Part shown: in pieces, positions 1 to 64,000 of the stretch
How the letters are laid out: the number at the start of each line of letters is the position of its first letter
Numbering within the stretch: the first letter of the stretch is position 1
Origin: Cyanobium sp. NS01
Lineage (GTDB): Bacteria > Cyanobacteriota > Cyanobacteriia > PCC-6307 > Cyanobiaceae
Direction: 5' to 3'
DNA: 64,000 nt
NCBI RefSeq assembly: GCF_014280235.1
Contig: NZ_CP047940.1
Span: 1,178,001 to 1,242,000, forward strand
The notes under the pieces: generated by a model
Database searches by the model: none
The model's input: only the letters and a program-made list of their open reading frames with translations
What the model was told of the DNA's origin: nothing
Position numbers and translations under genes: made by a program

Positions 1-342
1 GAGCTCAGCGCTCAGCGTGTCCCAGGGCGGCCCTGGCCCCTGCTGCTGGCCCTGGTGCTGGGCGGCCTGCTCCAGCTGGCCACCCTGCTGGCGCCGGTGC
101 CGGCCCTGGCCGCCCCGGGCCTCTGCGTGGGGCCGGTGTGCGCCGATGAGATCACCCGCAGTGCCAAGCACCACTGGCAGCTGCGACTGCGGGTGGACGA
201 CCAGCGGGGCCATCGGGAACGGCTGGTGGTGGACTGCCGTGACGGCCACCTCAGCCCCGAGAGCGGCACGGTGGAGAGGGGCTACGCGGCGGCGGTGGCC
301 CGCCGCGCCTGCCGTCTGGCCGGCGAGGGGTCCCAGGGCTGA
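1..342 (+). CDS. Small secreted protein, 5' end missing
   Basis: The reading frame is open from the first base of the window, so the start lies upstream or close to the edge; an internal GTG at 55 is possible. The visible part reads as a hydrophobic segment rich in Leu and Ala ending in PALAAPG, like a signal peptide with cleavage after Ala, followed by about 75 residues containing four Cys (LCVGPVC, VDCRDG, RRACRL). The mature part would therefore be exported and perhaps disulfide bonded. I do not recognise the family. It ends 91 bases before the GH3 gene on the same strand. Confidence 0.55.
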   Translation, partial: ELSAQRVPGRPWPLLLALVLGGLLQLATLLAPVPALAAPGLCVGPVCADEITRSAKHHWQLRLRVDDQRGHRERLVVDCRDGHLSPESGTVERGYAAAVARRACRLAGEGSQG

Positions 343-433
343 TCGTCTCGGCTTGAGACTGATCAACAGGTTCTCTGCTCCTGGGATTGATCGGTTTGGA
401 TAGGTCCACGCAGCAAGGGCCTCGGGGGGAACC

Positions 434-2626
434 ATGAATGACCCCGCGTCCAGGCTCGAGGCCCGGGCCCAGGAGCTGCTGGCACAGGTCTCCACGGCCG
501 AGAAGCTGGCCCTGCTCGATGGCGACACGCCGTTCTGGTCCGGCATGGCGGACATTGCTCTGACTCAGGCCTCCCACCGCCATCCCTGGCCGGCGGGGCA
601 GCTGCCTCGGCTGGGCCTGAAGGGCCTTCAGTTCGTCGATGGTCCCCGGGGCGTGGTGCTCGAGGGTGGCGCCACCACGTTCCCCGTGCCGATGGCGCGC
701 GGTGCCTGCTGGGACCCCGAGCTGGAGGAGCGCATCGGCGAGGCCATCGCTGTTGAGGCCCGATCCTTCGGGGCCAACTGGGTGGCCGGGGTATGCGTCA
801 ACCTGCTGCGTCACCCTGGCTGGGGCAGGGCCCAGGAAACCTATGGGGAAGACCCGGTGCACGTGGGCGCCATGGGGGCCGCCATGACCCGGGGGCTGGA
901 ACGCCATGCCGTGGCCTGCGTCAAGCACTTCGCCCTCAACTCGATCGACAGCTCCCGGTTCCTGGTGGACGTGCAGGTCGGGCAGCGGGCGCTTCATGAG
1001 CTGTATCTGCCCCATTTCCGCGATTGCGTGGAGGCCGGCGCCGGCTCGGTGATGAGCGCGTACAACCAGGTCAACGGCCACTGGTGCGGTCAGCAGCCTG
1101 AGCTGCTGCGGCGGATCCTCAAGGAGCGGTGGGGATTCAGTGGCTTCGTGGTCACTGATTTCATCTTCGGCCTGCGGGATGGCGTCGCCGCCCTGCTGGC
1201 GGGCCAGGACCTGGAAATGCCCTTTCCCATGGTGTTCGCAGGCTGCCTGCCCGAGGCCGTGGCCGATGGCCGGGTGCCAATGGGGTGTGTCGACGAGGCC
1301 GTGCGGCGGCTGCTGCAGGTGCAGCTGGGTGTGCCACCTGGAACGTACCCAGCCTCGCTGCGCTCGTGCCAGCAGCACCGGGCCCTGGCCCGCGAAGCGG
1401 CCACCAGCTCGATCGTGCTGCTGCGCAACGAAGGGCAGGTGCTGCCCTTCCGCGGTCTCACCTCGCTGGCGGTGATCGGCCGGCTGGCGTCGCTGCCAAA
1501 CCTGGGCGATCGCGGTTCTTCAGACACCAGACCCCTGCCCGGAGCGGTGGTGACGCCGCTGCAGGGTTTGCGGGACGCGGCTTCAGAGCTGCGGATCGAG
1601 CAGGCCAGTGGCGACAGCCCCCAGGAGGCGGCGGAGCTGGCGGCCCGCTGTGATGCCGCCTTGGTGGTGGTCGGGCTCGACTGGCGCCTGGAGGGGGAGC
1701 ACATCCACCCCGGGGACATCGCCCCGATCCTGCGCCTGATCCCCCCGCCTGGCTGGTTGCTGCGGCTGCTGGGGCGGCGCCGGCTGATGCCGCTCTGGCG
1801 ACCTGTCGCCGAGATGATCGCCTGGACCACCAGCTTTGCCTCCGCCCGTCAGGGCGGCGACTTTGCCGCCGGGGATCGCACCGACCTGAGCCTGCCGGCG
1901 GATCAGGTGGCCCTGATTCGCCAGGTCGCCGCCGCCCATCCCCGCACCGTGGTGGTGCTGATGGGCGGCGGGGGCCTGCTGATCGAGGACTGGCGGCAAC
2001 TGGTCCCTGGCCTGCTGCTGCTCTGGTATCCGGGTGAGCAAGGAGGTGCGGCTCTGGCCGATGTGCTGCTCGGCCGGGTGTCGCCCTCCGGGCGCCTGCC
2101 CTTCTCGATGGCGGCTGACACCGCCTACCTGCCGCCCTTCGAACCCCGGGCACGGCATGTGGTCTACGACCATTGGCATGGCTACCGGCGCCTGCAGCGT
2201 GACGGCCATCCCGCCGCCTATCCCTTTGGCTTCGGGCTGTCCTACAGCCGGTTCACAGCGTCCGCCCTGACAGCTCAGCTCCAGCGCGCCGATGGGCGGA
2301 TGGATCAGCTGAAAGCGAGTGTCACCATCACCAACACAGGCGAGATGGAGGCGGCCGAGGTGGTTCAGCTGTACCTGGAGCCGCCCGCTCGGGAGATCGA
2401 GCGTCCGGCTCGAACGTTGGTGGCGTTCCAGCGCCTGCTTCTCGCCGCTGGTGAATCCCGGCGCATCACTCTGGACATCCCCCTGCGGGCCTGCGCCACG
2501 TTTGAGCCGGTCCAGGATGGCTTCGTGACCGAAGGGGGAGTCCACCGGCTTGTCCTGGCCAGGCATGTGGAGGAGGAGGGCCTGGAGCTGGAGCTGGAGC
2601 TGGATGCTGCGCTGGTGTGTCGCTGA
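434..2626 (+). CDS. Glycoside hydrolase family 3 beta-glucosidase
   Basis: A 730-residue protein that hydrolyses terminal beta-linked glucose (or related sugars) from the non-reducing end. The order is the usual one for long GH3 enzymes: a TIM-barrel domain (about residues 10-310) with KHFALNS and the nucleophile motif VVTDFIFG (Asp near residue 242), then an alpha/beta sandwich (about 330-590), then a fibronectin-III-like domain after FGFGLSYSRF. There is no signal peptide, so it probably acts in the cytoplasm. The ATG at 434 follows a purine-rich GGGGGGA sequence at good spacing. The substrate cannot be read from sequence; glucosylglycerol, glucosyl lipids or scavenged glucosides are guesses. 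It faces the glycosyltransferase pair that ends 33 bases downstream on the other strand. Confidence 0.9.
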   Translation: MNDPASRLEARAQELLAQVSTAEKLALLDGDTPFWSGMADIALTQASHRHPWPAGQLPRLGLKGLQFVDGPRGVVLEGGATTFPVPMARGACWDPELEERIGEAIAVEARSFGANWVAGVCVNLLRHPGWGRAQETYGEDPVHVGAMGAAMTRGLERHAVACVKHFALNSIDSSRFLVDVQVGQRALHELYLPHFRDCVEAGAGSVMSAYNQVNGHWCGQQPELLRRILKERWGFSGFVVTDFIFGLRDGVAALLAGQDLEMPFPMVFAGCLPEAVADGRVPMGCVDEAVRRLLQVQLGVPPGTYPASLRSCQQHRALAREAATSSIVLLRNEGQVLPFRGLTSLAVIGRLASLPNLGDRGSSDTRPLPGAVVTPLQGLRDAASELRIEQASGDSPQEAAELAARCDAALVVVGLDWRLEGEHIHPGDIAPILRLIPPPGWLLRLLGRRRLMPLWRPVAEMIAWTTSFASARQGGDFAAGDRTDLSLPADQVALIRQVAAAHPRTVVVLMGGGGLLIEDWRQLVPGLLLLWYPGEQGGAALADVLLGRVSPSGRLPFSMAADTAYLPPFEPRARHVVYDHWHGYRRLQRDGHPAAYPFGFGLSYSRFTASALTAQLQRADGRMDQLKASVTITNTGEMEAAEVVQLYLEPPAREIERPARTLVAFQRLLLAAGESRRITLDIPLRACATFEPVQDGFVTEGGVHRLVLARHVEEEGLELELELDAALVCR

Positions 2627-2658
2627 CGGGGATGTTCACCCCCCCTCAGCCCCCGGCC

Positions 2659-3174
2659 TCATGCCCCCGTGGAGGGCCGCTTGTTGGGGTGATGACTGCG
2701 GAGTGCCCTGCTCAGCGTCCTGCCGAGGCGCAATCGGTTGTAGCGCTGCAGCAGAAGGCAGGGCAGGTTGAACAGGGTCGCGAAGATCAGGTTGATCAGC
2801 ACCCCAGACGGAGGCAGCCAGAGGGTCGTGACCATCCAGGCGGGCCAGAGCACCCAGTGCACCAGCTCCGCCCGACGGGTCTCCAGGCTCAGCCGTTGCA
2901 GGGCCCGCGGGTCCCGACGGGCCAGGCTCCCCTTGCGGATGCCTCCAGGTAGGGCGTTGCCGGCATCGGGAATCCAGGGCTTCCAGATCCGAATCCCCAG
3001 CCATCGCTCGTAGAACCGCAGCGGTGCAGCACCCGGGTGGTCAGCTCGGCAGGGATCACGCCCGCCGAGCAGCCGATCCGGAAGTTGGTTGGCGAGGGCC
3101 CCGATCAGCAGCGACCAGAACAGCCACAGGATCGCCGTAGCGGCCACCGCACCCCAGCCACTGAATGGGGCCAT
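2659..3174 (-). CDS. CrtO/CruD-like carotenoid glycoside acyltransferase
   Basis: A 171-residue membrane protein resembling glycosyl-4,4'-diaponeurosporenoate acyltransferase (CrtO of staphylococci) and CruD-type acyltransferases, which add a fatty acyl group to the sugar of a carotenoid glycoside. Visible features are a first transmembrane segment (about residues 8-30), the family-like stretch RFYERWLGIRIWKPWIPDAG and two hydrophobic segments near residues 110-145. Its ATG shares one base with the stop of the upstream glycosyltransferase (TAATG), so the two are almost certainly translated together. That pairing is the strongest hint to function; the carotenoid substrate is inferred. Confidence 0.7.
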   Translation of the reverse strand: MAPFSGWGAVAATAILWLFWSLLIGALANQLPDRLLGGRDPCRADHPGAAPLRFYERWLGIRIWKPWIPDAGNALPGGIRKGSLARRDPRALQRLSLETRRAELVHWVLWPAWMVTTLWLPPSGVLINLIFATLFNLPCLLLQRYNRLRLGRTLSRALRSHHPNKRPSTGA

Positions 3175-4268
3175 TAACGGGTGCTGAACAGGCGCCCCTT
3201 CCAGAGCACCTCGCCACTTTCCAGCTTGAAAATCGCCTGCAGAAACACCCCGAGGAAGAACAGGACCGGGATCGGAAACAGCAGATTGATCCAGGTGAAG
3301 CGACCAATTGGACGGCTGATCACCAGCAGCTGGATCACATAGGCCCCGTAGACCAGCACATTGCTGAGAATGGAGTGGTCACCCACCAGTGGCCAGCCCA
3401 GCAGTGAGGCCGGCAGGCACCAGGCGGCCCAGAACAGCCCGGAGAGCCAGAGCACCACCGCCAGCATCCAGCTCCAGCGCACTTCACCGGCAGCAGTGGC
3501 GAAATTCTTGTTGAACCCCACCACCATGTCGCGCAGCCCGCCCGGGTACATGCGGTAGGCGATTTGGCCATCGCCGAGGAACGCGCTCACCGGCAGCTCG
3601 GCCCGTTCGTAGGCATGGGCGAGGTACCAGTCTTCGACCACCTTGCCGGCGACGGCCTCATGACCGCCGCTGCGGTCGTAGTCGGTGCGGCGGCTGACCA
3701 TCGCCGGCCCGAAGGCCACCCCGCAGTTGGCTCCCAGGGGGACGGCCATCAGCCCTACCAGGTTGAACAACAGCGAGAGTTGCTCATACGGCTTCTCGGT
3801 GCGGTGGTAAGGCTGCACCGTCACCAGCCCACCGAGCTTCTGGTGCGCTGCCACCAGGCAGTGGAGGAAGTCAGGGGTGGGTTCCGTGTCGGCATCGAGG
3901 AACACCAACAGCTCGCCACGACTGGCCAACACGCCGTTGTGCAGCGCCCATGTCTTGCCGCACCAGCCCTGGGGCAGGTGGGGCGCACTGCACACGGTCA
4001 CAGCCAGGCCGCTCCAGGGCTGAGCGGCGATAGCGGTGGTGCGATCCGTGGAGTGGTCGTCCACCACGATCACCTCCAGGGGCATGAGGCTCTGCCGGGC
4101 CAGACCACTCAGCAGATGGGGAAGTGTGGATTCCTCGTTGCGGGCGGGGATCAGCACCGACACCGAGGGCGGATCAACAGGCGAGCCGACGGGGAGAACG
4201 GGCAGACGTAGGCCCAGAACCCACCCCAGGAGCCACCGAACCACGATTGAACCGCCAACCCAGCCCAT
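3174..4268 (-). CDS. Family 2 glycosyltransferase, CrtQ/CruC-like
   Basis: A 364-residue membrane-bound GT-A glycosyltransferase. The nucleotide-sugar site is clear: VSVLIPARNEESTLP near residue 35, VIVVDDHSTDRT, then LVFLDADTEP carrying the DxD-type metal motif, and EDWYLAHAYERAEL as the acceptor/catalytic ED motif near 230. Three or so hydrophobic segments lie after residue 270, as in the enzymes that glycosylate carotenoids or other lipids at the membrane. It is coupled by a one-base overlap to the acyltransferase downstream, the arrangement seen in carotenoid glycosyl ester pathways (CrtQ/CrtO, CruC/CruD). Carotenoid specificity is an inference; a glycolipid pathway remains possible. Confidence 0.75.
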   Translation of the reverse strand: MGWVGGSIVVRWLLGWVLGLRLPVLPVGSPVDPPSVSVLIPARNEESTLPHLLSGLARQSLMPLEVIVVDDHSTDRTTAIAAQPWSGLAVTVCSAPHLPQGWCGKTWALHNGVLASRGELLVFLDADTEPTPDFLHCLVAAHQKLGGLVTVQPYHRTEKPYEQLSLLFNLVGLMAVPLGANCGVAFGPAMVSRRTDYDRSGGHEAVAGKVVEDWYLAHAYERAELPVSAFLGDGQIAYRMYPGGLRDMVVGFNKNFATAAGEVRWSWMLAVVLWLSGLFWAAWCLPASLLGWPLVGDHSILSNVLVYGAYVIQLLVISRPIGRFTWINLLFPIPVLFFLGVFLQAIFKLESGEVLWKGRLFSTR

Positions 4269-4301
4269 AGACAGCGCACCCGCTGTACCAACTCACCCTA
4301 T

Positions 4302-4326
4302 GGGCAGGGGGGAGGGGGGAGGGGGG
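4302..4326 (+). other. G-quadruplex-type G tract
   Basis: Four runs of G (3, 6, 6 and 6 bases) are separated by loops of only two, one and one bases. This matches the strictest G-quadruplex pattern. It lies in the 73-base gap between the lipase-like gene and the glycosyltransferase, both on the minus strand, so the transcript would carry the C-rich complement and the DNA plus strand the G-rich one. Confidence 0.6.
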
Positions 4327-4341
4327 ACCCCCAGGGTTCAA

Positions 4342-4938
4342 TCACAGGCGGATCAACGCCTCGGACAGGGGACGGATGGCGGCTTGGTCTCGCAGCAACT
4401 GGGGATGGGTCGCCACAGGCAGCTGGGTCCTGGTGCCGATTGGCAGCACGGCGCGCCAGCCCGGCAGCACGGCCAGATCAATGGCAGAGTAAAAACTGTG
4501 GCAATCGACCCGTTGGAGGGTGTCCAGGTTGCCGTTCAGGGTTTTCAGCAGGCCGCTGCCCCACTTGAGATCAGCGAGTCCCTTGAAGATGCGTCCTGGC
4601 CATGGCTGTGCCGTGAGGGTCCCCTGCTGGGGGCTGCCCACGCTGATGAAGCGTCGTGTCCGCTCGTGTCCTCCCTGGAGCTGAATCCAGGTACGCGCAA
4701 TCACGCCTCCGATCGAGAAACCCAGAAGGTCGATGGAGTCGTGCAGCCCCAGGTTCTCCCGGATGTGGGCTCCCAGCAGATCAGCGGCCTCTTCGATCGG
4801 CGTGAGACCCAGGCGCAGGGGCAGGGCCGGGATGAGGACGCTCTGTCGCTGCCCCCCGAGCGCCCGCTGGAGTCTGTTGAACACCGCTGGAGTGTCGAGC
4901 AGCCCGTGAACCAGAACCAGGGGTCGGTACGAAATCAC
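4342..4938 (-). CDS. Alpha/beta hydrolase, lipase/esterase-like
   Basis: A 198-residue serine hydrolase. It begins with a beta strand and oxyanion region PLVLVHGLLDTPAVF, has the nucleophile elbow LLGFSIGG (GxSxG) near residue 95, and a late His in VATHPQLLRD that would complete the triad. Spacing and the early HG motif resemble small lipases and PGAP1-like esterases. There is no export signal. The substrate is unknown. It lies upstream of the glycosyltransferase/acyltransferase pair on the same strand, with 73 bases between, so a link to acyl-lipid turnover is possible but unproven. Confidence 0.75.
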   Translation of the reverse strand: MISYRPLVLVHGLLDTPAVFNRLQRALGGQRQSVLIPALPLRLGLTPIEEAADLLGAHIRENLGLHDSIDLLGFSIGGVIARTWIQLQGGHERTRRFISVGSPQQGTLTAQPWPGRIFKGLADLKWGSGLLKTLNGNLDTLQRVDCHSFYSAIDLAVLPGWRAVLPIGTRTQLPVATHPQLLRDQAAIRPLSEALIRL

Positions 4939-5058
4939 AGGCTATTCAAGTTTCCTCAAGCTATGCCAAGCGGAACCCGGAGCGCGCGCCCACCGGCCCG
5001 ACGGAGGGCTGCCCTGGACCAGGAGCTGCTAGGAGCTCCATCTGCTGCACCGCCCTTG

Positions 5059-6621
5059 ATGGGCCTCACCCTGATCCTGGGCGATCAGCTGCACCGCGAG
5101 TGGTTCAGCGCCCCATCACTGCTGCTCGGTGCCGCCAGCCGGGTGCTGATGATCGAAGACCTCGCCGTGGCCTCCGCCTATCGGTACCACCAACTTCGCC
5201 TGCTCCACACCTTCGTGGCGATGCGCAGCTTCCGCGACGCCCTGATCGGGCAGGGGGTGGCCGTGCGCTACTTCGAGCTGCCGGCCTCGGCGGGCTGTTC
5301 GTTCTGGGAGCGGCTGGCGGCGGAGCTGGGCGAAGAACAGGAGCTGAGGGTGGCGGAGATCGCCGATTGGGGCTTCGAGCAGCGGCTGCAGGGCTTCTGC
5401 CGGCAGCATGAGGTGAGGCTGACGCTACTGCCCTCCCCAGCCTTCCTGGAGTCGGTGGCCGAGAGCCGCGGCTGGTTCGAAGGGCGGCGCCGCCCCTTCA
5501 TGAAGACCTTCTACGAGCGGCAGCGCCGTCGCCTGGGACTGCTGCTCGAGGCCGACGGCACCCCCAGCGGCGGCCGCTGGAGCTTCGACAGCGAGAACCG
5601 CCGCCGGCTGCCGAAGAACTATCAGGAGCCACCGCTCCCCACCGTGGCGGCCAGCCCGCATGAAGCGGCGGTGCGGCAGCTGATCGCCACCCACTTCGCC
5701 ACTCACCCCGGCGAGCTGGGGGAACTATGGATTCCATTCGATCACGACGGCGCCGAGGCCTGGCTGCAGCGGTTTCTGCAGGAGCGGCTCGATGCCTTCG
5801 GCCCCTACGAGGACGCCCTCAGCCAGAGCCGGGGCACCCTGCACCATTCCCTGCTCTCTCCCCTGCTCAACATCGGCCTGCTGAGCCCGGCCGGGGTGAT
5901 CCAGGCCGCCCTGGCCCATGCGCACCGCCGGGATGCCGCCGGCGCGCCGGTACCGATCGCCTCGTTGGAGGGTTTCCTGCGCCAGGTGATCGGCTGGCGG
6001 GAGTTCGTGCGCGGCATCGATCGCGTCCACGGCGAGCGTCAGGCCGCCAGCAACTTCTGGAACCACCAGCGCCGGCTGGCCCCCTGCTGGAGCGATGGCA
6101 GCACCGGCCTGCCACCACTGGATGCGGCGATCGGACGGCTGAACCGCACGGGCTACAACCACCACATCGAGCGGCTGATGGTGATCAGCAACCTGATGCT
6201 CCTCTGCGAGATCCAGCCTCTGGAGGTGCACCGCTGGTTCATGGAGCGCTACCTGGATTCTTATGAGTGGGTGATGGGGCCGAACGTCTACGGCATGGGC
6301 CTGATGAGTGACGGTGGCCTGTTTGCCACCAAGCCCTACATCTGCGGCTCCAACTACATCCTCAAGATGAGCGATGTCAAACGGGGCCCCTGGTGTGACA
6401 TCTGGGATGGTCTCTACTGGCGCTTCATCGAGCGCCACCGGGCCTTCTTCCAGGCCAATCCCCGCCTCTCGATGATGGTGCGCCTGCTGGATCGCATGGA
6501 TCGCCAACGTCGCGATGGCCTGGCTGCTGCAGCCGAAGCCTTCCTCCGGCGCGCCACGGTGGCCCCGCCTTCAGCAGACCCCGCCCTGAGCAGACTTCCC
6601 CCTGAGATGCCTTTCTCCTGA
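5059..6621 (+). CDS. Photolyase/cryptochrome of the FeS-BCP (PhrB-like) group
   Basis: A 520-residue flavoprotein of the prokaryotic (6-4) photolyase group, which repairs UV lesions in DNA with blue light. The start is set at the ATG giving MGLTLILGDQLH, where the family begins; the open frame runs on upstream but that part looks non-coding. Family landmarks are GDQL, RPFMKTFYERQRRRLG, a C-terminal helical FAD domain with IGWREFVRG, YNHHIERLM, SYEWVMGPNVYGMG and TKPYICGSNYI. Family members usually have four Cys holding a 4Fe-4S cluster, including a CxxC just after the MSD motif. Here the sequence reads MSDVKRGPWC, with no CxxC; nearby Cys are only 383, 429 and 446. The cluster is therefore probably absent. 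Confidence 0.9.
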   Translation: MGLTLILGDQLHREWFSAPSLLLGAASRVLMIEDLAVASAYRYHQLRLLHTFVAMRSFRDALIGQGVAVRYFELPASAGCSFWERLAAELGEEQELRVAEIADWGFEQRLQGFCRQHEVRLTLLPSPAFLESVAESRGWFEGRRRPFMKTFYERQRRRLGLLLEADGTPSGGRWSFDSENRRRLPKNYQEPPLPTVAASPHEAAVRQLIATHFATHPGELGELWIPFDHDGAEAWLQRFLQERLDAFGPYEDALSQSRGTLHHSLLSPLLNIGLLSPAGVIQAALAHAHRRDAAGAPVPIASLEGFLRQVIGWREFVRGIDRVHGERQAASNFWNHQRRLAPCWSDGSTGLPPLDAAIGRLNRTGYNHHIERLMVISNLMLLCEIQPLEVHRWFMERYLDSYEWVMGPNVYGMGLMSDGGLFATKPYICGSNYILKMSDVKRGPWCDIWDGLYWRFIERHRAFFQANPRLSMMVRLLDRMDRQRRDGLAAAAEAFLRRATVAPPSADPALSRLPPEMPFS

Positions 6622-6707
6622 GCTGGGTGGGTCTTGAAGAAGCTGCGCTGCGGTCTTGCCTTCCACCGGGTCAGGAACTAGATCGGATCAAGCCGCCATT
6701 GCCCGTC

Positions 6708-7091
6708 ATGCAGATCCCGATGCCAGGCGCTGCCCGTGCCTTCATGGTGTTCGGCGTCCTTTCCGCCCTGTTGGGCGCCGCTCCGGCCCTGAAGGCCCAG
6801 GACCGGGTGCCCATTGAGGCTGTCCGCGCCATCAACACGGCCCGCACCCGCAGCGTGAAGATCAACGGAGGGCTTCAGGTCTACCGCCCGGCAAGCTGCA
6901 TGTTCGCCACCGCAGCCCTCGATAATCCCTGCCTCGTGAGCAGCGACAGCGACGGTTTCGTCTTCAGCTTCATGGGCGGCCCACCGGCCTGGCAGGAGCG
7001 AGATCTTGCCCCCAGCCTGGAAACGGAGATTCGTATCTCTCCGGATGGAACGATCGTGGACGAACTGATCTACAACGGGCCACCCCGCTGA
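6708..7091 (+). CDS. Small exported protein of unknown function
   Basis: A 127-residue protein if translation starts at the ATG giving MQIPMPGAARAFMVF; a longer frame opens at 6627. A hydrophobic segment ending in PALKAQD looks like a signal peptide. The mature part holds a pair of Cys (ASCMFATAALDNPC) that could form a disulfide and ends in a polar tail. No family recognised. Its last 22 bases overlap the end of the convergent permease gene. Confidence 0.6.
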   Translation: MQIPMPGAARAFMVFGVLSALLGAAPALKAQDRVPIEAVRAINTARTRSVKINGGLQVYRPASCMFATAALDNPCLVSSDSDGFVFSFMGGPPAWQERDLAPSLETEIRISPDGTIVDELIYNGPPR

Positions 7092-8101
7092 GGGCTGGAG
7101 GCGGAGTCTTGCTCCTCTTCCTTACCCCAGCCCAGGATCATCCCCGTGACGGGAATGGCCAGGAACACTCCCAGCAGGCCCGCCAGCCGCTCTCCAACGA
7201 ACAGGGCAAAGAACAGCACCACCGGGCGGATCTGCAGGGCCCGGCCCATCACCCGTGGGTGGATCAGATTGTCCTGGATCTGCTGCAGCACCACCGAAGC
7301 GATCACCACCTGCAGGGCCAGCCACTGGCCCTGGGTGAGGAACACCACGCTGCTGGCCGCGATCACGCCCAGGGTGGCGCCGATGCCGGGGATGGCATCC
7401 AGCACTCCCACCACGATCGCCAGGATCAGGGCAAACTTCACCCCCATCAGGGCGAACACCAGAAAGCTGGCCAGGCTCAGAAACAGCATCAGGGTGATCT
7501 GGCCGCGCAGGAACCCCAGCACATTCTTCTGCACGCTGCGGTCGAAACGCCCGCGCACCACCTCAGGCAACAGCTGCAGCACCTGACTCCAGGTGGCGCC
7601 GTTGTCCACCAGCATGTAGATCACAATCACCAGCAGAATCACGCCGGCGAACAGGTTCGAGAAGGCCCCGCCGATCATTCCCAGGCCGCTGCCGAGGCTG
7701 TCGCGCAGCAGGTCCAGCACCTGGGCGAGCTGGATCGTCCTGAAGTAGTCGTGGAAGGGCAGATCGGGGCGCTGCAGCCCCAGCACCAGGTCGTTGAGCA
7801 GGCTGCTGCCCTGGTTCACCAGCTGGAAGCCGAGCACGGCCACCAACAGGCTGCCGCTGCCGAAGGCGGCCAGGCCGGTGATCAGGATCGCCAGGCCCCG
7901 GCTGCACCCCAGGCCCACCAGCCGCCGCACCGGATACTCCAGCAGCACAGCCAGCACCGCGGCGGCGATGAACAGGGTGAGCACCGGCCGAAAGAACGCC
8001 ACCAGCTGCACCAGCGCCCAGCCGCAGGCGAGCAGCAGCAGGAACCGCAGCAGCGCCGATTGGTTCAACCCCTGCCAGGGCGGCTCCTTGGGCTGGCTCA
8101 T
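7070..8101 (-). CDS. AI-2E family (PerM-like) membrane transporter
   Basis: A 343-residue integral membrane protein of the AI-2 exporter / PerM superfamily. Starting at MSQPKEPPWQ, it shows the typical paired N-terminal hydrophobic segments (FLLLLACGWALVQLVAFF, then FIAAAVLAVLLEYP), a central soluble part, and several more membrane spans, with the family-like stretch GVLDAIPGIGATLGVI and a C-terminal LFVGERLAGLLGVFLAIP. The longer frame upstream of this ATG looks like leader sequence. In cyanobacteria these genes are usually not tied to autoinducer export, and the true substrate is unknown. Confidence 0.85.
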   Translation of the reverse strand: MSQPKEPPWQGLNQSALLRFLLLLACGWALVQLVAFFRPVLTLFIAAAVLAVLLEYPVRRLVGLGCSRGLAILITGLAAFGSGSLLVAVLGFQLVNQGSSLLNDLVLGLQRPDLPFHDYFRTIQLAQVLDLLRDSLGSGLGMIGGAFSNLFAGVILLVIVIYMLVDNGATWSQVLQLLPEVVRGRFDRSVQKNVLGFLRGQITLMLFLSLASFLVFALMGVKFALILAIVVGVLDAIPGIGATLGVIAASSVVFLTQGQWLALQVVIASVVLQQIQDNLIHPRVMGRALQIRPVVLFFALFVGERLAGLLGVFLAIPVTGMILGWGKEEEQDSASSPQRGGPL

Positions 8102-8170
8102 CGGGGTGTTGGTGCATGGGGTAGTGGACCCCACCATGCACCCGAAGCTGCTGGCCCCGGCCACCGGTCC

Positions 8171-8872
8171 TTACTGCCGTAACTCAGGGAAGGTGCTGCG
8201 GAACGTCTCCAGCTTCGGGATGTCGTGCACCAGCACATAGGGGTGGCGTGGATTCCGCCGCACGAAGTCCTGGTGGTAGTCCTCGGCGGGGTAGAAGCGG
8301 GCGCTGCTCTCCAGTTGGGTGGCAATCGGCTTCGCGAAGCTGCCGGCTTCATTGAGCTGGGCGATGTACTGCCGCGCCACGTTCTGCAGGAGAGGATCGT
8401 CGCTGAAGATCGCCGATCGGTACTGCTCGCCCACATCGGGCCCCTGGCGGTTCACCTCGGTGGGGTCGTGGGCCACGGCGAAGAACACCTTCAGCAGTTC
8501 CCCGTAGCTCACCTGGCCCGGGTCGTAGGTGATGCGGATGCCCTCCGCGTGGCCGGTGGTGCCCCGGCTCACCTCGGCGTAGCGGGCCGTGGCGCCGGAG
8601 CCGCCGGCATAGCCGGTCTCGACGCTGCGGACCCCCCGCACCTCTTCAAAGATCGCCTCCATGCCCCAGAAACAGCCACCCGCCAGCACGGCTGTCTGGT
8701 CGGGGCCGGGGCGACGGCCCGGATCCAGGGCCGGATCGGGCAGGGCGGCGGCGCTGGCGGCACCGGGGCGCAGGGGCAGCTGGCCTGGCATCAGCAGCGG
8801 CAGCACCAGGAGCCCAGCCAGGCCGGCGCCGAGTGAGGCCAGAAGTGGCCATCCCATCTTGAGCCGGGGCAT
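8171..8872 (-). CDS. msrA: Peptide methionine sulfoxide reductase MsrA, exported form
   Basis: Reduces methionine-S-sulfoxide in oxidised proteins, using thiol chemistry. The catalytic motif GGCFWG places the nucleophile at Cys67; EGIRITYDP, HDPTEVNRQGPDVGEQYRS and YPAEDYHQDF are further MsrA signatures. The 233 residues include about 55 extra at the front: a hydrophobic stretch at residues 8-30 followed by a Pro/Ala linker, which suggests a membrane anchor or signal peptide and a periplasmic or lumenal site. There is no obvious thioredoxin-type recycling Cys pair at the C terminus (it ends FRSTFPELRQ), so it may depend on another reductant. Confidence 0.93.
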   Translation of the reverse strand: MPRLKMGWPLLASLGAGLAGLLVLPLLMPGQLPLRPGAASAAALPDPALDPGRRPGPDQTAVLAGGCFWGMEAIFEEVRGVRSVETGYAGGSGATARYAEVSRGTTGHAEGIRITYDPGQVSYGELLKVFFAVAHDPTEVNRQGPDVGEQYRSAIFSDDPLLQNVARQYIAQLNEAGSFAKPIATQLESSARFYPAEDYHQDFVRRNPRHPYVLVHDIPKLETFRSTFPELRQ

Positions 8873-8944
8873 GGTGATCCCTGAATCCTGTCTCTGGTCT
8901 ACAGCCGGAATCGCGTGGCGGATTGGCGGCAGGCAGCGGCTGTC

Positions 8945-9850
8945 TCAGCCCAGCTCCAGGCAGGCCAGGCCGTAGACGTCGCCCAGTCCCACCCGCGGTG
9001 GCTCCCCCCGGTACATGCGCAGCACGGTGCTCAGGGGTTGGAAGCCGAGCCGCCGCATCAGCGGATCCCCGTGGGGATTGGCGCCCGGCACATCGATCAG
9101 CACCACGCCGGGGTGGCGGGCCAGCATGCCGAGCAGCAGGCGTTCGGCCAGCGCCGGGCTGTCGGCCAGCAGGGGGCCGATGCGCCAGCCCGTTCCCCGC
9201 CGCAGCAGGCAGGGCCGGATCCGGCCGAAGCCGTGGCACTGGCCCTGCCCGTCGATCAGGGCCAGCACGCTGCCGGCCTCCTGGCCCAGCCAGTCGGCCA
9301 GAAAGTGGGGGCGTGGGCTCGGTTCGCGCAGGGCGTCGTAGGCCTGCACGGCCCGCCGCGGCAACCGCTTCCCCTGCAGCAGGTCGAGGCCGTCGTGGGG
9401 ATCGATCGGGCGCTCGTCTCCCGTCGCCATCACCTGCCAGCGCCGGGTGGGGGAGGCCGGCCGGAAGCCCCAGCCGCGGTAGTCCTCCACCCGCTCGGGC
9501 GCCGCCTCCAGGCCGATGCAGGGCAGGGCAGCCAGGTGGCCCATGGCGGTGCGCCACAGGTCGAGGCCGTGGCCCCGGCTCCGCTGGGCCGGATCCACCA
9601 GAAACAGCCCGATGAAGCCGTAGCTGGCGTTGTAGCGCACGCCGGCGATGCAGCCGATCGGCCGCTGGTCGAGCTCCTTCACCCACAGTCCCTGGCGGTC
9701 GGTGTGGCGGAAGCTGGCCACATCTCCTTGGCCGGGACAAAATCCCTCCGCGCGGGCCCAGGCCACCACCTGGGGAATGTCCCGGGGAGCCAGCGGCCGG
9801 ATCAGGCCTGGAGCCCTGACGCTGCCGCCATCAGCTTGGCGCTCGATCAT
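8945..9850 (-). CDS. GNAT family N-acetyltransferase with C-terminal extra domain
   Basis: About 301 residues when started at MIERQADGG; the longer frame would run into the promoter of the divergent kinase gene. The first half is a GNAT fold with the acetyl-CoA loop in GLFLVDPAQRSRGHGLDLWR (R/QxxGxG/A variant RSRGHG). The second half (from about residue 150) resembles the second acetyltransferase-like domain of YitH/HolE-type proteins, with a late GANPHGDPLMRRLGFQ helix-loop. The acceptor substrate is unknown. Confidence 0.8.
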   Translation of the reverse strand: MIERQADGGSVRAPGLIRPLAPRDIPQVVAWARAEGFCPGQGDVASFRHTDRQGLWVKELDQRPIGCIAGVRYNASYGFIGLFLVDPAQRSRGHGLDLWRTAMGHLAALPCIGLEAAPERVEDYRGWGFRPASPTRRWQVMATGDERPIDPHDGLDLLQGKRLPRRAVQAYDALREPSPRPHFLADWLGQEAGSVLALIDGQGQCHGFGRIRPCLLRRGTGWRIGPLLADSPALAERLLLGMLARHPGVVLIDVPGANPHGDPLMRRLGFQPLSTVLRMYRGEPPRVGLGDVYGLACLELG

Positions 9851-9932
9851 GCCTCGCCCATCGCAGGCCTGCCCGGGCTCTCCAGCCTGCTCCCAGCCGC
9901 CACCATGGCGGCAGTGTTTGATCAGGCTCCGC

Positions 9933-11573
9933 ATGCTGAGTGGCTCTTCCCGCGCCCTCGAGATCGTCAAGGTGGTGTCCCAGCACCAGTGGGATTACCT
10001 GCTTGGTCTGCTCAGCGCCCAGCTCGGAGCCGCTGCCGACACCCAGCCGAGCCTGCCGGCGCCGGAGGTGCTCTGCCGCATGCTCACCGAGCTGGGGCCG
10101 GTGTTCGTGAAGGTGGGCCAGCTGCTCAGCACCCGCCCCGACCTGCTGCCGGATGCCTACGTTCGAGCCCTGGCGCGGCTGCAGAGTTCCGTGCCACCGG
10201 CCCCCTGGCCCGAGGTGGAGGGCCGCCTGCTGGAGCAGTGGCAGCGCTCCCCGGAGGAGGTGTTCGCCAGCTTTGACACCACTCCGGTGGCGGCGGGCAG
10301 CATCGGCCAGGTGCACCGAGCGGAGCTGGCCGATGGCCGGGCCGTGGCCGTGAAGGTGCTCCGCCCCGGCATCGAGCGCCAGGTGGAGGAGGACGGCCAG
10401 CTGCTGCGCCAGATCGCCGCCCTCGCCGCCCAGACACCGCTGGGCTCGAGTTACGACCTGCCGGGCCTGGCGGAGCAACTGGTGGCTGCCCTCGAGGGTG
10501 AGATCGACTTCCGCCGCGAGGCCGGCAACACCGAACGGCTGGCGGAGGTGCTGAAGCGCTCCAGCTTCGTGGGCGATGGCCGGCTGCGGGTGCCCGGGTT
10601 GTTCCGGGAGTTCAGCGGCCCGGCGGTGCTGGTGCTGGAGTGGTTGGCGGGGGATCCGATCTTGAGCCCTGAGGCCCGCTCCGCCCTGGAGCAGTGCTCC
10701 GGTGGGGTGGAGGCCGCCACCGATGCCCTGCTGGGCGCCTTCGTGGAGCAGTTCTTCGTGGAGGGCTTCTTCGACGCCGATCCCCATCCCGGCAACCTGA
10801 TGGTGGCGGCCGACGGCACGATCACCATCCTGGATCTGGGCATGGTGGGCAGCTTCGATCCCCGCACCCGCACGATGGTGCTGGATCTGGTGCTGGCCCT
10901 GATCAACGAAGATCCGGCCCGGGCCACCGATCTGCTGGTGCATCTGGCGCCGCCCCTGGCCAGCAGCGTCGATCGGCGCGGGCTGCGGCGCCGGCTCGAC
11001 CAGCTGATCCGCGCCAACTTCGCCAAGCCCCTGCAGCAGCTCAACTTCGCCCATTTCCTGGCCGACATGCTGCAGATCGCAAGCAGCACCGGCCTGCAGG
11101 TGCCGGGCAACCTCGGCCTGTTCGTCAAGGCGATCACCAACCTGGAGGGGGTGGGACGGGAGCTGTCGCCGGAGTTCAGCTTCAGCGAGGCGATGAAGCC
11201 CTTGGTGAGCCGGTTGATGGCCCGCGCCCTGTTGCTTCCCCAGCAGAGGGTGATGCAGTTCGGCCTCGACCTGCGCAGCCTCCTGCTCGATTCCCCGCGC
11301 CAGCTCAGTGGCCTGCTCCAGCGCTTCAGCGGCGACGAACTGGTGTTCGCCTTTCAGCTGCAGGGCCTGGACCGGGTGCTGGGCAACCTTGATGTGCTCT
11401 CGCGGCGCATCGCTCTGGCGATCCTGGTGGCGGCCCTGCTGCTCAGTGCCACGGTGATGGCCACCCAGTCGGAGCTGCAGCTGCTGCGCCAGGTGAGCCA
11501 GGGGCTGTTCGTGGCCGCCAACGTGCTGGGGGTGTGGCTGGTGGTCTCGCTGATGCGCTCCGGCCGCCGCTGA
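9933..11573 (+). CDS. ABC1/UbiB/AarF atypical kinase-like protein
   Basis: A 546-residue protein of the ADCK/UbiB family, linked in other organisms to quinone and prenyl-lipid metabolism through an ATPase-like kinase fold. The hallmark motifs are present: KxGQ in VFVKVGQLLSTRPDLL, the Ala-rich loop replacing the P-loop (AAGSIGQVH), the catalytic and metal motifs FFDADPHPGNLM and ILDLGMVG. Two hydrophobic segments at the C terminus (RRIALAILVAALLLSATVM and the following span) anchor it in a membrane. The start ATG gives MLSGSSRALEIVKVV; sequence upstream of it in frame overlaps the divergent gene and is not credible. In cyanobacteria the likely setting is plastoquinone or tocopherol metabolism at thylakoids (inference). 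Confidence 0.92.
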   Translation: MLSGSSRALEIVKVVSQHQWDYLLGLLSAQLGAAADTQPSLPAPEVLCRMLTELGPVFVKVGQLLSTRPDLLPDAYVRALARLQSSVPPAPWPEVEGRLLEQWQRSPEEVFASFDTTPVAAGSIGQVHRAELADGRAVAVKVLRPGIERQVEEDGQLLRQIAALAAQTPLGSSYDLPGLAEQLVAALEGEIDFRREAGNTERLAEVLKRSSFVGDGRLRVPGLFREFSGPAVLVLEWLAGDPILSPEARSALEQCSGGVEAATDALLGAFVEQFFVEGFFDADPHPGNLMVAADGTITILDLGMVGSFDPRTRTMVLDLVLALINEDPARATDLLVHLAPPLASSVDRRGLRRRLDQLIRANFAKPLQQLNFAHFLADMLQIASSTGLQVPGNLGLFVKAITNLEGVGRELSPEFSFSEAMKPLVSRLMARALLLPQQRVMQFGLDLRSLLLDSPRQLSGLLQRFSGDELVFAFQLQGLDRVLGNLDVLSRRIALAILVAALLLSATVMATQSELQLLRQVSQGLFVAANVLGVWLVVSLMRSGRR

Positions 11574-11603
11574 AGCGCTGCTGCTGAGCCGGCTCGCGGC
11601 CCT

Positions 11604-11609
11604 TAGGGT
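11604..11609 (+). promoter_or_regulatory. Candidate -10 box TAGGGT
   Basis: TAGGGT lies 22 bases before the GTG start of the GluR0-like gene, a spacing that fits a short leader. The same hexamer stands ahead of several other genes in this window. No good -35 box was found, so the call is tentative. Confidence 0.35.
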
Positions 11610-11631
11610 CGCCAGGGTCGCGACAGCTGTT

Positions 11632-12774
11632 GTGTTGAACATCCCCGGCCGCGCCGCCTCCCTGCTCTGTCGTGCGTTGGTCGGCGCGGCGCTGCTGCTG
11701 CCAACCGCCCTGGGGCTGCAACCTGCCTCAGCCAGGCCCCTGCGGGTGGGGATCAGCGGCAACGCGCCCTTCCTGATCCGGCGGGGGGATGTGCTGGAAG
11801 GCATCACACCTGATCTCTGGCGCGTGGTGGCGGAGGAGAACAGCTTCCAGGCCGAGCTCGTACCGAAGGCGAACACCGCCGCCAACCTCAAGGCCCTGGA
11901 GCGCGGTGAACTCGACCTGGCGATCGGCCCGATCAGCATCACCCCTGAGCGCCTCAGCAGTGGGGCCATCGAGTTCACCCAGCCCTACTTCTTCGGCCAG
12001 GTGGGCGTGCTGGTGCCCCTGCGGGATGGGGGGCTGTGGGCGCGAGTCAGGCCCTTCTTTCAGGTGGCGGCGCTGTCGTCGATCGGGCTGCTGCTGCTGT
12101 CGCTGTTCGTGGTGGGCAACCTGATCTGGCTGGCGGAGCGACGCCGCAATCCAGAGCATTTCCCACCCCACTACCTCCACGGGGTGGGCAACGGCCTCTG
12201 GTTTGCGATCGTCACGCTCACCACGGTGGGCTACGGCGACCGGGCCCCGGTGACTCGTCTGGGCCGGGTGATTGCCGCGGTGTGGATGATGATCACTCTG
12301 CTGGCCGTGTCCTCGATCACCGCCGGCCTGGCCTCGGCCTTCACGGTGTCCCTGGCCCGGGTGCCCGGTGGCGGCATCCAGTCGGTGGAGGGCCTGCGCA
12401 ACCGCCCCGTGGCCGTGGTCAAGGGCACCACCAGTGAGAAGTGGGGGCGTCTGAGCGGGGCCAGCCTCAGCCAGCAACCCACCCTGCAGGCGGCGGTGGC
12501 CAAGCTCGCGGCCGGCAAGGTGGATGCCGTGATCTACGACTCGCCAGCCCTGCGCTATTACCTCAGCCAGAATCCCCGGCTGGATCTGAAGCTGGCGCCG
12601 TTCAGCCTGGCCCAGGAGACCTACGGCTTTGCCATGCCGCTCAACAGCCCCCTGGAGAAGCCTCTGGACGTGAGCCTGCTGCGGATGCTGCGCTCCGGCC
12701 AGATCGAGGCGTTCTACCAGGGCTGGGTCGACGGCCCCACGGACGATGCAGCGCCGGGTCCAGGGGTGGGCTGA
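11632..12774 (+). CDS. GluR0-like prokaryotic glutamate-receptor potassium channel
   Basis: A 380-residue ligand-gated channel. After a signal peptide (to about ASARP, residue 35) comes the first lobe of a periplasmic amino-acid-binding domain (LRVGISGNAPFL to about 130, with LAIGPISITPERL and FTQPYFFGQVG), then a membrane segment (143-165), a pore loop with the potassium selectivity filter TTVGYGD at 197-203, a second membrane segment (210-235), and the second binding lobe (245-370, with VVKGTTSEKW and AVIYDSPALRYY). This split arrangement is exactly that of Synechocystis GluR0, an ancestor-like ionotropic glutamate receptor. Start is GTG at 11632 or the TTG just after. Ligand inferred as an amino acid; it could differ from glutamate. 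Confidence 0.92.
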   Translation: MLNIPGRAASLLCRALVGAALLLPTALGLQPASARPLRVGISGNAPFLIRRGDVLEGITPDLWRVVAEENSFQAELVPKANTAANLKALERGELDLAIGPISITPERLSSGAIEFTQPYFFGQVGVLVPLRDGGLWARVRPFFQVAALSSIGLLLLSLFVVGNLIWLAERRRNPEHFPPHYLHGVGNGLWFAIVTLTTVGYGDRAPVTRLGRVIAAVWMMITLLAVSSITAGLASAFTVSLARVPGGGIQSVEGLRNRPVAVVKGTTSEKWGRLSGASLSQQPTLQAAVAKLAAGKVDAVIYDSPALRYYLSQNPRLDLKLAPFSLAQETYGFAMPLNSPLEKPLDVSLLRMLRSGQIEAFYQGWVDGPTDDAAPGPGVG

Positions 12775-12884
12775 GTATTCCTCTTCATTGTGGCGGCATG
12801 GTCTGCATCGCTACCGCCAAGGGCTGTGGCCCAGGTCTTGGCTGGAGTTCTCCCTGGAACCAGGGCCCTTCGCCGTCGCTCCCC

Positions 12885-13340
12885 ATGACCTCCACGCTCA
12901 GCTCTCCCACGGCCCTGGACACCACAGCGCCCCTCGATCCCGCCGTGGCCTTCGTGGCCCTGGCCCTGGCGGCTGTCTCCTGGGACGGCAGCCTCACCAT
13001 GGCCGGCTCCAGGGCTCTGCGGCATGCGCTCGACTACCGCCATCCCTACCGCGATTACACCCCTGAGCAGATGGTGGGCCTGATGGATGGCCTGATGGCC
13101 ACCCTGCGCCGCGATGGTCCCCAGCACCTGATGGTGCGTGCCGCTGAGGTGCTCAACGCCGGCCAGCGCGCCACCGCCTATGCCGTGGCGGCGGAGATCA
13201 TGCGCTCCGATGGCCCCCTGGAAGACGACGAGCGCAACATCCTCAGCAACCTGGCCGCCACACTCCAGCTGGGCGACGCCGTGACGATCCCGGTGCACGC
13301 GGCGATGGATCTGCTGCATGCCGATCTCGACATGGCCTGA
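12885..13340 (+). CDS. TerB-like tellurite resistance family protein
   Basis: A 151-residue helical protein of the TerB fold. The typical pattern is visible: VAFVALALAAVSWDGSLTMAGSRALR in the first helices (an acidic residue and Gly at the metal-binding-like turn), and AEIMRSDGPLEDDERNILSNLAATL in the second half, an acidic turn in equivalent position. The ATG at 12885 starts just ahead of the conserved part. TerB proteins are linked to tellurite tolerance and membrane-associated stress complexes in other bacteria; cyanobacterial single-domain copies have no assigned role. Confidence 0.75.
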   Translation: MTSTLSSPTALDTTAPLDPAVAFVALALAAVSWDGSLTMAGSRALRHALDYRHPYRDYTPEQMVGLMDGLMATLRRDGPQHLMVRAAEVLNAGQRATAYAVAAEIMRSDGPLEDDERNILSNLAATLQLGDAVTIPVHAAMDLLHADLDMA

Positions 13341-13471
13341 GCGCCCGCTTGGCCCGCTCCCCCGCCGTGCGGAAACCGTCACAGGCCAGGGGAGTTGGCC
13401 CATTGGGTATCAGCTAATGCGACATCAAGGCCGAACCGGTCGCGAAACTTCACGCACTTGTGATTTCGTTG

Positions 13472-13897
13472 ATGTCCCTTGCGCGCCAGGTGGAACTCCT
13501 GCCCTTCGCCGGCAGCCGTTCCGGCCAAGCCTTTCTCTCCAGACCCCAGCCCTGTGATGAAACGTTGATCGCCGAGATCAGCCCCCAGGCGGCCTGTGAG
13601 CTCTTCTGCCATCGACAGCAGACCGATCAGCTGATGGTGCTGCGCGGCTGCATCGACCTGGTGGTGCTCCAGGAAAGGAGCCTGAGACGCATCTGTCTGC
13701 GGGAAGACGAAGGCGTCTGGGTGCGCATCCCCCCCGGCGTTCCCCACGGCGCCATCAACCGCGGGCGCACCCCAGCTCTGCTGGTGAACGCTGTGCTGCG
13801 TCACGGCCCCAGCGATCCCCGTGATTACCTGCCCAGGCGCGTGCCGGAATCGCTGCAGACCCAATGGCAGGCCCTGCGGGAGGAAGCTTGGGCCTGA
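13472..13897 (+). CDS. Cupin-fold small protein
   Basis: About 141 residues starting at MSLARQVELLPF; a GTG 12 bases upstream is an alternative start. The middle matches a single cupin barrel: HRQQTDQLMVLRG, then a loop and VWVRIPPGVPHGAINRG near residue 90, typical of the second cupin motif in which PxGxxH supplies a metal ligand. The first motif is poor in His, so metal binding is uncertain. Substrate unknown. Confidence 0.7.
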   Translation: MSLARQVELLPFAGSRSGQAFLSRPQPCDETLIAEISPQAACELFCHRQQTDQLMVLRGCIDLVVLQERSLRRICLREDEGVWVRIPPGVPHGAINRGRTPALLVNAVLRHGPSDPRDYLPRRVPESLQTQWQALREEAWA

Positions 13898-13974
13898 AAT
13901 CGCAGAGCCCCGGCGGCCGCAGCTCTGCGGAGTCCGGCCGCCGGGAGAATGGTGCTGCTCTCTGTCTTACAGCC

Positions 13975-14898
13975 GTGCCGCCCCGCTCCCGCTGGCTGCC
14001 TGTCCTTGCCCTCAGTGCGGCCCTGACCGTGGGGCTGCTCAGTCCATGGCACAGTCCCTGGCTGCGCAGTGCTCATGGCGCAGCAGCCGAACCCTTTCTG
14101 GCCTCACCCGTGCGGGGGGCAGTGGCGGTGATCGGCGGCGAGGGCGGCAACATCGCCGTGCTCACCGGAGCCGAGGGCACTCTCTTCGTGGATGCCAAGT
14201 TCGAGCGTCTGGGCACCGCCGTGCGCGCGGCGGTGAGGGCCCTGGGAGGCAGCGACCCCACCTGGCTGATCAACACCCACTTCCACTTCGATCACACCGA
14301 CGGCAATGCCGGCTTCGCCCGCACCGGCGCCCGCATCGTGGCCCACCAGAACGTGCGTCGCCGCCTGGCGGAGGGCTCCAGCATTCCGGCCTTCAACCTG
14401 GTGACCCCTCCGGCTCCAGCGGAGGCCCTGCCTGTGGTGAGCTTCGAGCAGAGCCTGCAGCTCTCGCTCAACGGCGAACAGCTGGATCTGGAGTACCTGC
14501 CGGCGGCCCATACCGATGGCGACGTGCTGGTGCGCTTCGAGCAGGCGGATGTGATCCATGCCGGGGATGTCTGGTTCAACGGCATGTATCCCTTCATCGA
14601 CGCCGGCAACGGCGGCACCCTGGCGGGGGCGATTGCCGGCGTCGATCGGGTCCTGGCCCTGGCCGGGCCCGACACTCGCATCATTCCGGGCCATGGCAGC
14701 GTCGGCAGCCGCGACGACCTCGCCACCTACCGGGCCATGCTCGCCACGGCCCAGCAGCGCCTGACGGCTCTGAAGCAGCAGGGGCTCGGGGCCGAACAGG
14801 CTGTGGCCGCCAAGCCCCTGGCCGACCTCGAGCAGCGCTGGGGGCAGGGGCTGTTCAGCGGTGATCGCTGGATTGAGGTGCTCTGGCCGGCTCTTTGA
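13975..14898 (+). CDS. Exported metallo-beta-lactamase-fold hydrolase
   Basis: The metal motif HFHFDHTDG (HxHxDH) with downstream LPAAHTDGDVLVRF, VIHAGDVWFNG and IIPGHGSVGS gives all the usual zinc ligands of an MBL-fold hydrolase. Starting at the GTG at 13975, the 307-residue protein begins with a hydrophobic stretch (RWLPVLALSAALTVGLL) and an Ala-rich cleavage region, so it is probably exported. A longer frame opens at 13864 inside the cupin gene but that part looks like leader. The arrangement resembles quinoprotein-relay MBL proteins; the substrate is unknown and it is probably not an antibiotic resistance enzyme. Confidence 0.85.
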   Translation: MPPRSRWLPVLALSAALTVGLLSPWHSPWLRSAHGAAAEPFLASPVRGAVAVIGGEGGNIAVLTGAEGTLFVDAKFERLGTAVRAAVRALGGSDPTWLINTHFHFDHTDGNAGFARTGARIVAHQNVRRRLAEGSSIPAFNLVTPPAPAEALPVVSFEQSLQLSLNGEQLDLEYLPAAHTDGDVLVRFEQADVIHAGDVWFNGMYPFIDAGNGGTLAGAIAGVDRVLALAGPDTRIIPGHGSVGSRDDLATYRAMLATAQQRLTALKQQGLGAEQAVAAKPLADLEQRWGQGLFSGDRWIEVLWPAL

Positions 14899-15197
14899 GG
14901 CATGCTGAGGACAACGTTCTTTCTTTCCTGCTGCGACCCGTGCTGCGACCTCTCCTGCCTCGCTCCCTGGCCACTCTGCTGGCCTGCTCGGGCCTGGCCC
15001 TGATCGCCCCTCCGGCCATGGCCCAGAAAGTGGTGCCCAAGATCGGCACCATCTGTCCGCTGGGCTATGTGGATCTGTTCAACGGCAAGTGCAGCAACCT
15101 GGGGGCCTTCAACTACACGGTCACGCCCACCAACGGCAAGGCGTGCCTGGAGGGCTGGATGAACGTGGGTGGTGGCTACTGCCGCAGGAAGAACTGA
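14895..15197 (+). CDS. Small secreted Cys-containing protein
   Basis: Up to 100 residues. The frame opens with a TTG that overlaps the stop of the MBL gene (TTGA), which would couple the two; a GTG at 14940 is the other likely start and would give a tidy signal peptide (LRPLLPRSLATLL to PPAMAQ). The mature part, about 56 residues, has four Cys (TICPLG, GKCSNL, KACLEG, GYCRRK), probably two disulfides. Family not recognised. Confidence 0.6.
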   Translation: MRHAEDNVLSFLLRPVLRPLLPRSLATLLACSGLALIAPPAMAQKVVPKIGTICPLGYVDLFNGKCSNLGAFNYTVTPTNGKACLEGWMNVGGGYCRRKN

Positions 15198-15335
15198 CCA
15201 CATCCCTCTGTGGGGCTGCCACCAAACAGCCCGTTTGCCCATGAGTGCAGTTGCTCATCGGGCTGATTCGGTGCGCGTTACCACGGATTTGCCTGGGGCA
15301 GACCCGAAACAGTGGTGTTCCAGGCGCGTGGACCC

Positions 15336-15710
15336 ATGCTCGAACCGATGCTCGACTGTGGCTACCGCAATGAGCGCTCCCACCTGGTGATGCTCTGCTG
15401 CAGCGGATCGACTGGCTTCGCCCTTGAGAGGGTGATTTTCCCCTTTGAGCTGCTCACCTTCCATGCCCCCGCCGGCGCCACGGTGCTGATCTATGGGCCC
15501 GCTCCCCAGGATCCGGAGTTGCTCGAGAGCTGTGGCGTGGAAACGCTGTTGCTGGGGCTGGATGCCGCCGGGCAGCACCCGCTGCTGCCGCCGAGCATGG
15601 CGGCCCTGTTGCAGGACCTGCGCCAGCGCTACCTGCAGGACCCCAGTGAGGAAAACCGTCGCCACCTGGTGCAGTTCGAGCAGACCCTGCGCCACAGCCT
15701 GCCCACCTGA
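15336..15710 (+). CDS. DUF1830 family protein (cyanobacterial)
   Basis: About 124 residues starting at MLEPMLDCGYRN. It has the pattern of the DUF1830 family of cyanobacteria: an early LCCSGST segment, then ALERVIFPFELLTFHAPAGATVLIY, where the FERVVFPGQ-like strand is recognised. The C-terminal helix (LLQDLRQRYLQDPSEENRRH) is charged. Function unknown in the family. No signal peptide. Confidence 0.65.
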   Translation: MLEPMLDCGYRNERSHLVMLCCSGSTGFALERVIFPFELLTFHAPAGATVLIYGPAPQDPELLESCGVETLLLGLDAAGQHPLLPPSMAALLQDLRQRYLQDPSEENRRHLVQFEQTLRHSLPT

Positions 15711-15817
15711 GGCCCGCTGGCCACCGCCCTGCAGGTGGTGCGGTTCACCGTCCCAGGGGCAACGCAAGCCACGGGGAGTGCAGAGCAGAATGGATCCATT
15801 GATGGGCTAAGGGTGCC

Positions 15818-16063
15818 ATGGCCTCGCTTCAATCGCTCCGGCATGGTCCCCCATCGGCCCTCGTGGCCCCTGTGCTGGGCCTGGCGGCCGTGGGTGCCGT
15901 GGTGGTGATCCCCCTGGTGGCTCTGGCGGCCATTCCCCTGCTGGTGGCCACGATCCTGGCGGCCGGTGGGGTGCTGGTGTTCGGTCTCACCATCTGGGCC
16001 TCGATCGAGGGCCTGGCTGCCCTGGAACGCTGGCTGGAAACCGATCAGCGCTTCCAGAAGTAA
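15818..16063 (+). CDS. Small two-span membrane protein
   Basis: 81 residues with a long, nearly continuous hydrophobic core (ALVAPVLGLAAVGAVVVIPL and AAIPLLVATILAAGGVLV), enough for two membrane spans, and a polar C-terminal tail (LERWLETDQRF). The ATG follows directly after a TAAGGG-like box. Family not recognised. Its end overlaps a short convergent frame by 19 bases. Confidence 0.55.
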   Translation: MASLQSLRHGPPSALVAPVLGLAAVGAVVVIPLVALAAIPLLVATILAAGGVLVFGLTIWASIEGLAALERWLETDQRFQK

Positions 16064-16230
16064 GACGGCCTGGCCTGTTGGCGCCGCCGCAGTTCGACCT
16101 GGAAGGCCTGGCCCAGCTGCCGAGCCTGATGCTGGCGCCAGCGCTGCTGCCAGCCCACCAGCTTGAGTGCCACAAGCCCGCACCAGAGCAGCAGGGCGGG
16201 GGAGGAAAAACCAAGCTGGCCATGGGTCAT
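16045..16230 (-). CDS. Possible small single-span protein
   Basis: A 61-residue frame starting MTHGQLGFSS with one hydrophobic segment (ALLLWCGLVALKLVGW) followed by a strongly basic tail rich in Arg and Gln. The shape (short anchor plus basic helix) is reasonable for a real gene, but there is no family support and it overlaps the neighbouring gene at its end. Confidence 0.35.
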   Translation of the reverse strand: MTHGQLGFSSPALLLWCGLVALKLVGWQQRWRQHQARQLGQAFQVELRRRQQARPSYFWKR

Positions 16231-16364
16231 AGGGCCATTCTGGTCGGCTGGGTTCCCCTCTGCCGCTGGGCGGTTTGTTGCACTGGGCAGCACAGCTGTG
16301 AGCGTTTTGGAACAGGTGCGGTTACCTTTGGGCCTCTTCAGCTACCGGAGTCAGCCGGAAGCCC

Positions 16365-16628
16365 ATGACAGGCACCACTGCCGTTGACCTGCAGGGACTC
16401 ACCCGATGGCCTGGCCGAGCTCGCCCCAAAGCTCAGTCAGCCTCAGCCCGGCTGCGTCGCTCCAACCGCGAGGACGCGCTTCGGCAGATCGACCTTGCCA
16501 CCCTCGCTCAGGCGTTTCTCAGTCGGGAGGCGGTTTACCTGGGTCGTGGTGATTTCTGGCGCTGGGAGTTGGATGGCATCCCCCTATGGCTGGTGCCCCA
16601 GCTCCGGGACCTGGGTTTTCTGCCCTGA
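16365..16628 (+). CDS. Hypothetical small protein
   Basis: 87 residues: a basic front part (RWPGRARPKAQ, ARLRRSNRED) and a more ordered rear part with IDLATLAQAFLSREAVYLG and ELDGIPLWLVPQLRDLGF. No family recognised. It converges on the FRP operon, ending 54 bases from it. Confidence 0.5.
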   Translation: MTGTTAVDLQGLTRWPGRARPKAQSASARLRRSNREDALRQIDLATLAQAFLSREAVYLGRGDFWRWELDGIPLWLVPQLRDLGFLP

Positions 16629-16681
16629 TCAGGCCACTCCCATGGGCTCTGGGGAGTCTCCCCAGGTCCGTCAGAGGGGGG

Positions 16682-17029
16682 TTAGAAGCGCGACATCGCC
16701 GTGATCTTGGCCAGTTTCTGCGTCTCGAGACCGTCGAGTTCGCTGAGGTCAAGCAGGCCATCCTTCACCAGGCTGGCAAACACAAACAGGATGCCCTGCA
16801 GGCGGAAGTCGAAGCGACCTTCCATGGTGTGGCGCTCAATGCTGAGGTAGTCGTGCAGACGCCATACGGTGTCGGCGCTCTCCAACTCCTCCACACTCGC
16901 CCTCACCCTGGCGATCAGCTTGGCGATGGCGCGGCGGTAGGCCCGATCAAAGGCTTCGCGGGCGATTGATTGCTCAGTCTCTGTCCATCCCTCCAGGGTG
17001 GTCTCTATCACGGCAAGCGGTCCGAGCAA
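16682..17029 (-). CDS. frp: Fluorescence recovery protein (FRP)
   Basis: FRP binds the active red form of OCP, detaches it from the phycobilisome and speeds its return to the resting orange form. This 115-residue protein lines up well with Synechocystis Slr1964: WTETEQSIAREAFDRAYRR, then VWRLHDYLSIERHTMEGRF with the conserved Trp, His, Asp and Arg of the OCP-contact surface, and ILFVFASLVKDGLLDLSELDGL. It starts 22 bases inside the end of crtW, so translation is coupled. It is the last gene of the ocp-crtW-frp operon and its presence points to an OCP1-type partner. Confidence 0.93.
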   Translation of the reverse strand: MLGPLAVIETTLEGWTETEQSIAREAFDRAYRRAIAKLIARVRASVEELESADTVWRLHDYLSIERHTMEGRFDFRLQGILFVFASLVKDGLLDLSELDGLETQKLAKITAMSRF

Positions 17030-17784
17030 TTCCTTGTGTCCAAGGATACCGAGCCTGCGTCGCCCGACGCGAGTCGCTGCCGGGGCAGGGCAAACCAGGG
17101 GACGCTGGGCGCCTCATGGTGTTCCCGGTGGTAGCCGAAGTGATAACAGGCCAGTAACGATGCCCAGACCGGCAGATCCAGGCTGGTGGCACCACCGGAG
17201 CCGGAACGCTGCTGGCGATGGGGCAGATAGGTGCCCACCAGGAACAGCTGCAGGGAGCTGAGCAGCAGGGGCAGGGTGCAACAGAGCAGCACGCTGTGGG
17301 CCGCCCTGTCCCAGCCCAGCCCAGCCAGGCTGTGCAGCAGCACGGTGAGCCCCATCCAGCCCACCAACAACCTGGCCATCTGGCTGCTGGAGAGGTAGCC
17401 CCCCATGAAGCGGCCATACCAGCGCAACGGGCCGGCGTGGGGATCCGGGTGGAAGTCCGGGTCTCCAGGAGTCGCTTCCTCGCGGTGATGGCACAGGTGA
17501 TTGCGGTGGCAGCGGCCGTAGGGAAGGGCGGCGTAGAGCCCCAGGCTGGCGGCTCCGAGCCGGTCGTTCCAACGGGGATGTTCCGGCAGCAGAACACCGT
17601 GCATGGCGTCATGTCCCACGATGAACAGGCCCGTCTGGGCCAGGGTGCGGGCCATCACCGCCACGGCGAGCAGGCCCCCAGCCAGCCCCAGCGCGTCAAG
17701 GGCGACCAGGGCGACCAGGCTGAGCAGCCAGCCCAGCACGATCCCAGCGGCGAGAAGCAAGCCCCTGCAACTGGTGCCACTCAC
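17008..17784 (-). CDS. crtW: Beta-carotene ketolase CrtW
   Basis: Adds 4-keto groups to beta-carotene, giving echinenone and canthaxanthin, the pigments bound by OCP. The 258-residue membrane protein belongs to the fatty-acid-desaturase-like ketolases: di-iron His motifs FIVGHDAMHG (near residue 58), RCHRNHLCHHR (near 92) and FGYHREHHEAP (near 217) are complete, between several hydrophobic spans. The gap to ocp is only 10 bases and it overlaps frp. The C-terminal tail after PWFALPRQRL is probably variable. CrtW is preferred to CrtR hydroxylase because of the sequence around the second motif and the operon. Confidence 0.9.
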   Translation of the reverse strand: MSGTSCRGLLLAAGIVLGWLLSLVALVALDALGLAGGLLAVAVMARTLAQTGLFIVGHDAMHGVLLPEHPRWNDRLGAASLGLYAALPYGRCHRNHLCHHREEATPGDPDFHPDPHAGPLRWYGRFMGGYLSSSQMARLLVGWMGLTVLLHSLAGLGWDRAAHSVLLCCTLPLLLSSLQLFLVGTYLPHRQQRSGSGGATSLDLPVWASLLACYHFGYHREHHEAPSVPWFALPRQRLASGDAGSVSLDTRNCSDRLP

Positions 17785-17794
17785 AGCGATGGGC

Positions 17795-18748
17795 TCAAGG
17801 GGCGAACTTCAGCAGCTCAGCCGGTGAGGCCAGCAGGTCGATCGCCACGAAGTAGATCTTGCCCTCGGGATCGAGCAGAAAACGCCAGGCCACGTTCATG
17901 CCCACTCCAGCTCCGAACCAGGGGGTCTGCACCTTGCCGGTGACCTTGATCTGGGTGAAATTGCCGTCGGCGGGCTCGGCGTAGCCCCGCTCAGGCAGCA
18001 GCCGCAGGTTCTGGCAGTCTTCCCGGAAGAAGCGCAGCACGGCATCAGTGCCCACGATGGGCTTCTGGAACGGCGGCTGCAGGGCTCCGTCAGGCAGGAA
18101 GAGCTGGATCAGGTTGTCGAAATCGTTGGCGTTCAACAAGTCCATGTAGCTGTTCACGGTGGGGTTGATCACCCCCTCGATGAACACCTTTTGGCGGCTG
18201 TCTTCGGGCGTGGGGGCCACCACGGGTTCCATCACCCGCTGGCCTTCACCCTTGGCCGGGTCAAAGCCCATGTCCACCACAAAGTTGCGCAGCAGGGTGA
18301 TCTGCTGGCCCTGATCCACTTCCTTGAGCGAGCTCAGGACGGCCACCGCGTTGGCCGAAAGGCTGTATCCCTCGGGAATCGGAGCCACCAGGCCCGCTGC
18401 CATCCACTCGCCAAGCTGATACCAGAAGCCCAGCTTGATGTTCACAGACCAATTCGCATAGGTGCGGCAGATCGGTGAATCCGTGCGGTTGGTGAGATCG
18501 CACATCACCTGGCTCTGCTCGGCGAAATTCATCGCCTTGATTTGATTGAGCACTCCTTCCGCGAACTGCATTCTGGCGGCGCCAGGAGCCGCGATCGTGA
18601 TTGTGCGCCCCATCTCGAGATAGGCGAACCAGATCAGTGCCAGCTGGTCCTCTGCACTCAGGAGACGAAAGCGGGCGGTGATGGCAGGCACCACATCCGC
18701 CTTGAGTGTCTCCGGAAAGATGCTGGTGGCCTTTTCAATTGTGAACAT
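17795..18748 (-). CDS. ocp: Orange carotenoid protein (OCP1-type)
   Basis: A light-activated photoprotective protein that binds a ketocarotenoid and quenches excitation in the phycobilisome core. The 317 residues starting MFTIEKATSIFPE match Synechocystis OCP along the whole length. The N-terminal helical domain contains ALIWFAYLEMGRTIT (carotenoid-contact Tyr), AMNFAEQSQVMCDLTNRT and QQITLLRNFVVDMGF with the linking Arg; the C-terminal NTF2-like domain contains NANDFDNLIQLF, ALQPPFQKPIVG, RFFREDCQNL (salt-bridge Glu) and TPWFGAGVGMNVAWRFLL with the Trp/Tyr pair that hydrogen-bonds the keto group. An ATG 15 bases upstream is in frame but not conserved. It heads the ocp-crtW-frp operon. Confidence 0.97.
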   Translation of the reverse strand: MFTIEKATSIFPETLKADVVPAITARFRLLSAEDQLALIWFAYLEMGRTITIAAPGAARMQFAEGVLNQIKAMNFAEQSQVMCDLTNRTDSPICRTYANWSVNIKLGFWYQLGEWMAAGLVAPIPEGYSLSANAVAVLSSLKEVDQGQQITLLRNFVVDMGFDPAKGEGQRVMEPVVAPTPEDSRQKVFIEGVINPTVNSYMDLLNANDFDNLIQLFLPDGALQPPFQKPIVGTDAVLRFFREDCQNLRLLPERGYAEPADGNFTQIKVTGKVQTPWFGAGVGMNVAWRFLLDPEGKIYFVAIDLLASPAELLKFAP

Positions 18749-18784
18749 GTTGATCACACCCAAAGGTTGCTGTTACCCGGGTCC

Positions 18785-18790
18785 ACCCTA
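18785..18790 (-). promoter_or_regulatory. Candidate -10 box TAGGGT of the ocp operon
   Basis: On the minus strand TAGGGT lies 36 bases before the ocp start, leaving a short leader. The hexamer repeats before other genes here. No convincing -35 box was seen. Confidence 0.3.
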
Positions 18791-18819
18791 GGGCTCCGAG
18801 TGCAACCTTTCAGCCCGGA

Positions 18820-19356
18820 TCAGGCGGGCACCACCGCACAGGCGATACGGGCTCCACCACCCCCAAGCGGCGGCGTGTCGGTGTAAGTGTCCCCGCCGGC
18901 ATGCACGATCAGGGCCTTCGCGGCCAGGTCGCTCACCTGCAGCCGTGGGGCCCGCACCGCCTCGTGGGCCCTGCCATCGGCAGCCACGATCAGGCGGCTC
19001 AGGTCGCCGCGGTGGCCGTTGCCGTTGGGGCCGTCATGGTGGCCGCTGCCGTCCGGATCCCAGTGGCCGCCAGCGCCGAGGCCGGCCACAGGCCCTGCCT
19101 CACCCATGCCAGGCTCACAGCTGCCGAGGGCATGCAGGTGAAAGCCGTGCTCCCCGGGGGGCAGGCCTGCCAGCGCGGGTTGGATCTCCAGGCCCCCGGG
19201 TGTGTCGCGCAGGCTGAGGCTGCCGATCGGATCGCCCACGCCCGTGGCATCAATGCGGCGCAGCTCCAGCTGGAGGTCGGTGGCCAGGGCCGGGGCGGGC
19301 ACCAGCAGCAGCAGGGCCACCAGGCAGGCGAGCATGCCTTGGATCATGACCGGCAT
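18820..19356 (-). CDS. sodC: Cu/Zn superoxide dismutase, exported
   Basis: Converts superoxide to peroxide and oxygen. 178 residues, beginning with a signal peptide (MIQGMLACLVALLLLVPAPALA). The copper ligands appear as HGFHLHALG, and the zinc loop as GAGGHWDPDGSGHHDGPNGNG; the later VHAGGDTYTDTPP carries the last copper His and the electrostatic loop; Cys in GSCEPG and RIACAVV would form the conserved disulfide. Its ATG shares a base with the stop of the hli gene (TGATG), so the two are coupled. Cu/Zn enzymes are not universal in cyanobacteria; this one probably works in the periplasm or lumen. Confidence 0.92.
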   Translation of the reverse strand: MPVMIQGMLACLVALLLLVPAPALATDLQLELRRIDATGVGDPIGSLSLRDTPGGLEIQPALAGLPPGEHGFHLHALGSCEPGMGEAGPVAGLGAGGHWDPDGSGHHDGPNGNGHRGDLSRLIVAADGRAHEAVRAPRLQVSDLAAKALIVHAGGDTYTDTPPLGGGGARIACAVVPA

Positions 19357-19607
19357 CAGCCCAGATACCAGCGCAGCACTGCGGCCAGCTGGCCCACGAT
19401 GCCCTCGCCGCTGAGCCGTTCCCCCACCACGGCGGCCAGGAAGCCGAGCATCGCCACCCGGCCGTTGAGCCGCTCCACGCCGCTGAGGGCAGAGACATTC
19501 CAGGGCCGGTTGGTGGTGAGACCTTCGCCGAAACGCTCCACCGGCTCGTAGCTGAATGCCTCGGAGCCCGCCGGCGGGATGTACTGCTTCATCTTCTCTG
19601 TGACCAT
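19356..19607 (-). CDS. High light inducible (Hli/CAB-like) protein
   Basis: A single-helix relative of the plant light-harvesting proteins, 83 residues starting MVTEKMKQYIPP. The chlorophyll-binding helix ERLNGRVAMLGFLAAVVGE with the ExxNGRxAMxGF motif is near residues 47-65, and the rest (NRPWNVSALSG just before it) also fits the family. It would bind chlorophyll and carotenoid in thylakoids and protect photosystems under excess light. It is coupled to sodC downstream and lies close to the OCP operon, on the same strand. Confidence 0.9.
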   Translation of the reverse strand: MVTEKMKQYIPPAGSEAFSYEPVERFGEGLTTNRPWNVSALSGVERLNGRVAMLGFLAAVVGERLSGEGIVGQLAAVLRWYLG

Positions 19608-19716
19608 GGACTGGACCTGCGCTGGCGAGGAGCCTAGGGCCCATTCCAGTGCGCCAGACCCATTCCCGTGCGCTAGAGGTGGGGCCAACGTGCCTGGCTG
19701 TTCCCCCTTGCCGCCC

Positions 19717-20028
19717 ATGGAACCCCTCAGCAAGCAGCAGATCCTGGCCAGCGGCAGCCTCTGGGTGGCGGTTGTGCTGAACCTGGTGCCGGGGCTCGGC
19801 ACGGGCTACATCTACCAACGGCGCTGGAAGGCCTACTGGATCACCTCAGCCCTGGCCACGGCCTGGTTCGTGGCCGGGGCCCTGCAGGCCCAGGGATTCG
19901 ACCCGGTTCTGCAGCCTGATCTGATGCAACGCAACCAGCTGATCGGCCTAAGTGGGTTTCTTGTGCTGGCCGGCGTCACCGCCTGGGAGGCCGCCGCCGC
20001 TGCAGGCAAGGCCCGCGCTTCTTCCTGA
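19717..20028 (+). CDS. Conserved-looking small membrane protein
   Basis: 103 residues starting MEPLSKQQIL; a longer frame opens at 19579 but reads through the upstream region of hli. Three hydrophobic segments (SLWVAVVLNLVPGLGTGYIY, AYWITSALATAWFVAGAL and LIGLSGFLVLAGVTAWE). The GLGTGYIYQRRW turn resembles small TM2-like proteins, but no assignment is made. Confidence 0.6.
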   Translation: MEPLSKQQILASGSLWVAVVLNLVPGLGTGYIYQRRWKAYWITSALATAWFVAGALQAQGFDPVLQPDLMQRNQLIGLSGFLVLAGVTAWEAAAAAGKARASS

Positions 20029-20047
20029 GGCCGTTCACTCTGAGGCC

Positions 20048-20458
20048 TCAGCCGCTCCCGGCCAGGCCCTCGCTCTCTGGATCCACCGGCAGGCCGCGCC
20101 AGCCGAGGGCGAGGCGCCGGGCCAGCAACAGCCCCGGGTAGAGCATGCGGCTGCGTTGGCTGTCGGCCATCAGCGGGGCCAGCACCCGCAGCAGAGCCGC
20201 GCTGGGTTCCATTCGCGCGCAGATCCAGGCGATTGCCTCCGCGCCATGCCACACCCTGGATCCTTCCAGCACCATGGCACCGTCGCGCAGGTGATAGCCG
20301 CGGGCGCCCAGCTGCCGGCGCAGGGCCGTGTCGGCCCGTCCATCGCGGATCTCGAGGCGGGGGATGCCGCTGCGCAGCTCGCTCAGTTCAGCGAAGTGGC
20401 GGCAGAAGGGACAACCCCCATCGAAGACCAGCACGATCGGGGAGGCTGGCTGTATCAC
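20048..20458 (-). CDS. DCC-family thiol-disulfide oxidoreductase (DUF393)
   Basis: 136 residues from a GTG start giving (M)IQPASPIVLVFDGGCPFC; upstream ATGs in the same frame overlap the hemJ promoter and are rejected. The signature is DGGCPFC, the DxxCxxC of the DCC family, with a thioredoxin-like following part (RSGIPRLEIRDGRAD, GAMVLEGSRVWHGAEAIAW). Such proteins are thought to act in thiol exchange, sometimes fused to vitamin K epoxide reductase-like domains. Specific partner unknown. Divergent from hemJ. Confidence 0.85.
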   Translation of the reverse strand: MIQPASPIVLVFDGGCPFCRHFAELSELRSGIPRLEIRDGRADTALRRQLGARGYHLRDGAMVLEGSRVWHGAEAIAWICARMEPSAALLRVLAPLMADSQRSRMLYPGLLLARRLALGWRGLPVDPESEGLAGSG

Positions 20459-20536
20459 GGCCTGCTCCAGACAGCTTCCATGCTGGCGATCAGCTGACCC
20501 GTTCGGAGGCCACCGGCCGCCGCCGGTGGTGCCCCC

Positions 20537-20542
20537 TACCCT
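20537..20542 (+). promoter_or_regulatory. Candidate -10 box TACCCT of hemJ
   Basis: TACCCT stands 22 bases before the first possible hemJ start, in the divergent gap between hemJ and the DCC gene. It matches the TAxxxT pattern seen upstream of other genes in the window. No clear -35 box. Confidence 0.25.
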
Positions 20543-20564
20543 GAACAAGCCCCACCAGTGCGGC

Positions 20565-21152
20565 ATGTTGCTCGCCATGACCTGGCCTCCTGAGGCCTAC
20601 CTGTGGTTCAAGACCCTCCACATCGTGGGAGTGGTGGTGTGGTTCGCCGGGCTTTTTTATCTGGTGCGGCTGTTCATCTACCACCGTGAGGCGGAGGCGT
20701 TGGAGCCGCCCCTGCAGCAGGCCTTCCACCAGCAATACAGCCTGATGGAGCGGCGCCTGGCCAACATCATCACCACCCCGGGGATGGTCGTGGCGGTGGT
20801 CTGTGCGGTAGGGCTGCTGCTGGTGAATCCCGCCTGGCTGCAGCAGGGCTGGATGCACGCCAAGCTGGGTTTCGTGGTGGCGCTGCTGGCTTACCACGCC
20901 TTCTGCTACCGGCTGATGGGTCAGCTGCAGCGCCAGGACTGCCAGTGGAGCGGCCGCCAGTTGCGGGCCCTGAATGAACTTCCCACCCTGCTGCTGGTGG
21001 TGGTGGTGATGCTGGTGGTGTTCAAGAACCAGTTCCCCACCGGAGCGGCCACCTGGTTCCTGGTGGCCCTGGTGGTGGCCATGGCGGCCTCGATCCAGTT
21101 CTATGCCCGCTGGCGGCGGCTCAGGGCTGAGCAGCTGGCCGGCGGGGCCTGA
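20565..21152 (+). CDS. hemJ: Protoporphyrinogen oxidase HemJ
   Basis: Oxidises protoporphyrinogen IX to protoporphyrin IX in heme and chlorophyll synthesis. Up to 195 residues; a second ATG 12 bases in (MTWPPEAYLWFKTLH) is about as likely. Characteristic stretches are WFKTLHIVGVVVWFAGLFYL, YSLMERRLANIITTPGMVV, WMHAKLGFV and LRALNELPTLLLVVVVMLVVFK, with several membrane spans. Conserved His in FKTLH and in YHAFCYRL fit the proposed heme ligands. It is the HemJ type rather than HemG or HemY, as is usual for cyanobacteria. Confidence 0.95.
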   Translation: MLLAMTWPPEAYLWFKTLHIVGVVVWFAGLFYLVRLFIYHREAEALEPPLQQAFHQQYSLMERRLANIITTPGMVVAVVCAVGLLLVNPAWLQQGWMHAKLGFVVALLAYHAFCYRLMGQLQRQDCQWSGRQLRALNELPTLLLVVVVMLVVFKNQFPTGAATWFLVALVVAMAASIQFYARWRRLRAEQLAGGA

Positions 21153-21160
21153 ACGGGGTG

Positions 21161-21838
21161 ATGGCGATGCGCTCCGGCAGCCTGATTCGATCGCAGCATC
21201 CCCTGGCGGCGGTGCTGGCCGATGTGGAGCCTGGCAGCTGTCCCAGCAAGCTCAACTTTCATTGCCACACCACCTGCAGCGACGGCAGCCTCAGTCCGGG
21301 TGGCCTCGCCGAGCAGGCCCTGGCCATCGGCCTGGAGCACCTGGCCGTCACCGACCACCACGCCCTCGGCTCCTACCCACTGGTGCTTGAGGCGTTTGAG
21401 GCGGCAGAAGCCGCCGGGGTCCGGGCCCCCACCCTCTGGCGGGGCGTTGAGATCAGCTGCCTGCTGGAGGGTTGCCTGGTGCATGTGCTTGCCCTCGGCT
21501 TCGCCGAACAGCACCCCAGCCTGGCGCCCTACCTGCTGGGCCAGGCCGTGGTGGGTCCTGAGTTGCGGGCCGCCGCCGTGGTGGAGGCGATCCATGCCGC
21601 AGGGGGCCTGGCCTTGCTGGCCCATCCGGCCCGTTACCGGCTGCCCTTCCAGCGGCTGATCGCCGCGGCGGCCGAGCTCGGTTTCGATGGCGCTGAGGCC
21701 TGGTACGACTACGGCATGCAGCCCCGCTGGCAGCCCACCCCGCTCGTCTGCGAGGCGATCGCCAGAGACCTGCTGGCCCGGGGCCTATTGATGAGTTGTG
21801 GTACGGATACCCATGGCCTGCACCTCCATGGCCGCTAG
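21161..21838 (+). CDS. PHP-domain metal-dependent phosphoesterase
   Basis: About 225 residues. A GTG directly before and an ATG six bases after are alternative starts. The polymerase-and-histidinol-phosphatase signature is complete: FHCHTTCSDG, AVTDHHALGSY, the glutamate in WRGVEISC, ALLAHPARY and a late CGTDTHG. It resembles the stand-alone phosphoesterases (YciV/TrpH-like) that attack nucleotide 3',5'-bisphosphates or short RNAs. The protein ends soon after the last metal motif, shorter than usual. It follows hemJ by eight bases and is probably co-transcribed. Confidence 0.8.
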   Translation: MAMRSGSLIRSQHPLAAVLADVEPGSCPSKLNFHCHTTCSDGSLSPGGLAEQALAIGLEHLAVTDHHALGSYPLVLEAFEAAEAAGVRAPTLWRGVEISCLLEGCLVHVLALGFAEQHPSLAPYLLGQAVVGPELRAAAVVEAIHAAGGLALLAHPARYRLPFQRLIAAAAELGFDGAEAWYDYGMQPRWQPTPLVCEAIARDLLARGLLMSCGTDTHGLHLHGR

Positions 21839-21841
21839 GGT
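21836..21841 (+). promoter_or_regulatory. Candidate -10 box TAGGGT
   Basis: TAGGGT overlaps the stop codon of the PHP gene and stands 26 bases before the next gene's ATG. Tentative, supported mainly by recurrence of the hexamer elsewhere. Confidence 0.3.
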
Positions 21842-21867
21842 TTGTAGAAGCATTCTCTTGGTAGTCG

Positions 21868-22410
21868 ATGGGTCTGTTTGATCGCCTGTTCTCTTCCGGC
21901 TCCGATGCGAAGAGCGCCCCAGTCACCAAGCGCCAGCCCGCCAAGAAGACGGAGGCCATGTTCCTGGACCCCGACGCCTCCAGCAGCCTGGGCGACGTCA
22001 ACCTGATGAAGCGCTCCAACACCATTCGCCACACCTTCCCAGGCAGCGCCGACAACCCCGGCAACAAGGAGATGGTGGTGGAGGTCTCCTCGATGGAGAC
22101 CAAGCTCGACAGGATGTCCGAAGGCATGCCCGGCGGTGTCGCCTCTGATCAGCGGCTGAACCTCTCCGGAGGCGTGCCCACGCCGGTGAAGAAGACCTTC
22201 CCCCAGCAGATGTCCGCGGCCCAGCTGGACCAGCGCAAGAAGGGCTCCTCCGCCGGGGTGAACGTGCCCGGGGGGCCCGCGGCCATCAAGCAGGAGAAGG
22301 AGGAGGCCGCCGCCGCCAAGACCGCCCAGCCCCAGATCACCCAGCAGCCCACGGGCAAGCCCGGCGCCATCGATCCCTTCCGCCAGATGGTCAAGGACCT
22401 CAACAGCTGA
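21868..22410 (+). CDS. Conserved-looking low-complexity protein
   Basis: 180 residues with a short start MGLFDRLFSSGSDAKSAP, then a mostly polar chain rich in Ser, Gly, Pro, Lys and Gln with few hydrophobic clusters (FLDPDASSSLGDVNLMKRSN, TIRHTFPGSADNP). The sequence looks intrinsically disordered, with a helical Lys/Glu/Ala stretch near 140-155. Repeated QQMSAAQLDQRKKG-like polar segments may be interaction sites. Function not recognised. It ends two bases from the end of convergent cobN. Confidence 0.7.
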   Translation: MGLFDRLFSSGSDAKSAPVTKRQPAKKTEAMFLDPDASSSLGDVNLMKRSNTIRHTFPGSADNPGNKEMVVEVSSMETKLDRMSEGMPGGVASDQRLNLSGGVPTPVKKTFPQQMSAAQLDQRKKGSSAGVNVPGGPAAIKQEKEEAAAAKTAQPQITQQPTGKPGAIDPFRQMVKDLNS

Positions 22411-22412
22411 GC

Positions 22413-25400
22413 TCAGGCCTGCTCGATGCTGGCTTCGCTGCTCAGCACCAACTGCCTGAGGCCGGCGAGCTGGGTGTCGCTGGCCCCCTCCCAGAGGCCG
22501 CGGTGGTGGGCTTCCAGCAGACGTTCGCCCATGTCCCGCAGCGCCCAGGGGTTGTGCTGCTCCAGGAAGGCGCGCACCTCGGGATCCTGCAGCCAGCGCT
22601 CGCAGATCGCTCTGTAGCTCCAGTCCGGCACCCGGCCGGTGCTGGCGTCGTAGGCGAACAGGTAGTCGAGGCTGGCGGCCATCTCGAAGCCGCCCTTGTA
22701 GCCGTGCTGGCGCATGGCGTCGATCCAGCGGGGGTTGAGCACCCGGCTGCGCAGCACCTTGTCGAACTCCTTCTCCAGCCGGTGCAGGCGGGGGCGTGAG
22801 CTGCGCGAGTGGTCGCCGAACCAGAGTGCCGGCGCCCGGCCCTGCAGGCCTTCGGCAGCGGCGCTGAGGCCCCCCTGGAACTGGTAGTAATCATCGGAGT
22901 CGAGCAGGTCGTGCTCGCGGTTGTCCTGGTTGTGCAGCACCACCTGCACGGCCCGCAGCCGCTGCTCCAGGCCACCCCGGTCTGGGCTGGCCAGCAGGCC
23001 AGCAGCTGGGGCCCCGCCTGATGTGCCGTCTGCGGGGCCATAGCGCCAGCTGCTCCAGGCCAGGAAGGCCTCCCCCAGCTCGGCCCGCTGCTCCCAGGCC
23101 CCGCTGTCGATCAGGCCCTGCAGGCCGGCGCCGTAGGCCCCCGGGGCGGAGCCGTACACCCGGGCGCTGTGGCCCTCGCGCCGGGCCGCCTCCGCCAGGG
23201 GGTTGGCGCTGCCGTCCTCATCCAGGCCGGCCACCAGGGCCGTGGCCCGGTTGACCCAGGCCACCAGCTGGGGGAAGGCGTCGCGGAAGAGGCCTGAGAT
23301 GCGCAGGGTGACATCCACCCGGGGGCGCCCCAGCAGGGACAGGGGAATCACCTCCACATCCACCAGCCGGCGGCTGGGGCCGTCCCAGACCGGCCGCACC
23401 CCGAGCAGGGCCAGGGCCTGGGCGATGTCCTCGCCGCCGTTGCGCATCGTGCTGGTGCCCCACACCGAAAGGGCGAGCTGGCGCAGGGGCTCCCCCTCGT
23501 CCTGGAGGTGCAGTTCGAGCAACAGCTCAGCGCTGCGGCGGCCCAGGTCCCAGGCGGCCTCGGTGGGCAGGCCGCGCAGATCCACCGAGTAGAAATTGCG
23601 GCCGGTGGGCAGCAGGTCGGGCCGGCCGCGGGTGGGGGCGCCGGCCGGGCCCGCGGCGATGCGCTCGCCGGCGATGCCCCCCAGGAAGGCCTGCTTCTCC
23701 GCGTCGGCGCAGGCCAGCAGGCGTGGCAGGAGTTGCTGGCGCAGGTGCTGCAGGGTCGCCTGAGTGCTCTCACCGATCACGAGGACCCCCACCGCTGTCT
23801 GGGGTGCCTCCTTGCCGCGGTTGGGCGAATCGTCCAGCTCCCGTTGGCAGAGCTCCAGGGCGTGCTCCTCCAGCCAGGCCACCGCATCGCCCACGCTTCT
23901 CAGGGCCGTGGCGTTGCCGGCAGCGCGGGCCAGCAGGCGCTGGCGGTCACCGGTGGACAGGGGCAGCTCTTCGGTGTCGGCCCAGGGATCGAGCTCCAGG
24001 CCCAGGTCCCTCGCCAGGGCCTGGGTGAGGCCCGCCACCCCCGCCTGGGGGGGCCTGGCCAGGCAGAGCAGCAGCTCCGCCAGGGGCGCCTCGGCGGGGA
24101 GCTGGCCGTAGGTGTGCAGCCCCAGGCGGATCTGGGCCTCCTTCAGCTCGCACAGGTAGCCGTCCGCAGCCTCCAGCCGAGCCTCCAGCTCCGCCTCCCT
24201 GCGCTCCTCCACGTTCCCCAGGGGCAGCTCCAGGGACTGCAGCCGCTGCAGCAGCGTGGCCCTTAGCGGTACGCGTCGCTCGCTGCCCAGCTGGCAGGCC
24301 TCCCAGTACTCATCCAGCAGGGCCTCCAGCTGCTGCAGCTCACCGTGCAGGCCGGCCCGGCCCAGGGGCGGGGTGAGGTGGTCGAGGATCACTGCCTGGC
24401 TGCGGCGTTTGGCCTGGGATCCCTCGCCGGGGTCGTTGACGATGAAGGGATAGAGGTGGGGCATCGGCCCCAGGGCCCACTCCGGGTAGCACTGATTCGA
24501 GAGGCCCAGGCCCTTGCCGGGCAGCCATTCCAGGTTGCCGTGCTTGCCCACATGCACCACCACATGGGCGCCGAAAAGCTCCCGCAACCAGAGGTACTGG
24601 GCCAGGTAGGCGTGGGTGGGCGGCAGATCGGGAGAGTGATAGCAGAGGCTGGGGTCGCGGTCGTAGCCGCGCTCGGGCTGGATCAGCACCACCACGTGGC
24701 CGAAGCGCAGCCCCCGGATCGGAAAGGCCAGCCGCCCGTGGCGACCCGGCACCAGGCCGGCGTCCTGGCCGGGTGGCCCCCACACCGCCTCCAGCCGATT
24801 GCGGCCCTCAACCGGCAGCTCGCCATACCAGGCCTCGTAGTGCTCCAACGGCAACTGGTCGAGGGCGGGGCGGTGGCCGCTCTCGGCGTCGTTGGTGAGG
24901 CCTGCCAGCAGCTGCTGGATCAGGGCGTCACCGTCCTCGGGCAGGGGGCCGTCACCAAGGCTGAGGCCCGCGTCCCGCAACCAGCGCAGCATCAGGGCGG
25001 TGGAGGCCGGTGTGTCCAGCCCCACGCCATTGGCCAGGCGGCTGTTGCGGGTGGGGTAGTTGGCCAGCACCAGGGCCACATGGCGCTCCTGGGGCGCGGT
25101 GCGACGCAGCGTCACCCAGCGGGCCGTGAGGGCGGCGATCCAGTCGAGCCGTTCCGGGTCCGGGTGGTACCCCTGCAGGGCGGAGGCCAGCTGCTCACTG
25201 GCCCGGCGCGTCTGCTTGAAGGCCCCCACCCGGGTGGTGATGCGGCCGTCCAGCTCCGGCAGTGCCACCTGCAGAGTGAGATCGGTGGGGGCCAGGCCGA
25301 TGCTGCTGGCCTGCCAGTCCTGGCGCGGCCGGCTGCTGCAGAGCAGCTGCAGCACCGGCACGGCCAGGGCCTCCCACAGCGGCGCGCCCAGGCCGGCCTC

Positions 25401-26225
25401 CTCGAACTGCACCGAGGCGAAGGAGGTGCTGCACAGCACGGCCTCCACCGCCTCGCGGCCCAGCAGATCGGCCACCCCCCGCTGCACGGCCGGCTCGCGC
25501 AGACCACTCACCCACAGACCCCGGGGGCAGAGGCCCTGGCGCCGCAGGGCCGCCAGGCAGCTCTCCATGAGGTCCACATCGCCGGCCTGCAGCAGGGCGC
25601 GATAGGCGATCACCCCCACCCGCGGTCCGCCTTCGTCGCGCCAGTCGTGGGGCGTGGGGTCCGGCAGCGGCTGCGGCACTGGGGTCGCCGGCACCTGCCC
25701 CCGGGCCAGCGCACCCAGGGCAGCCAGCACCAGCCGCACGTTGGCCGCTCCGCCCTCGCGCAGGCAGCGCCCCAGGGCCAGGGCCAGCTCGGGGTCCACC
25801 GTGCCGCAGCAAGCCAGCGCCTGCTCATCCTCCGCCGTGCCGGCCAGCACCACCAGCTGCCGTGGAGCCAGCCTGCTGCCCCCCTGGCCGCCCGGAGCCA
25901 GGCTCCCCTGTGCCCAGAGCCTGAGCTGGTCGAGCCCGTAGCTCCAATGGCCGCGCCCACCCAGCAGACGCACCACCACCAGCCGGGCGTGGCGGACGGT
26001 GCTGGAGAGGTAGTGGTCGATCACGGCCGGGTGGGCCAGGGCCGCCAGGTTCAGGCCCCGCAGCTCAGCCCCCACCAGTGCCGGCTCAGCCGACAGCACC
26101 CGCTCGATGCTGACCAGATCGGTGTCTGCGCTGGTGAGCAGCAGCACCGGGGCCGCGGGCTGCTCCACATAGGCGCCAGCATCAGCCTGTTCCGATCCCC
26201 CCGGTTGCGCCGCCAGCCTGTGCAT
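22413..26225 (-). CDS. cobN: Cobaltochelatase subunit CobN
   Basis: The large subunit of the ATP-dependent aerobic-type cobaltochelatase, which inserts cobalt into hydrogenobyrinic acid a,c-diamide. The 1270-residue length starting [10 protein letters not shown] fits CobN/ChlH proteins. Recognisable parts are [73 protein letters not shown] and [16 protein letters not shown]. It is CobN and not the magnesium chelatase subunit ChlH because of the surrounding B12 theme and its motif order, but the two families are related. No CobS or CobT was seen here; in cyanobacteria the ChlI/ChlD ATPases are thought to serve (inference). The gene faces ilvE with a 68-base gap. Confidence 0.93.
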   Translation of the reverse strand: [1270 protein letters not shown]

Positions 26226-26293
26226 GCCCCCCATCCTGCTGGCTGCAGTGAGAAGATCGGGGCACCCAGGCCCTACCCGCAGCCCGCGCACCC

Positions 26294-27211
26294 ATGCATC
26301 AGTTCCTGCCCTATGCCTGGTTCGGTGGCAAGGTTGTGCGCTTCGAGGACGCCACGCTCTCGGTGGCCACCCACGCCCTGCACTACGGCACGGGGGCCTT
26401 CGGCGGCATGCGCGCCCTGCCCAATCCGGCCGACCCCAGGGAGATTCTGCTGTTCCGGGCTGATCGCCATGCCCGGCGCCTGAGCCAGAGCGCACGGCTG
26501 CTGCTCACCGATCTGCCTGAGGCCACGATCCACGAGGCCATCGTGGCCTTTCTGCAGGCCAACCAGCCCAGCTGCCCGGTGTATCTGCGTCCGTTTGTCT
26601 ATACCAGCGACCTCGGCATCGCTCCGCGCCTGCATAACATCGAAACCAACTTCCTGATCTACGGGCTCGAGTTGGGCGACTACCTCTCGCCGGAGGGGGT
26701 GAGCTGCCGCATCAGCTCCTGGACCCGTCAGGAGGATCGCTCCCTGCCCCTGCGCGGCAAGATCAGTGGGGCCTACATCACCAGCTCCCTGGCCAAGACG
26801 GAGGCCGTGCAGAGCGGTTTCGACGAGGCCATCCTGATGAACAGCCGCGGCAAGGTGAGCGAGGCCAGTGGCATGAATCTGTTCCTCGTGCGCGACGGCC
26901 AGCTGATCACCCCCGGGGTGGATCAGGACATCCTCGAGGGCATCACCCGCGCCAGCGTGATCGAACTGGCCCGCTCCATGGGCCTGGAGGTGATCGAGCG
27001 CGGCGTGGACAAGAGCGAGCTGTTCATCGCCGAGGAGGTGTTCCTGAGCGGAACGGCCGCCAAGGTGACGCCGGTGCGGCGGGTGGAAACCACCGACCTG
27101 CCCACGGAGCGTCCGGTGATGGAGCGGCTGCGCGAGCGGCTCGTGGCGATCACGGAAGGCCGCGATCCCGCCTATGAGCACTGGGTGACCCGCCTTCGCC
27201 TCGACAGCTGA
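26294..27211 (+). CDS. ilvE: Branched-chain amino acid aminotransferase IlvE
   Basis: Makes Leu, Ile and Val from their 2-oxo acids with glutamate, using PLP. 305 residues. Class IV aminotransferase features: FATLSVATHALHYGTGAFGGMR-type start (HALHYGTGAF), YLRPFVYTSDLG, RGKISGAYITSSLAK with the PLP Lys near residue 156, and EAILMNSRGKVSEASGMNLFLVRDG. Start at MHQFLPYAWF. It lies 24 bases upstream of metH on the same strand and could share its transcript. Confidence 0.95.
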   Translation: MHQFLPYAWFGGKVVRFEDATLSVATHALHYGTGAFGGMRALPNPADPREILLFRADRHARRLSQSARLLLTDLPEATIHEAIVAFLQANQPSCPVYLRPFVYTSDLGIAPRLHNIETNFLIYGLELGDYLSPEGVSCRISSWTRQEDRSLPLRGKISGAYITSSLAKTEAVQSGFDEAILMNSRGKVSEASGMNLFLVRDGQLITPGVDQDILEGITRASVIELARSMGLEVIERGVDKSELFIAEEVFLSGTAAKVTPVRRVETTDLPTERPVMERLRERLVAITEGRDPAYEHWVTRLRLDS

Positions 27212-27235
27212 CGCCCCAGCCATGACCACGTCGCC

Positions 27236-30200
27236 ATGACCCCAGCCCTGTCATCGAGTCCGGCCGCTGCGGCCGCTGCGGAGGGATCCAAGCCCCAGCG
27301 CCTGGGCTTCCTCGAGCGCCTGCACGCCCCTGAGCGCCCGGTGCTGGTGTTCGACGGTGCCACCGGCACCTCGCTGCAGCAGATGGATCTCAGCGCCGAG
27401 GACTTCGGCGGTGCGGCCCTGGAGGGCTGCAACGAGTATCTGGTGATCAGCCGTCCGGATGCGGTGCAGGCCGTGCACCGGCAGTTCCTGGAGGTGGGCG
27501 CCGATGTGATCGAAACCGACACCTTCGGGGCCACCTCCCTGGTGCTGGCCGAATACGACATCGCCGACCAGGCCTTTGCGCTGAACAAGCGCGCCGCCGA
27601 ACTGGCCCGCGAGGTGGCCGACGCCTACAGCACCCCCGACAAGCCCCGCTTCGTGGCCGGCTCCATGGGCCCCACCACCAAGCTGCCCACCCTGGGCCAT
27701 GTGGACTTCGACGCCATGAAGGCCTCCTTCGCCGAGCAGGCCGAGGGATTGCTGGCCGGCGATGTGGATCTCTTCATCGTGGAGACCTGCCAGGACGTGC
27801 TGCAGATCAAGGCCGCCCTGCAGGGCATCGAGGTGGCCTTCGAGCGCACCGGTGAGCGCCGGCCACTGATGGTGAGCGTCACCATGGAAACCACCGGCAC
27901 CATGCTGGTGGGCTCCGACATCGCGGCTGTGGTGGCGATCCTGGAGCCGTTCCCGATCGATGTGCTGGGCCTCAACTGCGCCACCGGGCCGGAGCAGATG
28001 AAGGAGCACATCCGCTACCTCAGCGCCCACAGTCCCTTCGTGGTGAGCTGCATCCCGAACGCGGGTCTGCCGGAGAACGTGGGCGGCGTGGCCCACTACC
28101 GGCTGACGCCGGTGGAGATGACGATGCAGCTGATGCACTTCGTCGAAGATCTCGGCGTGCAGGTGATCGGCGGCTGCTGCGGCACCACCCCGGCTCACAT
28201 CGGTGCCCTCACGGAGATGGCGGCCAGCCTCAGGCCGGCGCCACGGGCCGTGCGTACCCCCGAAACCCGCCATGCGCGGCCGCTGCTGCAGGTGGAGCCG
28301 GCGGCGGCCTCGATCTACGGCACCACGCCCTATCACCAGGACAATTCCTTCCTGATCATCGGCGAACGCCTCAACGCCAGCGGTAGCAAAAAGGTGCGCG
28401 AGCTGCTGGCCGAGGAGGACTGGGATGGCCTGGTGGCGGTGGCGCGCGGCCAGGTGAAGGAGAACGCCCACGTGCTCGATGTGAACGTGGACTATGTGGG
28501 TCGCGATGGCGTGCGCGACATGCACGACCTGGTGAGTCGGCTGGTGACCAATGTGAACCTGCCGCTGATGCTCGATTCCACCGAGTGGCAGAAGATGGAG
28601 GCGGGCCTGAAGGTGGCCGGTGGCAAGTGCATCCTCAACTCCACCAACTACGAAGACGGCGACGAACGCTTCTTCAAGGTGCTTGAACTGGCCCGCCAGT
28701 ATGGGGCTGGCGTGGTGGTGGGCACGATCGACGAGGAAGGCATGGCCCGCACGGCGCAGCGCAAGTTCGCGATTGCCCAGCGCGCCTACCGGGATGCCCT
28801 GGAGTTCGGCATTCCGGCCCATGAGCTCTTCTACGATCCCCTCGCTCTGCCGATCTCCACGGGTATCGAGGAAGACCGGGGCAATGCCATGGCCACGGTG
28901 GAGTCGATCCGCATGATCCGCGAGAACCTGCCGGGTGTTCACGTGGTGCTCGGTGTCAGCAATGTGAGCTTCGGACTCTCACCAGCTTCCCGCATTGTGT
29001 TGAACTCGGTGTTTCTGCACGAGTGCTGCCAGGCCGGCATGGATGCGGCCATCGTGAGCCCGGCCAAGATCCTGCCACTGGTCAAGATCAGTGAGGAGCA
29101 CCAGCAGGTGTGCCGTGATCTGATCTACGACGAGCGCCGTTTCGAGAGTGACCAGCCGGGGGCCATCTGCACCTACGACCCCCTCACAGAGCTCACCACC
29201 CTGTTTGAAGGAGTGAGCGCCAAGGAGGCCCGTGCCTCAGGCCCTTCCCTGGCTGATCTGCCGGTGGAAGAGCGGCTCAAGCAGCACATCATCGATGGTG
29301 AGCGCATCGGGCTGGAGGGCTCGCTTGAAGAGGCGCTGCAGCGTTACCCGGCCCTGCACATCGTCAACACCTTCCTGCTCGATGGCATGAAGGTGGTGGG
29401 CGAGCTGTTCGGCTCAGGGCAGATGCAACTGCCGTTTGTGCTGCAGAGCGCCGAAACCATGAAAGCTGCCGTGGCCACCCTGGAGCCACACATGGAGCGG
29501 CTCGAAGGCGAGAGCTCCAGCAAGGGCAAGTTTCTGATCGCCACCGTGAAGGGCGATGTGCACGACATCGGCAAGAATCTCGTTGATATCATCCTCACAA
29601 ATAATGGCTACGAAGTGATTAACCTGGGTATCAAGCAGAGCTGTGATGCCATCATCGAAGCCCAGCAGAAGCACCAGGCTGATTGCATTGCCATGAGTGG
29701 CCTGCTGGTGAAGTCCACCGCCTTCATGAAGGACAATCTGGCGGCCTTCAATGAGGTGGGCATCACGGCCCCGGTGATTCTCGGCGGCGCGGCGCTGACG
29801 CCCCGCTTCGTGCACGGCGACTGCCGCGCCACCTATGCGGGCCAAGTGGTGTATGGCCGTGATGCCTTTGCGGATCTGCGCTTCATGGACGCCCTGATGG
29901 AGGCCAAGGCGGCCGAGGGCTGGGACGACCGGCAAGGGTTTCTCAACGGCACCCCGGAGGGTGTGGGCCTCAGTGACGGTCCGGCTGTGGAGCCCGGCGA
30001 CAGCCCGTCCACCCGGCCAGATGACGGGGAAGCCACAGGTGCCGAGGCGGCGCTGGCAGAAGCCCTCCAGAAAGCCCAGGCGGGCCCCAACGATCACCGC
30101 TCCGACACCGTGCCGGAGGAGCAGGCCCTGGAACCGCCCTTCTGGGGCAGCCGCGTGCTCAGCGAGGCCGAGATTCCCCTGCACGAGGTGTTCGCCTATC

Positions 30201-30946
30201 TCGATCGCAACGCCCTCTTTGCCGGTCAGTGGCAGCTGCGCAAGACCCAGCAGCAGAGCCGCGAGGATTACGAGGCCATGTTGGTCGCCAAGGCGGAGCC
30301 GGTGCTGCAGCAGTGGCAGCAGCGCTGCCTCGAGGAGCAGCTGCTCACTCCCCGGGTGGCCTATGGCTATTTCCCCTGCGGCCGCCAGGGCAATGCCGTG
30401 CTGCTGTTTGACCCCCGGAACCCCGCTCAGCAGCTGGGCCGCTTCGAACTGCCGCGCCAGCGCGGCGGCAACCGCTATTGCATCGCCGACTTCTACCGCG
30501 ACCTGGCCAGCGGCCCCGCCGGCGAGCCCGTGGCCACCGACGTGATGCCGATGCAGGCGGTGACCATGGGCGAGCGGGCCAGTCAGTTTGCCCGGGAGCT
30601 GTTCGCGGCCGACCAGTACACCGACTACCTCTACTTCCACGGCCTGGGCGTGCAGATGGCCGAGGCCCTCGCCGAGTGGCTCCACGCCCGCATCCGCCGC
30701 GAGCTGGGCTTCGCGGCCCAGGAGCCCCAGGCACTGCGCGACGTGCTCGCCCAGCGCTACCGGGGCAGCCGTTACTCCTTCGGCTACCCGGCCTGTCCGA
30801 ACGTGGCCGACTCGCGCCAGCAACTGGCGTGGCTCGGCGCTGAGCGCATCGGGCTGAGCATGGACGAGAGCGACCAGCTGGAGCCCGAGCAGAGCACCAC
30901 GGCCCTGGTGGCCCTGCACAGCAAAGCCCGCTACTTCAGTGCCTGA
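27236..30946 (+). CDS. metH: Cobalamin-dependent methionine synthase MetH
   Basis: Transfers a methyl group from methyl-tetrahydrofolate to homocysteine through methylcobalamin. The 1236 residues keep the full four-module order: homocysteine-binding barrel (about 20-320, with [12 protein letters not shown] and the zinc Cys pair in [11 protein letters not shown]), folate-binding barrel (about 370-640, [18 protein letters not shown]), cobalamin module (about 690-880, with the ligand motif VHDIGKN and SGLLVKST), and the AdoMet reactivation domain (to [16 protein letters not shown]). A polar linker of roughly 60 residues near 900-960 (rich in Glu, Asp, Pro) is longer than usual. With CobN, CobU and CobW in the same window it is the visible user of B12. 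Confidence 0.97.
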
Positions 30947-31004
30947 CGGCGCGCCAGGGGGCCCTGGAGGCCCCGTAGCCTGGGGGCTCCTCCCTGGAGT
31001 TTCC

Positions 31005-31277
31005 ATGGCGATTGCCGGTCCTGATGGTGTCGATGCCGCCATCCAGGCGGGAGTGGACCTGGACGGTTCACCCATCCCCGCAGGCATGCTCAGCCTCTAC
31101 AGAGAGGTGATGGAGCTCGAAAGCCGCCGGGCCCGCAGCGGCGTGACCAAATCGATGCGCAACCGGGTGGTCAAGACCGGCTCCAAGCATCTGGACCAGG
31201 CCAGCCTCGATGCCCGCCTCAAGGCGGCCGGTTGGGAGGGGCTCAAGGCCAAGGAGATCGCCTTCTTCTACGCCTGA
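31005..31277 (+). CDS. Small conserved-looking protein
   Basis: 90 residues from MAIAGPDGVD. Two recognisable parts: a loose N-terminal stretch and a basic region GVTKSMRNRVVKTGSKHLDQASLDARLKAAGWEG, which could be a helix-turn-helix-like nucleic acid contact. Family not recognised. No membrane segment. Confidence 0.6.
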   Translation: MAIAGPDGVDAAIQAGVDLDGSPIPAGMLSLYREVMELESRRARSGVTKSMRNRVVKTGSKHLDQASLDARLKAAGWEGLKAKEIAFFYA

Positions 31278-31321
31278 TCACAGCAGCTGGCGAGGCTGAG
31301 CGCCGGGGCTGGGCTCCGGCC

Positions 31322-31549
31322 TCAGCTGCACATCTCCTCGAGGCTGTCGATCACCTCCTGCTGGAACTGCTCCAGGTCAGAGGAGTCGCTGAGGTCGAGG
31401 CCCTCCCCAGCAGCGTTCTGGGTGAGCTCCTGGAAATGGAACGCCCCCTCCCCGTGGGCCAGGAACTCCATGGCGGAGGGTTCACCACTTTCTTTGTAGG
31501 CATCGCAGAGGGCCAGGAAGGCCGCATCCTCGGTGAATTCCCAGCTCAT
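31322..31549 (-). CDS. Small acidic protein
   Basis: 75 residues, starting MSWEFTEDAAFLALCDAYKE and ending in a strongly acidic Leu-rich helix (DLEQFQQEVIDSLEEMCS). Two Cys. Coding looks likely from the start codon, even composition and lack of overlap, but the family is unknown. Confidence 0.55.
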   Translation of the reverse strand: MSWEFTEDAAFLALCDAYKESGEPSAMEFLAHGEGAFHFQELTQNAAGEGLDLSDSSDLEQFQQEVIDSLEEMCS

Positions 31550-31701
31550 GTAGGGGGGCGCACAGAACGACGGTTGGATCGCGCTCTCCGACCTTTAACG
31601 CCTCCCCCCCGGAATCCGTCAACCATCTGGCCGAACTTTGCCGAGATGGCGGGCAGTCCGTCACATTCGCCAGACTGGCCAACGCAGTCTGTTTGGACCA
31701 C

Positions 31702-32085
31702 GTGACCCAGACCAGTACCAGGCCGGTGGCCGACCAGAACGTGCTCGGGGAGCCCCTGGAGCTGTGCAGCTGTGAGCCGATGACCGGCTGGTTCCGCGAC
31801 GGCAACTGCCGCACCAACGGCGCCGACCTGGGCCGCCACACCGTGTGCTGTGTGGTCAACGAGGCCTTTCTCAACTACAGCCGCGCCCAGGGCAACGACC
31901 TGAGCACCCCGGCGCCGCAGTACGGCTTCCCCGGCCTGCGAGCCGGCGACCACTGGTGCGTCTGCGCACCGCGCTGGCTGGAGGCCTACGAAGACGGCAT
32001 GGCGCCACCGGTGCGGCTGCAGGCCACCGAGGCCAGCACCCTGGAGGTGATCCCCCTGGAGGTGCTGCGTCAGCACGCCGCCTGA
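31702..32085 (+). CDS. DUF2237 family protein
   Basis: About 127 residues from a GTG start (an upstream TTG is in frame). It matches the DUF2237 pattern: QNVLGEPLELCSCEPMTGWF, CRTNGADLGRHTVCCVV, RAQGNDLSTPAPQYGFPGL and DHWCVCAPRWLEAYEDGMAPPV, ending EVIPLEVLRQHA. Several conserved Cys suggest metal or thiol chemistry, but the function of the family is unknown. Confidence 0.88.
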   Translation: MTQTSTRPVADQNVLGEPLELCSCEPMTGWFRDGNCRTNGADLGRHTVCCVVNEAFLNYSRAQGNDLSTPAPQYGFPGLRAGDHWCVCAPRWLEAYEDGMAPPVRLQATEASTLEVIPLEVLRQHAA

Positions 32086-32107
32086 GCTGGTGCCCAGCCC
32101 GTTGTCG

Positions 32108-32854
32108 CTACCAGGGGATCGGCGCTCCATCCCAGGCCCAGAACCGCCCGCTCTGCTCCGGCCCCAGCCCCTCGAGCACATCGAGCAGGTGGCCAGCGGC
32201 CCGCTCGGGGCTGAACAGCCGCTCGGGGGGCACATTGGCCTGAAAGGGCCCTGAGAGGGCCGTGGCGGTGGTGCCGGGATGCAGCAGGCTGACGCAGCCG
32301 AGCGGCAGCCGCCGGCGCCATTCCAGGGCCAGGGTGTGCAACAGCTGATTCTGGGCGGCCTTGGCCGCCCGGTAGCCATACCAGCCCCCCAGGCCGTTAT
32401 CGCCGATGCTGCCCACCCGGGCCGAGAGGCTGGCCAGATGAAAGGGCTCCTGCTTCGGCAGGAACGGCTCGATCGCCTGGGCCAGCAGAATCGGGGCAAA
32501 GGCGTTCACCGCGAAGCTGCGCTCCAGGGTCGAGCGGCTCACCTGGGACAGCCGCTTCTCGGGCTGCAGCTCGGTGTCATGCAGCAGCCCGGTGCTGTTG
32601 AGCACGAGCCGTAGCGGTGGCCCCTCCGCCAGGGACTCGCCCAGCTGCTGCAGGCTGTGATCACAGGTCACATCCAGAGGCAGCCAGGCCACGGCAGGCT
32701 CAGCCGTGCGGAAGTCGCGCCGGGAGGCCCCCAGCAACTCCAGAGCCGGCGCACGGCGGGCCAGCTCCCGCAGCAGGGCCTGGCCGATGCCGCCGCAGCC
32801 CACCACCAGGGCCCGACCACACCAGGAGCGGAAGACGGAATCGGCACGGGCCAT
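32108..32854 (-). CDS. Short-chain dehydrogenase/reductase-like protein
   Basis: 248 residues. The nucleotide motif LVVGCGGIGQALLREL is a variant of the SDR TGxxxGxG motif. LVLNSTGLLH stands for NxAG, SLSARVGSIGDNGLGGW contains the catalytic Ser, and YGYRAAKAAQ the YxxxK pair; HPGTTATALSGPFQ follows. The protein resembles CsgA-type SDR proteins. Substrate unknown. It is divergent from gpsA, with 84 bases between starts. Confidence 0.85.
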   Translation of the reverse strand: MARADSVFRSWCGRALVVGCGGIGQALLRELARRAPALELLGASRRDFRTAEPAVAWLPLDVTCDHSLQQLGESLAEGPPLRLVLNSTGLLHDTELQPEKRLSQVSRSTLERSFAVNAFAPILLAQAIEPFLPKQEPFHLASLSARVGSIGDNGLGGWYGYRAAKAAQNQLLHTLALEWRRRLPLGCVSLLHPGTTATALSGPFQANVPPERLFSPERAAGHLLDVLEGLGPEQSGRFWAWDGAPIPW

Positions 32855-32938
32855 GGCGGCTCAGGAGAAGCGGGCCCGGGGGGGAGCCGAGGAGGCCCCA
32901 TGGTGCCAACCTTGACGGCTCCCTCGCCGCGCTGCCCC

Positions 32939-33889
32939 ATGCCCCTTCGCATCGCCGTGCTCGGCCGCGGAGCCTGGGGCCAGACCCTGGCTGAGCTGTG
33001 GCAGCAGCAGGGCCACAGCCTCAGCAGCTGGTCCCGGCGCGATGGGGTCGCCCCCGCCGGGGTGCTGCCTGGGGCCGATCTGGTGGTGGCGGCTGTGGCG
33101 ATGGCGGGCATCGAAGGCCTGGCCCGCTGGCTTGGGCCCCACTGGCCCTCGGGCACGCCCCTGCTGAGCTGCACCAAGGGCCTCGACCTCGACCTGCTGG
33201 CCACTCCGAGCCAGCTCTGGCGCCGCCAGCTCGGCGCGGTGCCGCTGCTGGTGCTCAGCGGCCCCAACCTGGCTGCGGAACTGCGTCAGGGCCTGCCCGC
33301 CGCCGCGGTGCTCGCCAGCGACGACCTGCCGCTGGCCCAGCGGTTGCAGGCCGAGCTCAGCAGCAGCACCCTGCGGCTGTACACGAATCCCGATCCGGTC
33401 GGCACCGAAGTGGCAGGGGCACTCAAGAACGTGATCGCCGTGGCGGCCGGCGTTGCCGACGGTCTCGCCCTGGGGGCCAACGCCCGGGCTGCCCTGCTGA
33501 CGCGAGGCCTGGCGGAGATCGGTGTGGTGCTCGCCGGTCTCGGGGGCCAGCCCGCCACCCTCTATGGCCTCGCTGGCCTGGGCGACCTGATGGCCACGGC
33601 CACCAGCGACCTCAGTCGCAACTACCGCAGCGGCCGGCTGCTCTCGGAGGGGCTGGCCCCGGCGGAGGTGGAGCGCAGCATCGGGGCCACGGTGGAGGGC
33701 CTGCGCACGGCCCGTGCGGCCCTGGTGCTGGCGGATCGCCATGGCTGGCAGCTGCCGATCACGGCCCAGGTGGTGGCTCTGCTGGATGGTCGCTGCAGTC
33801 CAGACCAGGCGGCCCAGGCGTTGATGCAGCGCCAGCTGCGGCCCGAGGTCCAGGGTCAGCCACAGCCACAGCCGTGGGCGCAGCCATGA
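32939..33889 (+). CDS. gpsA: Glycerol-3-phosphate dehydrogenase GpsA
   Basis: Reduces dihydroxyacetone phosphate to sn-glycerol-3-phosphate for lipid synthesis. 316 residues from MPLRIAVLGRGAWGQTL, the NAD(P) fold with GxGxWG. LLSCTKGLDLD and LSGPNLAAELRQG mark the coenzyme/substrate region; the catalytic Lys lies in VAGALKNVIAVAAGVADGL, followed by GANARAALLTRGLAEI and GLAGLGDLMATATS. The longer frame upstream is not conserved. Its stop overlaps the start of the next gene by four bases (ATGA). Confidence 0.95.
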   Translation: MPLRIAVLGRGAWGQTLAELWQQQGHSLSSWSRRDGVAPAGVLPGADLVVAAVAMAGIEGLARWLGPHWPSGTPLLSCTKGLDLDLLATPSQLWRRQLGAVPLLVLSGPNLAAELRQGLPAAAVLASDDLPLAQRLQAELSSSTLRLYTNPDPVGTEVAGALKNVIAVAAGVADGLALGANARAALLTRGLAEIGVVLAGLGGQPATLYGLAGLGDLMATATSDLSRNYRSGRLLSEGLAPAEVERSIGATVEGLRTARAALVLADRHGWQLPITAQVVALLDGRCSPDQAAQALMQRQLRPEVQGQPQPQPWAQP

Positions 33890-34785
33890 AGCTTCCCGCC
33901 GTGCTGGTGGAGGCCTTTGCCTCAGGGCCCTGCAGCGGCAACGGAGCGGCTGTGGTGCTGGTCAACCAGCCGCTGCCGGACAGCTGCCTGCAGGGGCTGG
34001 CCCGCAGCCTCAACCAATCGGAGACCGCCTTCCTCTGGCGGCAGCAGCAGGAGTGGCAGCTCCGCTGGTTCACGCCCACCTGTGAGGTGCCCCTCTGCGG
34101 CCATGCCACCTTGGCGGCGCTGCTGGCCCTGGGCCACTGGGGCCTGGTGGCGCCGGGGTCGACGCTGCGCTTCCACAGCCTCAGCGGCCCCCTGGAGGCC
34201 AGGCTGCTCACCAGCCCCGCAACAATGGCGGCTGGCCTGGCTGCCGGCTGGATCGTGCTGCCCAGCAGTGGCCTGGTGCCTGCCCCGCTGCCCCAGGAAC
34301 TAGGCAACCTGGTGAGCACATGGCTGGCCTGCGGCGTTGAGGGCCACTGGACGTCCCCTCTCGGCTACACGGTGCTGCTGCTGCCGGCCTCCGCCCCCCT
34401 GGCCTCAGCCGTTCTGCCGGCCAGCGCCATTCCGCCCGGCCAACGCCCTGGATTGGTGCTGATGCAGCCACTCGCTGCTGAGGGGCCGGCGGCGCCGGCT
34501 GTGCTCAACGAGACCTGCCGCTACCAGCTGCGGTTTCTGGCGCCCGGGCTGGGCATCGATGAAGACCCCGTCACGGGCTCTGCCCATGCGTTGGTAGCGC
34601 CCTGGTGGCTGCAGCAGCTGGAGCTGCCCAGGGTGGCGGGCTGGCAGTGTTCCCCCAGGCCGGGCGGCATGGTGTGCGAGGCCGCGTTTTCAGGCATGAT
34701 CCGCTTGAGCGGATCGGGGCATCTCCTTTGGGACGGACACGTGCATCTCGGTTCTGGAGACGACTTTCCTGGCCGCTTGGGCTGA
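33886..34785 (+). CDS. PhzF-family epimerase/isomerase
   Basis: 299 residues, two-fold diaminopimelate-epimerase-like barrel of the PhzF family. The typical motifs are present: FASGPCSGNGAAVVL, NQSETAFLW with the catalytic Glu near residue 46, CEVPLCGHATLAALLALG and the late IDEDPVTGSAHALVAPWW. Many homologues are isomerases of unknown substrate and most have nothing to do with phenazines. Translation is coupled to gpsA through an ATGA overlap. Confidence 0.9.
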   Translation: MKLPAVLVEAFASGPCSGNGAAVVLVNQPLPDSCLQGLARSLNQSETAFLWRQQQEWQLRWFTPTCEVPLCGHATLAALLALGHWGLVAPGSTLRFHSLSGPLEARLLTSPATMAAGLAAGWIVLPSSGLVPAPLPQELGNLVSTWLACGVEGHWTSPLGYTVLLLPASAPLASAVLPASAIPPGQRPGLVLMQPLAAEGPAAPAVLNETCRYQLRFLAPGLGIDEDPVTGSAHALVAPWWLQQLELPRVAGWQCSPRPGGMVCEAAFSGMIRLSGSGHLLWDGHVHLGSGDDFPGRLG

Positions 34786-34811
34786 GGTTGAACAGCCCCT
34801 TCACCCGGCAG

Positions 34812-35765
34812 ATGCTGGTGGCCACGCCCCTGGCCGTCGTGGCCGTGGCCACCGGCTTTGCCGCCCAGACCCTGGCTCCCCAGTCCTACGGCAGCGTTCA
34901 GGGGGAGCTGCTCGACACGCTGATGGCGGTGCCACCGCCGGCCCTTGACACGGATGACGACGCCGACCAGCTGCGCAGCCTCGAGGCCCGCAGGATGGAC
35001 CCCCTGCCCACCCCTGAGGCCCCTTCGCTGGGGCTGGCTGAGCCCGCCGCCGCCGCCCCGCTCGACCTCGAGATCCGCGTGGCCCTGTTACGGGCCGGCG
35101 CCGACCCCAGCCTTTCGGCCCGGGGACCCTGGCAACTGCTCAGCCGCGACGGGGCCCTGCTCCAGCAGGGTGGTGCCGGCGAGAGGGTGCGTCTCTCTGG
35201 TGCGCTGCAGGCCGTGCCGGAAGCCTGGTTCCAGACCAGCGGCGAAGCGCTGCTGGTCAACGGTCAGCCCTATGCCGGCCGCATCCGGCTGATCCAGCAG
35301 CAGGGCCGGCTGCGGTTGGTGAACCACCTCCCCCTCGAGACCTACATCACCTCGGTGGTAGGGGCGGAGATGCCCAGCAGCTGGTCGCCGGAGGCCCTGC
35401 GGGCCCAGGCGGTGGCGGCCCGCTCCTATGCCCTGGCCCACATGGCCAGGCCCGCCGACCGGCACTGGCATCTCGGCGACACCACCCGCTGGCAGGCCTA
35501 CCGAGGCATGGCCAGCGTCAGCGAGCCGACCCGCCAGGCTGCCGCCTCCACTGCGGGCCTGATCCTCAGTTACCAGGGCGCGATCGTGGAGAGCCTCTAC
35601 GCCGCCAACCGACAGATCAGCCTGGAAGCCCACGGCCATCTCGGCGCCAGCATGAGCCAGCACGGCGCCCAGGACCTCGCCAAGCAGGGGTACCGCTACA
35701 ACCAGATCCTCGGCCACTACTACCAGGGGGCCTCGCTGGCGCGTCTGAAGGCCGGTGCGGGTTGA
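34812..35765 (+). CDS. SpoIID/LytB-domain protein
   Basis: About 317 residues from the ATG giving MLVATPLAVV; a TTG at 34788 is an alternative start. A hydrophobic N-terminal segment marks export. After an acidic, Pro-rich linker comes the SpoIID/LytB domain (about residues 150-310) with NHLPLETYITSVVGAEMPSSW and EALRAQAVAARSYALAH, which holds the putative catalytic Glu. SpoIID proteins are peptidoglycan glycan-strand lytic transglycosylases in sporulating bacteria; here the usual GHGVGMSQWGA is replaced by GHLGASMSQHGAQDLA. It likely works on the cell wall. Confidence 0.85.
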   Translation: MLVATPLAVVAVATGFAAQTLAPQSYGSVQGELLDTLMAVPPPALDTDDDADQLRSLEARRMDPLPTPEAPSLGLAEPAAAAPLDLEIRVALLRAGADPSLSARGPWQLLSRDGALLQQGGAGERVRLSGALQAVPEAWFQTSGEALLVNGQPYAGRIRLIQQQGRLRLVNHLPLETYITSVVGAEMPSSWSPEALRAQAVAARSYALAHMARPADRHWHLGDTTRWQAYRGMASVSEPTRQAAASTAGLILSYQGAIVESLYAANRQISLEAHGHLGASMSQHGAQDLAKQGYRYNQILGHYYQGASLARLKAGAG

Positions 35766-36582
35766 ACGGCTCTGGAAGGCGGCGCTGGAGATCTCCCAGG
35801 CCGCCCAGGGCAGTGGTGATCTGGTGCCCCTGCGCACCGAGCTGGTGGCCCAGCCCGCCCTGCAGCCCTTCGTGCTGCGCCGCCTGCTGAGCGCCACTCC
35901 CAAGCACCTGCGCCGGGAGGGGCCTCGGCCCAATCCCTTCCTGCCCTGGGATCGGGCGCTGGAGGTGGAGCGACTGGGCCACAGCCACGTGCTGCTGCTC
36001 AACAAGTTCCCCGTGCAGCCTGGCCACCTGCTGGTGATCACGCAGGACTGGGCGCCCCAGGCCGGCTGGATCGCCCTGGCCGACTGGCAGGCCGTGGCCT
36101 ACCTGGCCGAGGACACCGCGGGCTTCTGGTTCTTCAACAGCTGCGCCGCTGCGGGGGCCAGCCAGCCCCATCGCCATCTGCAGTTGCTGCCTCGCCACGC
36201 CGGCGAAGCCAGCTGTCCCCTGGTGGAGACGTTCCGCAGCCAGCTCCGCCAGGAGAGCCCTGCCTGGCCCTGGTGCTACCGGCTCAGTGCCCGCCAGTGC
36301 CCCAACGATCCCTCGGAGCTGCAAGCGCTCTACCTGCGCCATGCGGAAGAGCTCGGCCTGGGGGATCCCCGGCACGATCCCCAGCCACGCCATCCCTACA
36401 ACCTGCTCTTCGATGACGAGTGGTTTCTGACGGTGCGGCGGGAGCAGGAGCACTGCGCCGGCTACAGCGTCAACGGGCTCGGGTTCGCCGGCTATCTGCT
36501 GGCCACGAAGCGCTCCGATCTCTCCTGGCTGTTGTGCCACGGCCCCTGGGAGCTGCTGCGGCGGGTGGCCACACCGCTCTGA
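35755..36582 (+). CDS. ATP adenylyltransferase (Ap4A phosphorylase-like)
   Basis: 275 residues from GTG at 35755, overlapping the previous gene by 11 bases. A HIT-superfamily enzyme that splits diadenosine tetraphosphate into ATP and ADP by phosphorolysis. Markers are NPFLPWDRALEVERLGHSHVLLLNKFPV, and the active-site motif ASQPHRHLQLLP (HxHxQ) near residue 142; RHPYNLLFDDEWFLTVRRE is typical of the C-terminal part. It probably belongs to the same operon as gpsA, PhzF and SpoIID. Confidence 0.9.
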   Translation: MRVERLWKAALEISQAAQGSGDLVPLRTELVAQPALQPFVLRRLLSATPKHLRREGPRPNPFLPWDRALEVERLGHSHVLLLNKFPVQPGHLLVITQDWAPQAGWIALADWQAVAYLAEDTAGFWFFNSCAAAGASQPHRHLQLLPRHAGEASCPLVETFRSQLRQESPAWPWCYRLSARQCPNDPSELQALYLRHAEELGLGDPRHDPQPRHPYNLLFDDEWFLTVRREQEHCAGYSVNGLGFAGYLLATKRSDLSWLLCHGPWELLRRVATPL

Positions 36583-36701
36583 GGCCCAGGCCCCGAGATT
36601 CAGTGGTTCCACGGTTGCCAGGGCAGCGGGGGATGGGCGTCGCTGGAAACAAGGCAGCCCGATGGGGTTGCTCTTAGCCACTCTTCCGTTGGCACCCTCC
36701 T

Positions 36702-37478
36702 ATGACAACCTCTACAGCCACTCGTTCCAAATCCGTCGCTGGCCTCGCCCCAGCTCCAGGCGCCAGCGGCGTCGCGGCCCGCAACCGCCGCGTGGAGCAG
36801 TACAGGGCCCTGGTGCGGCCGATTGCCCTGCACTACCACCACCGTTGCCCGGAACCCCTCGACGACCTCATCCAGGTGGGGTTGATGGGCCTGCTGCGGG
36901 CCGCCGAGCTCTACCGGCCCGCCATGGCCACGCCCTTCGAGGCCTTCGCCCGGCCCCACATCCGGGGGGCCCTGCTCCACTACCTCCGCGACGTGGCTCT
37001 GCCGATCCGGTTGCCCCGGCGCCTCGATGAACAGCGGCAGCGGCTGGCCCGGCTGAGAGCTGAGTGGTTCGCCACCCACCATCGCCCCGCCACGGAGGAG
37101 GAGCTGCGCCGCCAGCTGGGCCTGAGCCAGGACCGTTGGCAGCAGCTGATGGCCGCCGAGCGACTGGTGCGTCTGCCCTCGCTGGAGGAGCTGCAGCTTG
37201 AGGCCGGCCACGGGGATGGCGCCAGCCACGAGGACCATGACCACGGCTCACAGGAGGCTCCCGCGCTGCTGCTGGCCCGGCTGGAGGAACCCCTGCGGCT
37301 CGTGGTGGAGAAGGTGATCCTGGGGGGTTGGAGTTACAGGAGAACGGCAGCGGCCCTGCAGGTGAGCCCCATGACGGTGCAACGCCGGCTGCGCAAGGGG
37401 CTCGCCGAGCTGCGGGGCTGGCTGCTCAGCCCTGAGGTTCAGCAGCATCCCGCTGCATCTGCTGTTCCAGGGTGCTGA
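36702..37478 (+). CDS. Group 3 sigma-70 factor, SigF/SigB-like
   Basis: 258 residues. Region 2 is plain: PLDDLIQVGLMGLLRAAELYRP (core binding, -10 recognition) and FEAFARPHIRGALLHYLRD, the AxPHIRGxILHFLRD version typical of alternative SigF-type factors. Region 3 follows with RPATEEELRRQLGLSQDRWQQLM, and region 4 with LVVEKVILGGWSYRRTAAALQVSPMTVQRRLRKGLAEL, a helix-turn-helix for the -35 box. It lacks region 1.1. Such factors serve stress, motility or pilus genes in cyanobacteria. Its last 53 bases overlap a short convergent frame. Confidence 0.9.
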   Translation: MTTSTATRSKSVAGLAPAPGASGVAARNRRVEQYRALVRPIALHYHHRCPEPLDDLIQVGLMGLLRAAELYRPAMATPFEAFARPHIRGALLHYLRDVALPIRLPRRLDEQRQRLARLRAEWFATHHRPATEEELRRQLGLSQDRWQQLMAAERLVRLPSLEELQLEAGHGDGASHEDHDHGSQEAPALLLARLEEPLRLVVEKVILGGWSYRRTAAALQVSPMTVQRRLRKGLAELRGWLLSPEVQQHPAASAVPGC

Positions 37479-37617
37479 TCGCCGCGCTCACCGCCGCCAG
37501 CTGGCGCTCGATGCCATCGCGCCAGAAGCGCAGCATGCGCAGCTTGCGCTCCTGGTGGCGGCGCAGACCATCGCCGGCGGCCTCAGCAGGGCCACAGCAA
37601 CCGAAGGGGGGAAACAT
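37426..37617 (-). CDS. Small Cys-containing coiled-coil-like protein
   Basis: 63 residues starting MFPPFGCCGPAEAA (a further ATG lies 21 bases upstream) and continuing as a long basic helix with heptad-like Leu spacing (ERKLRMLRFWRDGIERQLAAV to TLEQQMQ). The GCCG front could bind a metal. Overlap with the sigma gene is 53 bases at both 3' ends. Family not recognised. Confidence 0.5.
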   Translation of the reverse strand: MFPPFGCCGPAEAAGDGLRRHQERKLRMLRFWRDGIERQLAAVSAAISTLEQQMQRDAAEPQG

Positions 37618-37905
37618 GGAAGTGGAGTCGTAGAACAAGGTTCTAGCGGTGGCCAGGCCCGCCTGAGAGCGGGCCCTCGATCCATGCCCCGGCGGAGCAG
37701 CGGCTGAACCCAGCGGGGATCGGCTCCGGTAAGGTGATCCGGATTCTCCCGCTCAGATGCAGCGCCGCGGACGTCCTTGCATGGCCCTCGCCTGCGTGGT
37801 TGCTCCCTGAACGGCTTCTGCTCTCCAAGGCATTCTCTGCGGCGCCGACCCGTCCAAGGGCACCGCAGCACCACAGCACTCTCCCCCCTTAGACGATTGA
37901 GATCG

Positions 37906-39522
37906 TTGGTTGCTCCAAGGCTGCTGCCCAACCCAGGCGGCCTCTGTCGCATGGTCCTGGTGGTGGCCATTGCCACGGTGGGGGTCGCTGCCCAGCCCGC
38001 CCAGGCGGCCGTGGCCCTGATGGCCGGTCAACGGGCCAGGGCACTCAATGGCAACTTCAACAGCGTACCGGTGCTGCACTCCAACCAGCCCGAGGAGGTG
38101 GAGGGTCCGGGCATTCTGATCACCACGGAACCAGGGGTGACCTACGCGGCAGAAAACGGCGCTGCCCTGAAGAACGCTGAGTTCACCTTCAACGGTGACT
38201 TCGGGGTGCACATGCACCACAAATATTTCCCGGATTACCGCAAGCAGATCCGCCCCGGTGAGCGCCGCACCGAGCTCACCCTTGGGCTGATCCTGATCAA
38301 CCCGGGCCAACGGCCCATTCAGATCAGCTTTGATCGCGGTGCCGTTCGCAACAGCTTCGAGGCGCCCTACCTGGCCAACAACCTGATGGGCGTCAAACCC
38401 CTGGGTGTCCGCCCCTGGAACACCGGCCCCGGGGACGCCACGGCGGTCCAGATGCTGCGGGGCAGTCTGGATCGTGGTCTCAGTGAGACGATCACCATCC
38501 CCGCCCGCAGCCGCGTGGTGCTGTTCCGCACCCAGTTGCCGGCCCTCGGCATCGCCAATGCCCTGCTGCGGGGACGCAGCAACGGGCCGTTCCAGATGGC
38601 GGTGGTGGCTGCCAGCAATCCCTACAGCGATGCAGATCTGGTCAGGGTTCTGGATCAACGACGCCTGGCACCTGGGCGCGTGTATCTCAATCAGCTCGCC
38701 GCGATCAAGAATCGCCGGGTGTTTTCCCGGGTCGGCGGGGTGGCCCTGGGGGATGAATATCAGGCCTCCATCACCCATGACCTGAAGCGCCAAGGTCCCC
38801 TGCATGTGCCGCTCACCAGCACTGACCGCCATCATTTCGGCACCCGTGATGTGCAGGTGAACCAGCTGGCCAGCCGCATGATCGATTCCTCTCTCGACAA
38901 CGTCGGCACCTACGGCGTGCGCTTCGATGTGGATCTCAACCTGAAAGGTTCCGGTCCCTACGAGCTGGTGATGAGTCATCCCACGATCCCGGGCGTCAAC
39001 ACCTTCACCGCCTTCCGCGGCTCGATTCAGATCCGCACACCCGAAGGACTGCAGGAGGTCCATGTGGGTATGCGCTCGGGCGAGAGTCTCTCCCTCGCCA
39101 CGCTCAATCTTCCTGGTGGGGGGAGCAGCTATCCGGTGCGCGTCAGTCTCGTCTACCCCGCTGATGCCACGCCCGGCCATCTGCTGAGTGTGGTTCCGAT
39201 CAGCCAGCTCGCCATGGTGCAGGCGCGGCAACAGGCCCAGGCCGCTTCCAGCCCGGCCACTCCTGCCCCCAGGCCAGTGGCTCCCGCTCCCCGCCAGCCG
39301 GCCCCGGCTCCCAGGGCGGCCGCCCCACCAAGGGCAGTCAACCCCGCGCCCGCCCGCGTCATGCCCGCTCCCCAGGCCGCGCGCCCCGGCCCTGCGGTCA
39401 CCCGCCCAGCTGCGTTGCCAAGGGGACAGGCCGCCACCACGGTCAATCCCGATCTGCTCGATCGCTACCAGGAGGCCCTCGATGCCCAGCGACGGATCAT
39501 GCGTGAGCTGATGCAGCGGTGA
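37906..39522 (+). CDS. DUF3370 family exported protein
   Basis: About 538 residues with the start set at a TTG that gives a signal peptide with a positively charged front (VAPRLLPNPGGLCRMVLVVAIATVGVAAQPAQA); the ATG at 37951 would shorten it. The main part is the cyanobacterial DUF3370 domain (ALNGNFNSVPVLHSNQPEEVEGPGIL, AENGAALKNAEFTFNGDFGVHMHHK and DVQVNQLASRMIDSSLDNVGTYGV). The C terminus is a long Pro/Ala linker (about residues 440-505) ending in a short helix (DLLDRYQEALDAQRRIMREL). Probably a periplasmic or cell-surface protein; function unknown. Confidence 0.8.
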   Translation: MVAPRLLPNPGGLCRMVLVVAIATVGVAAQPAQAAVALMAGQRARALNGNFNSVPVLHSNQPEEVEGPGILITTEPGVTYAAENGAALKNAEFTFNGDFGVHMHHKYFPDYRKQIRPGERRTELTLGLILINPGQRPIQISFDRGAVRNSFEAPYLANNLMGVKPLGVRPWNTGPGDATAVQMLRGSLDRGLSETITIPARSRVVLFRTQLPALGIANALLRGRSNGPFQMAVVAASNPYSDADLVRVLDQRRLAPGRVYLNQLAAIKNRRVFSRVGGVALGDEYQASITHDLKRQGPLHVPLTSTDRHHFGTRDVQVNQLASRMIDSSLDNVGTYGVRFDVDLNLKGSGPYELVMSHPTIPGVNTFTAFRGSIQIRTPEGLQEVHVGMRSGESLSLATLNLPGGGSSYPVRVSLVYPADATPGHLLSVVPISQLAMVQARQQAQAASSPATPAPRPVAPAPRQPAPAPRAAAPPRAVNPAPARVMPAPQAARPGPAVTRPAALPRGQAATTVNPDLLDRYQEALDAQRRIMRELMQR

Positions 39523-39546
39523 GCTGGCTCCCGGGCTCGGGGCGGC

Positions 39547-40797
39547 ATGGCTGACGACGACCCCAGGGACTTCAAGCAGGTCAGCCTGCGCCTCTCAGCC
39601 GAGCTGGTGAGCCGCATCGACGTGCTCAAATCAGAACTCGGCTGCCGCAGTCGCGGCGCTGTGCTGGAGCGGCTTCTGCACCACCTGCTCGGTCCTGAGG
39701 GCGAGGAGGTGGATCTCTATGGCTCTGCATCCCTGGCACCACAGCAGTTGGAGCTGGGGGCCGACGCCGCAGCACCCTCGGCAGGCTCAGGCGGCCAGTC
39801 AGTCGTCGATCCACCTGCTCTGGAGCCGCCCCAGCCTGGCGTGGCAGTCGTGTCGGCGGCACCAGTGGAGCACCCCTGCCAGGCAGGTGACCCGCCCAGC
39901 CTGGCCCCGCCGCTGTCAGCGGCGGCAGGATCCTCCGCAGCGTCGCCTGAGCAGAACGGCGATTTCGATGAATGCGGCGCCCTTGTACTCCTGGCCGGCA
40001 GCCGACCGGGAGAGCTGCTGGTGGATCCCCTCTCGGAGCTGTCACGCCGGGATCAGCCCGCCGCCGACGAGCGGGTGGACCCTGAGTCCAGCGGTGGTTC
40101 AGGCTCCCGCCGGTCCAGGCGCGGCATCGACCTGCCGGGCTTCGTGCAACGCCGCAGTGACCAATTGCGGCGCAGCCTCGATCCAGAGGCCAAGCAACCC
40201 CCCACCCGCCTGGAGCCGATGCCCCAGGTGCCGGTTGAACGCCTCACCCTGGCGTTGGCCAGGGCAGATCAGCACTGGCAGGAGCTCTATGCCCAGCCCG
40301 CCTCGGCGCCGGTGCTCGAGGCCGCGATGCTCTGGATCGCCCAGGACATCTGGCCCCAGAGTGACCAGAGCGAGGGGCGGCTGTTCACCTGGTCGCTGGG
40401 CCGGGAGGTGATGCGTCTGGTGGCTCCGTCCTGGCCTGAGGGTCCGGCCAGCTTCGCCAAGGTGATGGTGATGGCCGGCGTGCTGGAAGACCCCTTCAGC
40501 AGTGCCACCCTCGAGCTCCGCATCCCCACGCTGATCCGACGCTTCGTGCACCGTTTCCGCCAGCGCCGCAGCGGCACTTCGTTCCAGAGCCTGGAGCACA
40601 CCATGACGTTGCTGGGGGCCCTGAAGTTGCTGGAGCTGCCCACGGATCCGGGCGAACGACTCACCTTGCCCCAGATCCGCGAGGCCTACCGCGAGATGGC
40701 CATGGCCCACCATCCAGACGCGGGAGGGTCGGATGATCTGATGCGTCGCCTGAACGAGGCCTACCAGCTGCTCAAGGAGCTGTACCGCACGCGCTGA
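39547..40797 (+). CDS. Ribbon-helix-helix and J-domain fusion protein
   Basis: 416 residues. The front (residues 10-48) reads KQVSLRLSAELVSRIDVLKS then RGAVLERLLHHLLG, the pattern of a CopG-like ribbon-helix-helix DNA-binding segment. A Ser/Pro/Ala-rich linker follows to about 190. A middle part of about 140 residues (PVERLTLALARADQHWQELY to VHRFRQRRS) is not recognised. The last 65 residues are a J domain with the Hsp70-contact motif HPD (MAMAHHPDAGG) and closing helix LMRRLNEAYQLLKELYR. A DnaK partner would be expected. Whether the first part binds DNA is untested. No Gly/Phe region and no zinc finger, so it is a type III J protein. Confidence 0.8.
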   Translation: MADDDPRDFKQVSLRLSAELVSRIDVLKSELGCRSRGAVLERLLHHLLGPEGEEVDLYGSASLAPQQLELGADAAAPSAGSGGQSVVDPPALEPPQPGVAVVSAAPVEHPCQAGDPPSLAPPLSAAAGSSAASPEQNGDFDECGALVLLAGSRPGELLVDPLSELSRRDQPAADERVDPESSGGSGSRRSRRGIDLPGFVQRRSDQLRRSLDPEAKQPPTRLEPMPQVPVERLTLALARADQHWQELYAQPASAPVLEAAMLWIAQDIWPQSDQSEGRLFTWSLGREVMRLVAPSWPEGPASFAKVMVMAGVLEDPFSSATLELRIPTLIRRFVHRFRQRRSGTSFQSLEHTMTLLGALKLLELPTDPGERLTLPQIREAYREMAMAHHPDAGGSDDLMRRLNEAYQLLKELYRTR

Positions 40798-41106
40798 TGC
40801 TGATGTCCGTCAGAGGCGGGAATGGCATCGAACATAGGCATCTCACACGACCCGGTCGAGTCCCGCTATGGGTCCCTTGCCGAGACCTGACTGAGACGCC
40901 TGCGCCTCTCGCTTGGCCCCCCGATCGTCCTGTCACAAGCCATCGAATTCGCTGGCGCAGAAACGGGGGCGCCCGTCCAGCCTTGCGGGCGGGCGACTTC
41001 GCACACGGAGTGCGTGGGGGCCCAAAGACGCAGTTCAACCTGATTGGCTGGAGACACCACCCGGCTGGAGCGCGGAGTCGCCCCTGCGTCTTACGCTGTT
41101 CTTGCC

Positions 41107-41189
41107 AGTCCCATGTGGGACTACCTGCGCGTCCCGACTGGGACCTGAGAGCGACAGGTGGGATCGTGTTTTTTCAGTGTTTTCACCTG
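41107..41189. repeat. Nested GTCCC hairpins with competing stem and T tract
   Basis: AGTCCCA and TGGGACT (41107-41122) form a seven-base stem with a two-base spacer. GTCCC and GGGAC (41131-41144) form a second. ACCTG at 41123 can pair with CAGGT at 41155, enclosing the second hairpin, but the same CAGGTG can instead pair with CACCTG at 41184, enclosing a run of six T (41169-41174). The two pairings exclude each other. Confidence 0.55.
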
Positions 41190-41437
41190 CGCTTTCCGGG
41201 CCGTTGGACCCTGGAGGAACCAGCCTTGACTCGGCTGCTCGCTCGCGGCAGACACTCGTCGTTACGCTTTGAACGGCTTCCCGTCCACTCCCGCAAGCCC
41301 TGGTGAGCTGCGCATGGAGACGGCTCAACACTGATGCATGGGCTCAGGAGCGAGGATTGCCTTGTCCAGACAGCCTCTCGCATCGTGTCCAGAAACTGGC
41401 CCTGCTGTTGAAAGACACTGCAGACACTGAACTCTCT

Positions 41438-41476
41438 GACCCTGCGTACCTGTGTCTAATGCAGGTACGCAGGGTC
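41438..41476. repeat. Perfect 15-bp inverted repeat with 9-base loop
   Basis: The arm GACCCTGCGTACCTG (41438-41452) is repeated exactly in inverted form at 41462-41476, with nine bases between. No T run follows on either strand, so it is not an ordinary terminator. It is the longest perfect hairpin I found in the window. Confidence 0.85.
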
Positions 41477-41506
41477 GCTGGCAGGGAAGGAAGTCGCCAA
41501 CCTGCT

Positions 41507-41559
41507 GGGCTCTCTAGAGAGTCCCAGTTACGGCTCTTAGCGAGACTGTGATAGGGACT
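41507..41559. repeat. CTCTCTAGAGAG palindrome and competing GGGACT pairing
   Basis: A 12-base palindrome (41510-41521) is flanked by GGG and, after one unpaired T, CCC. The AGTCCC formed at its right edge (41520-41525) can instead pair with GGGACT at 41554-41559, again giving two structures that exclude each other. Confidence 0.5.
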
Positions 41560-41701
41560 CACGCGCGACCGCTGAGACTGTCTTCATGAGCGCGCCCAGG
41601 GTTTCTCTGGCTTGGTCCAATGGCTTGAGCAGCCTCGGTGGCCAGTGGTTCCAGGCTCGGCGCCAGGGCCTGCTTTCAGGATCTTGAGCTGCTCTGCTGG
41701 C

Positions 41702-41745
41702 GGGGGACACATGCGTGGCTTGTTGGCTGGCTACCGATGTCCCCC
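41702..41745. repeat. Inverted repeat GGGGGACA/TGTCCCCC
   Basis: Eight-base perfect arms at 41702-41709 and 41738-41745 with 28 bases between. Contains the same GGGAC-type core as the neighbouring hairpins. Confidence 0.5.
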
Positions 41746-41789
41746 TATGCGACAGATCTGGGTGGAGGCCTTGAGGGTGGCTCGATCAT

Positions 41790-41823
41790 CTCTCCTGGGA
41801 CTCGCTCTGGGTCCCGGCGAGAG
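41790..41823. repeat. Two-part hairpin CTCTC-GGGAC/GTCCC-GAGAG
   Basis: CTCTC and GAGAG form the outer five pairs, GGGAC and GTCCC the inner five, with a small internal loop and a nine-base end loop. Confidence 0.55.
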
Positions 41824-41896
41824 ACCAGGGCGGGACGAGCTGGATGCGAAAAGTGGCTCGCTACGCGTCGCCCAATGCAGCGGCAGCGTTCGCCAC

Positions 41897-41940
41897 GAAA
41901 AAGCCCCACAAGCTGCAGGGTGCGGCAGATCGTGGGGCCT
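41897..41940 (-). terminator. Rho-independent terminator of apcD
   Basis: On the minus strand, GCCCCAC and GTGGGGC (plus-strand 41903-41909 and 41932-41938) form the stem, with a shorter CTGC/GCAG pair in the loop, and the transcript then runs into five U residues. It lies 40 bases beyond the apcD stop. Confidence 0.85.
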
Positions 41941-41979
41941 GGGAGGTGGTGAGTCGCTGAGTGCCGGAGCCGAAAGGCT

Positions 41980-42474
41980 TCAGGTGGGGGTCTGCATCCC
42001 CTGGATCAGGTAGTCGAAGTAGGGACCGGCGAGGGCGGCCTGGTCGGTGGACAGCAGGGAGAGGGCGGCATCCTTCATGGTGCGCATCGCCTCGACCATG
42101 CCGGGCATCGGCACGCCCAGGCTGTTGTACATCTCGCGGGCTCCCACCAGGCCGATCTGCTGGATCAGTTCGGTGCTGCCAGCCAGCACCCCGTAGGTGA
42201 CCAAGCGCAGGTACCAGCTGTAATCGCGCAGGCACTGAGCCCGCTGCTTCTGGCCGTAGGCATTGCCGCCGGGAGCCACGTAGTCGGGTTTGCGGCTGAA
42301 CAGCTGTTTGGCGGCTTCGTCAACGATCTTCTTCTCGTTGTCGGTGAGGGAACGCACCACCGCCAGGCGCCGGGCGCCGCCGCTGAGGTAGTCCACCATC
42401 GATCGCAGCTCGCCGCCGCTTGGATAGCGAAGCTGGTCGTCTGCCTGAAGGATCAGATCCCGAACGACGCTCAT
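41980..42474 (-). CDS. apcD: Allophycocyanin B alpha subunit ApcD
   Basis: A 164-residue phycobiliprotein, one of the terminal emitters of the phycobilisome core that pass energy to photosystem I and [25 protein letters not shown] and [20 protein letters not shown] match ApcD more closely than ApcA. The bilin Cys is in [20 protein letters not shown], with GGNAYGQKQ just before. It is transcribed alone, with a terminator downstream, which also fits ApcD and not the apcABC operon. The gene opens into the repeat-rich region at its 3' side. Confidence 0.93.
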
Positions 42475-42497
42475 TGCAGCGACCAGATGCAGGCGTC

Positions 42498-42503
42498 ACT
42501 GTA
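42498..42503 (-). promoter_or_regulatory. Candidate -10 box TACAGT of apcD
   Basis: On the minus strand TACAGT stands 23 bases before the apcD ATG, giving a leader of roughly 15 bases. The same hexamer precedes the tRNA-Met gene. Confidence 0.45.
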
Positions 42504-42578
42504 TCGACTCCGGCGCGCCAAGCCGACATCAGCACTCAAGGTGTAACGCCCCTTTGCACGGCCTAGGGTCGAGGCTCA

Positions 42579-43961
42579 GTGGTGAGCACAACGGTGGGGC
42601 AACGGGTGGATCTCCGGGTGGATGGTCTCACCCATGACGGCCAGGGCGTGGGCCGGGTGGATGGCATGGCCTGTTTCGTGCCAGGCGCCCTGCCCGGCGA
42701 GATGGTGGCTGCCCAGCTGGTGCACCGGGCCAGGCGTCACTGGATTGCCGAGCTGGTGGGCGTGATCGAACCGGCCCCCGAGCGCCGTCAGTCCCCCTGC
42801 ATCCTGGCCCAGCGCTGTGGCGGCTGCAGCCTGCAGCATCTGGAGGATGGGGCGGAGCTGGCCTGGAAAGGCAGCCGGGTGCAGCAGGCCCTGGAACGTC
42901 TGGGGGGGCTGCAGAGCAGCGTGGCTCCTGCTGTGGCCGCACCGGCCAGCCTGGGCTACCGCAACCGGGCGATCATCCCGCTGGAACGCCGGGATGACGG
43001 CCTGGTGCGGGCGGGCTACTACCGCCGCGGCACCCACCGGATCGTGAACATGAACCACTGCCCGGTGCTCGATCCGCGGCTCGATGGCCTGATCGCTCCG
43101 CTCAAGGCCGATCTCAGCGACGCCGGTTGGCCGGTGGACCGGGAACTGGAGGCCGATGGCGGTCTGCGCCATCTGGCCCTGCGGCTGGGGCAGCACACCG
43201 GAGAACTGCTGCTCACCCTGGTGAGCAGCCACGCTGAGCTGGATCAGCTGCCCCGCTGGGCGGACCGCTGGCTGAAGCGCTGGCCGGAGCTGGTGGGGGT
43301 GACGCTCAACCTGCAGCCCCTGGCCACCAACACCCTGCTGGGCCCCTGCACGGAGCTGGTGGCGGGCCGCAGCTGGCTGGTGGAGCGCTTTGCCGGCCTG
43401 GAGCTGCGCATCGCTTCCGACACCTTCTTTCAGGTGAACACCCCCCAGGCCGAACGGGTGGTGCCCCTGCTGCAGAACGCCCTGGCCAGCCAGCTGCCCG
43501 GCCTGCTGATCGACGCCTACTGCGGCATCGGCACCTTCGGCCTGCCCTTGGCGCGCTGCGGCTGGCGCGTCCACGGCCTCGAGCGCAATCCCGAGGCGGT
43601 GCGGCTGGCCGAACACAACGCGGCGGCCAATGGCCTCGAGGCTGTGGCGAGCTTTGAGGCTGGAGCGGTGGCCGAGCTGCTGCCGACCTGGCTGGAGCGC
43701 TGCCAGGCGGTGTTTCTCGATCCTCCCCGCAAGGGGCTGGAGCCGGCGGTGCTGGAGGCGCTGCGCCACCAGCCTCCCGCCAGCCTCCTCTACCTCAGCT
43801 GCGATCCTGCCACCCTGGCCCGCGACCTGGCACTGCTGTTGGAAGGCGAGCTGTTCGCACTGGATCAGCTGCAGCCGCTGGATTTCTTTCCCCAGACGAG
43901 CCACGTGGAAACTCTGGCCGTGCTGCGCCGATCCGATGCCAGGCCACCCGCCCACGGCTGA
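42579..43961 (+). CDS. rlmD: 23S rRNA (uracil-5)-methyltransferase, RlmD/RumA type
   Basis: 460 residues from GTG at 42579 (a second GTG follows directly). Methylates a uracil C5 in 23S rRNA using AdoMet. The front is a TRAM RNA-binding domain (LRVDGLTHDGQGVGRVDGMA), then an iron-sulfur Cys set in SPCILAQRCGGCSLQHL, and a Rossmann methyltransferase domain with LIDAYCGIGTFGLPLA, FLDPPRKGLEPAVL and the catalytic Cys408 in LSCDPATLARDL. The family also contains RlmC and TrmA, so the exact target base is not certain. Confidence 0.88.
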   Translation: MVSTTVGQRVDLRVDGLTHDGQGVGRVDGMACFVPGALPGEMVAAQLVHRARRHWIAELVGVIEPAPERRQSPCILAQRCGGCSLQHLEDGAELAWKGSRVQQALERLGGLQSSVAPAVAAPASLGYRNRAIIPLERRDDGLVRAGYYRRGTHRIVNMNHCPVLDPRLDGLIAPLKADLSDAGWPVDRELEADGGLRHLALRLGQHTGELLLTLVSSHAELDQLPRWADRWLKRWPELVGVTLNLQPLATNTLLGPCTELVAGRSWLVERFAGLELRIASDTFFQVNTPQAERVVPLLQNALASQLPGLLIDAYCGIGTFGLPLARCGWRVHGLERNPEAVRLAEHNAAANGLEAVASFEAGAVAELLPTWLERCQAVFLDPPRKGLEPAVLEALRHQPPASLLYLSCDPATLARDLALLLEGELFALDQLQPLDFFPQTSHVETLAVLRRSDARPPAHG

Positions 43962-43978
43962 GGGCGCCGGCAGGCGAC

Positions 43979-46426
43979 TCAGCTGCGCAGCTGTGCCCCG
44001 AGCTGGGTTTCCAGGGCCTGACGGATCTTGGAATGGGCCTTTTCCACTTCGGCGTCGGTGAGGGTGCGGCCGGCTTCCCGGTAGCGCAGCCGGAAGGCCT
44101 GGCTGCACTGGTCTGCGCCCAGTTGGGCGCCCTGGTAGCGGTCCACCAGCTCCACTTGCTCCAGCAGCGGTTTGCCCGCCTTGCGCATCACCTGCAGCAG
44201 GGCGGCCGCCCGGGTGGCCAGCGGCACCACGAGGGCGAGGTCCCGCTCCGCCGCCGGCACGGTGGCAAAGGGACGGAACGCCGGCTGCCAGCGGTTGGCA
44301 CGGGTGGCGGCGGCGAGCAGGGGAGCCAGCTCCAACTGGAACAGATGGCAGCCCTGGGGCAGGTCCAGCCGATCGGCCTCGGCGGGGTGGAGCTCACCGA
44401 ACCAGCCGGCCGGGCGGCCTTCCAGCACGATCTGGGCCGCCCGGCCCGGATGCAGCAGGGTCTCGTCGGCGAGGGGGCGGTCTTCGGTGCTGAGGCCCAG
44501 GGCCGCGAGCCCCTGCTGCAGGATCCCGCGGGCGCGGAAGTAATCGGGGGGGCAGGGCTTGCCGCTGCTGGTCCAGCGCTCTGAGCGGCGCTCCCCGCAG
44601 ATCACCCCGGCCAGCAGCTGGCGCTGATCGCCGTCTGCCGTGAACACGGCGCCGATCTCAAAGCCCCAGAAGCCCTGCTGGCCGCTCTGCAGGTTGCGCA
44701 GCGCCGCCGCCAGCAGTTCTCCGTGCAGGCTGTCGCGCAGATGGCCGTAGTCGGCCAGCAGGGGATTGGCCAGCGGCAACCGGCCCGGTGCCTCGGCCAC
44801 CAGGGAAAAGCTGCACAGCTCCTGCAGGCCGGCGCCACAGAGGGCTCGGCGCAGCCGCCGCTCCGCCTGCTGGGCCGGCTCCAGCCCGCCCGGCTCCATC
44901 GGGTCGGGCAGGTGGCTGGCGAACTGGTCGTAGCCCACCAGCCGCGCCACCTCCTCGATCAGGTCCACCTCCCGCTGTAGATCGATCGCCCGGGAGGGGG
45001 GCACCTGCACGGTCCAGCCCTCGTCGTCGGGCTCCAGGCTGCAGCCCAGGGCGGCCAGGGTTGCCTCGATGCGGCTGTCCTCCAGATCCTGGGGCTGCCC
45101 TTCGATCAGCACCGGGCCCAGCAGGTTGTTGAGGGCATCGCGGCGCAGGTGCAGGGGAGCTGCCGGGCTCAGGGGCCGCTGCTGCAGCCAGCGCTGCTCG
45201 ACCCGGGCGCCGCAGAGCTGCTGGAACAGCTGACAGGCCCGGTCGCTGGCGGCCAGGGTGGCCTCCAGGGGCAGGCCCTTCTCAAAGCGGCTGCTGGCCT
45301 CTGTACGCAGGCCCACACTGCGGGCCGAGCGGCGCACGTCCTGGGCGGCAAACACCGCGGCTTCCAGCCAGATGGCGGTTGTGTCGGGCGCCACGGCTTC
45401 GGCGGCGCCGCCCATCAGGCCGGCCAGGGCGATCGGCTGGTCGGCATAGGTCACCACCAGGGCCTCGTCACTGAGCTGGCGGCTCTCCCCATCCAGGGCT
45501 GTGAACGGCTCCTGATCCGTGGCCTGGCGCAGACCCAGCAGGGCCGGATCGGGCTGACCGCCGCTGAGGGCAGCCACGCGGTCGCGGTCAAAGGCATGCA
45601 GGGGCTGGCCCGTTTCCAGCATCACCAGATTGGTGATGTCCACCACGTTGTTGATCGGCCGGATGCCGGCCTTGTGCAGGCGGCGCTGCAGCCACGCTGG
45701 CGACTCTGCCACCTGTAGGCCTGTGAGGGCTGTGAGGCTGAACAGTCCGCCGCGCTGCATCACCTGCCGGCTGGCAGGGCTCACCGGCAGGGGCGCAGAA
45801 GCGCAGGCCTGGGGGGGCACATCCAGGCAGGTCTGGAGCCCCAGCAGCGCCGCCACCTCGCGCGCCATGCCCTGCATCGCCAGCCCGTCTGGGCGGTTGG
45901 CGGTGATCGCCAGCTCCAGCACCACGTCGTCGAGCCCCAGGCACGGACCGACCGGGCTGCCCAGCGCCGGCAGCTCAGCCACGAGCTCCTCAAGCACGGC
46001 AATGCCGCCCGAACTGCCTTCGAGCCCCAGCTCACTGAGCGAGCAGATCATGCCGCTGCTGGCCACACCGCGCAGCTCAGCCGGCTTGATCGTGAGGTTC
46101 ACCGCCGGCAGCGTGGTGCCCACGAGGGCCACCGGCACGTGGATGCCGGCGCGCACGTTGGCGGCCCCGCAGACGATCTGCAGCGGCTCGGCGGCGCCCA
46201 CGTCCACCCGGCAGACACTCAGCTTGTCGGCGTCGGGATGGGGATCGCGCGCCTGCACCAGGCCCACCACCACGCCGGCGGCGCGTTCGGCGAGGTTCTC
46301 GATCGCCTCCACCTCGAAGCCGGCCACGGATAGCCGCTCCGCCAAGGCCTCAGGCGTCGGCCAGCTGAATCGGCCGGACTCCGGGATGCGGACCAGCTCC
46401 TTCAGCCACTGGAGCGATACCCGCAT
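43979..46426 (-). CDS. pheT: Phenylalanyl-tRNA synthetase beta subunit
   Basis: 815 residues. Front: MRVSLQWLKELVRIP and the EMAP-type tRNA-binding domain (about 45-150, HPDADKLSVCRVD). Then the B3/B4 editing part (RPDGLAMQGMAREVAALLG; GLRTEASSRFEKGL), B5 (near 410-490), the catalytic-like core (IEEVARLVGYDQF; PLLADYGHLRDSL) and a C-terminal ferredoxin-like anticodon-binding domain with PAAERDLALVVP and FRLRYREAGRTLTDAEV. Pairs with PheS, which is not in this window. Convergent with rlmD, 17 bases apart. Confidence 0.97.
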   Translation of the reverse strand: MRVSLQWLKELVRIPESGRFSWPTPEALAERLSVAGFEVEAIENLAERAAGVVVGLVQARDPHPDADKLSVCRVDVGAAEPLQIVCGAANVRAGIHVPVALVGTTLPAVNLTIKPAELRGVASSGMICSLSELGLEGSSGGIAVLEELVAELPALGSPVGPCLGLDDVVLELAITANRPDGLAMQGMAREVAALLGLQTCLDVPPQACASAPLPVSPASRQVMQRGGLFSLTALTGLQVAESPAWLQRRLHKAGIRPINNVVDITNLVMLETGQPLHAFDRDRVAALSGGQPDPALLGLRQATDQEPFTALDGESRQLSDEALVVTYADQPIALAGLMGGAAEAVAPDTTAIWLEAAVFAAQDVRRSARSVGLRTEASSRFEKGLPLEATLAASDRACQLFQQLCGARVEQRWLQQRPLSPAAPLHLRRDALNNLLGPVLIEGQPQDLEDSRIEATLAALGCSLEPDDEGWTVQVPPSRAIDLQREVDLIEEVARLVGYDQFASHLPDPMEPGGLEPAQQAERRLRRALCGAGLQELCSFSLVAEAPGRLPLANPLLADYGHLRDSLHGELLAAALRNLQSGQQGFWGFEIGAVFTADGDQRQLLAGVICGERRSERWTSSGKPCPPDYFRARGILQQGLAALGLSTEDRPLADETLLHPGRAAQIVLEGRPAGWFGELHPAEADRLDLPQGCHLFQLELAPLLAAATRANRWQPAFRPFATVPAAERDLALVVPLATRAAALLQVMRKAGKPLLEQVELVDRYQGAQLGADQCSQAFRLRYREAGRTLTDAEVEKAHSKIRQALETQLGAQLRS

Positions 46427-46524
46427 GGTTCCCGTTCTGCGTCAGCCAGGGGCGGATCCTAGGGAGCCACGGGCGGCTGGCCCCCGCTGACTGGCGGAAG
46501 CCGGGGGGGAGTGGGGCGGGAAGG

Positions 46525-46530
46525 TAAAGT
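46525..46530 (+). promoter_or_regulatory. Candidate -10 box TAAAGT of rpmG
   Basis: TAAAGT lies 45 bases before the rpmG ATG in the gap between pheT and rpmG. It is the only AT-rich hexamer in that gap. Confidence 0.35.
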
Positions 46531-46575
46531 CCATCCTTGTCCCCTTCGCATCGCACACGCGGCGCAACGTCCTTC

Positions 46576-46770
46576 ATGGCTAAGAACAAGGGCGTCCGGA
46601 TCGTGATCACTCTCGAGTGCACCGAATGCCGGTCCAACCCCGCCAAGCGGTCTCCTGGTGTCTCCCGTTACACCACGGAGAAAAACCGCCGCAACACCAC
46701 CGAACGCATGGAGCTGAAGAAGTTCTGCCCCCATTGCAACAAGTCGACGGTTCACAAGGAAATCAAGTGA
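46576..46770 (+). CDS. rpmG: Ribosomal protein bL33
   Basis: 64 residues of the large ribosomal subunit. [54 protein letters not shown]; the four Cys (CxxC, then CPHC) form the zinc ribbon of the Cys-containing L33 type. Followed by rpsR, the usual cyanobacterial neighbour. Confidence 0.97.
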
Positions 46771-46858
46771 ACCCGACCACCTGAGCCGCGCGCTGGTCGT
46801 GGCCAGGTGACGCAACGGCCTTGCCTGTCTTCTTCCCCCTCTCCCTTCGTTCTCTCCC

Positions 46859-47080
46859 ATGGCCAGTTCATTTTTCAAGAAGCGTCTATCGCCGATCAAG
46901 CCCGGTGATCCGATCGACTACAAGGACGTCGATCTGCTCAAGAAGTTCATCACCGAGCGCGGCAAGATCCTTCCCCGCCGCCTCACCGGCCTCACCGCCA
47001 AGCAGCAGCGTGACCTCACCAACGCCGTCAAACGGGCCCGCATCGTGGCGCTGCTGCCGTTCGTGAACCCCGAAGGCTGA
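46859..47080 (+). CDS. rpsR: Ribosomal protein bS18
   Basis: 73 residues of the small subunit: [68 protein letters not shown]. Full length for the cyanobacterial form. Lies 88 bases after rpmG and very close to the ribonuclease gene downstream. Confidence 0.97.
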
Positions 47081-47126
47081 GCATCCTCTGGCCCAGGCCG
47101 CACTCCATCCCGGCGATCTGGTCGGC

Positions 47127-49121
47127 GTGAGCGACGAGCGGGGTGCCCACCTCGCTGTGGTGCTCCAGATCCAGGGATCCAGGCTGGAGCTCAGCGTGGG
47201 CTTCCACCACCGCCAGCAGCAGCTCCCCCGCCGCCAGGTGGAGCTGATCCTTCCCCTTGCCGGTGCTGCCTCAGCGCCGCCACGGCTGGGGGTTGCCCCC
47301 TGGGATTTCAGCGAGGCCGAGGTGGCGCAGAGCCTGCCGCGACGCCGCGATTTCGCCGCCGCCTGGCTTCTGCTCAGCGAAGACCAGGACCTCTGGCCCT
47401 TTCACGACTGGGCCGAGCTGGTGGCCTCCAGCCGCCAACCCCAGGTGATGGCCGCCTGCTGGCAGTGGCTCCAGGGCCCCCAGCTCTGGTTCCGCAGCCG
47501 CCAGCAGGGCATCAGCGCCCGACCCCTCGACGATCTGCGCCGCCTGAGGCAGGAGCGCCATCGCCTGGCCCGGCAGCAGCAGCGCCAGGCCCAGTGGCAT
47601 GACGCCCTGCGGCGGCGGGCCCCCATCCAGCGCCAGGCGCTGGCGCTGGAGCACCAGGCTGAACTCGACCTGCTACTGGCCTGGGCCAGCGGCGACCAGG
47701 ACACCCCCCTGCCGGTGGAGCTGGCCCGCGCCCTGCACGCGGCCCGCTGCACGACCGATGGCGGCGCCATTCGCCACCTGCTGGTGGACCTGGGCCACTG
47801 GGACCGCCACCGCCTGCCTTCCCTGCAGGCCAGCAGCTGGCAGCAGGGCTTCAGCGCCGCGCTGGAGGCGGAAGCCGAGCGGTTGATCGCCCAGGCTGCC
47901 GAGCCCCAGCCCGGCGATGAGCAACGCCTGGATCTCAGCCATCAGCACTGCGTGACCATCGATGACCCCGACACCCGGGACATCGACGACGGCCTCGCCC
48001 TCGAACGCCTGCCGCAGGGCGGCCTGCGCCTGTGGATCCACGTGGCTGACCCAGGCCGCCTGGTGGCCGCGGGGTCACCGCTGGACCTGGAAGCCCGGCG
48101 CCGCGGCAGCAGCCTCTACCTGGCCAGCGGCACCCTGCCGATGTTCCCCACGGCCCTGGCCACCGGGCCCCTCAGCCTGCGGGCCGGCTGCCGCAATGCC
48201 GCCTGGAGCCTGGGGGTGGAACTCACCGAGGAAGGGGCCGTGGCCAGCAGCCGCCTGCTGCGCAGCTGGGTGCGGCCGGTTTACCGGCTCAGCTATGCCG
48301 ACGCCGATGAGCTGATCGAGCTGGCGCCACCGCAGGACCCGGACCTCAGCGATCTGGATCTGCTGCTGCAGCGGCGTCGCCAGTGGCGGCTGGCCCAGGG
48401 GGCGCTGCTGATGGATCAGCCGGAAGGACGCATCCGGGTGTCTGACGGCGAGCCCCAGTTGGAAATCACCGAGCCCGGGGCGTCCCGGCAGCTGGTGGCC
48501 GAGGCCATGATCCTGGCCGGTGCCGTGGTGGCGGGCTACGGGCAGGAGCACGGGCTGGCCCTGCCCTACCGCAGCCAGCTGCCGGCCGAACTGCCACCGG
48601 ACGCCGAGCTCAAGGCCCTCCCCGCCGGGCCGGTGCGCCATGCGGCCCTCAAGCGCTGCCTCAGCCGCGGGCACACGGGCAGCCAGCCGAGCCCGCACTT
48701 CAGCCTCGGCCTCAAGGCCTATGTCCAGGCCACCTCGCCGATCCGCCGCTACGGCGACCTGCTGGTGCAGCGCCAGATCTGGGCCCAGCAGCAGGGGGAG
48801 CCCACCCTCGATGCCGAGGCCCTCCAGGAGGTGCTCCAGGCGATCGAGGCGCCGATCCGCCAGGGCATCCAGATCAGCCGTGACGATCAGCGCCACTGGC
48901 AGCAGGTGTGGTTCGAAGCCCATCGCAGCGAGCAGTGGGAGGCGGCCTTCCTGCGCTGGCTTCGGCCCCAGGACGGGCTTGGTCTGCTGCACCTGGAGAC
49001 ATTGGCCATGGATCTGGCTGCGGAGTGCTCAGCGGGGGCCCAGCCAGGCGATTCCCTGCTGGTGAGAGTGCAGCAGGTGGATCCGCTGCGCGACCAGCTG
49101 CGACTGATCGCCAGGAGCTGA
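47127..49121 (+). CDS. Ribonuclease II/R-family exonuclease
   Basis: A processive 3'-5' exoribonuclease of the RNB family. The 664 residues start at a GTG; the frame upstream reads LHPGDLVGV just before, a natural domain start, so the true start may use a rarer codon 20-30 bases earlier. After a helical middle part (RRLRQERHRLARQQQRQ) the RNB catalytic core begins at TIDDPDTRDIDDGLAL, holding the metal-binding Asp set, and continues with PTALATGPLSLRAG and YVQATSPIRRYGDLLVQRQ. A short S1-like end (GDSLLVRVQQVDPLRDQLRLI) follows. It lies just behind rpmG-rpsR, as in many cyanobacteria. Confidence 0.9.
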   Translation: MSDERGAHLAVVLQIQGSRLELSVGFHHRQQQLPRRQVELILPLAGAASAPPRLGVAPWDFSEAEVAQSLPRRRDFAAAWLLLSEDQDLWPFHDWAELVASSRQPQVMAACWQWLQGPQLWFRSRQQGISARPLDDLRRLRQERHRLARQQQRQAQWHDALRRRAPIQRQALALEHQAELDLLLAWASGDQDTPLPVELARALHAARCTTDGGAIRHLLVDLGHWDRHRLPSLQASSWQQGFSAALEAEAERLIAQAAEPQPGDEQRLDLSHQHCVTIDDPDTRDIDDGLALERLPQGGLRLWIHVADPGRLVAAGSPLDLEARRRGSSLYLASGTLPMFPTALATGPLSLRAGCRNAAWSLGVELTEEGAVASSRLLRSWVRPVYRLSYADADELIELAPPQDPDLSDLDLLLQRRRQWRLAQGALLMDQPEGRIRVSDGEPQLEITEPGASRQLVAEAMILAGAVVAGYGQEHGLALPYRSQLPAELPPDAELKALPAGPVRHAALKRCLSRGHTGSQPSPHFSLGLKAYVQATSPIRRYGDLLVQRQIWAQQQGEPTLDAEALQEVLQAIEAPIRQGIQISRDDQRHWQQVWFEAHRSEQWEAAFLRWLRPQDGLGLLHLETLAMDLAAECSAGAQPGDSLLVRVQQVDPLRDQLRLIARS

Positions 49122-50990
49122 TCAGCTCGCCAGCCTCGACACCCGCAACCAGGGGCCCCAGGGGTTGGCGCAGCCCACCAGGCTCAGCTGCCTAGGACCG
49201 GACAACTCCTGCAGCCAGCCGTGCAGGGCCGGCTCCAGGCTGATCACGGGCCAGCGGCTGGTTCGCTGCTCCAGCACGTAGCCTCCGTCGCCGGTTGGGG
49301 TCAACAGGCCAGACCAGATCTGCTCGTGGGGTTCGGCCGGGGCCTGGTGGGGGTCCAGATCTGCACCGCGTTCGGCGCGACCGCCCCGGGCCAGGGCGCC
49401 ATCGACTCCCACCAGGGCCGGATCCGCCAGGGCCGCCAGCTGGCGCTGCCGCCAGTGGGGGTGATGCCAGGGCGTATCCCACAGGGGCAGGGGGCCAGCC
49501 GGCGCCAGGGTGTCCTGCACCAGGGCCTGCTGCAGCTGCAGCACCGGCAGCTCCGCCGGCCGACAGCCCAGCCGCAGGCACAGGGCCGCCGCCAGGCCCG
49601 CGGCCTGACCCACGTTCAGCACCAGGGGCTGCAGGCGGGTGGCGCCGTTGGCCATGTGGCTCACGCTGGTGGCCTTGTCGGCTGCCAGCAGGTTCACCGT
49701 GTCGGCGCTCACCAGGGCGCCATAGGGCATGCAGAAGGGGGTTCCGCTCCAGCGCCCGCCCCAGCGGCAGCTCTTCGGGGCCAGGGGCCAGTCGGGGCCT
49801 GGGTAGTGGTGGTCGTTGGCGTAGTTGCCCACGGCGATCGCCTCCATGCGGCCCTGCCGCCAGGGCAGGGGGGCGATGGAGGCACCCTCGGCCTGGGGCA
49901 GCAGCTGCTGCTCCAGCACCGTGCTCAGCCCCTTGAGCCGGCGGCCCTCGCGCCAGTAGGGCATCAGGGCCAGGGGCGACGGCCCCGCCAGGTCGGCGCT
50001 GCCGGGGTGCAGGGGAAACAGCTCGGCCAGCTGCAGCCAGCCCTCGCTGGCCTCCTCGAGGGCGGCGGCAAAGGCGAGGCTATGGGCCTGCATCGCCTGC
50101 TCGAGCTCTCCCTGGGCGCAGGGATCTGAAGCCGCCTCAAGGCTGAAGGCCCGCTCCAGCTGACTGGGCCAGTCGCCCTGGCCGTGCCAGTCGTTGCCGT
50201 GCAGGGGCCAGTTCAGCATCACCAGGTCGCCGGGCAGGCGGCCATAGGTGAGGGTGCGCTCCAGGCCGAAGCGGCTGGTGGCACCGGCGAAGGGTGGCGG
50301 CAGGCTGCGCTTGCCGGCGGGACACCCCTGCTGGGCGCGCAGGCGGCCCATCGCCACCCAGGTGGGCGACTGCACGGGCTGGGCCTGAAAGAAGGGTTCG
50401 CTGCTGAGGCGCTGCCGCGACGGGGCACTGGGCTCCTGCCAGAGCTCCTGCTCCTCCCAGCCGAGGCGGAAACCGGCCGAGGCCAGGGCCAGCAACTCGC
50501 CCCGATCACTGCCATCAATCACCAGCTCAGGATGGAGCGCCACGGTGTCCGCAGGGGCTCCCGCGCCATCAGGCCCCCCAGGGCCCGAGCGCTCCACCAG
50601 CAGCCGGCTGATGCGGTCACCCTGGCGATCCACTTGCCGCAGGCGGCAGCAGGGCCACCAGGTGAGCCCCTCTGTGCCGGCCACCCAGTGGCGCAGGATC
50701 GCCTCCGCCGTGGCCGGCCGGTAGCCAAAGCAGCTCACCCAGTCGTGATCGAGCCCACCGGGTTCGCGGCGGGCCAGCTCCCGCAGCAGGGCCCCCCAGA
50801 GGCCGCTCTGCCAGGGGCTGAGCTCGTTGCCGTCAGGGCAGCAGACGCCGGCGGCGCTCACCATGCCGCCCAGCCAGCCCCCCGGGGTGAGCAGCAGGGT
50901 GGCACTGCCGGCCCGGGCTGCCTGCAGGGCGGCCGCCACACCGCCGCTGCCGCCGCCCCACACCACGATGGGAAACCGCTCGTCTTGCAT
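49122..50990 (-). CDS. FAD-dependent oxidoreductase
   Basis: 622 residues starting MQDERFPIVVWGGGSGGVAAAL, where the dinucleotide motif GGGSGG binds FAD. ARAGSATLLLTPGGWLGGMVSAAG is the following part of the FAD domain. LVIDGSDRGELLALA and the late SVSHMANGATRLQPLVLNVGQAAGLAAALCLR are typical of the FAD-dependent oxidoreductase family seen in many bacteria (pfam FAD_oxidored). Substrate unknown. The gene's stop codon directly abuts that of the ribonuclease. It is divergent from metG, with 73 bases between starts. Confidence 0.85.
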   Translation of the reverse strand: MQDERFPIVVWGGGSGGVAAALQAARAGSATLLLTPGGWLGGMVSAAGVCCPDGNELSPWQSGLWGALLRELARREPGGLDHDWVSCFGYRPATAEAILRHWVAGTEGLTWWPCCRLRQVDRQGDRISRLLVERSGPGGPDGAGAPADTVALHPELVIDGSDRGELLALASAGFRLGWEEQELWQEPSAPSRQRLSSEPFFQAQPVQSPTWVAMGRLRAQQGCPAGKRSLPPPFAGATSRFGLERTLTYGRLPGDLVMLNWPLHGNDWHGQGDWPSQLERAFSLEAASDPCAQGELEQAMQAHSLAFAAALEEASEGWLQLAELFPLHPGSADLAGPSPLALMPYWREGRRLKGLSTVLEQQLLPQAEGASIAPLPWRQGRMEAIAVGNYANDHHYPGPDWPLAPKSCRWGGRWSGTPFCMPYGALVSADTVNLLAADKATSVSHMANGATRLQPLVLNVGQAAGLAAALCLRLGCRPAELPVLQLQQALVQDTLAPAGPLPLWDTPWHHPHWRQRQLAALADPALVGVDGALARGGRAERGADLDPHQAPAEPHEQIWSGLLTPTGDGGYVLEQRTSRWPVISLEPALHGWLQELSGPRQLSLVGCANPWGPWLRVSRLAS

Positions 50991-51063
50991 GGGGTTGATC
51001 GGCGGAGGAGGCAGCGGAGTGCTCAGTAGGATCCGGCACCGGCACAGGGCCATTTCCCGCCGC

Positions 51064-52671
51064 ATGTCTTACACCCTCACGACCCCGCTCTATTACGTCA
51101 ACGACCGCGCCCACCTGGGCAGCACGTACACCACCATCGCCTGCGACGCCATGGCCCGCTACCAGCGCCTGAGGGGTGAGCGGGTCACCTTCATCACCGG
51201 CTGCGACGAGCACGGCCAGAAGATCCAACGCACCGCCGAGGCCGCCGGCGTTTCCCCCCAGGACCACTGCGACCAGGTGAGTGCCGGTTACCGGGATCTC
51301 TGGCAGCGCTGGCAGATCAGCCACGACCGCTTCATCCGCACCACCGACCCCCGCCACCGCCAGCTGGTGGAGCAGTTCTTCGCCCGGGTGGAGGCCAGTG
51401 GCGATGTGGTGGAGGGCCGGCAGCAGGGCTGGTATTGCGTGGCCTGCGAGGAGTTCAAGGACGATCCCCACGAGGCCCAGGATCCGGAGTGCTCCATCCA
51501 CCGCAAGCCCCTGGAATGGCGCGATGAGCTGAACCTGTTCTTTCGGCTCTCCCGCTACCAGGAGGCCATTGAGAGCCTGATCCGCCAGCCCGGTTTCATT
51601 GAACCGGCCAGCCGCCGCCGTGAGGTGGAGAACTTCGTGGCCCAGGGCCTACGCGATTTTTCCATCTCCCGCCTCGATCTTCCTTGGGGGATCCCGGTGC
51701 CGGGCCATCCGGGCCATACCTTCTATGTGTGGTTTGACGCCCTGCTGGGCTATCTGTCGGCCCTGCTGGAGGACCCAGCCCCGGGGGCGGCGCCACCGGA
51801 CCTCGATCAGCTGCTGCAGCAGGGCTGGCCCGCCCAGCTGCATGTGATCGGCAAGGACATCCTGCGCTTCCATGCCGTCTACTGGCCGGCCATGCTGCTC
51901 TCCGCCGGCCTGCCATTGCCGGAGCGGGTCTTCGGCCATGGCTTTCTGACGCGGGAGGGGCAGAAAATGGGCAAGTCGCTGGGCAACGTGCTCGATCCCG
52001 ACGTGCTGCTGCAGCGCTGCGGCCGCGATGCGGTGCGCTGGTATCTGCTGCGCGACATCCCATTCGGGGACGATGGCGACTTCCAGCAGCAACGCTTCAG
52101 CGATCTGGTCAACAACGACCTGGCCAACACGATCGGCAACCTGCTCAACCGCACCAGTTCGATGGCCCGCAAGTGGTTCGCGGCTGCCGTGCCACCAGCC
52201 GGCACCGCCCTCAGCGACCAGCACCCCCTGGCTCTGGCGGCTGCCCATGCCGCCGGCGAGGTGCGCGAGGGTCTCGATGCCCTCAAATTTCGCCGCGCCG
52301 CCGAGGCCGTGCTGCAGCTGGCCGGCACCGCCAACGGCTATCTGAACGATCAGGCCCCCTGGAAGCAGATGAAGCAACCGGGCCAGGAGGCGGCGGTGGC
52401 CGCTGATCTCTATGCCGTGCTGGAAGCGGCCCGCTGGGTGGCGGTGCTGCTGGCGCCGCTGGTGCCGGAGCTCTCCGGCCGGATGCTGGCCCAGCTGGCT
52501 CAGGAGCCCCTGGGCAGCGACGCTGACTCCGGCCCAGGGCCAGGTTCCTCGCTGGCCACGGCGGCCTCCCCCTGGCTGGAGGCCCAGCGCTGGGGCGTTC
52601 TGGAGCCAGGCCAGGCCCTGCCTGAACCGGAGCCCGTGATGCTGCGGCTCGAGCTCGACGGCCCCCTGTGA
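51064..52671 (+). CDS. metG: Methionyl-tRNA synthetase
   Basis: 535 residues, class I synthetase. Start MSYTLTTPLYYVNDRAHLGSTY, in which HLGS is the HIGH-type motif; the metal-knuckle region follows with GWYCVACEEFKDDPHEAQDPECSIH; FLTREGQKMGKSLGNVLDP carries the KMSKS motif as KMGKS. The anticodon-binding helical domain follows (DFQQQRFSDLVNNDLANTIGNLLNR). There is no C-terminal EMAP-type tRNA-binding domain, so it is the short form. It overlaps the LptC start by four bases. Confidence 0.96.
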   Translation: MSYTLTTPLYYVNDRAHLGSTYTTIACDAMARYQRLRGERVTFITGCDEHGQKIQRTAEAAGVSPQDHCDQVSAGYRDLWQRWQISHDRFIRTTDPRHRQLVEQFFARVEASGDVVEGRQQGWYCVACEEFKDDPHEAQDPECSIHRKPLEWRDELNLFFRLSRYQEAIESLIRQPGFIEPASRRREVENFVAQGLRDFSISRLDLPWGIPVPGHPGHTFYVWFDALLGYLSALLEDPAPGAAPPDLDQLLQQGWPAQLHVIGKDILRFHAVYWPAMLLSAGLPLPERVFGHGFLTREGQKMGKSLGNVLDPDVLLQRCGRDAVRWYLLRDIPFGDDGDFQQQRFSDLVNNDLANTIGNLLNRTSSMARKWFAAAVPPAGTALSDQHPLALAAAHAAGEVREGLDALKFRRAAEAVLQLAGTANGYLNDQAPWKQMKQPGQEAAVAADLYAVLEAARWVAVLLAPLVPELSGRMLAQLAQEPLGSDADSGPGPGSSLATAASPWLEAQRWGVLEPGQALPEPEPVMLRLELDGPL

Positions 52672-53840
52672 GGCGTTTCGGCGCTGCCCTGCTCAGCCTG
52701 GCTCTGCTGCTTCAGGCGGCTGGTTGCCGCAGCCGCCCGCGTGAACCGGAGGCGGCCCAGCCGTTTGTGTTCCGCAGCCTCAACCTGCGCCAGCAGGACG
52801 CCCAGGGGCGGCCCCTCTGGGAACTCACCAGCCCGGAAACCCGCTACGACCTCAGCCGCCGGGTGGCTCAGTCACGCGATCTCAAGGGGGTGCTCTACAG
52901 CAACGGCAAGCCGGCCTACCGCTTCACGGCCGCCAACGGCGTGGTGCTCAATGACGGCGAGGTGGTGCAGCTGGAGGGAGCGACCCGGCTGCAGCGGCTC
53001 GAGGATGGGGCCGAGCCCCTGGTGATCACCGCCCAGCGGGTGCGCTGGTATCCGGCCCGCGAGCTGATGGAACTGGACCGCAACCCCGTGGCCACCCAGG
53101 CCGACCTGCGGCTCACCAGCCAGCGGGCGCGCTTTCTGATCGATGCCGATCGCCTGGAGCTGCGGGGTGCTCCCACCCTGGTGCGCAGCGGGCCCGATCC
53201 CCTCCGCCTGGCCATGGAAGGCGTTGATTGGCTGCCCCGCACCGGCTCCCTGCAGGGCCGCGGGCCGGTGCGGGGCGAGCGCCAGCTGCCAGACCGCGCT
53301 CCCCAGCGGCTGACCGCACCGTCGCTCACCGCCGATACCCGCCGCCAGACCATCGATCTGCAGGGCCCCGTTCGGGTGGACGACCCCGACCGCAACGGCA
53401 CACTCACGGCCCGGGACGTCCGCATCGACCTCCCCCGCCGCCTGCTCAGCACCGACTCGCCCTTCGAGGCCCAGATGGGGGAAGCCCGTCTGGTGGGGGA
53501 TCAACTCAGCATCGATTTCGGCACCTCCCTGGCCGTGGTGGGCTCCGGCTGCCAGCTCAGCCAACCCGGTGACCGCCTCACCGCCCAGCGCTGCCAGTGG
53601 AACTGGGACAGTGGGGCCCTGGAGGCTAGCGGTGGCGTGGTGTTGCGCCGGGAGGCCAACAAGCAGCTGACCCGGGCCGATCGCCTCACGGGCAAGGTGG
53701 CGGAGAATGGCTTTGTCCGCTTCGGGGGCGGTGGCTCCGGTCGCGTCAGGACCCAGCTGCAGGTTCCCCGCGCTCCGTCCCTGGGGCCGGATCCGGCGGC
53801 ACCCCGGGGGGAGCGCAAACGCCCGCCAATCGCTCTGTGA
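52668..53840 (+). CDS. lptC: LptC-like lipoprotein for LPS export
   Basis: 390 residues from a GTG overlapping the metG stop (GTGA). It starts with a lipoprotein signal (LLSLALLLQAAGC), so it is probably anchored by a lipid on Cys. It resembles LptC followed by an OstA/LptA-like part: RYDLSRRVAQSRDLKGVLYSN and FTAANGVVLNDGEVVQLEG show the beta-jellyroll repeats, and DVRIDLPRRLLSTDSPFEAQ continues the repeat pattern. It would hand lipopolysaccharide across the periplasm. It is longer than proteobacterial LptC, as is usual in cyanobacteria. The last 95 bases overlap the convergent CCB gene. Confidence 0.8.
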   Translation: MRRFGAALLSLALLLQAAGCRSRPREPEAAQPFVFRSLNLRQQDAQGRPLWELTSPETRYDLSRRVAQSRDLKGVLYSNGKPAYRFTAANGVVLNDGEVVQLEGATRLQRLEDGAEPLVITAQRVRWYPARELMELDRNPVATQADLRLTSQRARFLIDADRLELRGAPTLVRSGPDPLRLAMEGVDWLPRTGSLQGRGPVRGERQLPDRAPQRLTAPSLTADTRRQTIDLQGPVRVDDPDRNGTLTARDVRIDLPRRLLSTDSPFEAQMGEARLVGDQLSIDFGTSLAVVGSGCQLSQPGDRLTAQRCQWNWDSGALEASGGVVLRREANKQLTRADRLTGKVAENGFVRFGGGGSGRVRTQLQVPRAPSLGPDPAAPRGERKRPPIAL

Positions 53841-54441
53841 GCCGCTGACTCCAGCCCTCGATCCAGGTGAGGTCGGCGCGACTGAAACAGCGCGGCGCCC
53901 AGCCCCCCACCACCAGCACACCCGCCTCCCCCAGCGGCTGCACCACCACGGCAGGCAACTCTGGCAACAGGGCCGCAAATTCCTCCCGGCCGGGGTAGAG
54001 CGCCAGGTTCACCAGGGAGATGACCCGGCCCCTGGCCATGGCCTGGCGGCAGATGGCCCCTGGCGTGAAGGGGGTGTCGGCCAACAGGCCACGCCGCAGC
54101 AGGCAGTTCTGGTTCCACTGCACCAGCACCACGGCGGCGGGGGTGGCCGTGAGCAGCATCCGGCTGCCCCAGCCCAGCTCCTCGGCCACGGCAGCGGAGA
54201 GCCCCTCGGCCAGCTCCAACCCCTCCCGGCCCGTCAGCGGCGCGCGGGCCGCCGCTTCCGGCACGGCCCTGGTCCAGAGCACGGCCACCAGCATCAGCCC
54301 CACCGCCAGCAGGCTGGCCAGCACGCCGGCCCGTTCCAGGGGGGGGCTGAGGCTTCCGGCCGTGAGCTGGTTCGACACCGTGAGCGCCAGGCCAAGCAGC
54401 CCGCAGCTGAGGCACAGCTTCGCTGGCGCGGGCAGGCTCAT
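53746..54441 (-). CDS. Cofactor assembly of complex C (CCB2/CCB4-like)
   Basis: 231 residues. CCB proteins help attach the unusual covalent heme to cytochrome b6 in the b6f complex. Two hydrophobic segments near the front (LGLALTVSNQLTAG, GVLASLLAVGLMLVAVLW) and a soluble part with AAVVLVQWNQNCLLRRGLL and GEAGVLVVGGWAPRCFSRADLTWIEGWSQRL, where the GSWSPRCFSRxDxxWIEGW stretch is the most telling match. Overlap of about 95 bases with lptC at the 3' ends. Confidence 0.85.
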   Translation of the reverse strand: MSLPAPAKLCLSCGLLGLALTVSNQLTAGSLSPPLERAGVLASLLAVGLMLVAVLWTRAVPEAAARAPLTGREGLELAEGLSAAVAEELGWGSRMLLTATPAAVVLVQWNQNCLLRRGLLADTPFTPGAICRQAMARGRVISLVNLALYPGREEFAALLPELPAVVVQPLGEAGVLVVGGWAPRCFSRADLTWIEGWSQRLTERLAGVCAPPGVPPDPAPGTERGEPAAGS

Positions 54442-54529
54442 GGCAGCGGCGGCGCGATGGGAACCAGGCGACCTTCAGCCAGGCCTGGCCAGAGCAGGCA
54501 AACTAAAGGCACGCGCGCCCAGGCCCTTG

Positions 54530-55228
54530 ATGATGCCCCTGTCCCAGCCACGCCCCATCGGCCCCAGCCTGCGGCGCTGCTGGGCGGCGCTGGTGAGCCT
54601 GCTGCTCCTGTTCGGGGCCGCCACCCCTGCCCTGGCTGTGTCGGCGGCGAGTTTTCCTGCCGGTGCGCCCCAGGAGCGGGTGCTTGATCAGGCCCAGGTG
54701 CTGAGCCGCGCCGCCAATGGCGAGCTGAGCCGGGAGCTGGATGCTCTGCAGGCCGCCCAGGTGGAGGCCCATCTGGTCACCGTGGAGCGGCTGGACTACG
54801 GCATCAGCCTGCGCCAGCTCGGTCAGCAGTTGCTGGAGCGCTGGGCGGTGCAGGGCAGTGACAAGGGCCAGCTGTTGTTTCTGATCGACACCAAGACCAA
54901 CACCGCCGCCGTGGTGGCGTCTGCGGCCCTCGACAGCCGGCTCAACGCCGAGCTGCTCAAGAGCACGGCCCGCACCACCATGGCCCAGCCGATCCGCGAA
55001 GGGGCCCGCTTCCGCCAGGCCAGCCTCGATGGCATCGCCCGCCTGCAGACCGTGCTGGACACCGGAGAGGATCCCGGCGAGCCGTTGCAGGTGGAGGCCT
55101 CCACACTGCCGACCAATGTGCCCACCCGGGAGGAGACCGCTGACAGCAAGGCCTTCACCTGGGTGATCGTGCTGCTGGTGGTGGGCACGGTGGTGCCGAT
55201 GGCCACCTGGTGGGTCTTCTCCCGCTGA
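54530..55228 (+). CDS. TPM-domain protein, Psb32-like
   Basis: 232 residues. Signal peptide (LRRCWAALVSLLLLFGAATPALA), then the TPM domain (about residues 50-180: RVLDQAQVLSRAANGELSRELDAL, AHLVTVERLDYGISLRQLGQQLLERW and FLIDTKTNTAAVVASAAL), then a single C-terminal membrane span (FTWVIVLLVVGTVVPMATWWVF). This is the layout of Psb32, which protects and helps repair photosystem II. The start is the first of two adjacent ATGs. It leads into pxcA after six bases. Confidence 0.88.
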   Translation: MMPLSQPRPIGPSLRRCWAALVSLLLLFGAATPALAVSAASFPAGAPQERVLDQAQVLSRAANGELSRELDALQAAQVEAHLVTVERLDYGISLRQLGQQLLERWAVQGSDKGQLLFLIDTKTNTAAVVASAALDSRLNAELLKSTARTTMAQPIREGARFRQASLDGIARLQTVLDTGEDPGEPLQVEASTLPTNVPTREETADSKAFTWVIVLLVVGTVVPMATWWVFSR

Positions 55229-55234
55229 GCATCC

Positions 55235-56380
55235 ATGGCCATCACCAACTGGCTCGGCTCCTTCCGCCGCGCCCAGGCGCTCGACCTCAGCCACGACCTG
55301 GAGCGGGGCTATGAGGCTGCCCTGCTGATTCAGACCATCGAGCTGGAGCACTACAACGACCGCCCGGTGCGGCCTGAGATCGTGCTGCCCCTGCCCGCCG
55401 GCGCCCAGGCGCAGCTGCTGCGCCGTTTCCAGGCGGCCCTGGAGGTCTGCCGGCAGAGCCTGGCGAGCCTGGGGCAGCATCGCAGTGAGCTGGTCGGCCA
55501 GGAGCTGCGCCAGCTGCAGTTGATCGAATCGGTGCTGGCACGCTACGACGGCAGGCGCAATCCCCTGCCCGCCATCAGCCGCACACCCGAGGTGTTGCCC
55601 CGCAGCCTGCTGGGCGTGGTGAACCAGGTGCGCCGCCAGCTCGATCCGGAGGCTGAGGCCAACATGGTGGCCGGCTTCCGCCGGCGCCGCGATTCCACCC
55701 TGGTGTCGCTGCGGATTCTGCTGTTGCTGGTGCTGGTGCCTGTGCTCGTGCAGCAGATCAGCCGCACCTATGTTGTGTCGCCCCTGGTGGATCGCTTCGC
55801 CACCGACTATGCCTTTCTGAGCTACCCCAAACCCCAGCTGGAAGAGCGGGCCGTCGAGCAACTGCGGGTGTACCGGGCCGAAATCGAATTCGATTCGCTG
55901 CTCAGGGGCCAGGAGCTGCCCAGTGCCACCGAGCTGCACACCAAGCTGGCCCAGCGCGCCCAGGAGCTGAAACAGGAGGCGGATCAGGAGAGCACCCACG
56001 CCATCAAGAACGTGCTCGCCGACCTGGGCGGGCTGGTGGGCTTCGTGCTGGTGTGCGTGGTGTGGCGCCGCGACCTGCAGGTGCTGCGCAGTTTTCTGGA
56101 TGAACTGGTGTATGGCCTGAGCGACAGCGCCAAGGCCTTTGCGATCATTCTGTTCACAGACATCTTTGTGGGCTTTCACAGCCCCGAGGGCTGGACCGTG
56201 CTGCTGGATGGGGTGGCCAACCACTTCGGTCTTCCCGCCCAGGCGAATTTCATCCTGCTGTTCATTGCCACCTTCCCGGTGATCCTGGCCACGGTGTTCA
56301 AGTACTGGATCTTCCGCTACCTCAACCGCGTGTCGCCCTCTTCTGTGGCCACCCTGCGCAACATGAATGGTGGCGGCTGA
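55235..56380 (+). CDS. pxcA: Proton extrusion protein PcxA/CemA
   Basis: 381 residues. The chloroplast-envelope CemA relative that is needed for light-induced proton extrusion in cyanobacteria. After a soluble front (QALDLSHDLERGYEAALLIQTIELEHYNDRP) come four membrane spans: STLVSLRILLLLVLVPVLVQQISR, LGGLVGFVLVCVVW, AIILFTDIFVGFHSPEGW and FILLFIATFPVILATVFKYW. The last parts, FHSPEGW and FKYWIFRYLNRVSPSSVATLRNMN, are the best conserved in the family. Close behind psb32, overlapping the next gene by 14 bases. Confidence 0.93.
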   Translation: MAITNWLGSFRRAQALDLSHDLERGYEAALLIQTIELEHYNDRPVRPEIVLPLPAGAQAQLLRRFQAALEVCRQSLASLGQHRSELVGQELRQLQLIESVLARYDGRRNPLPAISRTPEVLPRSLLGVVNQVRRQLDPEAEANMVAGFRRRRDSTLVSLRILLLLVLVPVLVQQISRTYVVSPLVDRFATDYAFLSYPKPQLEERAVEQLRVYRAEIEFDSLLRGQELPSATELHTKLAQRAQELKQEADQESTHAIKNVLADLGGLVGFVLVCVVWRRDLQVLRSFLDELVYGLSDSAKAFAIILFTDIFVGFHSPEGWTVLLDGVANHFGLPAQANFILLFIATFPVILATVFKYWIFRYLNRVSPSSVATLRNMNGGG

Positions 56381-56948
56381 TTCTCCGGCCTCCAGCGGCG
56401 GGGCCCTGGCCCCCCGCCGTCAGCTGGTCACCGGCCCGGCCCGCAGTGGCAAGAGCCGCTGGGCCGAGCACCTGGCACGGCAGCATCCCGGACCGGTGCT
56501 GTATGTCGCCACCGCCGGGCGCCATCTCGAGGATCCCCACTGGCAGGCCCGGCTTGAGATCCACCGCCAACGCCGCCCGCCTCATTGGGCTCTGGCGGAG
56601 CTGCAGGAGGGGCTGGCGGAGGGCCTGAGCCACTTGCAGCCGACTGAACTGGCGCTGGTGGATGCGCTCGGCTCCTGGGTGGCCTGGGGGTTGGAGCAGC
56701 CGCCGCTCAGCTGGCAGGCCAGTGTGGAGGCCCTGGCCAGCGCCGTGGAAGCCTGCCCGGGACGGCTGATCCTGGTGAGTGAGCAGACGGGCTGGGGCGT
56801 GGTCCCCCCCACGGCGATCGGCGGCCTGTTCCGCGACCGGCTCGGCGCCCTGGAGCAGGAACTGGCCCGCCGCTGCCAGCGCTCCTGGCTGGTGGTGGCC
56901 GGCCGGGCCCTTGACCTGCAGGCCATCAGTGAGCCTGTGCCGCGCTGA
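56367..56948 (+). CDS. cobU: Adenosylcobinamide kinase/guanylyltransferase CobU
   Basis: 193 residues. Phosphorylates adenosylcobinamide and then attaches GMP, on the way to the lower ligand of cobalamin. P-loop QLVTGPARSGKSRWAEHLA, then YVATAGRHLEDPHWQARLEIHRQRRP (GMP/substrate region with the guanylylated His), LALVDALGSWVAWG and EQTGWGVVPPTAIGGLFRDRLG are all CobU signatures. Third B12-related gene in the window. Confidence 0.93.
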   Translation: MVAADSPASSGGALAPRRQLVTGPARSGKSRWAEHLARQHPGPVLYVATAGRHLEDPHWQARLEIHRQRRPPHWALAELQEGLAEGLSHLQPTELALVDALGSWVAWGLEQPPLSWQASVEALASAVEACPGRLILVSEQTGWGVVPPTAIGGLFRDRLGALEQELARRCQRSWLVVAGRALDLQAISEPVPR

Positions 56949-56952
56949 TCCC

Positions 56953-57435
56953 ATGCCACGAATCGTGCTCTATCAGCCCCAGATTCCGCCCAACACCGGC
57001 AATGTGGCCCGCACCTGCGCCGCCACGGCCCAGGAGCTGCATCTGGTGGAGCCCCTCGGCTTCGAGATCAGCGACCGCAGCCTGCGGCGGGCCGGGCTCG
57101 ACTACTGGCCCTACGTGCCCCTCAGCCGCCACGCCGACTGGGCCGCCTTCGAGCGTCAGCGCCAGCAGTGCGGAGGAAGGCTGCTGGCCCTCAGCGCCCT
57201 CGCCACCACCCCCTACACCGCCATCCGCTTCCGGCCCGACGACTGGCTGCTGTTCGGCCGCGAGAGCGATGGGCTGCCCCCCCCCGTGCTGGCCCAGGCC
57301 GACGAGGCCATCACCATTCCGATGGCTCGCTCACGCCAGCATCCCGAGGGCGGGGTGCGCAGCCTCAACCTGTCGGTGTCGGTGGGGATTGTGCTGTTCG
57401 AGGCCCTGCGTCAGCAGGAGCCGATCAGCGGCTGA
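56953..57435 (+). CDS. trmL: tRNA (cytidine/uridine-34 2'-O)-methyltransferase TrmL
   Basis: 160 residues, the short SPOUT enzyme that methylates the wobble base of tRNA-Leu. MPRIVLYQPQIPPNTGNVART, LHLVEPLGFEISDRSLRRAGLDYW, LLFGRESDGLP, and the trefoil-knot end IPMARSRQHPEGGVRSLNLSVSVGIVLFEALRQ are complete. It starts five bases after cobU. Confidence 0.94.
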   Translation: MPRIVLYQPQIPPNTGNVARTCAATAQELHLVEPLGFEISDRSLRRAGLDYWPYVPLSRHADWAAFERQRQQCGGRLLALSALATTPYTAIRFRPDDWLLFGRESDGLPPPVLAQADEAITIPMARSRQHPEGGVRSLNLSVSVGIVLFEALRQQEPISG

Positions 57436-57529
57436 GATCCCAGGCTGAGGCAGGCGTGCCCCCGCCTGGTGCGGTCCCTGGGCAGCGGGCGGGAGCAACC
57501 GTCCCGATGGATTCCGTGTCGAGACGCAC

Positions 57530-57558
57530 TTGATCCTGGGGGGCTCGTCCGCTACGGT
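57530..57558 (+). promoter_or_regulatory. Sigma70-type promoter TTGATC-17-TACGGT
   Basis: TTGATC and TACGGT are separated by 17 bases, the ideal spacing, and stand about 60 bases before the TTG start of the LysM/M23 gene. It is the best complete promoter seen in the window. Confidence 0.6.
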
Positions 57559-57617
57559 CTGCGCGGCTCAGGGATCTCGGCTTCTCTACTGAGCTTTGTC
57601 GTTTTGGGGAACAACCT

Positions 57618-58652
57618 TTGAAGCCTTTGTCACCAATCAAAACGTCCATCCTTCTCTCTGCAGCCCTGGCGGCCACCGTGCCTGCCGTCACCCAGGCCTT
57701 CACTCCCGCAGAGTCGGATGACGCCTCGATCGACACCCTGCTGGCGGCCCGGCCACGCCCCAGCGCCCAGAAGCTCTGGGTGAAGGTGCGCCAGCCGGTG
57801 AGCATCGATGAGCTCTCCCGCGACCTCAGCATCGGCAGCGAGCGGCTGGCCAATCTGAACGACGTGGACACCGACCATCGCTTTGATCGCGGTGAGTGGC
57901 TGGTGGTACCGGCGCAGCAGACCCGCGCCGTGAAGCTGCTGGCCTCGGTCGACACCTCTGAGCTGCGCCGCACGCCTCCCCTTCAGTCCCCTCCCCCGCT
58001 GCAGTCCAAGGGTGTGGTGCGCCTCGGCGATACCGTGATGGCCATCGCCCAGCGCTACGGCCTCACCATGGCTGAGCTGCTGAAGCTGAACCCCGGCATG
58101 CAGACCGCCCGTCTGGTGGCCGGCAATGAAGTGAAGCTGGTCCAGGCCGAACCGGTCCGGCAGCGGGCAGTCCTGGGCCTGAAGCCCTCCACCAGCGGCG
58201 GCCTCAGCTGGCCCCAGATTCCTGGCCTCGGCACGGAAAACAACAGCTTCGACAGCAGACAGCCTGTTCCCGATGGCTGGATCTGGCCCACCAAGGGCGT
58301 GTTCACCTCCGGCTATGGCTGGCGCTGGGGACGCATGCACAAGGGCATTGATGTGGCCAACAACGTGGGCACGCCGATCGTGGCGGCCCGCAGGGGCCGA
58401 GTGGCCTTCTCCGGTTGGCATGACGGCGGTTACGGCTATCTGGTGACCCTCGCCCACGCAGACGGCAGCCGCTCCCTCTACGCCCACAACAGCCGCCTGA
58501 TGGTGACGGCCGGCCAGGACGTGGCCCAGGGCACCCTGATTGCGCTGATGGGGAGCACAGGCCGCAGCACGGGTCCCCACCTCCACTTCGAGATCCATCC
58601 CCCCTCCCGGGGTGCAGCCAACCCGCTCCAGTTCCTGCCACCCCGCGCCTGA
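57618..58652 (+). CDS. LysM and M23 peptidoglycan endopeptidase
   Basis: 344 residues from a TTG start. That start is backed by a GGGGA ribosome site seven bases before it (57606-57610) and by the signal peptide it opens (KTSILLSAALAATVPAVTQA). Two LysM-like segments follow (VKVRQPVSIDELSRDLSIGSERLANLN and VVRLGDTVMAIAQRYGLTMAELLKLNPGM), then the M23 domain: GYGWRWGRMHKGIDVANNVGTP with HxxxD, and YAHNSRLMV, TGPHLHFEI with the HxH metal ligands. It cuts peptide cross-links in the wall or activates amidases. The His and Asp ligands are intact, so it should be active. Confidence 0.92.
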   Translation: MKPLSPIKTSILLSAALAATVPAVTQAFTPAESDDASIDTLLAARPRPSAQKLWVKVRQPVSIDELSRDLSIGSERLANLNDVDTDHRFDRGEWLVVPAQQTRAVKLLASVDTSELRRTPPLQSPPPLQSKGVVRLGDTVMAIAQRYGLTMAELLKLNPGMQTARLVAGNEVKLVQAEPVRQRAVLGLKPSTSGGLSWPQIPGLGTENNSFDSRQPVPDGWIWPTKGVFTSGYGWRWGRMHKGIDVANNVGTPIVAARRGRVAFSGWHDGGYGYLVTLAHADGSRSLYAHNSRLMVTAGQDVAQGTLIALMGSTGRSTGPHLHFEIHPPSRGAANPLQFLPPRA

Positions 58653-58658
58653 TACAGT
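58653..58658 (+). promoter_or_regulatory. Candidate -10 box TACAGT of the tRNA-Met gene
   Basis: TACAGT starts directly at the stop of the peptidase gene and lies 23 bases before the mature tRNA. A start near 58665 would leave a short leader beginning just before the paired segment. Confidence 0.5.
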
Positions 58659-58667
58659 CAGCCGGCT

Positions 58668-58773
58668 GGAGAGGCCAGTAGGGCTCGGTAGCTCAGCTGG
58701 TTAGAGCGTGGGATTCATAACCCCAAGGTCGGGAGTTCAAGTCTCCCCCGAGCCATGCCGCCTTGGCCTCTCC
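58668..58773. repeat. Ten-base inverted repeat flanking the tRNA gene
   Basis: GGAGAGGCCA (58668-58677) upstream of the tRNA has its exact reverse complement TGGCCTCTCC at 58764-58773 downstream. The leader and trailer of the precursor could pair and extend the acceptor stem, though with a few unpaired bases between. Confidence 0.6.
58682..58755 (+). tRNA. tRNA-Met (CAU anticodon), elongator type
   Basis: 74 bases. Acceptor stem GGCTCGG/CCGAGCC of seven pairs plus A; D arm GCTC/GAGC; anticodon loop TTCATAA; T arm GGGAG TTCAAGT CTCCC; variable loop AGGTC. CCA is not encoded. The first pair is G-C, so it is not the initiator. The anticodon stem has one A-C mismatch next to the loop (TGGGA against CCCCA). 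A CAU anticodon can also belong to tRNA-Ile2, but the sequence fits elongator Met. Confidence 0.95.
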
Positions 58774-58841
58774 TGGCATGACCAGCGTTTCTTGGGTCTT
58801 TGAACAAGACCTGTGTCGTGTTGCGCTGAGCCCCAGCTGAT

Positions 58842-59153
58842 TCAGTCGAGAGCGGTGGCGTTGGGCAACAGGCCCAGTTCAGGGTCGCGCTGGGCGGCCT
58901 CCAGGCTCTCGTCGCTCACTACCACCGGGAAGGCCGCTGCGGCCTGGGCCGCCGCCACGGCGCGGCGGCTGCGACCGGTGCCCCGGGCCTCCATCGCCCG
59001 GATCAGCCCCTTGCTGCGATTCACTTCACCGATGGTCTGGCCCTCTTTGGGGCGCACCAGGGGATGGGCCTTGAGCTCGCCGCGCAGCTGGCTCAGCAGG
59101 CGGAAGTGGCCTGTGGTGTTGTATTTGCGCAGCACGCCTGGATCCCAACCCAT
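58842..59153 (-). CDS. Small basic conserved-looking protein
   Basis: 103 residues, MGWDPGVLRKYNTTGHFRLLSQLRGELKAHPLVR, then a basic centre (VNRSKGLIRAMEARGTGRSRRAVAAAQAA) and an acidic end. The conserved-looking front GHFRLLSQLRGELK could be a nucleic acid or ribosome contact. Family not recognised. Confidence 0.6.
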   Translation of the reverse strand: MGWDPGVLRKYNTTGHFRLLSQLRGELKAHPLVRPKEGQTIGEVNRSKGLIRAMEARGTGRSRRAVAAAQAAAAFPVVVSDESLEAAQRDPELGLLPNATALD

Positions 59154-59296
59154 TCCATCAACTCCACGAGTTGCTGCCAGCCTATGGCCTGGCCTGCAGA
59201 AGCTTGTGATAAATTGTAGGATGTAACTGGAAGTCGGATCGAGTTCGCTCAGCTGAGCCCGATGGCGTCCTCCACCCCCTTCGCTCGCACTTGCGC

Positions 59297-59887
59297 ATGA
59301 CCCGCCTCGTCGGCCTGCAGGCCCCTGATTTCACCGCCACTGCCGTGGTGGATCAGGAGTTCAAGGAGATCTCCCTCTCCCAGTACCGCGGCAAGTACGT
59401 GGTGCTGTTCTTCTATCCCCTCGACTTCACCTTCGTGTGCCCCACGGAGATCACCGCCTTCTCCGACCGTTACGGCGACTTCGCCGCCAAGAACACCGAA
59501 GTCCTGGGCGTGTCCGTGGACAGCGAATTCAGCCACCTGGCCTGGATTCAGACCGACCGCAAGAATGGCGGCATCGGCGACATCAGCTACCCACTTGTGG
59601 CCGATCTCAAGAAGGAGATTGCCCGCGCCTACGAGGTGCTGGACGAAGACGCCGGCGTCGCCCTGCGCGGTCTGTTCATCATCGATCCCGAAGGCGTGAT
59701 CATGCACAGCACGATCAATAACCTGCCCGTGGGCCGCAGCGTCGACGAAACCCTGCGGGTGCTGCAGGCCTTCCAGTACGTGCAGAGCCACCCCGATGAG
59801 GTCTGCCCCGCCAACTGGCAGCCCGGCGACAAGACCATGAACCCCGACCCCGTGAAGTCGAAAGACTTCTTCGCTGCCGTCAGCTGA
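59297..59887 (+). CDS. Typical 2-Cys peroxiredoxin
   Basis: 196 residues from [12 protein letters not shown]; a TTG six bases earlier is less likely. Reduces peroxides. The peroxidatic Cys48 is in DFTFVCPTE, the resolving Cys170 in [10 protein letters not shown]. The GGIG loop ([11 protein letters not shown]) is present, but the C terminus ends [10 protein letters not shown] with no YF tail, so it may be less prone to overoxidation than plant types. It overlaps convergent purQ by eight bases. Confidence 0.96.
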
Positions 59888-60533
59888 GCAGGCTCTGCAG
59901 CAGCCGGCTGCCATCGATGCCCCCCAGGACTGGGTCACAGGCCCTCTCCGGGTGGGGCATCAGCCCCAACACATTGCCGGCTCTGTTGCAGAGGCCGGCT
60001 ACATCGCCCACTGATCCATTGGGGTTGGCGGCGTAGCGCATCGCCACCTGGCCGTGTTCCTCCAGGGCTTTCAGATCATCAGCCTCCACCTGATAGCGGC
60101 CTTCTCCATGGGCGATCGGCAGGCTGATGCGCTCCTTCTCCCCGTAGCCCTGCAGCCAGCGGCACGGGCCGGGATTCACCTCCAGCAGAGCAGGCTCACA
60201 CAGAAAGTGCAGGCGGCCATTGCGGGTGAGTGCCCCGGGCAGCAGGCCCATTTCGGTGAGCACCTGGAAGCCGTTGCAGATGCCAAGCACCGGCCCTCCG
60301 GCCTCGGCGAAGCTGCGCACCTCCTCGAGCACGGGAGCAAAGCGAGCAATCGCGCCGCAGCGCAGGTAGTCGCCATAGCTGAAGCCCCCCGGCAGCACCA
60401 CGGCATCGAGCCCGCCCAGGTCGCGCTCTTCATGCCAGAGGAAACGGGTTTCGAGCCCCAGGCACCCCTCCAGGGCCCAGCGCACGTCCCGGTCGCAGTT
60501 CGAGCCGGGAAACACCACGATCCCCACGCTCAC
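59880..60533 (-). CDS. purQ: Phosphoribosylformylglycinamidine synthase, glutaminase PurQ
   Basis: 217 residues. Releases ammonia from glutamine for the FGAM synthase step of purine synthesis. [32 protein letters not shown], the nucleophile in [12 protein letters not shown], and [11 protein letters not shown] with the catalytic His complete the class I amidotransferase set. It works with PurS (directly upstream, four-base overlap) and PurL, not seen here. Confidence 0.97.
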
Positions 60534-60814
60534 AGCGGCGCTCCTGTGGGTTGGACCTGGCCGTGCTCCTGAAGCTCCAGGCTCCAGTTCTCGATCACCG
60601 GGTTGGCCAGCAACCGCTGCGCCAACAGCTCCACCTGCTGCCTGGCTGCAGTGGCATCAGCAGCCTCCAGTTCCAGCTCGATCGCCTTGCCGATGCGCAG
60701 TCGGCGCAGGCTGGTCACCCCCAGGCGGGCCGCTGCCGCCCTGGTGGCCTCCCCAGCAGGGTCGAGAACCGAAGGTCGCAGGGAGACCTGCACGCGAGCG
60801 CTGAAGACGGGCAC
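60530..60814 (-). CDS. purS: FGAM synthase subunit PurS
   Basis: 94 residues from a GTG giving (M)[18 protein letters not shown]. The small dimeric helper of the PurQ-PurL complex: [29 protein letters not shown]...[18 protein letters not shown] match well. The frame runs on further upstream but that part has no PurS character. Its end overlaps the purQ start (ATGA). Confidence 0.95.
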
Positions 60815-60906
60815 GACACAGCCGTTGTTTGTTAAATCTTGGCAGCCCAATGGCCCCCATCCCCGCCCCGTGGACAGGTTGAAGGGGTCGTTGTGCAGGG
60901 CACCGC

Positions 60907-61317
60907 ATGCTGGCTTGCCTCGGTCACGGCTGCCTGGTGGCCTTGCTGCTGCTGCTGCCCGCGTTGGCCAGCCCTCCACCTGAAGGGCCCCCGGCCGGTG
61001 GGACGCAGGCCGAAGGGTCCCATGCGGAGCGTGAACCTGTGCGGCCACTCGAGCCGATTCCCCTGCGCTGTCGCCAGAGCTCAGGCCCGTGGCGCGCCTG
61101 CAGTCTGCTGGTGGAGAGGCTGGGAGAGCGCTGGAGTCTGCTGCTCGACGATCAGCGCCTGGAGTTCCGCCATGACGGCCGCGGGGCCGTGACCATGCAG
61201 CGACCCAGCCCTGGCAATCCTTCGCCTGTCTGGATTCCCGTCGAGGCCCGCTGGACAGACGACCCCGCCCTCTGCTGGAACGGGGTCTGCGCCCAGGGCG
61301 ATTTCCCCCTGGATTAG
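60907..61317 (+). CDS. Secreted protein of unknown function
   Basis: 136 residues. Signal peptide MLACLGHGCLVALLLLLPALAS, then a Pro/Gly-rich stretch and a folded part with four Cys (IPLRCRQSS, WRACSLLVERL, ALCWNGVCAQ), probably two disulfides. Tryptophans and arginines at LGERWSLLLDDQRLEFRHDG suggest a small beta domain. Family unknown. Convergent with cobW after 14 bases. Confidence 0.6.
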   Translation: MLACLGHGCLVALLLLLPALASPPPEGPPAGGTQAEGSHAEREPVRPLEPIPLRCRQSSGPWRACSLLVERLGERWSLLLDDQRLEFRHDGRGAVTMQRPSPGNPSPVWIPVEARWTDDPALCWNGVCAQGDFPLD

Positions 61318-61331
61318 GCGCTAGCCCCGGA

Positions 61332-62402
61332 TCAGGGCTGCTGGATCAGGGCCTGCTCCAGCTGGTGCCGGTCGAGCCCGAAGCCCAGCAGCACCAGCTC
61401 CACCCCGGGGGCATGGGGCTGGGGGGCAGGCTCAAACCAGCTCTCCAGCCGCGGGCCCACCGCCTGCAGCACCAGGGGCCTGTCCTTTCCGCGCATCCAG
61501 AGCCGGCCCTTCACCCGCACAATCCCCTTCTCCTGGCAGAGGCGGCGGATGGCAGCCTCCAGGGATGAGCGCTCCAGCTCACCGTTCCACTCCAGCGCCA
61601 CCGACTCCATCGCCACATGGGTGTGGTCGTGATGGTCGTGGTTGTCGCCGTCGTGGGGGTGGTCATCGGCACTGAGATGCTCAGCGGCAGAGCCGTCAGG
61701 CTGCTTTGCGGCCAGCCCCAGCACCAATGCCGGATCGATGCCACCGCGCTCCATGGGCAGCAGCGGCGTGCCGGGGCGCACCAGCGGCGTCACCCGCTCC
61801 TGGATGCGCTCGAGACCAGCGGCATCGAGTTGATCGCCATGGCTCACCAGCACCAGATCAGCGCACTCCAGCTGTTCGGCGAACAGCTCATCGATGGCGG
61901 TGAGGTGGTCGAGGCTTGGATCGGCCAGGCGCTGGGCCTCCAGGGCCGCAGGATCCGCCACCACCGACCCCTGGGCCAGGGCGGCCCCATCCACAACTGT
62001 GACCACGCCATTCACCCAGGTGCGGCTGCGGATCTCGGGCCAGCCCAGAGCCGCCAGCAGCGGTTCCGGCAGGGCCAGCCCGCTGGTTTCCACCAGGATG
62101 CCGTCCAGCTGGTCGGCCCGCTCCAGCAGCTGTTGCATGGTGGGCAGGAAATCGTCCTGCACCGTGCAGCAGAGGCAGCCGTTGGTGAGTTCCACCAGGC
62201 GCGAGCCGATCTCCTCCTCAGGGCAGAAGCCGCAGCTGCGCAGCAGGGCCCCATCGAGCCCCACCTCGCCGAACTCGTTGACAAGCACCGCCAGACGCTG
62301 GCCTCCATGCAGCAGCAGCTCCCTCAGCAGGGTGGTCTTGCCGGCGCCCAGGAAGCCGGTCACCACGGTGACGGGAAGACGGACGGAAGGTTGGGTGGTC
62401 AT
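61332..62402 (-). CDS. cobW: CobW/G3E-family GTPase with His-rich loop
   Basis: 356 residues. A metal-handling GTPase of the COG0523 group. P-loop VVTGFLGAGKTTLLRELL, LVNEFGEVGLDGALL, the family's NGCLCCTVQDD with the CxCC metal motif, and the Walker-type ETSGLALPEPL are present. A run rich in His and Asp (near residues 248-262: DDHPHDGDNH and DHHDHTH) separates the GTPase from the C-terminal CobW domain (LEWNGELERSSLEAAIRR). Cobalamin involvement is supported by cobN and cobU nearby, but zinc-type members are very similar. It overlaps the pentapeptide gene by four bases. Confidence 0.88.
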   Translation of the reverse strand: MTTQPSVRLPVTVVTGFLGAGKTTLLRELLLHGGQRLAVLVNEFGEVGLDGALLRSCGFCPEEEIGSRLVELTNGCLCCTVQDDFLPTMQQLLERADQLDGILVETSGLALPEPLLAALGWPEIRSRTWVNGVVTVVDGAALAQGSVVADPAALEAQRLADPSLDHLTAIDELFAEQLECADLVLVSHGDQLDAAGLERIQERVTPLVRPGTPLLPMERGGIDPALVLGLAAKQPDGSAAEHLSADDHPHDGDNHDHHDHTHVAMESVALEWNGELERSSLEAAIRRLCQEKGIVRVKGRLWMRGKDRPLVLQAVGPRLESWFEPAPQPHAPGVELVLLGFGLDRHQLEQALIQQP

Positions 62403-62923
62403 GGGCGGCAGGCGAGGCTCTCGCGGGTGCTCACTCCCGTGAGCGGATTGGTGCCGCTGGCCCGGGCGCAGAGCGCCTTCTGTTCGGGCAGGTCGAGCAC
62501 GGCGTCGGTGAAGTCGGCCCCGTCGATCCGGCTGCCGCGGAAGCGGCTCTGCATCAGCATGCCGTTGCGCAGCACGGCCCCCTCCAGGTTGCTGTCGTCA
62601 AAACGGCTGGCGAAGGCCACCACGTCTTCGAGGTTGGCTGCCTGCAGATTGGCCTGCCGCAGGGAGCTGCCGTTGAACACGGCGCCGCGCAGGTCGGCCT
62701 CGCTGAAGTCGAAGCCATCCAGCGTGGCCTTGAGAAATTCCTGCTGACGCAGGTTGCGGCCGTGCATGTCCGGCTGCAGATCCTGGACGGCCCGCTGGCC
62801 GCGCAGCTCGGGGGCGGTGATCGCCAGAGCCGCCGGCGAAGCGCCGACCAGAACCCCCAGCAACAGAACGCCCAGCAGCAGCAGGCGCGGCAGGGGTTGG
62901 AGCGGCGAGCGGATGCCGGCCAT
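62399..62923 (-). CDS. Pentapeptide-repeat protein, exported
   Basis: 174 residues from MAGIRSPLQ, with a signal peptide (LLLLGVLLLGVLVGASPAALA). A(D/N)LxX-type repeats follow from about residue 65 (FDFSEADLRGAVFNGSSLRQ, ANLQAANLEDVVAFASRFDD, SNLEGAVLRNGMLMQSRF), forming a right-handed quadrilateral helix. Its stop overlaps the cobW start, so it is the first gene of a two-gene unit. Two Cys near the end (KALCARAS, ESLACRP) could bond. Similar lumenal proteins occur in cyanobacteria, with no agreed function. Confidence 0.85.
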   Translation of the reverse strand: MAGIRSPLQPLPRLLLLGVLLLGVLVGASPAALAITAPELRGQRAVQDLQPDMHGRNLRQQEFLKATLDGFDFSEADLRGAVFNGSSLRQANLQAANLEDVVAFASRFDDSNLEGAVLRNGMLMQSRFRGSRIDGADFTDAVLDLPEQKALCARASGTNPLTGVSTRESLACRP

Positions 62924-62953
62924 GGACGCACAACTACGGTGAGGCATCAAGTT

Positions 62954-63619
62954 ATGGCAACCATGGGGATGACCCTGCGGGTGGTGGTTCCCCCCCACCC
63001 CCTGATCGGCCACTGGCTCAGTGTGTTGCGCAGCAGGCACACCCCAGCAGCCGTCTACGCCACCGCCACAGCTGAGCTGGGCCGCTGGCTCACCTACGAG
63101 GCCGTGCGCGACTGGTTGCCCCAGCGCAACACCGCCATCGAGGGCTGTCTGGGCGCCACCGAAGGGCGGGTGGTGGATGGGGAGGTGCCGATCCTGGCCC
63201 TGCCCGTGCTCACGGCCGGGCTGGGGCTCTGGGATGGGGCCCGGGCGGTGCTGCCGGCGGCCCGTGTGCGCCACGTGGATCGCCTCGGCACCCTGCTGCC
63301 AGCAGAGATCGAGAGCCGTTGCGGCGTGCTGGTGTTCGCACCGGAGGTGGCGTCCGGCCACAGCCTGCTGGAGCTGCTGCACCAACTGCGGCAGCGGGGG
63401 GTTGAGGGCGACCGGCTGCGGGTGATCACGGCCCTGGTGGCCTCGCCGGGCCTGAAGGCCATCGGTGAGCAGTTCCCCAGCCTCACCCTCTACGCCGGCT
63501 GCATCGATCCTGATCTGACCGGCGATGGGGCGATTGAGCCGGGTATCGGCGCTGTAGCTGAAAGGCTGTTCGGCATCCCCGGAAACGGAGCTGTCGTCCC
63601 GGCCGCTGCCTCTGCCTAG
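62954..63619 (+). CDS. Uracil phosphoribosyltransferase-like protein with altered active site
   Basis: 221 residues starting MATMGMTLRVVVPPHPLI, close in layout to UPRTase (Upp): TPAAVYATATAELGRWLTYEAVRDWLP, then ILALPVLTAGLGLWDGA. The PRPP loop that normally reads DPMLATGGS is APEVASGHS (129-137). The Arg in the usual LRAGLG is Thr, and the uracil-binding GDAGDR near the end reads GAVAERLFG. It may have lost or changed its activity. It is divergent from the pentapeptide gene with 30 bases between. Confidence 0.75.
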   Translation: MATMGMTLRVVVPPHPLIGHWLSVLRSRHTPAAVYATATAELGRWLTYEAVRDWLPQRNTAIEGCLGATEGRVVDGEVPILALPVLTAGLGLWDGARAVLPAARVRHVDRLGTLLPAEIESRCGVLVFAPEVASGHSLLELLHQLRQRGVEGDRLRVITALVASPGLKAIGEQFPSLTLYAGCIDPDLTGDGAIEPGIGAVAERLFGIPGNGAVVPAAASA

Positions 63620-63622
63620 GGT
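63617..63622 (+). promoter_or_regulatory. Candidate -10 box TAGGGT
   Basis: TAGGGT overlaps the stop codon of the UPRTase-like gene and lies 21 bases before the last ATG. Another case of the recurrent hexamer. Confidence 0.3.
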
Positions 63623-63643
63623 TGGAACACTTGTGCACTGTTG

Positions 63644-64000
63644 ATGGCTGATCGCCAGGCTGGTCAGAGACACCCAGGCGGTGCGGCGGCCGGCGCCGCT
63701 GCCGGCGACTCCTCGGCCCTTCTGATCAGTGCCCTGGCCGGAGCCGTGCTCGGCGCGGCCGGCCTGGGCTGGTGGCTGCTGTCGAAAGCGGATCAGCGCC
63801 GCGGCAGCATGCGCCAGCAGCGGGTGCTGCGGCTCTCGCGGCTGCAGGAGAGCGGTGGGGCGGTGGAGGGCCTGCCGGCACCGGCCTCCCTGACGGCCAG
63901 CAATGACCGGGAGCTGCACCAGAAGGTGCACCAGCTCAACGAGGCCATCGAGGATGTGCGCCGTCAGCTGGAAACCCTCAGCATTGGCCGTCAGGGCTCG
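63644..64000 (+). CDS. Membrane protein with C-terminal coiled coil, 3' end missing
   Basis: The frame starts at an ATG (MADRQAGQRHPGG) and is open to the end of the window, 119 codons. A Gly/Ala-rich front is followed by one membrane segment (LLISALAGAVLGAAGLGWWLL), a basic stretch (SKADQRRGSMRQQRVLRLSRL) and a likely coiled coil (DRELHQKVHQLNEAIEDVRRQLETL). Family not recognised; the missing part could decide it. Confidence 0.65.
   Translation, partial: MADRQAGQRHPGGAAAGAAAGDSSALLISALAGAVLGAAGLGWWLLSKADQRRGSMRQQRVLRLSRLQESGGAVEGLPAPASLTASNDRELHQKVHQLNEAIEDVRRQLETLSIGRQGS

Follow-up and report, generated by a model that had tools for sequence, protein, structure and literature searches.

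A non-coding island in Cyanobium sp. NS01 appears to be one copy of a locus that is conserved across Cyanobium, Synechococcus and Prochlorococcus and that lies near the apparent end of chromosome copying. The island is presumably a phased, protein-bound stretch of DNA with a single composite core that is common to cyanophages, and our confidence is high that it serves as a conserved site of protein binding at the terminus. Location, conservation, phasing and sharing with phages are results read from sequence, and from them we infer binding, recombination and function. The likeliest reading of that function is a site resembling dif, the strongest rival being a centromere-like or organising site. 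Within the window (the whole stretch of 64,000 nucleotides that was analysed, positions 1,178,001–1,242,000 of contig NZ_CP047940.1), the island and its neighbours are arranged as follows:

39547–40797, plus strand: RHH-DnaJ gene, encoding a 416-aa protein with ribbon-helix-helix (RHH) and J domains, recognized from Pfam, AlphaFold and family-wide presence; candidate binder of the array

40798–41979, no strand assigned: non-coding terminus locus, the gap between the stop codons of two convergent genes

41980–42474, minus strand: apcD-like phycobilisome gene, recognized from the Pfam family Phycobilisome and synteny

A sequence-only reading of the window had placed a gene-free island, poorer in GC and rich in GTCCC/GGGAC, between a J-domain gene and apcD, and these two genes do both end towards it. 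The island is indeed gene-free as far as profile searches go: ten reading frames in the gap were scanned against Pfam and NCBIfam, none reached a curated cut-off, and a protein encoded in the gap was therefore rejected. The best match, to DUF4335 (16.3 bits against a cut-off of 27, E 0.0096), falls in a short minus-strand frame at 41540–41710 that we do not take as a gene. GC content is lower than in the window as a whole (62.5% vs 68.9%), although the '50–60%' first given was somewhat low, as the minimum for any 300-bp piece of the island is 58.7%. The count of 13 GTCCC/GGGAC copies in 40798–41896 was exact. Their excess is real but had been underestimated at four times; since the rate in the rest of the window predicts 1.43 copies, it is about nine-fold. 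When the window was scanned in stretches of 1099 bp at steps of 100, the eight richest all overlapped the island, and 300 dinucleotide shuffles of the gap itself yielded 3.8 ± 1.9 copies, with a maximum of 11.

In 11 of 13 genomes of the genus, namely those with both gap neighbours on one contig, the same pair of genes borders a gap of 810–1189 bp. Family-wide, the comparison covered 71 stretches lying 3' of the J-domain gene (our own being taken from the window). Of these, 48 reach as far as apcD, and their median gap is 1074.5 bp. These 48, in which both genes lie inside the fetched stretch, form the set used for phasing below. By synteny, apcD is the usual convergent neighbour of the gap where apcD exists, and Pfam scans of flanking genes identified DUF3370, apcD and a tRNA methyltransferase. 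Synteny and similar gap length, in the genus and across the 48 family gaps, led us to reject the idea of a decayed or mobile element confined to this genome; decay had been suggested from the sequence alone. Gap sequences align poorly within the genus; thus selection seems to have retained spacing and motifs rather than long sequence. Two further components of the gap deserve mention. A G+C-rich inverted repeat followed by TTTTT at 41898–41938 on the minus strand (the T run seen by eye) is the probable intrinsic terminator of apcD, an ordinary component of such a gap. A T-rich element at 41166–41189 (TTTTTTCAGTGTTTTCA) recurs by eye in gaps of the genus. We make no claim for it, because its family-wide mean score was barely above that of shuffles (14.6 vs 13.4) and its position scatters.

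The repeated pentamer turned out to be one version of the motif GTCYC/GRGAC. In 11 gaps of the genus, GTCTC/GAGAC ranked first for enrichment by z-score among 5-mers (96 vs 36) and GTCTCA/TGAGAC among 6-mers (46 vs 8); GTCCC/GGGAC is the commoner form in our genome (13 of 20 sites). Across the 48 gaps there are 549 GTCYC/GRGAC sites, as against 298 ± 16 in shuffles, and pairs no more than 60 bp apart number 394, as against a shuffle mean of 95 and a maximum of 127. Start-to-start distances are sharply quantised, falling at 11–12, 23–24 and 35 bp for sites on the same strand, at 9, 21, 33 and 44 bp for convergent sites and at 14 and 26 bp for divergent ones. Same-strand pairs at 12 bp occur 24 times in the 48 gaps (0.8 in shuffles) and convergent pairs at 9 bp 28 times (0.4 in shuffles). 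With the symmetry centre shifted by 1.3 bp, the orientation-corrected distances fall on a single lattice of ~11.7 bp, on which 74 pairs lie one step apart, 55 two steps, 54 three steps and 17–23 four steps. A second series lies ~9 bp off this lattice (same strand 20, 32 and 44 bp; convergent 18, 42 and 53 bp; divergent 22 bp). In a control with one gap per genus (16 gaps, genus labels assigned by hand), 14 of the 17 tested spacings exceeded all 200 shuffles, those failing to do so being convergent 44, convergent 53 and divergent 22. The gap in our genome holds 16 lattice pairs vs 7 in 463 kb sampled elsewhere in the same genome. Clusters contain up to four sites and span ~35 bp; three sites are usual in other genomes, while in ours clusters 1, 2 and 4 are tetrads spanning ~35 bp and cluster 3 is incomplete:

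40860–40897, no strand assigned: phased tetrad 1, with GTCCC at 40860, GTCCC at 40872, GAGAC at 40882 and GAGAC at 40893

41108–41144, no strand assigned: phased tetrad 2, with GTCCC at 41108, GGGAC at 41117, GTCCC at 41131 and GGGAC at 41140

41521–41578, no strand assigned: phased cluster 3, with GTCCC at 41521, GAGAC at 41542 and GGGAC at 41554 (one lattice position empty), and GAGAC at 41574, ~20 bp on

41797–41836, no strand assigned: phased tetrad 4, with GGGAC at 41797, GTCCC at 41811, GAGAC at 41821 and GGGAC at 41832

Pairing of these copies at short range had been taken as a sign of hairpins and possibly of a structured RNA. Inverted pairs do exist, but many copies are direct repeats 11–12 bp apart, and the numerous same-strand repeats at 11–12, 23–24 and 35 bp are unexplained by hairpins. 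No Rfam family matched the island at its gathering score, the sub-threshold matches having E values of 2 or more. When five 220-nt segments were folded on both strands and compared with shuffles, eight of the ten gave z between −1.7 and +0.2; only the segment at 41018 folded better than shuffles (z −2.3/−2.7). Of the 28 GTCYC-N4-GRGAC pairs in the 48 gaps, 16 have complementary variable bases, 11 a C-A mismatch and one a wobble, and these stems therefore do not covary. In favour of a structured or regulatory RNA made from the gap, one could cite the one segment with excess folding and the palindrome described below, which could form a hairpin. Given the absence of an Rfam match and of compensatory changes in the stems, and the phasing along one strand, we regard such an RNA as very improbable.

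The protein encoded beside the array combines a ribbon-helix-helix domain (residues ~12–48), a long linker, a helical domain (~230–340) and a C-terminal J domain, whose HPD motif (389–391) is invariant in 40 sequences. Pfam scores are 22.7 bits for RHH_1 (cut-off 20.5) and 25.1 for DnaJ, the latter below its cut-off of 27.8. An AlphaFold model is confident for an N-terminal helical pair, the helical domain and the J domain, and of low confidence for the linker. Foldseek found no match to this model at E ≤ 0.001, the recognizable ones being J domains, and a profile search of PDB sequences returned J domains together with the RHH protein NikR (E 0.02). Matches to the protein occur in 175 of 201 family genomes. 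In a phylum sample of 291 genomes, 36 of the 37 with a match belong to this family (Cyanobiaceae) and the one outside it covers the C-terminal part only, such that in this sample the full-length protein is confined to the family. Among the best 80 of 304 relatives, one record titled Bifidobacterium breve MAG (L304) encodes a cyanobacterial RHH-DnaJ protein and is probably mislabelled or contaminated. We also noted family members without the RHH-DnaJ gene and the palindrome pattern, in genomes G030 (L248) and G044 (L247) and in genus g8. Among the literature matches listed, titles and abstracts held no description of this locus or of a cyanobacterial RHH-DnaJ protein, and none were found to combine RHH, DnaJ domain and cyanobacteria. 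Taking its adjacency together with the known DNA-binding habits of RHH proteins, we think this protein probably binds the array.

Set within the array is a composite core, the parts of which are:

41363–41470, plus strand: composite core of TGTCCA repeats, spacer and palindrome, its orientation conserved relative to the RHH-DnaJ gene

41363–41368, plus strand: TGTCCA accessory repeat, 81 bp before the palindrome

41386–41391, plus strand: TGTCCA accessory repeat, 58 bp before the palindrome

41438–41476, no strand assigned: extended inverted repeat with 15-bp perfect arms and a 9-nt centre

41444–41470, plus strand: 27-bp near-palindrome GCGTACCTGTG-TCTAA-TGCAGGTACGC, the sole pattern match in this genome

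Of the 71 stretches 3' of the RHH-DnaJ gene, 69 contain the palindrome at a passing score, among them that of G002, whose left arm is degenerate; in the other two (G051 and G202) it lies beside apcD on another contig. The pattern GMGTAHCTG-N9-CAGDTACKC is present in 117 of 271 genomes of the order, and its reversed control in 0 of 271. It is single-copy in 115 of the 117; G118 and G128 have two copies, and in neither was the second found within ~60 kb either side of the first. The exact pattern is missing from 154 of the 271, many of them RHH-DnaJ-positive. Some of these misses are drift: seven of nine loci from g14, a genus that resembles Prochlorococcus in size and A+T content, carry a diverged GTACTG-N9-CAGTAC, each with GTCCA 58 bp before it. 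A weight matrix built from 63 host sites scored those same training sites at 23–43 bits, as against at most 7.9 in 400 kb of our genome. All ten RHH-DnaJ-negative genomes that were searched for the pattern lacked it. Because many RHH-DnaJ-positive genomes with a drifted site also miss the pattern, the apparent tracking of the palindrome's absence with that of the gene is suggestive only.

The accessory repeats recur at fixed distances, with GTCCA at −60 to −54 in 67 and at −84 to −64 in 62 of 78 host loci; an AAnCC motif recurs more weakly between these repeats and the palindrome. At arm positions 2 and 6, the two sides often change in concert. Beyond the arms, at least four extra pairs can form between the flanks in 17 of the 78 sites, vs 3% for flanks paired between genomes (0 of 10,000 permutations, among related sequences that are not independent). 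This complementarity makes a cruciform or hairpin possible, albeit unproven. In three enlarged gaps (G129, G148 and G070, the inserted ORFs named by eye), the palindrome still adjoins the RHH-DnaJ gene. No prophage was seen in any gap within the fetched stretches, which are shorter than 2.7 kb and so would mostly miss larger insertions.

To place the locus on the chromosome, we assumed that oriC lies next to dnaN in the genomes studied here, as is reported from experiments in S. elongatus (PMC7198777). We found dnaN in 39 of 41 genomes and used the 26 of these with an exact length, their positions being transcribed by hand. The locus lies at a median of 0.476 of the circle from dnaN, at 0.44 or more in 21 of the 26 and at only 0.33–0.40 in the other five (minimum 0.332). 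In 24 genomes that allowed comparison with the conserved tyrosine recombinase gene discussed below, the medians were 0.472 for the locus and 0.335 for the gene, and the locus was the farther of the two in 18. The S. elongatus terminus is reportedly not clearly defined by skew (PMC3480399). GC skew proved uninformative as terminus evidence in our case and AT skew was used instead: in our genome it is negative in nine of nine sampled stretches left of the locus and positive in seven of 11 to the right (p = 0.001 for the difference), and of mixed sign inside the 64-kb window. One of the sampled stretches, G000:C1:1918001-1938000 (L203), has a GC content of 54.4%, as against ~64–71% in the other 19, and is a possible acquired island.

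A terminus position would suit a replication fork barrier, at which the array, or the palindrome folded as a hairpin, would arrest forks or signal where replication ends, in the manner of Tus/ter or RTP. The extra flank pairs, more frequent than in mismatched genomes, also fit such a barrier in that they would permit a cruciform or hairpin. Fork traps of the Tus/ter or RTP kind, however, use several polar sites, whereas here each genome has one near-symmetric palindrome, and the presence of the site in phages also counts against a barrier. We consider it improbable.

The palindrome pattern occurs on at least 120 viral contigs, vs 31 in all for the reversed control; these include related contigs and fall into 75 similarity clusters. 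With GTCCA scored on either strand in viral and control sites alike, 92 of the 120 viral sites listed have it between −60 and −54 or between −13 and −4, as opposed to 2 and 0 of the 31 control sites, and with one site per cluster these offsets recur in 49 of 75. The histogram of offsets comprises the 111 viral sites with full flanks. About a third of the sites listed (38 of 120) have the host-like arrangement at −58. A second class has GTCCA directly beside the palindrome and includes L393, with a T7-type terminase and thymidylate synthase nearby; on second-class contigs L377, L397, L405, L407 and L424 we observed recurrent TAGTTAGTTACAG-like repeats around the palindrome. In tblastn searches of the 120 loci (E ≤ 1e-3), in which planted controls were found, there was no homologue of RHH-DnaJ, apcD or the recombinase; thus, judged by these markers, the viral loci do not consist of host DNA. 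Several of the viral contigs are T7-like cyanophages; for L431 and L399 the nearest records are of this type. No named relatives were found for L375 and L407. In the complete phage record AP013539, the terminase gene adjoins a 944-bp stretch with no annotated genes, and the site falls within that stretch. The site was absent from six other T7-like phage records that were scanned.

Sharing with viruses raises the question of whether the palindrome is simply a phage attachment site, attB, with the array serving autoregulation of RHH-DnaJ. A T7-like cyanophage attP has been described in tRNA-Leu, accompanied by a phage integrase (PMC8776855), and intact prophages are reported absent from these hosts although integration occurs (PMC8776855). 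As in that case, cyanophages here carry a stretch of host sequence, but our site is at the terminus and is lacking in S-TIP37 and Syn5. The palindrome and repeats common to viral contigs would fit attB. Yet none of the 49 annotated genes of AP013539, many of them hypothetical, is called an integrase, and there was no phage integrase among 12 different viral proteins from five of the 120 loci. Further, the array lies 3' of the RHH-DnaJ gene rather than at its promoter, the palindrome stays with that gene where others intervene before apcD, and phages are unlikely to be the reason why a site has persisted from Cyanobium to Prochlorococcus. An attachment site with an autoregulatory array is therefore, in our judgement, quite improbable.

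If the palindrome is instead a crossover site of the host, a recombinase is needed, and the best candidate is a divergent tyrosine recombinase (PF00589) found in 195 of 201 genomes. Our own copy (G000:C1:1509676-1510833) scores 29.1 bits against PF00589 and 13.5–18.1 bits against the XerD, XerS and XerA models, whose cut-offs are 220–330. Distinct from it is a 331-aa phage- or integron-type tyrosine recombinase at G000:C1:994500-997500 (L238), which by eye adjoins a transposase-like frame. The conserved recombinase is also absent from G030 and G044. The recombinase is, however, present in genus g8, which lacks the RHH-DnaJ gene and, in seven of seven genomes, the exact palindrome pattern (five g8 stretches beside apcD were examined); the site thus does not track the recombinase. 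FtsK (PF01580) was found in none of 26 genomes at E ≤ 1e-8, in a search that was positive in eight of 14 control genomes. PMC3480399 suggests that untangling of the FtsK type may be dispensable in cells with many chromosome copies; the absence of FtsK thus need not point to a substitute.

The case of g8 favours a centromere-like or terminus-organising site without recombination, at which RHH-DnaJ, bound to the array and palindrome, would hold the terminus in place, cluster it or segregate it, as do a phased array of short sites beside an RHH gene and the terminus position. The models for such a site are the RHH centromere proteins ParR, ParG and omega, which act on short sites repeated in phase at intervals of about one helical turn (ParR on parC), and MatP, an RHH terminus organiser whose matS targets are dispersed single sites. 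The RHH gene adjoining a phased array, evident here in the DNA, is shared with these plasmid centromeres, but our locus is chromosomal, lies at the terminus rather than the origin, has a single palindrome and is paired with a J domain. With MatP it would share an RHH protein acting in the terminus region, but it appears to differ in having one dense array at one locus and differs, again, in the J domain; no MatP-family match was found in the RHH-DnaJ protein, for which Pfam gives RHH_1 and DnaJ alone at E up to 1. Anchoring or segregation alone also leaves unexplained the single, highly conserved 27-bp palindrome with its fixed accessory repeats, and the viral cores, whose fetched stretches lack RHH-DnaJ or recombinase homologues. 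We consider a site of this kind unlikely overall.

The reading that we prefer, a recombination site at the terminus, has its closest parallel in XerCD/dif. A dif site is ~28 bp long, with ~11-bp arms and a short asymmetric centre. In both systems there is a single near-palindromic site of ~28 bp at the terminus and a conserved tyrosine recombinase in the genomes (here a candidate), and phages carry the site. The differences are that FtsK is absent here (26 of 26 genomes), that the recombinase is far from Xer models and that our locus has extra accessory repeats and a phased array; the arm sequence, too, presumably differs from that of dif. XerCD was present in the cyanobacteria examined by Kono 2011 (PMC3025954), and dif prediction is reported there to have failed for all five single-chromosome cyanobacteria. 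That the palindrome is a recombination site akin to dif is a tentative proposal, to which we give slightly less than an even chance. A second parallel is with the Xer sites of plasmids. At cer and psi a crossover core lies next to an array for the accessory proteins PepA and ArgR, which gives directionality without FtsK. Our locus resembles these in its palindromic core and (predicted) accessory-protein array, and differs in being chromosomal, at the terminus, with RHH-DnaJ rather than PepA/ArgR as presumed accessory protein. The broader proposal, of an FtsK-independent terminus site in which a dif-like core and an accessory array bound by RHH-DnaJ have been copied by cyanophages, seems to us evenly balanced between right and wrong.

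Such a site might work as follows. RHH-DnaJ would bind the phased sites as dimers and assemble a nucleoprotein complex centred on the palindrome, which would be the crossover site of the host tyrosine recombinase, most plausibly the divergent protein described above. The complex would supply the directionality provided elsewhere by FtsK, so that joined sister chromosomes are resolved, or termini are held and separated; the J domain would recruit Hsp70, by which the complex would be dismantled; and cyanophages would carry the site to exploit this host machinery. In its boldest form, the picture is of an undescribed machine that ends the chromosome cycle without FtsK, with an RHH-J protein wrapping the array, a recombinase resolving sisters, Hsp70 dismantling the complex, and phage copies letting host enzymes resolve or integrate phage genomes without an integrase. 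Taken as a whole, that picture is speculative and more doubtful than the site on which it builds.

For chromosome resolution and segregation in polyploid cyanobacteria, the locus offers a single 27-bp site, a putative DNA-binding protein linked to it and a recombinase candidate, which together open these questions to direct testing. In the phage copies there is a concrete lead to contact between phage and chromosome in hosts without reported intact prophages. Picocyanobacteria are among the most abundant photosynthetic cells and, if our reading is true, they would possess a previously undescribed machine.
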